IMG/VR virus record: IMGVR_UViG_3300034684_000110
Location: 1 to 29,584 of that record
Reading direction: 5' to 3' (one strand)
Length of the DNA stretch: 29,584 nucleotides
Source: a virus
The notes below the pieces were generated by a model, which searched no databases, had not been told where the DNA came from, and saw only the letters and a list, made by a program, of their open reading frames with translations. Both the position numbers and the translations under genes were made by a program. This document shows, piece after piece, positions 1 through 29,584 of the stretch; the first letter of the stretch is position 1; every line of letters begins with the position of its first letter.

Positions 1-1413
1 CGCCGCACGCTGACCGTAGAGACGTATCCAGAAGCGATCTTTCCACTCTTCGTTAGCCGAACCTGTAGTAACTGATGCCGGCAATGCTAAATCAACCAAT
101 TCCGGTTCTGTGCGCATAGACACCCAGTTTCCTTCTTGCCATGCACCATAATCTCCGGTAGCCGCAGGAGTGCTATTGCCCATTTGCGGAGATAACTTTG
201 CTATGCCCGTACTTTGCGCATGTGCCGCAATAGTAGAACCATTTGCGCCGCGGCTTACAGTTATGCTACTGCCACTTACTGCCGTTACAGTTAACTGCTC
301 ATTTTGGCACTGTAACACATCTCCGACAGTCGGATTAGTCCCACCAGGGCCCAAAAGCAAATTAGATATAGTAAATGTAGCCGGGTTTGTGGTGTTATTT
401 AAGCCGGAATCCGCTATCTTAGCCGTCCACCCACCTGGGATGACGCAGTAATCTGTAATTTGCTGAACTACTGCATCGTTGGCATGAGCGCTGGCTACTG
501 TGCCGTTCTGACCGCGCACGCAACCGCTCAGAGTATAGGTGCCGTTGCCATTATCCACGAGGGAACCATAGATTACGTATTCGTCGTTATTAGCGCCCTC
601 GGCCTTAATAAGAATCAGTCCGTTACTGGTCGGCCAGAGTTCAGGGTTTTGCACTCCATCGATTACGATAGCGGTATCGGTAGTTGTTATACCGTCGGTA
701 TCATTTATAGCGGCTGCCTTGATGGCTTGGTAGCGCCCACAATCGATTAAAAAGTCTACCCATTCCCATACATTGCCTACAATATCGAAGATACCATTTG
801 CCATACCGTTGTGACTCCACGATATAGGTCCGCTGCCGGTCAGTACACGCGATATTCCATGCCCATCGTAACCGGGCTGGACAGAATCCATTATGCCGTA
901 ATTCTCCCAGGCGTCAGTATCTCTGATATCGCGCCCCCAGTAGTTGTTGCCGCGTACATCATGCCCGATGAGCTTAATCAAAAAGCATACCGTAGCCCAT
1001 TCCTTCATGGTGACCATATGGCACGCGCGGCCGTTGATTTTACGATTTGAACACGCTGTTTGAGCATTATTCCAGTTTATATCAGTCCATGGAACCACAC
1101 CCTGTTGGGATACGGCAGCTATCTGGCCAGGTGTATTGGGCGTAGTGCTGCCTCTGCTGATATTTGTCGCATCCGGCTGACTGCATTGGTATTTATCGAT
1201 CAGGAATCCTCCTAACTTTAAATCCACTGGCGGAAACGCGCCGCCAGCCCAAATCCCGGCCGGTATGCGGAACTTCGGTATATATACCATTTTCGACACT
1301 ACTGTCGTACCGCTCCCATCGGCTTTGGAGTTGTGAACCATATCTACTTCGCGGGTGCCGGCTGCTATCCGATCTCGCAGGGCCGCTAATGATAATTTAC
1401 TTACATTTGCCAT
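1..1413 (-). CDS. FGE/C-type-lectin-fold tail fibre protein (partial, runs off left edge)
   Basis: The frame is open for 471 codons from the ATG at 1413 to the window edge; the C-terminus is missing. The start follows GGAGG with 8 nt spacing and abuts the upstream stop (TAAATG). The N-terminal ~60 residues look like a particle-attachment part. Residues ~52-225 resemble the FGE-sulfatase/SUMF1 branch of the C-type lectin fold: WAGGAF (55-60), FLIDKYQCS (70-78), VPWTDINWNNA (107-117), TMKEWATVCF (135-144) at the position of the family's LPTEAEWEYA, YWGRD (158-162) and the hallmark GNVWEW (213-218). Residues ~252-405 are an inserted beta-rich stretch with two related repeats. The visible end, FWIRLYGQR (461-469), is where this fold normally enters its final GG.W...GFR segment. 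The role is inferred to be receptor binding at the fibre tip. Such phage proteins are often targets of diversity-generating retroelements; the segment that would show this is outside the window. Confidence 0.85.
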   Translation of the reverse strand, partial: MANVSKLSLAALRDRIAAGTREVDMVHNSKADGSGTTVVSKMVYIPKFRIPAGIWAGGAFPPVDLKLGGFLIDKYQCSQPDATNISRGSTTPNTPGQIAAVSQQGVVPWTDINWNNAQTACSNRKINGRACHMVTMKEWATVCFLIKLIGHDVRGNNYWGRDIRDTDAWENYGIMDSVQPGYDGHGISRVLTGSGPISWSHNGMANGIFDIVGNVWEWVDFLIDCGRYQAIKAAAINDTDGITTTDTAIVIDGVQNPELWPTSNGLILIKAEGANNDEYVIYGSLVDNGNGTYTLSGCVRGQNGTVASAHANDAVVQQITDYCVIPGGWTAKIADSGLNNTTNPATFTISNLLLGPGGTNPTVGDVLQCQNEQLTVTAVSGSSITVSRGANGSTIAAHAQSTGIAKLSPQMGNSTPAATGDYGAWQEGNWVSMRTEPELVDLALPASVTTGSANEEWKDRFWIRLYGQRAA

Positions 1414-1788
1414 TTATATCGCCTCCTCTTCTGGCAAGGGAAATACCGTAATATCTGTTCCATTAAGATCTAAAAGCCTTTCCACTATTTCCGTCTTAGG
1501 CTGGCCATTCTCATCCGTCTGACCTGTAGGTACGCTCTCATATTGCTTATCCGGTATTATGGCCTCCGCTATAAGCCAGTAGTGATCCCTATAGATGTCC
1601 GTCGATAGCATGCCGTCTTCATCGACATATAACCGGAAAGGCCCTCCTTGAAAAGGTGTTAGATCATATATTTTGCCGCTCACATGTAGCCCATCGCAGT
1701 CGAAGTCAGCTACTATAAGCTCATTCGGTGCCAAATCATTTATAGACAATATATTGTTTGGCCTGCTCGGGTCTTTTTGAATAATCAT
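1414..1788 (-). CDS. hypothetical tail-fibre-region protein
   Basis: A 124-residue acidic protein with no family I recognise. The start has a strong ribosome site (AAGGAGATGGAGAA before ATG). Its stop is immediately followed by the ATG of the FGE-fold fibre, so the two are translationally coupled. It has no signal peptide, membrane segment or coiled coil. Short beta-like segments alternate with turns, including DFDCDGLHVSGKIYDL and GGPFRLYVDEDG, which would fit a small fibre-associated or chaperone-like protein. The tail-fibre role is inferred from position between two fibre genes; a fibre assembly chaperone is the main alternative. Confidence 0.7.
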   Translation of the reverse strand: MIIQKDPSRPNNILSINDLAPNELIVADFDCDGLHVSGKIYDLTPFQGGPFRLYVDEDGMLSTDIYRDHYWLIAEAIIPDKQYESVPTGQTDENGQPKTEIVERLLDLNGTDITVFPLPEEEAI

Positions 1789-1803
1789 TTCTCCATCTCC
1801 TTG

Positions 1804-2241
1804 TTATGTTATAATCTGATATCTGAATGCGCCCATAAAACCACCGGTGTTGTACACTGTAAAGGCGTTAGCAGCTTTGTTGATGAACACATCGCCCAAG
1901 TCCCCACCCGTGTCTGCTATCGGTATGATATTTACCATATAGTTGACATGACCGAGAGAATGGCTGACAGTTTTGCCTGAGGTGCTGTTGAATGTGCTTT
2001 CGCCTTGCAGCGTTTGCGTTTCCAGCGCGTCCAGCCTAGCATCTAAATTAGCCTTTCCGCCTCTGGCTGTCACGATTTCGCTATTTAAAGCATCATACTG
2101 TTGTTTTAGCCACAAACTGCGGTTTGCCAGGTTCTTATGTGGCTTGTTGTCGATACCGTCCGGGCCGCCTTGGACCGGATCAACCTCTTCAATTTGATAT
2201 ACGCCGGAATCCCATTGCGCTACCTCTGATATATTTGCCAT
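1804..2241 (-). CDS. tail fibre protein
   Basis: A 145-residue protein. The N-terminal ~50 residues carry a pattern common in Firmicutes phage fibres: QWDSGVYQIEEVDPVQGG, then G.DN.....LANRSLWLK. This segment is usually the particle-proximal attachment part. A short helical region (AQWD... to LDALETQ, ~50-75) with heptad-like spacing suggests trimerisation. The C-terminal half is Gly/Ser/Thr/Asn-rich and beta-like, ending in FMGAFRYQI. Start supported by an AGGAGAAG ribosome site. It sits between a collar-like fibre protein and the distal fibre genes. Fibre assignment is by similarity of the N-terminal pattern and by position. Confidence 0.75.
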   Translation of the reverse strand: MANISEVAQWDSGVYQIEEVDPVQGGPDGIDNKPHKNLANRSLWLKQQYDALNSEIVTARGGKANLDARLDALETQTLQGESTFNSTSGKTVSHSLGHVNYMVNIIPIADTGGDLGDVFINKAANAFTVYNTGGFMGAFRYQIIT

Positions 2242-2256
2242 CGTTTCTTCTCCTTT

Positions 2257-2697
2257 CTACAGTACTATGGTCCATTGACCATCTATTTCAAGGTCATCAG
2301 CCTTCTCGATAGCGCCTCTGGTGCGCCGCGCGAATAATGTATTATCGCTTCTTAGAAGGCCGAATTCCCTGATAATCATGCCGTTGCCATCGCTTTCCAA
2401 TATGACAAAATCGCATTGTACAGAAGTAGGCGTAGGCCTTATAACCCTTAATAAAGGCTTTATAAAGGCGTTTGTTATGGTCGTATCGCCTGCCGCTGGC
2501 GGTGTCCCATTTGTGCCGATCGCTATCTTAGTCACCGGAAGTATGGAGCCGCCTTGCGCAATGGCCTGAGCAATCTCTTGCCTTGGCACGTTCACCACGA
2601 GATTATTGTCTTCCCATTCCTCTATGGTTCTCCCGCAGCGTCTTATTGTCAGCTTCAATCTACCTTTTATGCCTACATAATCGCTTAATTCAACCAT
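2257..2697 (-). CDS. tail fibre / tail-collar-like protein
   Basis: A 146-residue protein starting MVELSDYVGIKG. An upstream in-frame start at 2721 is open, but AAGGAGG lies 8 nt before the ATG at 2697, so the shorter form is preferred. The segment GTNGTPP.AGDTTIT, the VILESDGNGMIIREFGLLRSD stretch and the terminal DLEIDGQWTIVL are typical of small fibre or tail proteins following the baseplate wedge genes in Clostridia phages. It begins 14 nt after the gp48-like gene. It probably links the baseplate to the more distal fibre proteins; this role is inferred. Confidence 0.75.
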   Translation of the reverse strand: MVELSDYVGIKGRLKLTIRRCGRTIEEWEDNNLVVNVPRQEIAQAIAQGGSILPVTKIAIGTNGTPPAAGDTTITNAFIKPLLRVIRPTPTSVQCDFVILESDGNGMIIREFGLLRSDNTLFARRTRGAIEKADDLEIDGQWTIVL

Positions 2698-2710
2698 GCT
2701 CTCGTCCTCC

Positions 2711-3763
2711 TTACGCAGCATCTTCTATGACTTGGCCATTTCTTTTAACTGTAACACTCATGCTATCAGCTGTACCACCGCCTCTCATTATGTTACCATC
2801 ATGCTTTTTGCCCCAATTATAGAGCCTTATGCCGTTATGCGTGGCCCTCATGTCGCCGTACCTGCTTCTCGTTATCCACCTGTCCCAGCCATCATGCGCC
2901 GAGCCTTCGTTATAGTGGTACCATGGCCGTCGTATCATGCTCCCGGCATGTATCCAGCGTCTGCCTCCCCCATCGTGTTCGAAATCAGCGGCATATATGA
3001 TTTCACCAGGTAAGGTATCGCCATTTTCGTAGCTGGTGCTTACTCTTAGCTCGTCGCGCATCTCTCCGGCTATATGTCTGTACGTGCCGTTATACCTTAT
3101 TGCGGCTGAATGATAAAATATCTCAGCTACCGTGTCGCTGCCGTCTAAAGCTAATGCTATGTCCGGTGCGCGATCCGAAACGCTTATGACATCGCTCATT
3201 GCAGGCGTAAACGCAAAGGAAGCCATGCGCGTATGAGCAGATTTTGTACGATTAACCGTATCCTTTATAATAGCCAGGTCTGCGACCGTAAACCCTTTAT
3301 CTTCGGCTATATCGCTCATGATTTTAAATTCGCTCCAGCGGTTACCTCCCGCATGTTTGGTCCCGCCGTTATAAAAATATTGGCCATTAAACAACGGCAT
3401 AACGATACCGTCCTTGTATAGTTCGTGAATATACGCGTCTGGATAGCCCATGATTTTCAATGCTTCTTCAATGCCCATATTGGTGCCGCCCAACGCATAT
3501 ATAAAGTATGCCGCCTGTAGTCTCTTTCTGTATGCTTCGTCGCTCTCGCCTTTATAGCGTGGCAATCTACGATCCAGACCATGTATGTCCAATCCAAGCC
3601 CCGGTGACGTGCCTATGAACCATGCACGGCGTACCTGGAATGCCGCCTTTTTGAGCCCGTCCAGTTCGTCCCCGACGGTTGCCGTCCATTTTTGGCCTTC
3701 CGAACCATCTTTGAAATGCAGCACGGCCTTTGCAAGCTGCCACAGATAATCGCCAAATTTCAT
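2711..3763 (-). CDS. baseplate wedge / tail protein, Mu gp48- and P2 gpI-like, with repetitive C-terminus
   Basis: A 350-residue protein overlapping the end of the baseplate J gene by ATGA. The N-terminal ~120 residues fit the gp48/gpI class: RRAWFIGTSPGLGLDIHGLDR, then RY.GESDEAYRKRLQAAYFIYALGGTNMGIEEALKIMGY, the part that docks on the J-type wedge. The C-terminal half is longer than in Mu gp48 (about 200 residues) and carries degenerate aromatic/Gly/His units at ~124-140, 222-234, 283-293 and 312-323, of the form YN.G...HDG. These resemble fibre-like repeats fused to gpI proteins in Clostridia phages. The wedge role is well supported; the function of the repeats is unknown. Confidence 0.85.
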   Translation of the reverse strand: MKFGDYLWQLAKAVLHFKDGSEGQKWTATVGDELDGLKKAAFQVRRAWFIGTSPGLGLDIHGLDRRLPRYKGESDEAYRKRLQAAYFIYALGGTNMGIEEALKIMGYPDAYIHELYKDGIVMPLFNGQYFYNGGTKHAGGNRWSEFKIMSDIAEDKGFTVADLAIIKDTVNRTKSAHTRMASFAFTPAMSDVISVSDRAPDIALALDGSDTVAEIFYHSAAIRYNGTYRHIAGEMRDELRVSTSYENGDTLPGEIIYAADFEHDGGGRRWIHAGSMIRRPWYHYNEGSAHDGWDRWITRSRYGDMRATHNGIRLYNWGKKHDGNIMRGGGTADSMSVTVKRNGQVIEDAA

Positions 3764-4869
3764 AATCTCACCACGCTTATATTAATCTCACCGGGCAATA
3801 TATATTGATTGGGCAGAGCAGTTATATCCATAAAGCCCGTTAAATCCGCCTTAATCACGTCTTTAACACCCATTAACACAGCTATAATGCGGCTTCCATA
3901 CAGGCTATCGCCTATGGTCATCGCATCAAACATGGCGTATAGCGCTGCGGTAGCATTGTTATATGCCTCTGTTTCGTCCCCATATGAAGACGGCAAGCAG
4001 ATTGTAGCAGTTATGTCCGCATATACGGTCACAGGTCCTTTTACAAGCACATTGGCTGTGTTAGGCTTTCTGGGTTCTATATACGACTGTACAGCATCTA
4101 TAAGAGCCTGGCTCGGTATGCCTTCGGGTCCTGTTATAATGACATCCACCGTGCCTTGGCCGCGCGGCAATTGGTCGTCTACTTTCACTTCTACCACGCC
4201 GGGAACCTCTTTCGCCCATGATACATACTTTTCAGCAGGGTCGCCGACGGCAATCTGACTCCATTTCAAAAAATACCTCTCGCGCAGACTGTCGTCGCTT
4301 TCTCTGTCGGTTCCTTCTTTGCTTATCCAGCCTTCTTTGTTTTGCACACCGTCTATACCCGATACATAGGTTACTATCTCAGTGATCATACCGGGGCCTA
4401 TGTTATACTGAGCCCCTTCAAATTCAGCTGCAACTGGCACATCTATTTCTGTTTGACCGTCTGCCATAATTCCGTCAGCCGTTGTAATATAGCGCAACGT
4501 GTCACCACTTGGCGCAATTTCCGTTTTAACTACGGTGCCGCTCGGTATGACCACGCTGCCCGATGTATTTAGCCTACGGAACGTGACAGCGCCTTCTGTT
4601 TTAGTTGCGTCATGCCGGTGCAAGCCTATATCCTCGCATTTCAGATCCAGCCATTGACCCTCGGCGTATACAGCATATCCCTGAGGCACCATATCTATAA
4701 GAAGGTCATATACATCGGCTATGCCTTGCATGGCCGCTTCCGTCAGCGTCCGCCATACGCCGCCGACATTCTGGTTGGTTATCTTCGTGCCGTAGCTTTT
4801 TAACTTATTCAAGGCATCTTCTACTAACGCGCCGAAGTCTTTATAATCGAACAATTTCCTAAAGTCCAC
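3760..4869 (-). CDS. baseplate J-like wedge protein (Mu gp47 class)
   Basis: A 369-residue protein of the baseplate J family. Diagnostic segments are the GYAVYAEGQWLDLKCEDIGLHR region (~64-85), the ...SGSVVIPSGTVVKT strand pair (~108-118), NIGPGMI, DRESDDSLRERYFLKWS (~189-205) and the PG(V)VEVKVDDQLPRGQGTVDVII block (~224-247). Length matches Mu gp47 (about 360). It forms the wedge of the contractile-tail baseplate. It overlaps the gp25-like gene upstream by 11 nt and the gp48-like gene downstream by 4 nt, the usual Mu order gp46-gp47-gp48. Confidence 0.95.
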   Translation of the reverse strand: MDFRKLFDYKDFGALVEDALNKLKSYGTKITNQNVGGVWRTLTEAAMQGIADVYDLLIDMVPQGYAVYAEGQWLDLKCEDIGLHRHDATKTEGAVTFRRLNTSGSVVIPSGTVVKTEIAPSGDTLRYITTADGIMADGQTEIDVPVAAEFEGAQYNIGPGMITEIVTYVSGIDGVQNKEGWISKEGTDRESDDSLRERYFLKWSQIAVGDPAEKYVSWAKEVPGVVEVKVDDQLPRGQGTVDVIITGPEGIPSQALIDAVQSYIEPRKPNTANVLVKGPVTVYADITATICLPSSYGDETEAYNNATAALYAMFDAMTIGDSLYGSRIIAVLMGVKDVIKADLTGFMDITALPNQYILPGEINISVVRL

Positions 4870-5272
4870 TCTCTATCACCGCCTCATCCGGTCCGTAGCC
4901 CAGCACCATATTTATCGGTGAATGCTCATTTACCGCCTGAAAGGATATTTTAATCCTTATTGTTTCCCTGTCGACACTTATAACCTTGGCTTCGGTCGTG
5001 CCAGCCACGACGCGCGGGTCGCTTTCAACTGCACGCACTGTTTCTTGCTCTATGGCCATTATATCGGTGTCTTCCGTCACGCTTTGCACGTATTGATACA
5101 ATATAGACCCATACTCCGGATGCGCCCAGTGACCGCCTACAGGCGTAATAAGCCTATTGGCTATATCCTGTATAAGGCAGCTTGTACCGCTTACAACCGA
5201 CGCGTCACCCGTCGGTAACACCACTATATCGCCATCTTTAAGCCATATATCAGTGCCTAAATGCTCGTTCAT
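4859..5272 (-). CDS. baseplate GpW/gp25-like protein (Mu gp46 class)
   Basis: A 137-residue protein of the gpW/gp25 (T4 gp25, lysozyme-like) family, a sheath-initiating baseplate component. The segment SCLIQDIANRLITPVGGHWAHPEYGSILYQYV (~33-64) is the family core, with the conserved EYGS-type motif. The frame is open further upstream, but GGGGTG precedes the ATG at 5272, which also forms an ATGA overlap with the preceding stop; that start is chosen. The product is expected to sit at the wedge next to the J protein. Confidence 0.9.
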   Translation of the reverse strand: MNEHLGTDIWLKDGDIVVLPTGDASVVSGTSCLIQDIANRLITPVGGHWAHPEYGSILYQYVQSVTEDTDIMAIEQETVRAVESDPRVVAGTTEAKVISVDRETIRIKISFQAVNEHSPINMVLGYGPDEAVIESGL

Positions 5273-5550
5273 TCTATCACCCCGTCTATATACGGCTGCG
5301 ATGTATCGCCATAATAAAAACATATACGCACCAGTTTGCCTATTGCTACTGCCGTGGAAGCTTTAAGCCGCGGAAGTATGGGAATATCGGACGGTTCATT
5401 GTCCGGCCCAAGAGGCTGGATATCTGCGGTGCCGTCGTCGTAGACGTATATCACCTTGCCGCGTATCGGATAACTCACTCTTTTTACATCCGGCACAGCA
5501 GCGGATATAATGCTCTGAAATGCCTTTTTTAGCTCATCACCCTGGACCAT
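5269..5550 (-). CDS. small baseplate/spike-region protein (Mu gp45 position)
   Basis: A 93-residue protein starting MVQGDELKKAF. A GTG at 5559 is also in frame but has GAGG only 2 nt upstream, so the ATG at 5550 is preferred. An N-terminal helix is followed by beta-like strands (GKVIYVYDDGTADIQPL, AIGKLVRICFYYGDTSQPYIDGVI) consistent with an OB-fold. Mu gp45 occupies this position and is the tail spike; this protein is about half that length, so it may keep only the OB part or act as a hub adaptor. It overlaps the hub gene upstream by 22 nt. Function is inferred from position and fold pattern. Confidence 0.75.
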   Translation of the reverse strand: MVQGDELKKAFQSIISAAVPDVKRVSYPIRGKVIYVYDDGTADIQPLGPDNEPSDIPILPRLKASTAVAIGKLVRICFYYGDTSQPYIDGVIE

Positions 5551-6308
5551 TCTATCCACATCCTCGCTTTCGCCTCGTCCCAGTGATACTGTGCACGTTC
5601 CACGCGCGCTGTAATCTCTTCTGCCCAGTATCTTTCATCGACGATTTTAATTATGTTTGAATGCCTTATAAACGGTATTAAAAAAGTTTCTATTACGCCA
5701 TGATCCTCGTCCGTGACACGGTGGTTTATAATGCTTACGCCATGCTCAAAAGCAACTGTGCTGCTGTTTTTGTAGCGATCCGATTCTTCCCATGGGCCCC
5801 AATAAAAACGGCCGTCTGGTTCAAAATAAAAGCTCCAATCCAGGTTCCACGCTTCGTTTACGCTCCTGAAAACCTCATGTGCCAGGCCTCTCGCCATAAA
5901 TGTTTTGTGCGTCGGCATCGGTTTTTGGCTTAATATGATATCGCCGTCGGCCACGCCGGACTTTCTCAACATATAGCGAAATATCTCTTGCGGCACCACA
6001 TTGGTAAACGTCTGGTTCACCTCTGCCAGAGTGCCCATGCTATCTTGGCACAAAAGCACTGGCGCTTTGTCATGACGTACATCTTTTATACTGCCGGCAA
6101 ACACAAGCCATGTTCCATGCTCTGCATAACCCATATCGATATTTACACTCATGCCTTTATAGAAGCTGTCCAGAGGTATATCTTCTCCCAATTCTATTTC
6201 GGCCGTATCTATCGGGTTATTGCGCCCGGAGTATACATCCAGCCGCGTTATCTTCCGTATCTCATATTCTCCGCATTCTATATGCCACACAGGCGTTATA
6301 AGCTCCAT
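5529..6308 (-). CDS. baseplate hub protein (Mu gp44/XkdQ-like)
   Basis: A 259-residue protein at the hub position, following the tape measure and a LysM protein. The N-terminus has the beta pattern RLDVYSGRNNPIDTAEIELGEDI and G.SVNIDMGYAE...VFAGSIKDV, typical of gpD/gp44/XkdQ hub proteins, where the first barrel forms the central hub ring. The segment ILRKSGV-type (FRYMLRKSGVADGDIILS) and WSFYFEPDGRFYWGPWE are also family-like. It is shorter than Mu P (about 380). It starts 1 nt after the LysM gene. Hub assignment is good; the exact subfamily is uncertain. Confidence 0.8.
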   Translation of the reverse strand: MELITPVWHIECGEYEIRKITRLDVYSGRNNPIDTAEIELGEDIPLDSFYKGMSVNIDMGYAEHGTWLVFAGSIKDVRHDKAPVLLCQDSMGTLAEVNQTFTNVVPQEIFRYMLRKSGVADGDIILSQKPMPTHKTFMARGLAHEVFRSVNEAWNLDWSFYFEPDGRFYWGPWEESDRYKNSSTVAFEHGVSIINHRVTDEDHGVIETFLIPFIRHSNIIKIVDERYWAEEITARVERAQYHWDEAKARMWIEWSRVMS

Positions 6309-6309
6309 A

Positions 6310-6924
6310 CTACCTCACCTTATCATCGTCCGCCGCAGGGCTGTTCCCGCTCTTTGCCGGTATGTTTATTTTTTGGCCCGGATATATGAGATCGGGATTC
6401 TTTATCTGCGGATTGGCCTTTATTAGGGCACTCAAAGACACGCCGTATTTCCGCGCTATACCCCACATAGTATCGCCTTTTTTGACGGTGTACTGATCGC
6501 TCTGAGCAGTTCCGGACGGGCTTTTGTTTACTATAGCCGGTGCATGCTCATCAAATGTGATATCGGCCGTCATAGTATCATCCTCGTTGCTTTCGCTCGT
6601 TCTGAGCTGCGTAAACACGATACTCGTAATGCCGCGTGCTGCCGCATGCCTGTTAACCAATGAATACACTTTCGGCGAACCGCCGCTCTTAAATAGCCCA
6701 TGCAGCTGCTTGGCTTTGTCGTAGCACGTACTTGTATCATCGGTTAAAAGCCTCATCTTAATGGTTATAGTAGCGCCTTTATAGCCGTTATACTGTTTTG
6801 ACTTCGTATTGTTTTCATTGTCCACATTAACGCCGTCGTCTATGTCCAGTGATTCGAATATGCCCGGCAATTTCATATTGTTCAACATAACGTTGCCAAA
6901 ATTATCCGTTATAATCTGCCTCAT
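6310..6924 (-). CDS. LysM-containing baseplate/tail protein (XkdP-like)
   Basis: A 204-residue protein. Residues 1-130 form a beta-rich domain ([47 protein letters not shown]) of the kind found in DUF6046/XkdP-like tail proteins. A single LysM domain follows at ~144-189: [41 protein letters not shown]. LysM binds N-acetylglucosamine-containing glycans and can position the tail tip on peptidoglycan. It overlaps the tape measure stop by ATGA and precedes the hub gene. In Mu this slot holds the larger N protein, so this looks like a PBSX-type replacement. Confidence 0.85.
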
Positions 6925-9809
6925 GCTATCGTCACCGCCAATTTCCGCAATAAATCGGCCAATTCATCATCTGTAAGAACTTTGTCGACATGTACGTGTA
7001 TATCCCCGTTAACGGTTATAGGCCTCTCTTTCGTGCCTGGGGCAGGGTAGGGGATACGTATCGCCGTCGTGCGTGCGGCTCGTGCGCCTTCTACTGCCAA
7101 TGGTATACTGAGGGTGTTTGGATCTATTCTCTCCACCTCGGGTTTGATAGCCAGCGACATAGCGGGGCTGCGTACCAAATCCGATATGGCGTTGCCGACC
7201 ATGCCTTTAGCCTTGTTTATGCCATCCGCAAAGCCGGCCACCATGTTCTGACCCCAGAGCATGATATAGCGGCCTTCACCTTCTTTGGCCGGAGAGTGGA
7301 ACCCGAGAAAGTTTTTAACCTTGCCCATGACCGAGCTGGCCACCTCGCCGACCTTGCCGAACATGCTCTTTATACCGTCTATAAAGCTCTGTATCAGATT
7401 TTTACCCCAGTCCCATGCGCTTTTTATAAAGTTTGACACGGTGTCTGTTATACGAGTGAATATGCCCGTTATAGCCGTCCATACCCCGTTGGCTGCGCTT
7501 ACTATGCCGTCCCACACACCCTTGAGGAAACCCGCTATAGAGCCCCATACCGCCTGAGCTACAGCCCATATAGCCGCCCACGAGGCTTTTATAAAGGCGC
7601 TGACCTGATCCCAGTTCTTCCACAGCAGCACAATCACCGTAATCAAGCCTACAATGGCGAGCACTATCCACGTTATAGGGTTGGCAAGCAGCGCCGCCGT
7701 AAAGCTCCATGCCGCCGCTATTGCCCCGCCCATAGCGCCTACGAAGGACATGATAGCCGTCCATGCCGTAGTGGCCAGCTGCACGGCAAACGACGCTATG
7801 GCGTTCCATGCATCCACAGCCAGTTTGGCCGCAAATGTTGCTACGCTGGTAACAGCATCACCTATCTTGGACCCGAAGTTTACCAGCGCGTTCCATGCGT
7901 CTGTAGCCAGCTTCGAGGCAAAACTGCCCACGCTTTGGATGCCGTCCGACACATGCCCGGCAAACGATTTGACGCCATCGCCGGCATACATCGCCTTTAT
8001 GCGCATGGTATCGAATCCGTCTTTTATGCCCTTAATCCCTTTGCCGAAAGTTTTTATGCCGCCTTTAGAGCTTATAAGATAACCCATAAGCTTGCTTATC
8101 CCTTTGCCTACGCCGCCAACGGCGGTAACGCCATAACCGCCTATCATAATAAAGCCCGATATGATCGCCATAATAGGTGACAAAACCTTTAATGCTGCCA
8201 TCCCTATGGCCAAAAACGACACGGCGGTTGACACAAGATCCGGGTGAGCGGAGGCAAACTCCACTATTTTCCCAATTAATTCCCCTATAAACGGCAACGC
8301 TTTCTGTATATTATCGCTGAGCGTCACGATAATGTTGGCTATCTGGTCTACGATCGGATAATCCTCAGTCATGCCGGCAAGATCGGATATGAACTTTACG
8401 ACGCTGTCACTCAAATTGCTTAAAGACGGCGATATCTTCTCGAATAACTCGCCAAGTTTTTCGGCCGCTGGATACTGCATCGCCATATCGGCTATCCTGC
8501 CTACGATATCGAACAGTTTATCCGCTACGGCGCCGAGGTATGGCATCATGGCCTCGATTATACCGGATATTTTTTCGCCTATCTTGTATTTCGCCGATAA
8601 TTCGCTTACCTTACCCAGTACTTTTTCTATAGGATCAGCCAGTTTTTCGAATACCGGTATGAGCTGTTCTCCGACGCTGACTTTTATGGCGTCAAAGCGG
8701 TTTTTGAGTATCTGGAGCCTGGCCGATACGGTTTGTTCCATCTTTTTCTGCGCTTCAGCCGTAGCGCCCGATGCTTTCTGCACGTCTTCCAGAGCCTTTG
8801 TCATGTCGCCAGTCTTATTTTGCAGCAGTACCAGCGCTCTGAGGCCTTCATCACCGAATGCCTGCTGGAACTTCATCTTAACCTTATCGCTTGCTTTTGA
8901 TAGATCGCCGTATTTCTTTGTTATATTCTCTACGGTCTTGATAAAATCCACACCGCCGTCGGCCGTCTTGGCCACTTTAAACCCGAGATCAGCCGATGCC
9001 TTGGTCATCTGCCTCATGGTGGCCGCAAAGGCTGTGCCTGCCATGGACCCTTGCAACCCCGCATTGTTGAGCTGGCCAATCACGACAGAGAGTTGCTCAA
9101 GCGACATCCTCGCCTGCAAAGCGGCCGGCATGGCATATTGCAGCGATTCAGTCAATACGTTCAAATTCGCGAATTGGAAATATTGCTGCGTTCTCGTCAG
9201 TGTATCACCCAATCGCGTCATTTCCTGTTGAACGTCTTTCGTCTTGTCCCCCATGTTGTTATATACAGTAGCAAGCAGGTTTGCCGCTTCGGTTGCATCG
9301 CCCATGGTTGCCGTGGCTACAGCCAGAGCCGTTTTAGTGCCCTCTATGGACTGTATGTCATTTAAGCCGGCTGATGCCATCATGTACTGAGTGCGTATAA
9401 ACTCATCCGCCGCTTGAGTATGCGCTTTGGACCACTCTAAGGCCGCCTGCCGTGACGCCTGCATTGACTTTTCCACACTACCCATAGTGGAAGTTATAAC
9501 AGTAGAAAGAGGCGCCATGGCATCCTGGAGTTGCAGTGTCGGGCGCATAATGTCCTGTATGGCGCCTACAGCCGTACGCGCCATGCCGGCCATGGACCCG
9601 CCGATTCGCTTTGCGGCATTAAACACCGAGTTAGCCGACTCGTTAACAAAAGCGGCGGCTATGGTCATACGTTGACCAAACTCTGCCATGCCGCGGCCGG
9701 CCCGCATGGTTTTGTCAAAACCGCCGACAGCTTTATTCATCTTATTTATCGGGCCTGACAGCTTATCCACGACCGATACGACCATGCTCATCTTAAAAAG
9801 CGTTTCCAT
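6921..9809 (-). CDS. tail tape measure protein
   Basis: A 962-residue protein, the longest gene in the window. It sets tail length and is ejected during DNA delivery. The N-terminal ~30-100 residues are helical. Residues ~95-320 match the TP901-type tape measure core ([54 protein letters not shown]). The middle is largely helical. A strongly hydrophobic segment near residues 690-735 ([20 protein letters not shown]) is a likely membrane-spanning helix. Trp-rich helical repeats ([27 protein letters not shown]) and the [14 protein letters not shown]...W motif follow, as in Mu and Firmicutes tape measures. Start supported by AAGGAAGGAG. It lies just after the frameshifted chaperone pair, separated by an oppositely oriented moron. 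Confidence 0.95.
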
Positions 9810-9848
9810 TAGCGTCTCCTTCCTTAAAAAATTTTTTGCGTTCGAAGC

Positions 9849-9876
9849 TTTAAAACGGTTAAAATAATGCTATAAT
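9849..9876 (+). promoter_or_regulatory. sigma-70/sigma-A type promoter with extended -10, driving the plus-strand gene
   Basis: The plus strand has TGC directly before a perfect TATAAT (9871-9876), an extended -10 element. A weak -35 (TTTAAA, 9849-9854) stands 16 nt upstream. The ribosome site GGAGGTGAT and the ATG at 9895 follow immediately. It points against late transcription and sits inside the tail operon, so it would serve only the 61-residue plus-strand gene. The assignment is from sequence match; activity is inferred. Confidence 0.75.
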
Positions 9877-9894
9877 ATAGCTGGAGGTGATCTT

Positions 9895-10080
9895 ATGATC
9901 GGGTTCTTTTTCTTTCTCGGGATCGGCATGATCCTCGGGCTTATCTTCGTGGCAATATACTTCGTTATAACCATAGTTCCTTTGATTATACGCGGCATAT
10001 CTCAAATCGGCCGTGCATGGGCGGAGGCCTGGAGAGAAGGCGAAGAGGAATACATGAGAGACCGTTTTAAGAAGCATTGA
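9895..10080 (+). CDS. small membrane protein, probable moron (plus strand)
   Basis: A 61-residue protein on the strand opposite to all its neighbours. It has a near-ideal ribosome site (GGAGGTGATCTT before ATG) and its own extended -10 promoter. Residues ~2-35 are almost wholly hydrophobic (FFFFLGIGMILGLIFVAIYF, then a Pro-containing VPLIIRGI), giving one long or two short membrane helices. The C-terminus (~43-61) is charged and amphipathic with Trp: AWAEAWREGEEEYMRDRF. Its last 14 nt overlap the end of the convergent chaperone frameshift product, and no terminator is visible after it. A separate promoter and reversed orientation inside a late operon are the signature of a moron expressed in lysogeny. 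Superinfection exclusion is one hypothesis, given the adjacent tape measure and membrane nature. The family is unknown to me. Confidence 0.75.
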   Translation: MIGFFFFLGIGMILGLIFVAIYFVITIVPLIIRGISQIGRAWAEAWREGEEEYMRDRFKKH

Positions 10081-10605
10081 TGTTTTGCGCTATCTCATCC
10101 AGCGCCATAAGTATGCCGTTTTTTATCTTTTCTATATCATGTTCTATAAGCGCCGTAGTCTGAGCGGCTTTATCTATATATTCCTCATCCGGCAGCCTGT
10201 CTATTTCAGCCTGCGATAAGCCGATATATTTCCGTATCAGGATGTCCATCTCCAAAAGCCCGGATCTATATTCCTCTGCTTTGCGTTTTAAAGCTTCTTG
10301 GTCGTAAAATTTTGATTAGTACCTATTATCTTCTGCAATTCGCCGCCTATGGCTATCACCAGCCCGGGTTTTTCCTCGAACATGCTATTCACAGCTTCGA
10401 TGTCCGGATATATGACGCACTCGCTTATAAGGTTATACATGGCTTTATAAGCATCGTTCATGATATCTTTTGCGAACTTCGCTATATGCTGCCGTTTAGG
10501 TTTCTTGAAGTAAAACGTCACGATTTTTTCGTCGTCTTCCTGATCCGGCGTTACGGCGTATACCTCGCCGTACTGTTGCTTCCACTGTTCTATTCTCTCG
10601 TCCAT
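10067..10605 (-). CDS. tail assembly chaperone, -1 frameshift fusion product
   Basis: Reading the chaperone from 10605 to the AAATTTT heptamer gives 100 codons. Slipping back one base then continues directly into TAC GAC CAA GAA GCT TTA..., a frame open to the stop at 10067. The fusion would be about 179 residues, adding 79 after residue 100. The added part is helical and charged (LKRKAEEYRSGLLEMDILIRKYIGLSQAEIDRLPDEEYIDKAA, in pieces). It has a possible TTG start at 10255 but no convincing ribosome site there, which favours frameshifting over independent translation. This G/GT arrangement before the tape measure is a conserved feature of long-tailed phages. Expression by frameshift is inferred from the slippery site and frame geometry. 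Confidence 0.75.
10288..10605 (-). CDS. tail assembly chaperone (Mu gp41 position)
   Basis: A 105-residue mostly helical protein located between the tail tube and tape measure genes, where phages encode the tape-measure-binding assembly chaperone. The N-terminus (QWKQQYGEVYAVTPDQED.EKIVTFYFKKPKR..IAKF) resembles the compact domain of DUF6848-like tail chaperones, a beta hairpin followed by helices that recognise a substrate-like residue string. It starts after the tube gene with a GGAGG-like ribosome site (TAAGGAGGG). It ends just after a slippery heptamer, so a fraction of ribosomes likely make the longer product. It would not be part of the virion. Confidence 0.8.
   Translation of the reverse strand: MDERIEQWKQQYGEVYAVTPDQEDDEKIVTFYFKKPKRQHIAKFAKDIMNDAYKAMYNLISECVIYPDIEAVNSMFEEKPGLVIAIGGELQKIIGTNQNFTTKKL
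10306..10312 (-). other. programmed -1 ribosomal frameshift site (AAATTTT)
   Basis: On the minus strand the chaperone reads CAA AAT TTT ACG. The heptamer A AAT TTT has the X XXY YYZ form in the correct phase. After a -1 slip the next codon, TAC, enters the frame that runs to 10067. Both the zero-frame stop (12 nt downstream of the next codons) and the -1 frame's upstream stop flank the site closely. I did not identify a confident downstream stem-loop or internal ribosome-like stimulator. Confidence 0.75.
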
Positions 10606-10620
10606 GATCTTTTACCCTCC

Positions 10621-11052
10621 TTAATTGGCATCCATGCCATTCCAGTTTATGCCGCCCAGAATCAACATGCTCAGCTCGACTTTCACGCTTTTATCGCCCT
10701 GAGCAGCTGACAGTGACTGCTCGGTGAACTTGCACTGCTTAAGCGTGTCGGTCGTAACCGGCTCGTCTTCGTTGGAATATGATACCACTGCGGTGAATGG
10801 TGCCAGGTTATACGTGCCTTTTTTATTTTTCTTGGCATACGCTATCAGCTTGTTGAACTCTTCCCTAAGCATCGTTATCTTACCCTCTGCGCTGTAATTA
10901 CCCGCTCCATATCCCACAGGATTGCTGCCTTTTCCGTATATGGCTTCATATTCCTTTTTGTCGCTGTATTCTATGCTGTCAACGTCTATGAGCGGGGCAT
11001 ACGGCAGCCGTATAGTGATATCTTCCCATGCATATCTCTTGCCGTTAATCAT
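10621..11052 (-). CDS. tail tube protein (Mu gpM position)
   Basis: A 143-residue protein directly after the sheath gene, the normal place for the inner tube. Features are an N-terminal DITIRLPYAPLIDVDSIEYSDKKEYEAIYG with a GKGSNPVGYGAGNYSAEGKITML stretch, and a beta-rich C-terminal half (FTAVVSYSNEDEP...LKQCKFTEQ, KSVKVELSMLILGGINWNG). The combination is typical of small Firmicutes contractile-tail tube proteins. Length is close to Mu gpM (118) and XkdM-like tubes (about 145). It would polymerise inside the sheath around the tape measure. Confidence 0.85.
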   Translation of the reverse strand: MINGKRYAWEDITIRLPYAPLIDVDSIEYSDKKEYEAIYGKGSNPVGYGAGNYSAEGKITMLREEFNKLIAYAKKNKKGTYNLAPFTAVVSYSNEDEPVTTDTLKQCKFTEQSLSAAQGDKSVKVELSMLILGGINWNGMDAN

Positions 11053-11065
11053 CGTTTATCACCTC

Positions 11066-12460
11066 TCATTCCAAAATAGCCAGGCCCATATCGATCTCGA
11101 TGAACCTTATAGTACCGGTAGGCTGTACGCGTATCTTTCCTGCTAATTTCGATGTGGACGTTATATTCTGGTCTCTCGGTATAATCACCTGACCAGCCGC
11201 TATCTCGTCGCCCATACCGGTCAGAAGTTCCTGCGTCAGTTGGCTCTCTATGGCTGCTATGCCTTCCTCGCCGCTTTCGTCTATCTCAGCATGCTCGTAC
11301 CTGAGCGCGGCGTTCCGTACTATGCGGCATGCCTTATCCATCGTGCGCCTGAGCTCGACATATTGATAATCCGATACGGGATCGGCCATTATACGACCGT
11401 TCGTGACATACACGCCACTCATGCCTATATAACGCCTGAACGTAATGTATCCGGCCTCGTCCAGCGCCGTTATATGACCGTCATTTATTCCGGCAGGCCC
11501 TATTTCGTTTATGCCCGGCAGAGGCCCATCCGCCACTTTGCCCGGCGATATATTGCTTTTTATGGACGATACCCTACCGGCATATATCCCTGCCAGATTT
11601 CTTTCCACCTGCGACACCGCTGGGGCAATGCCTCTTGCCGCGCATACAGATACGCGGGTGGAAGCGAAGCTTTCTGACGATGCCTGCAAAGCCGCCACCC
11701 AATCATCCACTGTTTGGCCTGATGCCGGTCCTTCTGCTTCGGCTAAAAAGTGTATATACCTGTAGCTGTTAAATGCCAGGTTGGCTTTGGCATCCAGCGC
11801 TGCCCACACGGCTTCATCGCTGCCGCCTACCACATGAATGAATTCATATTCATACGCGGAATTAAGCAGAGCGTCTATAGCAGCATTCACGCTGTTTACG
11901 CTGGCCTCCGGAGCCGTTGTGACAAAGGCATACGCATCGCCGGCCTTGAAACTGTTCAGCGCATCTTCCGTGCTCTCGGTGAAATTCAGCGTTATACCGG
12001 TGCCCGGTATGACATATTTGCCATCGGTAGGCACCGTGATTTTCTGTACCCACGTTGTGCCACCGTCCAGGCTGTACTTAAATGTCGCCGTGTTAAACCT
12101 GCCGGTATCCACTATCTGAACATTGACCGCATACGCATCCAGCGGGTTGCCGATTGCCGTCATATCGCCTGTACCGGTTTTAGCGGCCGTTATTGTGCCA
12201 ATTGTACCAGCTATATCGCCGGCAGCTCTTACGGCATATATGATCTTGCTGCCGGATAAAAGGCTGTCAAGTATGGCGTTCACCAGCGGACCTGTGCCAA
12301 ACAGCGAAGGAAGATTGTCCATCGCATCAGTCGAAACGGATACTATTTCGTTTACCGTGCCAAGCGAACACACGCCCACTTTTGCATGTATGCCACCGCT
12401 TCCGGGTTCAACCAGCCCCAGCCCTCCGTCTGTTATAGAGAGCCTTACATCAGGTAACAT
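11066..12460 (-). CDS. tail sheath protein (Mu gpL, DUF2586-like)
   Basis: A 464-residue protein that forms the contractile outer sheath. The N-terminus MLPDVRLSITDGGLGLV and the central VVGGSDEAVWAALDAKA block match DUF2586-type sheaths. The C-terminus has the usual sheath pattern: D.GYITFRRYIGMSGVYVTNGRIMAD, YVELRRTMDKACRIVRNAALRY, and IRFIEIDMGLAI. Length is slightly below Mu gpL (495). An insertion-like domain at ~95-185 is rich in Gly/Thr/Asp and probably lies on the sheath surface. It starts after a 1-nt gap from the small upstream gene. Confidence 0.92.
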   Translation of the reverse strand: MLPDVRLSITDGGLGLVEPGSGGIHAKVGVCSLGTVNEIVSVSTDAMDNLPSLFGTGPLVNAILDSLLSGSKIIYAVRAAGDIAGTIGTITAAKTGTGDMTAIGNPLDAYAVNVQIVDTGRFNTATFKYSLDGGTTWVQKITVPTDGKYVIPGTGITLNFTESTEDALNSFKAGDAYAFVTTAPEASVNSVNAAIDALLNSAYEYEFIHVVGGSDEAVWAALDAKANLAFNSYRYIHFLAEAEGPASGQTVDDWVAALQASSESFASTRVSVCAARGIAPAVSQVERNLAGIYAGRVSSIKSNISPGKVADGPLPGINEIGPAGINDGHITALDEAGYITFRRYIGMSGVYVTNGRIMADPVSDYQYVELRRTMDKACRIVRNAALRYEHAEIDESGEEGIAAIESQLTQELLTGMGDEIAAGQVIIPRDQNITSTSKLAGKIRVQPTGTIRFIEIDMGLAILE

Positions 12461-12461
12461 G

Positions 12462-12659
12462 TTACTTCACTCCTTTCATAGATCCGTTTAAGAAACCGTC
12501 TACCGCAGCTTTGAACTCTTTTTCCGTCATAGCTTTGCCCGATCCCCATTTATGGCGCGTTTTTACCCCGACCATAAGCCATGCCGGGAGATTTTTGCCA
12601 AGCTCTTCAACGGGAATTAAACGCTCGTTTAATACCTCTTCATCCTTCTTTGACGCCAT
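12462..12659 (-). CDS. small conserved phage tail-region protein (Mu gp38 position)
   Basis: A 65-residue protein placed immediately before the sheath gene. The sequence has the pattern LIPVEELGKNLPAWLMVGVKTRHKWG.GKAMTEKEFKAAVDGFLNG, which recurs in small proteins before sheath genes in Mu-like and other Firmicutes phages. It is hydrophilic and helical with no membrane segment. Gaps to both neighbours are 1 nt. Its role is unknown; a minor assembly factor is plausible from position. Confidence 0.75.
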   Translation of the reverse strand: MASKKDEEVLNERLIPVEELGKNLPAWLMVGVKTRHKWGSGKAMTEKEFKAAVDGFLNGSMKGVK

Positions 12660-12660
12660 G

Positions 12661-13161
12661 TTATATCACTCCTTGTTCGGTTTGTATTTCCATATCGGCC
12701 AGATTGACCGACACATAGCCCTTATCCTTGTATATACCTCCGCTAAACAACAGCGTCAGTTCCACGCCGGCCTCATGCTTAAGCAAGCTGCCCGGGTCTA
12801 TGGGCATCATACCAGACACATCGACGGATACCGTGTTGCCATGGCTGTCGTATATATGTGTACCAAGCTTTTCGATCGTATTCAGGCATATATCCTCCGC
12901 CGCATTTATGTCCCTGGCTACCACATCGACATAGAACGTAACCGTTCTGTCATACATTTTAATGCGTATTGCGGTCTGCCCATCTGCCGTTTCAATGGCT
13001 ACTTTGGAGCCATTATATGTGATCTTCTCTTCGACTTCCTGGAATATGACGGCCCACGGCATCGCGTGGTACTTTATCTTATCGACATCTCCTATACCAG
13101 CAGTGCTGACGCCCGACGCCTCCAGAGCCGCCTTTATGGCGCCTATGCATTCAGCTATCAT
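12661..13161 (-). CDS. tail terminator / neck protein (Mu gp37 position)
   Basis: A 166-residue protein between the virion morphogenesis protein and the small pre-sheath gene. The N-terminal helix (IAECIGAIKAALEASG) followed by WAVIFQEVEEKITYNG and RTVTFYVDVVARDINAAEDICLNTIEKLGTHIYD is the alpha/beta pattern seen in tail terminator proteins that cap the tube and sheath at the neck. It overlaps its upstream neighbour by ATGA. The assignment rests on gene order and secondary-structure pattern; a general neck protein is the alternative. Confidence 0.7.
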   Translation of the reverse strand: MIAECIGAIKAALEASGVSTAGIGDVDKIKYHAMPWAVIFQEVEEKITYNGSKVAIETADGQTAIRIKMYDRTVTFYVDVVARDINAAEDICLNTIEKLGTHIYDSHGNTVSVDVSGMMPIDPGSLLKHEAGVELTLLFSGGIYKDKGYVSVNLADMEIQTEQGVI

Positions 13162-13646
13162 TTCAGCGCCTCCTTTATAGCTTCGTTCAGTATGCGTTTC
13201 AACTCTTCAATGTTTTCATCGTTTATGCCTAAAAATGGCCTGGCGGGTACGGTAACTTCTTTTTTCTGATACCATCTGTCGCCGACTTTGAACCGCAAAT
13301 ACTTTTTTCTCTTAGCCTTTATGGTGTCGCCTTCCTGATGCACGGCAGCATATTTAACGTTTGTGCCTATCTCGACACCGCGGCGTTTTGCACGATAGGT
13401 GATAGAGTTTTGCAGCCGTTTTGTGTCGCGCAGCGTCTGCCCACCCTGAATTTTTGCCCTGTACGATTTCGGCCACTTGGCGCCGTCCGGCCCTTCGCCA
13501 TGCTTAAACCGCATCTGCACCTCTTTCAGCATGTATTTGCCCATCTGTTTGTGTATCTTCTCAAAATTGATGTTGCCGGCCTTTTGCAGTGCATCGTTGA
13601 ACTTGTCCCAGTCTCCGTCTATGCTCATCTTTATACCGCTTGCCAT
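13158..13646 (-). CDS. phage virion morphogenesis / tail completion protein (Mu gpG, Phage_tail_S-like)
   Basis: A 162-residue basic protein of the virion morphogenesis family. Diagnostic parts are MGKYMLKEVQMRFKHGEGPDGAKWPKS (~40-65), GQTLRDTKRLQNSITYRA (~72-90), V.IGTNVKYAAVHQEGDTI (~94-112) and VPARPFLGINDENIEEL (~135-152). The family acts in joining head and tail. In Mu, gene G lies upstream of the protease gene; here it comes after the DUF1320 protein, as in several Mu relatives. It shares 1 nt with the upstream stop. Confidence 0.88.
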   Translation of the reverse strand: MASGIKMSIDGDWDKFNDALQKAGNINFEKIHKQMGKYMLKEVQMRFKHGEGPDGAKWPKSYRAKIQGGQTLRDTKRLQNSITYRAKRRGVEIGTNVKYAAVHQEGDTIKAKRKKYLRFKVGDRWYQKKEVTVPARPFLGINDENIEELKRILNEAIKEALK

Positions 13647-14080
13647 CAGAATCCCTCCATTTTGTCACGCGAAAACACACGTATTGACGATGTGATCTGC
13701 GCTCCGGACGAGGGCGGAGGAGGCTCCGATGTACCCAGGCCGACAGCTCCCTTGGCTATGCTGGACAGAAGTTTTATAGCGCCGTCATATTTTCTGACGA
13801 TGACGTTGTCCGCGCTGTTTTCGCCCGAATCAAATCCACGCCGCGCAAACAGGTTATACAGCGCTATGTCTGCGGTAAGCTTCTTAACTATCCCAGGAAC
13901 ATGGGACAGGGGAAGTGGATACCTTGTGCCTATATAGGTATCCGCCTCATCCTGAGCAGCCTGTATCGCTTGGTCCACTACGGCCTGGTTTATCGCGCCT
14001 GTGCCTTCATCATCTGTCAGGCTTATCAGCACGGCCTCCGGCACTTGCTTTAGCAGGTCGTCCAGCGTGCAGTACATCAT
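13646..14080 (-). CDS. DUF1320 head-completion protein (Mu gp36)
   Basis: A 144-residue protein matching DUF1320/Mu gp36. The N-terminus MMYCTLDDLLKQVPEAVLISLTDDEG and the middle (VVDQAIQAAQDEADTYIGTRYPLPL, IVKKLTADIALYNLFARRG) are characteristic: a helical bundle that forms a head-tail connector ring in related phages. It overlaps the HI1506-like gene by ATGA. Two consecutive ATG codons could serve as start; the first is used. Confidence 0.9.
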   Translation of the reverse strand: MMYCTLDDLLKQVPEAVLISLTDDEGTGAINQAVVDQAIQAAQDEADTYIGTRYPLPLSHVPGIVKKLTADIALYNLFARRGFDSGENSADNVIVRKYDGAIKLLSSIAKGAVGLGTSEPPPPSSGAQITSSIRVFSRDKMEGF

Positions 14081-14268
14081 TCAGCCTTCTTTCCGTTTTC
14101 TTTCTTTCTTGGCTCGGCTATAACCTCCACAATAAGCATGGGCTCGGCTTTGAGACGCGCCAGCTCTTCATCCGTAAACCTGCCGTCGGGATATACTGCC
14201 GGTTGCGCCGGGTGCTCTATGCCGCAGCGCCTGAAACCGTCCCTTTTAGACGTTATCCGTACAGGCAT
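14077..14268 (-). CDS. HI1506-like small protein of Mu-type phages
   Basis: A 63-residue protein, MPVRITSKRDGFRRCG followed by IEHPAQPAVYPDGRFTDEELARLKAEPMLIVE. This matches the small Mu-like protein next to the capsid gene (FluMu HI1506 type), which has a G-F-R-R-C/A-G motif and a closing FTDEEL..L..EP.L.V stretch. A longer frame starting at 14337 runs inside the capsid gene. The ATG at 14268 is chosen because GAGGTGG precedes it by 7 nt, 2 nt after the capsid stop. The C-terminus is Lys/Glu-rich. Function unknown; a capsid-associated role is inferred from position. Confidence 0.82.
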   Translation of the reverse strand: MPVRITSKRDGFRRCGIEHPAQPAVYPDGRFTDEELARLKAEPMLIVEVIAEPRKKENGKKAE

Positions 14269-14270
14269 CT

Positions 14271-15161
14271 TTATGCCACCTCGCCGGTGGACCCGTAAGC
14301 AAGCTGCCATAAACCGTATCCTGCATTGTCGCGGCAATCCACGCCGTAGATGTATTCTTTGCGCATGAACACATTTTGGTCGTCGGGATTAGTCAGCATC
14401 GTGAACTCTGGCGGTTTGCGCTTCTGGAATATGATCGGCTTGATGGCCTTAGACGTATCCATCAGGAACCATGCGTTCGGATTTTTGGCCAGCCTGGGCG
14501 CCACAAGCAGCTGTGCGCTATTGCGGTATATGTTAGTCGTCCCATTGATCGTTTCGGCAGTCAGTATCGATTTAGCCGCAGCTTCAAGCTGGGGCGGCAC
14601 CACCAGAAGGCTTGGCATGATGTCTAAAGGGTTGCCCTTGTCGTCCAGAATGCTCATCATGGCCGCCCTCGCTGCTCCATAGTTATCGGCTGACAGCTTT
14701 TTATTGCTCACGTTGCTCTGTATCGGTCCGTCCCCGTCTTTATGATCGCCGTCGAAGAAATATTGCCCGTCATAGCACAGCGTATTGAATCCGGCCAGCA
14801 GCAGATCAAATACTATCTCGTCAGGGTGCATAGCCGCCGATTGGCCTATCATCTGCACCAGCGGGTTGTATATCCCTATCGTGTCGTCCTCGATATCGTT
14901 TCTGTCTACCGCTACTGTCAGCTCCCAGTCCTTATTCTTTATTTCGTAACTGTATGCAGAGAGGTTCTGCACAACGCGTTCGCCTACCCATTCGCGCATG
15001 CGCGGTACCTTACCCAGCCATTTGTAGTCCTCTTCGCGGGTGGAAGAGGGAACTACGGTAGCCACCTGGTCATAGTTTGGCTTGGCGTTTGTAAACGCCT
15101 GGTTGAATATGACCTTGAAACTCCTGTAAATGCCCTGTAATGTCGCCTGGTTTATAATCAT
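14271..15161 (-). CDS. T: major capsid protein (Mu gpT)
   Basis: A 296-residue protein of the Mu T major head subunit family, close to Mu T (305). Family segments are LQGIYRSFKVIFNQAF (8-23), YKWLGKVPRMREWVGER (~46-62), the ELTVAVDRNDIEDDTIGIYNPLVQMIG block (~80-106), the region around FFDGDHKDGD (135-144), PSLLVVPPQLEAAAKSIL (~185-202) and the terminal YGVDCRDNAGYGLWQLAYGS. It builds the icosahedral head after protease maturation. It overlaps the endolysin gene upstream by ATGA, which ties capsid and endolysin translation together. Confidence 0.95.
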   Translation of the reverse strand: MIINQATLQGIYRSFKVIFNQAFTNAKPNYDQVATVVPSSTREEDYKWLGKVPRMREWVGERVVQNLSAYSYEIKNKDWELTVAVDRNDIEDDTIGIYNPLVQMIGQSAAMHPDEIVFDLLLAGFNTLCYDGQYFFDGDHKDGDGPIQSNVSNKKLSADNYGAARAAMMSILDDKGNPLDIMPSLLVVPPQLEAAAKSILTAETINGTTNIYRNSAQLLVAPRLAKNPNAWFLMDTSKAIKPIIFQKRKPPEFTMLTNPDDQNVFMRKEYIYGVDCRDNAGYGLWQLAYGSTGEVA

Positions 15162-15817
15162 TTCTTATCCTCCTTAACTATGAATGGATTGTATCCTTTT
15201 GATTTAAGCTCTTGCATGAGCTTGTCGGCGTTGGCTTTTACAGCAAACGCCCCGACCTGTACTTTGTACAGCACGTCGGCCGCCGGCGCAGCCGCAAGCG
15301 GCTTATATGCCACGCTGAAATAATCGCATATGCCGTGGAGAATCGCCTCGGCTATTGCGTTTTCGTTTTCCACTATCCATTTAGCGTCGTCAGCGTCGTC
15401 GTGAAACGAAACCTCGATTATGACGGCCGGTGCCGTCGTGTATTTGGTTTCGTATAACCCTGGATTTTCCCTCACGCCTCTGTCCGGCGCCGGCGTTATA
15501 GGTGCCAGGTATTTATATATGCACGTCGCCAGTTTTTCGGCGTTAAATCCTTTCTTGTATACCCATACCTCTGCGCCGCGCCCGCCGCCTGCGTTCGAAT
15601 GTATCGCCACGTGGGCGTCCGGTTTCCACGCGTTGCTGTCGGCTACCGCTTTTTGCAGCGTCCATGACGGATTATTGCGCCGCACGTCGAAGCCATGCGC
15701 CTTCAGGCGCGGTACCAAAATATCCGCTATTTCGTTCATCCGCCGTTCTTCTGTGCCGTAGTTGCCGGCTCCGGTGTTGCGCTCCTGTGTGGAAGGTGAA
15801 ACATATACCTTCGGCAT
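15158..15817 (-). CDS. endolysin: N-acetylmuramoyl-L-alanine amidase with C-terminal SPOR-like domain
   Basis: A 219-residue protein. Residues 2-168 match the Amidase_3 fold of zinc amidases, which cut the bond between muramic acid and the stem peptide. It belongs to the subclass opening VYVSPSTQE rather than the GHGG form. Likely metal or catalytic residues are E24 (TEER), H73 (AIHSNAGGG) and E135 (IIEVSFHD). The canonical first His ligand is not evident. Residues ~182-217 (YKVQVGAFAVKANADKLMQ..L.SKGY.PFIV) form a SPOR-like domain that binds glycan strands. No signal peptide is present, so release would depend on the holin. It lies inside the head module, between decoration protein and capsid genes, far from the holin. 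Confidence 0.92.
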   Translation of the reverse strand: MPKVYVSPSTQERNTGAGNYGTEERRMNEIADILVPRLKAHGFDVRRNNPSWTLQKAVADSNAWKPDAHVAIHSNAGGGRGAEVWVYKKGFNAEKLATCIYKYLAPITPAPDRGVRENPGLYETKYTTAPAVIIEVSFHDDADDAKWIVENENAIAEAILHGICDYFSVAYKPLAAAPAADVLYKVQVGAFAVKANADKLMQELKSKGYNPFIVKEDKK

Positions 15818-15818
15818 C

Positions 15819-16226
15819 TTATACCACCTCGACCCACACGCCGTCGCTGTCCACGGCTATGACCCTGCCAGCCTTGGACCTGGTGTTGGTACCATTAGTT
15901 TTTGCTACCGTCTCATCATCGACTATATAGCAGTCGGTCAGCACTTCAGCCTGGGTTACGGCATCGTCGGACTTATTCTTGTACTTGAATACGCCGCGCC
16001 TTACGCGCACGCTTACCGCTCCTGCTGCGCCGTTCGTATTGTCAACGCTTTCCTCGGCGCGTCCCGCCGCTATCAAACCGGTGGCTGTGGACGCCGGCTC
16101 GGCATATCCGGCGTTTACAGCCACCAACGCGCCGGCATATATCTTTTTGCCGGCTCCGGCCGGCAATACCAAAACTTTAGCGCCTTCCGCCATCATGGGA
16201 GTGTTTCTGTCCTTCGTAAGTGCCAT
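15819..16226 (-). CDS. capsid decoration / structural cement-like protein
   Basis: A 135-residue Gly/Ala/Val-rich protein between the protease-scaffold and the capsid genes. The start MALTKDRNTPM and segments LVLPAGAGKKIYAGALVAVN.GYAEPAS (~18-45), VSVRVRRGVFKYKNK (~70-85), and RVIAVDSDGVWVEV at the end are a beta-sandwich pattern like DUF2190/gp24-type cement proteins in Mu-like and other phages. Such proteins bind the outside of the mature shell. It overlaps the protease stop by one base (TAATG). Assignment by position and pattern. Confidence 0.82.
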   Translation of the reverse strand: MALTKDRNTPMMAEGAKVLVLPAGAGKKIYAGALVAVNAGYAEPASTATGLIAAGRAEESVDNTNGAAGAVSVRVRRGVFKYKNKSDDAVTQAEVLTDCYIVDDETVAKTNGTNTRSKAGRVIAVDSDGVWVEVV

Positions 16227-16735
16227 TATTTATCGCCTCCGTATATCTTTTTGAACTCAGCATCGCTTATGCCCAGCATCTTGTTTATGGATACCTGCAC
16301 ATCGTCCAGGTCAACATACTCCTTTTCGACCTCTTTCCTGCCGGCTATCTGGTCCAGAGGGACCACCACCGGCGCCTTCTCGATAAACAGCTTAAACCCC
16401 TCAGGGTCTTTTGCCGCATAGCCCTCCGCCCATTCTTTCTGAGCCGGCGCAACCTTGCCGGTTTTAAGCGCCATATCCACCAACTCCGCGGTTTCCTTCT
16501 CTTTGAGCTTTTTCTTCAGTTCGTTGAAATCCTGTATCGATACGTAACCCGACGGATTCTTAAGCGATATGACCTTGGCCTTGATCTCGTCGGCCTTTGC
16601 ATCATCTTTCAGATCCAGCGACATCAGAAGGTCCTTGCGTTCTTTGACCATCCTCTCTATGGCTCCCACGATATCATCGTCCTTGGCCTCGTCGGCCAGC
16701 CCCAGCTTGTTTTTGATTTCCTTCACTATCTCCAT
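16226..16735 (-). CDS. Z: nested in-frame scaffold protein (Mu Z-like)
   Basis: An internal ATG in the protease gene (codon 253) is preceded by AGGAGG with 8 nt spacing, a stronger site than most genes here. It would give a 169-residue protein, MEIVKEIKNKLGLADEAKDDD..., identical to the C-terminus of the protease protein. It is helical, rich in Lys/Glu/Asp, with coiled-coil potential around residues 265-345 of the full product, as expected for a scaffold that templates the procapsid and is later degraded. Mu makes its scaffold Z from an internal start in gene I in the same way. Expression is inferred from the ribosome site and the family precedent. Confidence 0.75.
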   Translation of the reverse strand: MEIVKEIKNKLGLADEAKDDDIVGAIERMVKERKDLLMSLDLKDDAKADEIKAKVISLKNPSGYVSIQDFNELKKKLKEKETAELVDMALKTGKVAPAQKEWAEGYAAKDPEGFKLFIEKAPVVVPLDQIAGRKEVEKEYVDLDDVQVSINKMLGISDAEFKKIYGGDK

Positions 16736-17491
16736 GGCTTTATCCTCCTCAAAAGATTGTTTGGCTGCTATAGGTATCATGCCGTCTATGGCCGGCGTGT
16801 TTGTCAGTGCCGCCGAATGTATGGCCACCGCTCTTTTATCGCTGTTGCGCACCATTATCACGGGCGACAGATACCTGTATTCCCTGTTTTTGATGTACTC
16901 CGACGCCTTAGGCGTCCATTCGACCCTTGCCCATAACCCGTCCTCGCCTTTGTTTATCAGCTCCTTTATCCAGCCCGATGCCGGAGCCTCCACATCTTTG
17001 AGCGTCTGGTGCTCATAATCGATCACCGCGTCGTTTTTCTTGTTGCCGAAATATGCCATTATCTCCTGTATCGCCTGCTGATCCACCAAAAAATTGCCTT
17101 TGGCCGAATTGACCCAGCCGTAAGGGAGAATCTGTATCTCAGACGGTGCACCGTCTGATTCAAGTGCTATCACATATGCCTTGTTTGCCTCTGTTCTGTA
17201 TTCGCCTACCTTGTATTTCTTTTTAAAATTCTCCAGCCGCTGCTCTATAATCCTCCTTTCCTCATCAGTATATTGCCGCTGATTCTCAGCCTGCGCCCAG
17301 TACCGGGCGGCCACAGCGGTTTGTTCTGCGTTCGGGCACGGGTACCTGTAGTTGACTGGATCTAAAAAGTCGTCATCGGTTATATCGGGCCACCGGCGTT
17401 TGAATTCGCTCGGCATGGTAACGTTGCCCCCTTCCTTTATGCCGATTCCGTACTTTTTGCTCCTTTCCATCTGCATCTCTTTATCCGTCAT
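16226..17491 (-). CDS. I: Mu I-like prohead protease with scaffold C-terminus and N-terminal DUF6582-like segment
   Basis: A 421-residue protein. Residues ~105-240 match Mu I-type maturation proteases: ILPYGWVNSAKGNFLVD (121-137), DYEHQTL (158-164), APASGWIKEL (169-178), EYRYLSPVI (204-212) and HSAALTNTPAIDGM (225-238), the region expected to carry the active site. Residues ~245-421 are helical scaffold. Residues ~25-95 carry DFLDPVNYRYPCPN and a following helix, resembling the DUF6582-type segment found in other phage head proteins; Mu I lacks this at its N-terminus. Start supported by AAGGAGTGATTAT before ATG. The protease would process scaffold and capsid during prohead maturation. Confidence 0.9.
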   Translation of the reverse strand: MTDKEMQMERSKKYGIGIKEGGNVTMPSEFKRRWPDITDDDFLDPVNYRYPCPNAEQTAVAARYWAQAENQRQYTDEERRIIEQRLENFKKKYKVGEYRTEANKAYVIALESDGAPSEIQILPYGWVNSAKGNFLVDQQAIQEIMAYFGNKKNDAVIDYEHQTLKDVEAPASGWIKELINKGEDGLWARVEWTPKASEYIKNREYRYLSPVIMVRNSDKRAVAIHSAALTNTPAIDGMIPIAAKQSFEEDKAMEIVKEIKNKLGLADEAKDDDIVGAIERMVKERKDLLMSLDLKDDAKADEIKAKVISLKNPSGYVSIQDFNELKKKLKEKETAELVDMALKTGKVAPAQKEWAEGYAAKDPEGFKLFIEKAPVVVPLDQIAGRKEVEKEYVDLDDVQVSINKMLGISDAEFKKIYGGDK

Positions 17492-17606
17492 ATAATCACT
17501 CCTTCACAACCCCGTTTAAAAACGTTTAAAGGCCATTTAAAAACTTTCGAACCCCTATGGGTAATATGTTTATACCTCCGAGGATTTCAAACGCGTTACA
17601 GGGCAT
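17492..17606 (-). repeat. non-coding gap in head operon with AT-rich direct repeats
   Basis: This 115-nt gap is one of the few in the late operon. On the plus strand two related 14-nt units lie 21 nt apart: CGTTTAAAAACGTT at 17513-17526 and CATTTAAAAACTTT at 17534-17547. A 26-codon frame starting at the ATG just after the MuF stop (TAAATG) ends at 17526 but has no ribosome site. No clear promoter or T-tailed terminator was found. Its role is unknown. Confidence 0.4.
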
Positions 17607-18320
17607 TTAAGCGCGTCCGGAAATTCTCTGGTAAGCCTCTATCAAATCCGGCGGGTATTTGGACAGATCCGGTTGATAGGTTGCCTTACCCGGATTGGCT
17701 TCGAACCCCTTGTCGGGCAACAGCGGCCGCTCTTTGAACTTCGGCATATCCGTTTCCACTTCCAGCCCCATCCGCCGCACCTCTTCTTGTGTCAATGCTA
17801 TTACGCTGCACCGGCAGCGGTACCCGTTGGGCGGATACCACTCGTCCCATACAGGGTGGTTCATCGGGTATACCTTGCCATCCATCGCCAGATGTGTCGG
17901 CCTTACCCTCGAATCGTTTATGGCATCATACATCCAGTACCGCCTCACCGAGGCCACATCCGGATCGGTCATCTGTTTATACCTGCCCACCATATACGCC
18001 GTCTGTATATTGGTCCTGAACACGTTATCGGCTCTGTATGGTACCGGTCCTATCCAGCCGTGCTTTGCCAGAACATCTTTTGCGTTTTTTTCAAATTCGG
18101 CCAGCGTGGACCCTTCCTCAATAGCTTTTACGATCTCTTTTTTAATGCCATCGAGCATATCCAGCGAAGCTATGTGCGATACGGTGAAGGCAAGCGCTTT
18201 TGCATCGTCTTCCAGCTTATAGTATTCGTCCGCCCTCATGGGCACCTTTTCTTTGAAATACTCCATAGCCTCTTCGAATGTCATGGGCTCCAGCTTTATG
18301 TCCGCTCTGTAATCAGCCAA
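17607..18320 (-). CDS. MuF/SPP1 gp7-like head morphogenesis protein (Mu gp30)
   Basis: A 237-residue minor head protein. The C-terminal MuF domain (~127-185) shows RRYWMYDAINDSRVRPTHLAMDGKVYP and the conserved PPNGYRCRCSVIALTQEE. The N-terminal part is helical and probably contacts the portal. It starts with TTG, supported by GGGAGGT about 9 nt upstream; no better ATG fits. It overlaps the portal stop by 8 nt. Mu gp30 is about 425 residues, so this is a compact version with nothing fused behind the MuF domain. A copy or two are usually packaged with the portal. Confidence 0.92.
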   Translation of the reverse strand: MADYRADIKLEPMTFEEAMEYFKEKVPMRADEYYKLEDDAKALAFTVSHIASLDMLDGIKKEIVKAIEEGSTLAEFEKNAKDVLAKHGWIGPVPYRADNVFRTNIQTAYMVGRYKQMTDPDVASVRRYWMYDAINDSRVRPTHLAMDGKVYPMNHPVWDEWYPPNGYRCRCSVIALTQEEVRRMGLEVETDMPKFKERPLLPDKGFEANPGKATYQPDLSKYPPDLIEAYQRISGRA

Positions 18321-19806
18321 TTATCGTCAACCTCCCGTACAGATCCGCCACATACAGCGCCCGCGCTATCAAATCCTCCAGCTCAGACGTGTCCATATCG
18401 GCGTATACGCTCGCCAGCTTGTCGCGTACCTCTTCCAGCGACGACGATTCGCGTATCAACCGCATTATTGGCTCGGCCAACCGCTCGAACAGCTCCTGCG
18501 AATTTGCGACAACCGCGCTTGCCAAATTATCTATATTGTTCTGATTGCTGATACCGGCCGTTTCAGTATTCTTATTGGCTATTTGCATCATTCCGGGCGG
18601 CGTTACCACAGCTTCGCTGCCTTCGGGTTTCGGTATGCCGAACTTCTCGTATATATGCTCGGCAGGTATTTTAAGCCCCACGTCTTTGACCAACACGGCG
18701 TAGGTGTCGGCCTCAGCCTTTAAATCCTCCGGCGGCTCATAGTGGAACTTTATCCACGGCAGCCTGCTCGTATCGCCGAAGTTATACTGTATTAAAGGTT
18801 TTATAATATATCGCCTAAGCGTCTCCGATAAAGCCTTGCAGTCGGCTTCCAGAAGATCCTGGCGCACCTGCTGATGAGTGTTCGATGCCGCATAACTCCC
18901 GCTGGTTCCGATCTCGGTTGTAAGGGTTTGCCCAAGTATGGCTTTGCTCATCTCGGCGTTGCAGAAATTAACCAGCGTTTCGTACACATTGGCGCTGCCT
19001 TTGATTGCCTCCACAAATTCTATCTCGGTCGACTTAGATATGATGCCCGCGGCGTCCGAGCCGAGCTGCGCCACAGCCTGTAAAAGCGCATTTTTGTCTT
19101 CCTCGGTCGAAGACGTATCGTATTTGCCCAGCCTCAGAGGCATGCCATATACCTCCGCAAAGGTGACCCAGTCCTTAATCGTGTAATTCTTGAACAGATA
19201 CATCCAGGCTGCCACGCGCAATACGCCGGCTCTGGACGGATAACCCGACCGCGCTTTATACTTGTGCACCGTGAACTTGCCCGGCGGCAATTCTATACCG
19301 TATATTGGCTCCGAATCGGTTATGAGACGCAAATTGTCGTTCTCATCAAATATGAAACGTTTCTGATGCACCCATTCCAGGCTGTCTATATACACGTGCC
19401 CGTCTTTTATGCGGTACATATTCTCGCACACGGCAAAGCCTTTGCCGATTGCGTCCAGGAGGTCAAGCATAGCGTCTTCCAGCCCTTCAAACTCAAAGCA
19501 CTGGCGTATAAAATCAGCCATCTGCACATCGGTCGCACTATCAGAATAGGGCATAACATCCCAGTCCACGCCCAGCACACCGTTCTTGCGTGTCTGCAAC
19601 GTTGAAAACAGATGCGGGTCCTTTTCCTCCATCTCTTCGAACAGTTCCATCTGCCTATATATATCGCCGGCATCGGCTTCTTTGAATATTCTCGCAAGCT
19701 TATCCGGTGTCAGGCCGCTTGACGGATATGACGAATATTTATCTTTTATGCTCGCAACGGCTACTCTGTCGGTAACCGGCCTTTTAACCAGATCATCAGC
19801 CATCAA
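18313..19806 (-). CDS. portal protein (Mu gp29, DUF935)
   Basis: A 497-residue portal of the DUF935 family, near Mu gp29 (512). Signature segments are GLTPDKLARIFKEADAGDIYRQMELFEEMEEKDPHL (in pieces, ~32-68), TRKNGVLGVDWDV (~72-84), the DAIGKGFAVCENMY block (~118-131), WVHQKRFIFDE, the FVE.IKGSANVYETLVNFCNAEMSKAILGQTLTTE region and the C-terminal helices. It forms the ring through which DNA is packaged. It overlaps the terminase gene by ATGA and the MuF gene by 8 nt. Two consecutive ATG codons could serve as start. Confidence 0.95.
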   Translation of the reverse strand: MMADDLVKRPVTDRVAVASIKDKYSSYPSSGLTPDKLARIFKEADAGDIYRQMELFEEMEEKDPHLFSTLQTRKNGVLGVDWDVMPYSDSATDVQMADFIRQCFEFEGLEDAMLDLLDAIGKGFAVCENMYRIKDGHVYIDSLEWVHQKRFIFDENDNLRLITDSEPIYGIELPPGKFTVHKYKARSGYPSRAGVLRVAAWMYLFKNYTIKDWVTFAEVYGMPLRLGKYDTSSTEEDKNALLQAVAQLGSDAAGIISKSTEIEFVEAIKGSANVYETLVNFCNAEMSKAILGQTLTTEIGTSGSYAASNTHQQVRQDLLEADCKALSETLRRYIIKPLIQYNFGDTSRLPWIKFHYEPPEDLKAEADTYAVLVKDVGLKIPAEHIYEKFGIPKPEGSEAVVTPPGMMQIANKNTETAGISNQNNIDNLASAVVANSQELFERLAEPIMRLIRESSSLEEVRDKLASVYADMDTSELEDLIARALYVADLYGRLTIIG

Positions 19807-21104
19807 TAGGCCCCCTTTCCCCGCGCCCAGCGCCTCTTGAGCGCAGTCTTATATTCCGGTTTTTGGTATGGCACATTTGCCGCATGAATAGCCAATGCGC
19901 ATGCCCAAAATCTGTCGGCGTGCCCTATATCCGATCTCTCGGCGTCATATCTTATATTGCCCGCCGCAGTCGTATATTTTTTTATTGAATGCAGATCGTC
20001 CCTTATGATCCTGTCTGCCGGTATGCGTATCAGCTTGTCGTCGAATTTGCGTTTCTGCGTCAGAGCCAGTTCTTCTTTAACCCTGTTTGTAAACTGTATC
20101 TCTTCGACCATATAACCGAACCTTTCCTTTGCCTCTTCGGCAAGCTGTGCGCCTATGCCCGTGGCATCGATGCACGCGCGCCTTATCTTCGGCAGGCTTA
20201 AAACCCAGTAAAGCTCCTGCCTTTGTACCCTGAACGGCGCTTTCTCAAGCGTCTTTACCATGCGCGTCCACAGCACATCCCCTATGAGCTCGTCCAGCCA
20301 CATAACCGTCAAATCTTTTTTTCTGCCTATATCGACGCCGAGATACAAATCGCCCTCGGGTTCGTAATCATCCGGCAATTGTATTAAGGCATCGTCGCTT
20401 TCGGCTGCGGTTATGAGCTCATATGTCAAAAGCGCGTCGGCCTCGTCTATGAACGTGCAGCAGAATTCCTGCAGCCACGTGTCCTCATCCTCGCATCCGG
20501 CATGCAGCTCGTCTATGTCGGCAGGCAGGCCCTGTTCCACAGCTTCGTATATGTCGGTCTTATGCTTGCTCCATCTGCCCGACGTATCGGTCCACAGCTC
20601 GTAAAACTTGCCGCTTTTGCCGTTGGGCGTCGATATAACCCGTATCTTATAGCCGCGCGTCACGGTAGGGTAGAGGGCTGTCCATATCTTGCGGCTGTCA
20701 GCATGGAAGGCGAACTCGTCTAAAACCACATTGCCGGAAAAGCCCCTCGCCGTATCCGGGTTGGCCGGCAGCCCTATAATTTTCGAGCCGTTCGGGAACC
20801 GTATCTCCAGCTGCTTTATGTCCCGATCGTCCATATGGAACCACTCTTCTATCTCCTCGGCTGCTATGCCGAGCGCTTTGGCGTGCATGATGGCTTTTTC
20901 CATCAACTCTTTGGACTGCCTTTCGCCTTTTGACAGAAACACCCACGTCGTCTTATGCTCCGCGCAATCCAGGACGGCCTCCAGCGCCACCACAAAGCTA
21001 AATCCCGTTTGGCGGGCTTTTAAAGCTATTTTAAACCGGCTTTTATCACTAAGCCATGCTTTCTGGTATTCATACAGCGGTATCGCGGCGTCAGACAATG
21101 CCAT
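19803..21104 (-). CDS. terminase large subunit (Mu gp28-like)
   Basis: A 433-residue DNA-packaging motor and nuclease. The ATPase half has a degenerate Walker A (ARQTGFS, 30-36), Walker B VVLDE with catalytic E130, and the coupling motif STPNG (158-162). The C-terminal RNase H-like nuclease has GVDIGRKKDLTV with D258, CIDATGIG with D313 and HADRFWACALA with D397 as the probable metal-binding acidic residues. Mu gp28 is about 550 residues; this is a shorter relative. It overlaps both neighbours (small terminase by 14 nt, portal by 4 nt). Confidence 0.93.
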   Translation of the reverse strand: MALSDAAIPLYEYQKAWLSDKSRFKIALKARQTGFSFVVALEAVLDCAEHKTTWVFLSKGERQSKELMEKAIMHAKALGIAAEEIEEWFHMDDRDIKQLEIRFPNGSKIIGLPANPDTARGFSGNVVLDEFAFHADSRKIWTALYPTVTRGYKIRVISTPNGKSGKFYELWTDTSGRWSKHKTDIYEAVEQGLPADIDELHAGCEDEDTWLQEFCCTFIDEADALLTYELITAAESDDALIQLPDDYEPEGDLYLGVDIGRKKDLTVMWLDELIGDVLWTRMVKTLEKAPFRVQRQELYWVLSLPKIRRACIDATGIGAQLAEEAKERFGYMVEEIQFTNRVKEELALTQKRKFDDKLIRIPADRIIRDDLHSIKKYTTAAGNIRYDAERSDIGHADRFWACALAIHAANVPYQKPEYKTALKRRWARGKGAY

Positions 21105-21612
21105 ACACCTGTTCCTTTATAATCTGGAGAGTTTCAGGGTCCAGCCCTTTCTTTTTACCGACTTCTTCAATCCGGTTTACCGCCTTGTCGATCTTCTGTT
21201 TGTAATCCAGCTTGAGCCTTTCTCTCTGTACACCCGAGCTTTCTAATTTTGCCAGGGCGTTGAATATCTTGTTTATGTCGTCCGTGCTGACCTCATCTAC
21301 TTTCATAAGCGTCTCGGTAATCAGCTGCATCGCAAGCTGATTGGCCGCTTCAGCCATCTCGGTAGCCGGCCTGTCCCCGCTTTCCTCGACTATGGCGCGG
21401 GCCTGATCCTTTATTACTCGCAGCCTTTCCAACCGTGATAGGAAGTCCTTACCGTAACGCGCTACCGACGATTTCCCGATCGAGTGACCCATCTCGTTCA
21501 GCCAGTCCGTAACCTGCTGGTAAGTGTACCCTTCGACCAGTTTCTGATTTACCGCTTCCACCAGCTCGTCGGGCAGCTTTTCGATTTTATGGTGTTTCCT
21601 TCGTTCAGCCAT
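21091..21612 (-). CDS. terminase small subunit (Mu gp27, DUF3486)
   Basis: A 173-residue protein, MAERRKHHKIEKLPDELVEAVN followed by GYTYQQVTDWLNEMGHSIGKSSVARYGKDFLSRLERL, a textbook DUF3486 N-terminus with an HTH that reads phage DNA. The rest is a long helical region (~60-173) with Glu/Lys-rich coiled-coil character, typical of small terminases that form rings. The ATG at 21612 is preferred over a GTG at 21621, which has no ribosome site of its own. It overlaps the large subunit gene by 14 nt, as expected for co-assembling partners. Confidence 0.92.
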   Translation of the reverse strand: MAERRKHHKIEKLPDELVEAVNQKLVEGYTYQQVTDWLNEMGHSIGKSSVARYGKDFLSRLERLRVIKDQARAIVEESGDRPATEMAEAANQLAMQLITETLMKVDEVSTDDINKIFNALAKLESSGVQRERLKLDYKQKIDKAVNRIEEVGKKKGLDPETLQIIKEQVYGIV

Positions 21613-21624
21613 CGCTCCCACCGC

Positions 21625-21924
21625 CTATACGGCTATTCCCGGATCGGGCGGTATGTTGCCCTCCAGCAGGTCTTTGCCTTTGGCCGTCAGCTTGGCCACG
21701 TTCATGGATATGTCCAGCTCGTCGGATTCCAACCGCCGACATTCCACATACCCTTTGTCAGTCAGATAATTCAGGTACCCCTGGAGAATGGCCGGGTTGA
21801 CGTTGTAGCTTATATCGCCCAATGTCAGCGATATTATCCTGTCGCTGATCTCATTTGGGTAATCGACGTCCAATATCTTTAATATACGTCCGCGAATCTC
21901 CCGGGCTTCGGATCTGTTTATCAT
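21625..21924 (-). CDS. winged-helix-like small protein (Mu gp26 position)
   Basis: A 99-residue protein. The pattern REIRGRILKILDVDYPNEISDRIISLTLGD, then NPAILQGYLNYLTDKGYVEC and a beta-like tail (LDISMNVAKLTAKGKDLLEG), fits a winged helix with a recognition helix near residues 45-57 and a wing around 60-80. Homologous genes lie just before the terminase genes in many Mu-like phages, but their role is not established. It overlaps the upstream gene by ATGA. DNA binding is inferred from fold pattern only. Confidence 0.78.
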   Translation of the reverse strand: MINRSEAREIRGRILKILDVDYPNEISDRIISLTLGDISYNVNPAILQGYLNYLTDKGYVECRRLESDELDISMNVAKLTAKGKDLLEGNIPPDPGIAV

Positions 21925-22241
21925 TTTGCACCCCCCACAAGCTTGGCTATTGCCTCTTTAATCTCTGACGTGTCGTTAGCCATCTTATCCAGTTTGGCTT
22001 CCAGCGTTGCTGTTGTGCGGATAAAGTCGTCGCGCAGCACATACTGCCTCGGCAGCGTCGCCTTGAAATCGGCCATATCGTTTTTTATACATTCGATCTT
22101 CTGGTCCTGATCCTTTTGTTGATCTTTCAGATCGGACCGAATATCCTTCAACAGGTATGCTATAATGCCCCCGGCCACCGACATTATTGCGGCAAGGGCA
22201 AAGAATAGTACTTTATATGCTTCAAGCGGCAAATCGTTCAT
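21921..22241 (-). CDS. small membrane protein with coiled-coil tail (Mu gp25 / DUF2730 position)
   Basis: A 106-residue protein. Residues ~9-30 form one membrane helix (VLFFALAAIMSVAGGIIAYLL). The rest is a charged coiled coil (LKDQQKDQDQKIECIKNDMADF), a conserved-looking LPRQYVLRDDF stretch (~64-74), then a second coil with heptads to the end. Such a protein could act as a holin partner, an XhlA-like lysis accessory or a spanin-like factor; it follows the holin by ATGA overlap. An AAGGAG site precedes the ATG by 8 nt. Exact function unknown. Confidence 0.78.
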   Translation of the reverse strand: MNDLPLEAYKVLFFALAAIMSVAGGIIAYLLKDIRSDLKDQQKDQDQKIECIKNDMADFKATLPRQYVLRDDFIRTTATLEAKLDKMANDTSEIKEAIAKLVGGAK

Positions 22242-22663
22242 ATCTGCTGCTCCTTAATGCGCCTGACCATAGCCTCCACGGTATCCTCGATGTATTTTTT
22301 TACATCGGATATCTCGGCACTGGCTGCCGCTTTCATGTCGTCCGACAATTGATCCCATACCTCTTGATATGCTTTCCGACCAATGGCCAGCAGCTCGTTC
22401 CTGTCGGCTTTCCCATCCTTCACGGCCTGACGCAGCTCACCTGCTATCGTCTGCTCAAACCTTTCGACGGTTTTTAAAGCCAGGTCGTTTATACGGTCTA
22501 TTGCCGTATCAGCTAACGCAAGTTGCTGCTCTTCCTTAATCTTCTGTGTATCGGCTTTCAACCTCGCTGATAGCTTATAGATGTAATAGCTCGCATATGA
22601 AGTGGCCAGCGCCAGAAGCGCCGTCAGCACGTCGACGAGAAATGTTTGTATAACCCCCTGCAT
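22238..22663 (-). CDS. holin, phage LL-H family-like
   Basis: A 141-residue protein with one N-terminal membrane helix (~5-28, FLVDVLTALLALATSYASYYIY) and a long charged helical C-terminus, the layout of LL-H-type phage holins. Segments ALADTAIDRINDLALKTVERFEQTIAGELR and VWDQLSDDMKAAASAEISDVKKYIEDTVEA fit that family. It would form the lesion through which the amidase escapes. The ATG at 22663 is preferred over a TTG at 22669 because AAGG lies 6 nt upstream. It is the first gene after the mor terminator, so it probably opens the late transcript. Confidence 0.87.
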   Translation of the reverse strand: MQGVIQTFLVDVLTALLALATSYASYYIYKLSARLKADTQKIKEEQQLALADTAIDRINDLALKTVERFEQTIAGELRQAVKDGKADRNELLAIGRKAYQEVWDQLSDDMKAAASAEISDVKKYIEDTVEAMVRRIKEQQI

Positions 22664-22685
22664 AATCAACCTTCTTCCTAATAAA

Positions 22686-22712
22686 AAAATCCGGTATTCT
22701 ATACCGGATTTT
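22686..22712 (-). terminator. intrinsic terminator after mor
   Basis: A perfect stem with at least 11 pairs (AAAATCCGGTAT against its complement, loop of 3) is centred at 22699. On the minus strand it is followed by a run of seven Ts; the plus strand has a shorter T run, so it could act in both directions. It lies between mor and the holin gene and would end the early transcript. Confidence 0.88.
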
Positions 22713-22742
22713 ACATCAGCAGTACTATTATTTCATCTCAAA

Positions 22743-22761
22743 TAATTGATTTAATCAATTA
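22743..22761 (-). promoter_or_regulatory. 9-bp-arm palindrome after mor, candidate activator-binding site
   Basis: TAATTGATT and AATCAATTA form a perfect 9-bp inverted repeat around a single central base (22752), just downstream of the mor stop. A second copy of TTTAATCA sits 13 nt away. Mu Mor binds an imperfect dyad around -43 of its promoter; if that geometry holds, transcription would start near 22709, next to the terminator. No good -35 is seen, as expected for an activator-dependent promoter. The binding role is inferred. Confidence 0.45.
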
Positions 22762-22763
22762 AT

Positions 22764-23051
22764 TTAATCAGTTTGTCTTTTTTGATTGACTATGTTTCTT
22801 ATCCATGACTCGGTCAGCCCGTATTTGGCCGCCAGCTCTTTGTAATTGCAGCCGTTGAATTCCTTGCCGATCCTCTCGTCTCTCGACTGCCGCAATATGC
22901 TGTCCAGCTTTGGGAAATACACGTTTAGGCCGCCGAGTATCTCGGCCAGCTTCAACGCGTTCTCCAGCCCCATTTCATCCGCTATGCTTTTGTAAGGCTC
23001 GGGCAGCGATTCGGCGTCCAGCCATTCGGGGCTTCTTTTTTCATTGTTCAT
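22764..23051 (-). CDS. mor: Mor-family transcription activator
   Basis: A 95-residue protein of the Mu Mor/C family. The N-terminal dimerisation part has ADEMGLENALKLAEILGGLNVYFPKLDSI, and the C-terminal HTH has YKELAAKYGLTESWIRNIV. Length is below Mu Mor (129). In Mu, Mor switches on the middle promoter, whose product C opens late genes. No separate C gene is visible here, so this protein may activate the late operon directly. The start at 23051 is preferred over an ATG at 23057, since GGGAGGT is 7 nt upstream of the former and only 2 nt from the latter. It overlaps gemA. Confidence 0.93.
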   Translation of the reverse strand: MNNEKRSPEWLDAESLPEPYKSIADEMGLENALKLAEILGGLNVYFPKLDSILRQSRDERIGKEFNGCNYKELAAKYGLTESWIRNIVNQKRQTD

Positions 23052-23445
23052 CGGCATTACCTCCCGCCTGCCGGCGCAGCATGGCTTTGAGCGCCTCTAT
23101 GATTTTGTTGGCGTCGCTTCTTGTCTGAGGCCACGCATAGCCGGTCATCCTTTTGTTAAATCCGATTTGGCGGCGACTGTCGTACCAGCCCATGTCCTGG
23201 TACATGTGCGTTATCAGCTTAAACTGCTGCTTTGTGATCAGTTCGTCCGGCATATGCCTCTCGTGCCTGATCCTGAACCCGGCCTGGCGCAGACGTCTCA
23301 TCACTTTATCGTAACCGGCCGGCGTAAGCTCGGTGCTGCTACTCGCACCTGCCTCCTGACGCAGTATCTCGCGGTAGAGGTCATCGTCCAGACCCAGCTC
23401 CTGCTTTGCCACATGCAGCAGCGCTTTTTGCTTATTCGTTATCAT
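23041..23445 (-). CDS. gemA: GemA-like regulatory protein (DUF1018, Mu gp16)
   Basis: A 134-residue protein matching DUF1018. The family pattern is clear: ITNKQKALLHVAKQELGLDDDLYREILRQ (2-30), SSSTELTPAGYDKVMRRLRQAGF (~35-57), then LITKQQFKLITHMYQDMGW and the F..R..G...W....DANKIIEALKAML close. Mu GemA alters host gene expression and DNA supercoiling. Gene order gemA-mor is that of Mu. It overlaps the small Cys-rich gene upstream by 14 nt and mor downstream by 11. Confidence 0.93.
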   Translation of the reverse strand: MITNKQKALLHVAKQELGLDDDLYREILRQEAGASSSTELTPAGYDKVMRRLRQAGFRIRHERHMPDELITKQQFKLITHMYQDMGWYDSRRQIGFNKRMTGYAWPQTRSDANKIIEALKAMLRRQAGGNADEQ

Positions 23446-23626
23446 CGTCCAGCATCCCTTTCCGCAAACTCTCTTCCAGATTCTCCATCTCTTCTTTTAC
23501 GTTCCTGTCTACCTCGGCAACCAGATAATTTTCCGCCTTTGCCAGCACTGCCATTGCGCATTCCTTCTCTACCCACCACGCGCATTTTTCGTTCATGCAT
23601 TCCATTCTCCATATAGGGCATGTCAT
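23432..23626 (-). CDS. small Cys-rich protein, possible zinc binder
   Basis: A 64-residue protein with four cysteines near the N-terminus (CPIWRMECMNEKCAWWVEKEC, C3, C10, C15, C23 by count), of a kind seen in many Firmicutes phages as a small zinc-binding-like domain. The rest is acidic and helical (VDRNVKEEMENLEESLRKG). It overlaps the winged-helix gene by ATGA and gemA by 14 nt. GGAGGTGAT lies 9 nt upstream of the ATG. No function is known; the replication or regulatory context is all that can be said. Confidence 0.75.
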   Translation of the reverse strand: MTCPIWRMECMNEKCAWWVEKECAMAVLAKAENYLVAEVDRNVKEEMENLEESLRKGMLDDDNE

Positions 23627-24021
23627 AGTTTATCACCTCCGGTCTTTTCTTCATCTTCCAGCCTGAGGCTTATCTGGCCCATCATCTCCTGCACCCATCC
23701 GGCCCGGTCGTATACCCGTGCTCTGCCCAGTATGGACAGCGCGCGGTGTATGAGCGAATACTTCGTTGAATTAAGCTCTTTTTTATCCGTTATGATGTAG
23801 TACCCGGGCGGCTTGCTTGTGGCGCTGCCTATCGGCCAGTAGTGCATCTCGACCAGGTGTTTTATGAGCTGCCTCGTTTCAAAGTCTTCCATGCCCAGCT
23901 CGTGCGCCAGCTCCGGAACGGATATGGCGTTCTGGCGCCCTATGTGTTGCAGCAATATCTTCTGCACTTTTATCTCCAGCGGTGTAGCCGGCGCCACGAC
24001 TTTATACATCAGATCCAACAC
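23623..24021 (-). CDS. winged-helix protein in the replication module
   Basis: A 132-residue protein if the GTG at 24021 is used; a TTG at 24018 is also possible and an ATG at 24009 is too far from the AGGGGG ribosome site. A longer frame extends to 24387 but lies inside the helicase-loader gene and has no support. Residues ~15-70 (VQKILLQHIGRQNAISVPELAHELGMEDFETRQLIKHLVEMHYWP) form a winged helix. The tail has ILGRARVYDRAGWVQEMMGQI. It directly follows the helicase loader and could be an accessory primosome or DNA-binding factor. I do not recognise a family. Confidence 0.75.
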   Translation of the reverse strand: MLDLMYKVVAPATPLEIKVQKILLQHIGRQNAISVPELAHELGMEDFETRQLIKHLVEMHYWPIGSATSKPPGYYIITDKKELNSTKYSLIHRALSILGRARVYDRAGWVQEMMGQISLRLEDEEKTGGDKL

Positions 24022-24023
24022 GT

Positions 24024-24830
24024 TCACCCCCTCAAGGCTTTCAGCCGCTCCAAAGCTATCCTTTCGCGGTAGCTCGCGGCTTTGTCTTCCACTATAACGC
24101 ACATTTCCAGCAGCCTGTCCATGTTCCTCTTGCCTATATTTTTGGCCAATGCATCCGGCGCCAGATTTGACGTCGCTATTACAGGACGTTTCCAATAGTA
24201 CCGGTCGTTTATGACCATATAGAGGACCTCTTCCCTCCACTCGCTCCACATCTGGCTGCCTATGTCGTCCAAAACCAACAGATCGCACTCCTTCAGCGCG
24301 TTGTATATCGCGGCTTCGGTCTCCTGCCCGCCGTCGAATGTCTTGCGTATTCGCGACAGCAGGGCGGGCACGTTCTGAAATATGCATGTATATCCGCTGT
24401 CTATGAGCTCGTTCACCACGGCGGCTGCCAGATGGCTTTTACCATTACCCGGCAGGCCGTATATCAGTATGCCGTCGCCTTTGTTATCCTTGAAACCCTC
24501 AACATACGCCTTGCACAGCTCGTACGCTTTTTCGCTTCCGGCGGCCGGCAACCAGTTGGCGAACGTGCATTCCTTAAACCTCGGCCCGAGCTGCGATATT
24601 GAAAATGTGCGCTCCAGCTTCTGCCGCTTCTCCCAGTACTGCGCCAGGCGCTCCTCTTCCTGACGTTTTATTTTCTCGCATTCGCACTGTTTCGGGATCT
24701 CGAAATGCTTGCCCAAAAGGTCGAACTCGACTGTCTCGAGCTTTTTGCCGCATACGGGGCAGTATTTAGATTGCGAAGCGGCCGTATCCGGCTGCATCAT
24801 CTGAACGTTTTCCTTTTTGATTACTCCCAT
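24024..24830 (-). CDS. DnaC/DnaI-like helicase loader ATPase
   Basis: A 268-residue AAA+ protein that would load a replicative helicase on phage DNA. The N-terminus has a zinc-type motif: CPVC at 24-27 with CEC at 49-51. The ATPase domain has Walker A GLPGNGKS (125-132), Walker B LLVLDDIG (184-191) and a sensor-like ATSN (219-222), followed by RNMDRLLEMCVIV, all typical of the DnaC/IstB family. The ATG at 24830 overlaps the DnaD-like gene by 65 nt; an ATG at 24800 with its own AAGGA site is an alternative that keeps every motif. The standard Mu early region lacks such a gene. Confidence 0.93.
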   Translation of the reverse strand: MGVIKKENVQMMQPDTAASQSKYCPVCGKKLETVEFDLLGKHFEIPKQCECEKIKRQEEERLAQYWEKRQKLERTFSISQLGPRFKECTFANWLPAAGSEKAYELCKAYVEGFKDNKGDGILIYGLPGNGKSHLAAAVVNELIDSGYTCIFQNVPALLSRIRKTFDGGQETEAAIYNALKECDLLVLDDIGSQMWSEWREEVLYMVINDRYYWKRPVIATSNLAPDALAKNIGKRNMDRLLEMCVIVEDKAASYRERIALERLKALRG

Positions 24831-25200
24831 CCGCGCTCATCTCCTCGTTCACGCGCCGCATTATGCCGCGCGTATAATCCTCTTTTTTGCCCCGGTATCT
24901 GGCTATATGTATCGCTATCGCTTTCATAACCACATTGACTGGGAACCTCGACCAGTACTCGAGCTCTTTTTGTATGACCGAATCGGCCACATTGCCCGTC
25001 TTGCGCGTATCTTTTATTACCAGCCAATAGGCGTCTATTATGTCGCGCTGCTCTCTTGAATACCGTTTTAACAACCGTTCAATATCATCGTTATGCACGT
25101 TTAATTCAACTTCGCGCCCTGCGTTCTCCTTCAAAAATTCCAGCGCATCTATGTTGCCTATGAGCACACGTCCGTCAGAAATGGTTACCACGCCTTTCAT
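24766..25200 (-). CDS. DnaD-like replication initiation protein
   Basis: A 144-residue protein. The region ~80-120 (LEYWSRFPVNVVMKAIAIHIARY..KKEDYTRGIMRRVNEE) resembles the C-terminal helical domain of DnaD/DnaB-type primosome proteins, with the conserved YxxGIxRN-like close. Residues ~1-45 are a short beta segment and helix. DnaD-like proteins in Firmicutes bridge origin or fork DNA to the helicase loader, and the loader gene follows directly. GGAGGGTG precedes the ATG. Phage replisome organisers often have this arrangement. Domain call is by pattern and context. Confidence 0.75.
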   Translation of the reverse strand: MKGVVTISDGRVLIGNIDALEFLKENAGREVELNVHNDDIERLLKRYSREQRDIIDAYWLVIKDTRKTGNVADSVIQKELEYWSRFPVNVVMKAIAIHIARYRGKKEDYTRGIMRRVNEEMSADGSNQKGKRSDDAAGYGRFAI

Positions 25201-25221
25201 GAGACACCCTCCATTCTAAAA

Positions 25222-25246
25222 GAGATAGGGGAGAGGCCCCTATCTC
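25222..25246 (-). terminator. intrinsic terminator within the early operon
   Basis: GAGATAGGGG and CCCCTATCTC form a perfect 10-bp stem with a 5-nt loop; the stop codon of the Gam-like gene lies in the stem. On the minus strand the stem is followed by TTTTAG, a short T tract, so termination may be partial. It separates the transposition genes from the replication module. Confidence 0.75.
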
Positions 25247-25719
25247 GGTATGAAACGTATATACTCGCTGCTTTTTATGCTGACAGCCTGGCGTATGCCG
25301 TCGGCATCCGGCCTGTCGGCGTCGGCTATGGCCGCGCGCAGCTTTTTATCCGGTTTATATATCGTTTCGATTTTTACGAACTGCTCGAACTTATCGCCGA
25401 GCACGGCCTTTAACGCGTCGGCATCTTCGATTTTGAGGTCCTCTTTCAGGCTGACCTCGCACACGCCGGCTATGCCTATTATCTTGACCGATTTGTTGCC
25501 GCTTTGGTTTATGCGTTCCATGGCATATGGCAGTATCGTAGCTTTGATATCGTTCATCTCGGCCGAGAGCTCGTCCATGAATTGCTTTATCTCGCACCCG
25601 CGCTTTATGAGCTCTTCGAGATCATGCTTTTTGGCATCCACCACATGCTCCACACCGTCATATGTGATCTTCGCCACATCATCTTTGCCTCTTACGGCTA
25701 CCGTTTCATTCTTAACCAT
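25240..25719 (-). CDS. Gam-like DNA-end-protecting protein (tentative)
   Basis: A 159-residue protein located where Mu has gam. Topology fits the Ku-like Mu Gam family: long helix (~30-65, LEELIKRGCEIKQFMDELSAEMND), then a beta hairpin (SVKIIGIAGVCEVSLKED), DADALKAVLGDKFEQFVKIET and a closing VSIKSSEYIRFIP, which parallels the Gam end. Gam dimers protect linear DNA ends from host nucleases. It starts with a GGGAG ribosome site and ends in a hairpin terminator. A generic phage coiled-coil protein is the alternative; similarity is by pattern only. Confidence 0.6.
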   Translation of the reverse strand: MVKNETVAVRGKDDVAKITYDGVEHVVDAKKHDLEELIKRGCEIKQFMDELSAEMNDIKATILPYAMERINQSGNKSVKIIGIAGVCEVSLKEDLKIEDADALKAVLGDKFEQFVKIETIYKPDKKLRAAIADADRPDADGIRQAVSIKSSEYIRFIPR

Positions 25720-25735
25720 AGTTTTTGCTCTCCCT

Positions 25736-25876
25736 TCAATCCGTTGTTTTGCTTATGCTTACGCTGTCGACTTCGGCAGCGTTGACAAATACAGCTGCTA
25801 TGTCGTCTGTGCTGATATTCTCAAGCTCGGCTTCTTTGATTCTGCCATCTTTGAAACATATCACTATCCGGTACAT
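25736..25876 (-). CDS. 46-residue hypothetical protein
   Basis: A small gene between the Gam-like gene and the next upstream gene. GGAGGT lies 7 nt before the ATG at 25876, and the frame gives MYRIVICFKDGRIKEAELEN and a beta-rich remainder ending in SVSISKTTD. It is closely packed (gaps of 14-16 nt) in line with neighbours. The sequence looks like a small beta-hairpin-containing protein; no family is recognised. The ribosome site and spacing are the main evidence. Confidence 0.65.
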   Translation of the reverse strand: MYRIVICFKDGRIKEAELENISTDDIAAVFVNAAEVDSVSISKTTD

Positions 25877-25890
25877 TGAGACCACCTCCG

Positions 25891-26097
25891 TCATATCGAC
25901 CGCTTGCCGCCGGGTATTATGCCGTGGTTTATGACTATCGTCAGAGCATCGTCGTCGCTGAATCCCTCGTCTACCAGCGCCATGTAGTAGTGGTGCATAA
26001 ACCGCGCCGCCATATGGCAGTGGTCTATGTACGCCGGCTCAGTATCCATAACCTCTTTAATCATCTGTTCAATCTTGAAGCTTTCCATCGGATCCAT
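25891..26097 (-). CDS. 68-residue hypothetical early protein
   Basis: A small protein following MuB, MDPMESFKIEQMIKEVMDTE with many His and Met residues in a helical stretch (HCHMAARFMHHYYMALVDEGF) and GIIPGG near the end. AAGGAGGTGA lies 7 nt before the ATG at 26097; a longer form from 26118 would overlap the MuB stop and lacks spacing. No family recognised. His-rich helices may suggest metal binding, but this is not established. Early operon position suggests a function in transposition control or host take-over. Confidence 0.7.
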   Translation of the reverse strand: MDPMESFKIEQMIKEVMDTEPAYIDHCHMAARFMHHYYMALVDEGFSDDDALTIVINHGIIPGGKRSI

Positions 26098-26110
26098 CGT
26101 CTCACCTCCT

Positions 26111-27067
26111 TCACGCATCGCCCATAAGCGTCTTTTTGGCTTCCGCTATATAGTCCATGTCCAGCGGCTTGTTCTGCGCCCGTGCCAGCGTCATGGCCAG
26201 CATGTAAAGCTTAATCATGTAGCGTATGCCGCCTTTCATGTTAGCCACCTTGAGCAGGTATTCTCTTACTTCGCGGCTTATATGCCGGCCGTCGAATATC
26301 ATGTCCATGTCCTCTTCGGTTACGACCGGTTGAAGACACCTCCTGATGCCGATCCTTGAGAAGAACTGTGCGAACGCCGCTTCGCCGCGCCCGTACATCC
26401 TGTCATGAATAGCTTGGTTGCCGCAGAACACCATGCCGATACCTTCTGCTTTGTCGTATATCGCGCGCATGACCTCCAATGCCCTCAGCGTCAGGTGCTG
26501 CGCCTCGTCTATTATGAGCAGCCGGCCGGTGCCTTTCAGAGCGCTTATGATCAGATTCTTTTCCTGCCTCAGCGTGCCGTACTGGTGCTTGCCTATGGCG
26601 TCCAGTATCTCTTCCACAATGGCTTTCGGCGTGGCTACCGTCGGATCAGCGGATATGTATATCGCATCTGTATGCGTCCGCATGTAGTATTGTATGGCCA
26701 TTGTCTTGCCCAGCCCGGCATCGCCGTATATCAGCGCTATGTCTTTGTTTATGTGCGCGTATGATATGGCCGATATAACCGACTTGGCTATCGACGTCAT
26801 CGCAAATTCCGGTTTTTCGACCGCATCCGCGCGTTGGTACTCCACGGCCAAAAAGCTCGCTATCTTTTGCGTTATACCAGTCACGTTGCCTGGATATGTG
26901 CCTTTGAGAAACTGTGTCAGAGCCGCCGGCGACATGCCGATCGCTTTTGCTATGTCGTTCTGGCTCTTGCCTGTGGAATTGATGTACTGCTTTAAAAGCT
27001 CCGCAGTCCGTGCCGCCGCCACCTCTTCATCCGTGAACTGCCTTTCTTCGGATAATGCCTCTCCCAT
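26111..27067 (-). CDS. B: MuB-like transposition target-selection ATPase
   Basis: A 318-residue AAA+ protein that binds DNA and directs the transposase to targets, also giving target immunity in Mu. Residues ~19-75 form an N-terminal HTH (LLKQYINSTGKSQNDIAKAIGMSPAALTQFLKG), as in Mu B. The ATPase domain has Walker A GDAGLGKT (115-122), Walker B LLIIDEA (183-189) and a C-terminal helical part with RYMIKLYMLAM. Length matches Mu B (312). GGGAGG precedes the ATG at 27067. It follows the transposase gene after one small gene. Confidence 0.95.
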   Translation of the reverse strand: MGEALSEERQFTDEEVAAARTAELLKQYINSTGKSQNDIAKAIGMSPAALTQFLKGTYPGNVTGITQKIASFLAVEYQRADAVEKPEFAMTSIAKSVISAISYAHINKDIALIYGDAGLGKTMAIQYYMRTHTDAIYISADPTVATPKAIVEEILDAIGKHQYGTLRQEKNLIISALKGTGRLLIIDEAQHLTLRALEVMRAIYDKAEGIGMVFCGNQAIHDRMYGRGEAAFAQFFSRIGIRRCLQPVVTEEDMDMIFDGRHISREVREYLLKVANMKGGIRYMIKLYMLAMTLARAQNKPLDMDYIAEAKKTLMGDA

Positions 27068-27082
27068 ATCGTTTATCCTCCC

Positions 27083-27298
27083 TTACTCGATGATGGTATC
27101 CGCCATGTATGTATATACATCGCTCGCCAGCTCGTCTATCTGCTCGCTGTCTTCTCCTGCCAGCATAGGCCTTTCGGCCAGCCATTTCCTGAGCTGCCGT
27201 ACCGATACCGTCTCGGGCACCTCGCCGCGCATGGCCGCCGCCCAATATGCCAGCGTCATAACGCGTATTATCTTGGGACGTATATTTTTATCGGACAT
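27083..27298 (-). CDS. 71-residue protein between transposase and MuB
   Basis: A basic protein starting MSDKNIRPKIIRVMTLAYWAAAMRG, then VSVRQLRKWLAERPML and an acidic helix. A GTG at 27319 overlaps the transposase stop (GTGA), but the AAGGGGTG site is about 9 nt before the ATG at 27298, so that start is preferred. The first half is helical and Arg/Lys-rich with HTH-like spacing, the second acidic. In Mu the A and B genes are adjacent, so this is an insertion relative to Mu. The role is unknown; a regulator of A or B is a guess from position. Confidence 0.7.
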   Translation of the reverse strand: MSDKNIRPKIIRVMTLAYWAAAMRGEVPETVSVRQLRKWLAERPMLAGEDSEQIDELASDVYTYMADTIIE

Positions 27299-27315
27299 CT
27301 TCTTTATCACCCCTT

Positions 27316-29313
27316 TCACTTGTTCTGCATGGCTCTGCGCTGGTATTCGATAGCTATCTCCAGCGTGTCGTTTATATCCTGCATCGTGGTCTTTTTAGTC
27401 TTGGCCTGCTGCATCTCTGCGTACTCGATCAGCCAGTCGTCCGTTGTCTTCTGTCTGGTCTGTCCGCTCTCGGCAGCCTCCGGCACGCGTTTCATGTCGC
27501 CGGCGGCTTTTTCCATCTCAGGGTTGCGTACCAGCTCGACCACGTTGGTCGCCGGTGCGGATTCTTCTTTCGCCTCCTGCCGTGCTTCTATGACGCGCCG
27601 CAGGGGATCGGGCTGCATGACCTCTTTTGCCACGGCATCTTTGTATGCTTTGGCGCGCTGCCGCGTCTGCTTTTTTTCTTTCATGGCCTGGCGTATGTCG
27701 TCGGCCGTGGCGCCCCACGCCAGCGCTTCGCGGTTGGCCGCCGTGCACAGGAACCTGTCTTCTGTGTCGAACACGTACACCGTGCCGACCTGCTGCAATT
27801 CGTATCTGACGTATACCATGTGTTCCTGATGCGGCGCCAGCTCAGGCGAATAGTACCAGCGCCCGAACAGCCATATGCCGTTGCGCTGCACCTTGAGCGG
27901 CTTTGATGTGCGCATCATGAACAGCCTTAGCACGTCATCGGGCGCCGTGCGCTTGACCGGCAGCAGCTTGTCGAATACCTCGCGCGGGCTTTTGCCGTCC
28001 ATGCCGTCGCCGGTATGAGGGTTTTCGTTGTATACGCTGTCAACCCATCCGCCGAATAGCTTGTCCACTTCGGCTATCACAGGTATGTTGTCGGGGTTCT
28101 TCATGACGTCGTTTAGTCTCTCGGGCCGTTCCTGAACATTGCCGCCGCGGTAGGTTATAAACCACTTGGAGAACTGTTCCTTGACCGTTTCAAAGAAACG
28201 CTCGATCGGCTTGGCTTTGGCGTTCTCGGGCAACGCGAAATGAGGCACTATGCCGAGATGCCGGACCAGCGGTTCAATGCGCTCCTGGTCGATTTCGGCT
28301 GTTACGCGGTGGCCGCGGCCCGCAAAGTCATAGGCGGTGTAGTCGCGCCCGTTGTCCATGTATACCTCGAGCGGAAGCCCGTACCTTCGTATGGCGCGTC
28401 CGAATGAATCGAGTATAGTGTCTGTGTTCGGTCCTTCCGATATGCGGTATCCGACTATACGGCGGGACCGCATGTCCATCCATACGGTGATCCATGGGAA
28501 TATGGCGCGTTTGCGGCTGCCCATGCACGCCACGTCAAGCTGGTGATGGTCGGATACCCAGCACTGGTTGGGAACCATGGCTGTGTAGTCGCGCTTGATA
28601 TACGGCACGCATTTGTCGTCGAACGCCTTGGGCCCCTCGCGGTAGTACGTGATTATCTGATAGTCCATCTCTTTTCTTATACGCCGCTTAAAGGCTGATA
28701 TCGATGGAATAGGCTCGCCGCGTTTTGAGGCTTCCAGCTCGACCACGGCGTAACAGGCCGATATGGTGCGCTTGTTCTGATCCAAATACAAATTCTTAAA
28801 CATGTCCCATTGCCAATCGGGTATGGTGCTCTGCCACTCGCGGCTCATGTATCCGGGTACCAGGCCGGCTATGCCGGCTTGCCGGTAATCGTTCTGCCAG
28901 CGGTACAGGGTTGCGATGGATACGTGCTCGTCGGGATATGCTATGTTGTATTTGGCCGCAAACTCACACATGGCGGCCTTCTTGTTTCCGCCGGCCTTCT
29001 CGGCTGCCCATACATATTTTGTCATGCTCTCCAGGACTTTAAGCTTCTTTAATGCTGCGCCGCGGTATTTCTCCGGCACGTCGTCGAGCGTCGTAACGTG
29101 AAGCGGCGCGTCCATCTGCTGCATCACGTATTTTATCTGCGCCTCTATGGGCAGGTTCCATACCGATATCTGGATCACCTTGCCGGCGTCGCCGCCTCGG
29201 CCGTCTATGTACTTTACTTCACCATATTTCCCTGCCGCGGCATTTATCCGCACCATGCGTTCACTTATTTCCAGTAACTTTGCGGCGGTTGATGTATCAA
29301 TGTAATCCTGCAC
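27316..29313 (-). CDS. A: MuA-like DDE transposase
   Basis: A 665-residue DDE transposase that would cut and join the phage ends during integration and replicative transposition. The N-terminal HTH (TSTAAKLLEISERMVRINAAAGKY, 7-30) and a second DNA-binding region (~100-215, ATLYRWQNDYRQ) precede the catalytic core. Likely catalytic residues are D255 (WVSDHHQLDV), D320 (VYMDNGRDYT) and E371 (AKPIERFFETVKEQFSKWF), matching the Mu D269/D336/E392 order. A beta-barrel-like region and a Lys/Arg-rich tail follow; the C-terminus interacts with B in Mu. The start is a GTG at 29313 with a weak AGGCG-type site; length equals Mu A (663). Confidence 0.95.
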   Translation of the reverse strand: MQDYIDTSTAAKLLEISERMVRINAAAGKYGEVKYIDGRGGDAGKVIQISVWNLPIEAQIKYVMQQMDAPLHVTTLDDVPEKYRGAALKKLKVLESMTKYVWAAEKAGGNKKAAMCEFAAKYNIAYPDEHVSIATLYRWQNDYRQAGIAGLVPGYMSREWQSTIPDWQWDMFKNLYLDQNKRTISACYAVVELEASKRGEPIPSISAFKRRIRKEMDYQIITYYREGPKAFDDKCVPYIKRDYTAMVPNQCWVSDHHQLDVACMGSRKRAIFPWITVWMDMRSRRIVGYRISEGPNTDTILDSFGRAIRRYGLPLEVYMDNGRDYTAYDFAGRGHRVTAEIDQERIEPLVRHLGIVPHFALPENAKAKPIERFFETVKEQFSKWFITYRGGNVQERPERLNDVMKNPDNIPVIAEVDKLFGGWVDSVYNENPHTGDGMDGKSPREVFDKLLPVKRTAPDDVLRLFMMRTSKPLKVQRNGIWLFGRWYYSPELAPHQEHMVYVRYELQQVGTVYVFDTEDRFLCTAANREALAWGATADDIRQAMKEKKQTRQRAKAYKDAVAKEVMQPDPLRRVIEARQEAKEESAPATNVVELVRNPEMEKAAGDMKRVPEAAESGQTRQKTTDDWLIEYAEMQQAKTKKTTMQDINDTLEIAIEYQRRAMQNK

Positions 29314-29315
29314 GG

Positions 29316-29423
29316 CTATCGCCTGCCTTGTCTATCTGCATTGTCATCGGCCCTGCCGGCCGCCGCGCAGCATGCCCAGTCCAAAAACCCTATTGCTAAA
29401 AACCCGATCAGTACGTATATCAT
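29316..29423 (-). CDS. 35-residue membrane peptide
   Basis: MIYVLIGFLAIGFLDWACCAAA, then a charged GRADDNADRQGRR tail. Residues 2-22 are a membrane helix with a CC pair; short peptides of this kind (hydrophobic helix, CC..A.RADD close) occur in many Firmicutes prophages. GGGGGT lies 7 nt before the ATG at 29423 and the stop is 2 nt before the transposase start. An upstream in-frame ATG (29456) has no ribosome site. Function unknown. Confidence 0.65.
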   Translation of the reverse strand: MIYVLIGFLAIGFLDWACCAAAGRADDNADRQGRR

Positions 29424-29448
29424 GTTAAGACCCCCGTTTAGGTTCGTA

Positions 29449-29584
29449 TTATCCATGTAACGCGGTATGCCGGAGTTGAACCGGATTATGTTTATTGCAC
29501 GTCCGCGTGCCGTTACCGCATGTTAACTGTTTTAATGGGATACCGGCCGCCGTTATACCGTATCCCGGCAGCCGGCCTGTTCTA
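29449..29584 (-). CDS. possible C-terminal end of an upstream gene (partial)
   Basis: One minus-strand frame is open from the window edge to a stop at 29449 (44 codons), ending in NPVQLRHTALHG, 26 nt before the next start. It would fit a tightly packed gene end, but the stretch is repeat-rich and overlaps a tRNA-like fold, and there is no start in view. No family recognised. It may equally be non-coding. Confidence 0.3.
   Translation of the reverse strand, partial: RTGRLPGYGITAAGIPLKQLTCGNGTRTCNKHNPVQLRHTALHG
29461..29520 (-). other. tRNA-like fold with T-arm match
   Basis: On the minus strand TGCGGTA and TACCGCG can pair (seven pairs, one G-T) as an acceptor-like stem. Inside lie a 5-bp hairpin (GCACG/CGTGC) and an arm CCGG-TTCAACT-CCGG containing GGTTCAACTCC, an exact T-arm box. 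At 60 nt it is too short for a complete tRNA and has only two inner arms. It could be a tRNA remnant, a regulatory structure, or chance. Confidence 0.35.
29537..29566. repeat. inverted repeat at the right edge
   Basis: GGGATACCGG and CCGTATCCC pair over 9-10 bp with one bulge around an 11-nt loop. No T tract follows in either direction, so a terminator is unlikely. The unit GCCGTTA[TA]CCGYAT occurs twice (29510-29522 and 29549-29563). Upstream of a Mu-like transposase such repeats could be repressor or transposase sites; this is inference. Confidence 0.45.

Follow-up and report, generated by a model that had tools for sequence, protein, structure and literature searches.

A complete BPP-1-type diversity-generating retroelement beside a lectin-fold tail fibre gene at the right end of a Mu-like phage, and a CTG array downstream of its variable repeat

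The tail fibre gene that runs off the left edge of the DNA analysed here, an entire IMG/VR record, 29,584 bases long, that covers part of a phage (the window), is, with a probability of about 96%, the target of a complete diversity-generating retroelement (DGR) of the BPP-1 type, ordered as target gene with variable repeat (VR), Avd, template repeat (TR) and reverse transcriptase (RT) and lying outermost on the right in a transposable, Mu-like phage whose host probably belongs to the Bacillota. That this fibre would be a DGR target, with VR, TR, Avd and RT immediately left of base 1, had been predicted from the window alone; in an overlapping contig the VR forms the 3' end of the fibre gene and the complete Avd/TR/RT cassette adjoins it, all within 2 kb. 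Mu-like phages with a standard DGR of the BPP-1 type are already known, as described for Hankyphage (PMC6199706) and Mushu (PMC5883640). The system is thus a new instance of a DGR in a transposable phage, which goes further in an enlarged insert of the fibre, in its position as the last module and, above all, in an array of CTG units restricted to the VR side.

Membership of the phage among the Mu-like phages is evident from the joint presence of MuA, MuB and the Mu portal in the window. On the minus strand, the genes lead from a MuA-type transposase (27316..29313; Mu-transpos_C, HTH_Tnp_Mu_2 and DDE_2) and a MuB-type ATPase (26111..27067; AAA_22 and Phage-MuB_C) through terminase, Mu portal protein (18313..19806; PF06074, E=2.7e-117) and the Mu-like prophage I protein, a protease/scaffold protein (16226..17491; PF10123, E=1.4e-83), to the baseplate and fibre genes. 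The latter comprise, equally on the minus strand, tail protein I (2711..3763; match to the domain Tail_P2_I), a protein similar to the N-terminus of tail-collar fibres (2257..2721; domain and PHROG matches), a tail-fibre-like protein of an N-terminal fibre family (1804..2241; PHROG tail fibre matches), a small fibre-module protein (1414..1788), an open reading frame conserved beside the fibre in relatives, and finally the fibre gene itself (1..1413, open at base 1), of which 471 of 510 codons are present. The left end of the phage is probably missing from the window because right-end-type transposase sites were not found within it; in the 271 bases left of MuA (29314-29584) neither a repressor gene nor transposase sites were recognised. 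The sequence beyond base 1 is provided by contig L002 (IMGVR_UViG_3300034520_000111; 7,117 bases), which is identical to the window at 4,890 of 4,890 overlapping bases, with 0 mismatches, and extends 2,227 bases further. Window coordinates are obtained as 4891 minus the L002 position, such that window base 1 equals L002 4890 and positions beyond the edge are negative; the VR beyond its first 7 bases is consequently read from a separate contig of the same phage population.

The fibre is a C-type-lectin (FGE-type) protein with a variable C-terminal end. In the window, its translation stops after FWIRLYGQRAA, with FWIRLYGQR (7..33, minus strand) as the last constant residues before the VR, and the 39 further codons in L002 read IRGGSWPYGSNARAGFALTLSNLPSYTSYIVGFRAALTL up to the stop. 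The full-length gene (L002 3478-5010) encodes 510 residues and ends in IRGGSW...GFRAALTL, so that the assumption of a gene cut at the entry to its GG.W...GFR end proved correct, and the lectin core is combined with the C-terminal GGxW...GFR end characteristic of this type of DGR variable protein. The motifs TMKEW (residues 135-139; 997-1011) and GNVWEW (residues 213-218; 760-777) lie where they had been placed. Pfam FGE-sulfatase matches residues 98-220 of the window part at E=0.0015, slightly under the cut-off, and the full-length fibre at E=0.00019, also under the cut-off. A phmmer search of solved structures returned a single match (2e-19), to TaqVP (5vf4), the variable protein of a DGR in a Thermus aquaticus prophage; the lectin core at residues 100-231 (721..1116, minus strand) corresponds to TaqVP 85-219 and a second stretch covers the variable end of TaqVP. 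An AlphaFold2 model from a 54-sequence alignment (pLDDT 86.8; a poor 18-sequence model with pLDDT 59 was set aside) finds TaqVP chains as its best PDB matches (6e-16), followed among DGR proteins by Mtd variants, which bears out the predicted fold. Judged from sequence and model together, the likeness to TaqVP and the lectin fold is not one of chance.

The fibre and TaqVP (PMC6328139) have the lectin core and the C-terminal variable segment in common in sequence and structure, but differ in the distance from GNVWEW to the C-terminus, which amounts to about 180 residues in TaqVP and to 298 in this fibre family, versus 82-185 in the other DGR targets compared. Much of this surplus comes from a long, beta-rich stretch inserted after the GNVWEW strand and ahead of the variable end (residues ~219-435; 109..759, minus strand; delineated by Pfam and the model), inside which PF23666 (Rcc01698_C) matches residues 266-314. 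By its position the insert would correspond to 'insert 2' of TaqVP, for which counterparts are reported in all solved DGR proteins (PMC6328139), and would thus represent an enlargement of this known insertion place. The two halves of the insert have an RGxNGx...AHA motif in common; a clean tandem duplication was rejected as its origin, since the alignment score of the halves, 45, lies within the range reached by shuffles (up to 60).

Only the first 7 bases of the VR (TGCGGCG, 1..7), as aligned with L002, precede the contig break in the window. The entire VR extends from window 7 to -110 (L002 4884-5001, minus strand) and is a near-repeat of the TR at -551 to -668 (L002 5442-5559). Contigs L009, L010 and L011 likewise end within or shortly past the VR, and we infer that assemblies break here because the VR varies and resembles the TR. 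Between the two repeats lies Avd (-187 to -522; L002 5078-5413), recognised by NF033474 (4e-35, over the NCBI equivalog cut-off) and bAvd (8e-33), and the RT follows at -838 to -1911 (L002 5729-6802). The RT carries DGR-type motifs, with the DGR form of motif 4 (IGNLTSQ at 194) and YMDD at 226; QGxxxSP is absent from the L002 RT, where the [ILV]GxxxSQ form is found instead. Its best solved relative is chain 8ub7_A (2.8e-78), which we take to be the structure of the BPP-1 reverse transcriptase. VR and TR of L002 differ at 12 of 118 positions, 11 of them TR adenines (Fisher p=5e-8) and the twelfth at the extreme 3' end, in agreement with the expected near-repeat that differs mainly at A positions. 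The TR translates into AAIRGGNWNNGSNARAGFALNLNNLPSNTNNNIGFRAAL, which contains 11 AAY codons, and 10 of 39 VR residues deviate from this translation. The IMH/IMH* difference is equally present, with VR and TR diverging past their common block and one C>T at the 3' end. Neither outcome that had been named as contrary to the original prediction, the absence of an RT and an A-biased repeat or a C-terminus without the GG.W/GFR segment, was encountered.

The target site downstream of the VR has two components, a hairpin and the CTG array. The hairpin, of the form GC-GATA-GC with a GATA loop, has two mismatched stem positions in L002; among nine relatives, five of eight stem pairs are compensated, and none of 500 shuffles is as good. 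It fits the GRNA-loop hairpin described after the VR by Guo et al. 2011 (PMC3240598). Between VR and hairpin (-111 to -167; L002 5002-5058) the array consists of about 2-5 units of (A)ATCTG(A) with start-to-start distances of 7 or 8 nt, and most relatives carry it at the corresponding place. In 97 distinct VR-downstream regions adjacent CTGs lie 7 nt apart 122 times and 8 nt apart 82 times, which corresponds to 2.10 such pairs per region versus 0.025 in shuffles. Two or more pairs occur within 60 nt after the VR at 58 of 100 loci, while in the 60 nt after the TR none of 100 loci has even one. When the RTs are clustered at 60% identity, 25 of 40 clusters show the array, in no case on the TR side, and at the looser threshold of 50% only 6 of 14 clusters do; it is missing at 15 of 100 loci and therefore not universal.

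A scan of IMG/VR by the array pattern alone recovered at least 79 further stretches; among the matches listed (at least 79), 47 are situated directly after an adenine-biased VR and 48 have a same-strand RT within 3 kb. This is strong support for the array as a mark of DGR targets, but not fully independent, because the contigs of L006, L014 and L030 are among those already known. L202, L211, L224, L259 and L262 combine the array with a downstream GRNA-loop hairpin and lack an RT within the stretch available; these loci may represent remote or orphan DGR targets. In L196 and L234 the array pattern recurs several times in tandem, at distances of 45-75 nt, without DGR parts nearby.

In BPP-1, the 3' ends of the repeats are CTGTGACCACCTGATTCTTG (VR) and CTGTGCCCATCACCTTCTTG (TR), and their differences abolish a CTG...TTG pair spaced by 7; the direction of transfer is determined by a 21-bp element with five mismatches (Guo et al., PMC3240598). 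Against this background the heptad array might, at slightly less than even odds, constitute a general recipient-site code of DGRs, of which the 21-bp IMH of BPP-1 would be one version, serving as the mark that distinguishes donor from recipient, possibly read by the RT-Avd complex, and as a stand-alone finder of targets including remote ones. A published description of such an array was not found in the openly accessible literature searched. An unlikely but conceivable alternative is that the array arises as a by-product of stop codons in all frames or of C-terminal codon bias, as each 7-nt step shifts the frame and all-frame stops within 45 nt occur in 41 of 100 VR regions versus about 12 in shuffles. 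However, the invariant part is CTG and not TGA, the A following in 52% only, an array is lacking on the TR side, and where the VR is internal to a gene (L055, L060, L062 and Mushu) the array is kept within the open reading frame, such that the stop-codon explanation was disfavoured after testing.

Signs of DGR action come from the variation among relatives. Pooled over L002 and seven relatives, 97 of 194 TR adenines (50%) are changed versus 17 of 791 other bases (2%). Between the siblings L003 and L004, identity is 99.6% in the fibre body and 82.5% in the VR, with 20 of 21 VR differences at TR adenines; equally, L014 and L009 are 99.9% identical in the fibre body and 82.5% in the VR, 18 of 20 VR differences falling on TR adenines. 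Such divergence of VRs in near-identical fibre genes points to recent action of the DGR in nature and reads as the trace expected from ongoing mutagenic homing. That the DGR has decayed, leaving a VR fixed since earlier retrohoming, is very improbable; in favour of this explanation are the L005 fibre copy (1918-3414), which stops early inside the VR at 498 residues, possibly through an error of homing or of assembly, and demonstrates that not every copy is intact, and the L004 contig, in which no A-biased repeat was found, but the phage of the window has RT, Avd, TR and hairpin all intact and the sibling VRs have changed while the fibre genes otherwise remained almost the same. An ordinary FGE-fold enzyme or fixed fibre beside an unrelated defence RT or group II maturase, suggested by weak matches of the RT to NCBIfam group II RT/maturase and Drt models, is practically refuted by the A-biased TR/VR pair that ties the fibre gene to the RT, as well as by the Avd equivalog and the position of all those matches far under curated cut-offs.

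By analogy to BPP-1, RNA that covers the TR would be reverse transcribed by the RT-Avd complex with misreading of template adenines, and the mutated cDNA would take the place of the VR, with the 3' constant block, the CTG-heptad array and the GRNA-loop DNA hairpin downstream of the VR as guides. The outcome would be a lectin-fold fibre tip with an altered C-terminal binding face, presumably in contact with a receptor, through which the host range might be changed, as originally proposed. The Bordetella phage BPP-1 (mtd/avd/TR/brt) is alike in gene order, in TR/VR lengths of about 120-134 bp, in adenine-directed changes, in Avd, in the RT family (44.6% identity) and in the GRNA-loop hairpin after the VR. 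It has features of its own in an attachment site in a tRNA gene, the lack of a Mu-type end and Mtd as the target, and its IMH is far less regular than the CTG array of the present phage.

We regard the DGR as the final module ahead of the right phage end, since right-end sites lie beyond the RT in L002 and contig L012 starts on the RT side. Downstream of the RT stop in L002, two copies of the 15-nt site TCATTTTAAGCGACC are found 22 nt apart (L002 6794-6840), and around L002 6837 there is TG(TAGCT), read inward, with a host-like FN3 gene, seemingly interrupted by the prophage, in the outward direction. L012, a contig of 36,445 bases with MuA and Mu portal, begins with TGTAGCGCGACAT beside the RT; its opposite end carries TG. 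Mu-type transposition genes together with a DGR are a feature also of Hankyphage, Mushu, BalMu-1 and YPCBV-1, the latter two of which are known in this respect from their sequence records; the DGR is near the right end of the record in Mushu, BalMu-1 and YPCBV-1, as in the present phage. The target in Hankyphage is a large open reading frame with the VR at residues 2188-2225 and in Mushu a Hoc-like protein, and in BalMu-1 lysis genes follow the RT, whereas no further gene separates the RT from the phage end here. In phage Mu, fibre switching relies on the inversion of DNA close to the right end. With a retroelement at the place that matches this inversion device, one genome position seems to be home to different devices of fibre variation.

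The fibre is shared by the Mu-like contigs L007, L011 and L012, and L007 and L012 carry the same DGR cassette. In L006 and L014, with fibres 77-79% identical and complete DGRs, Mu genes were not detected. Closely related modules thus occur both alongside Mu genes and in contigs where none were detected, which suggests that phages exchange the fibre-plus-DGR module. The wider relevance lies in the CTG array, which marks DGR targets in many other genomes and is absent on the TR side; while the work on BPP-1 has localised the site of writing but left it unexplained, the array offers a testable approach to how DGRs recognise this site. A possible test system is the cultured isolate Desulfotruncus alcoholivorax DSM 16058, a host of the same kind of prophage, which harbours MuA, MuB, Mu portal, fibre, Avd and RT in this order on one contig. 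As a separate observation, L014 has, further right, a large open reading frame identified by eye as serine-recombinase-like.
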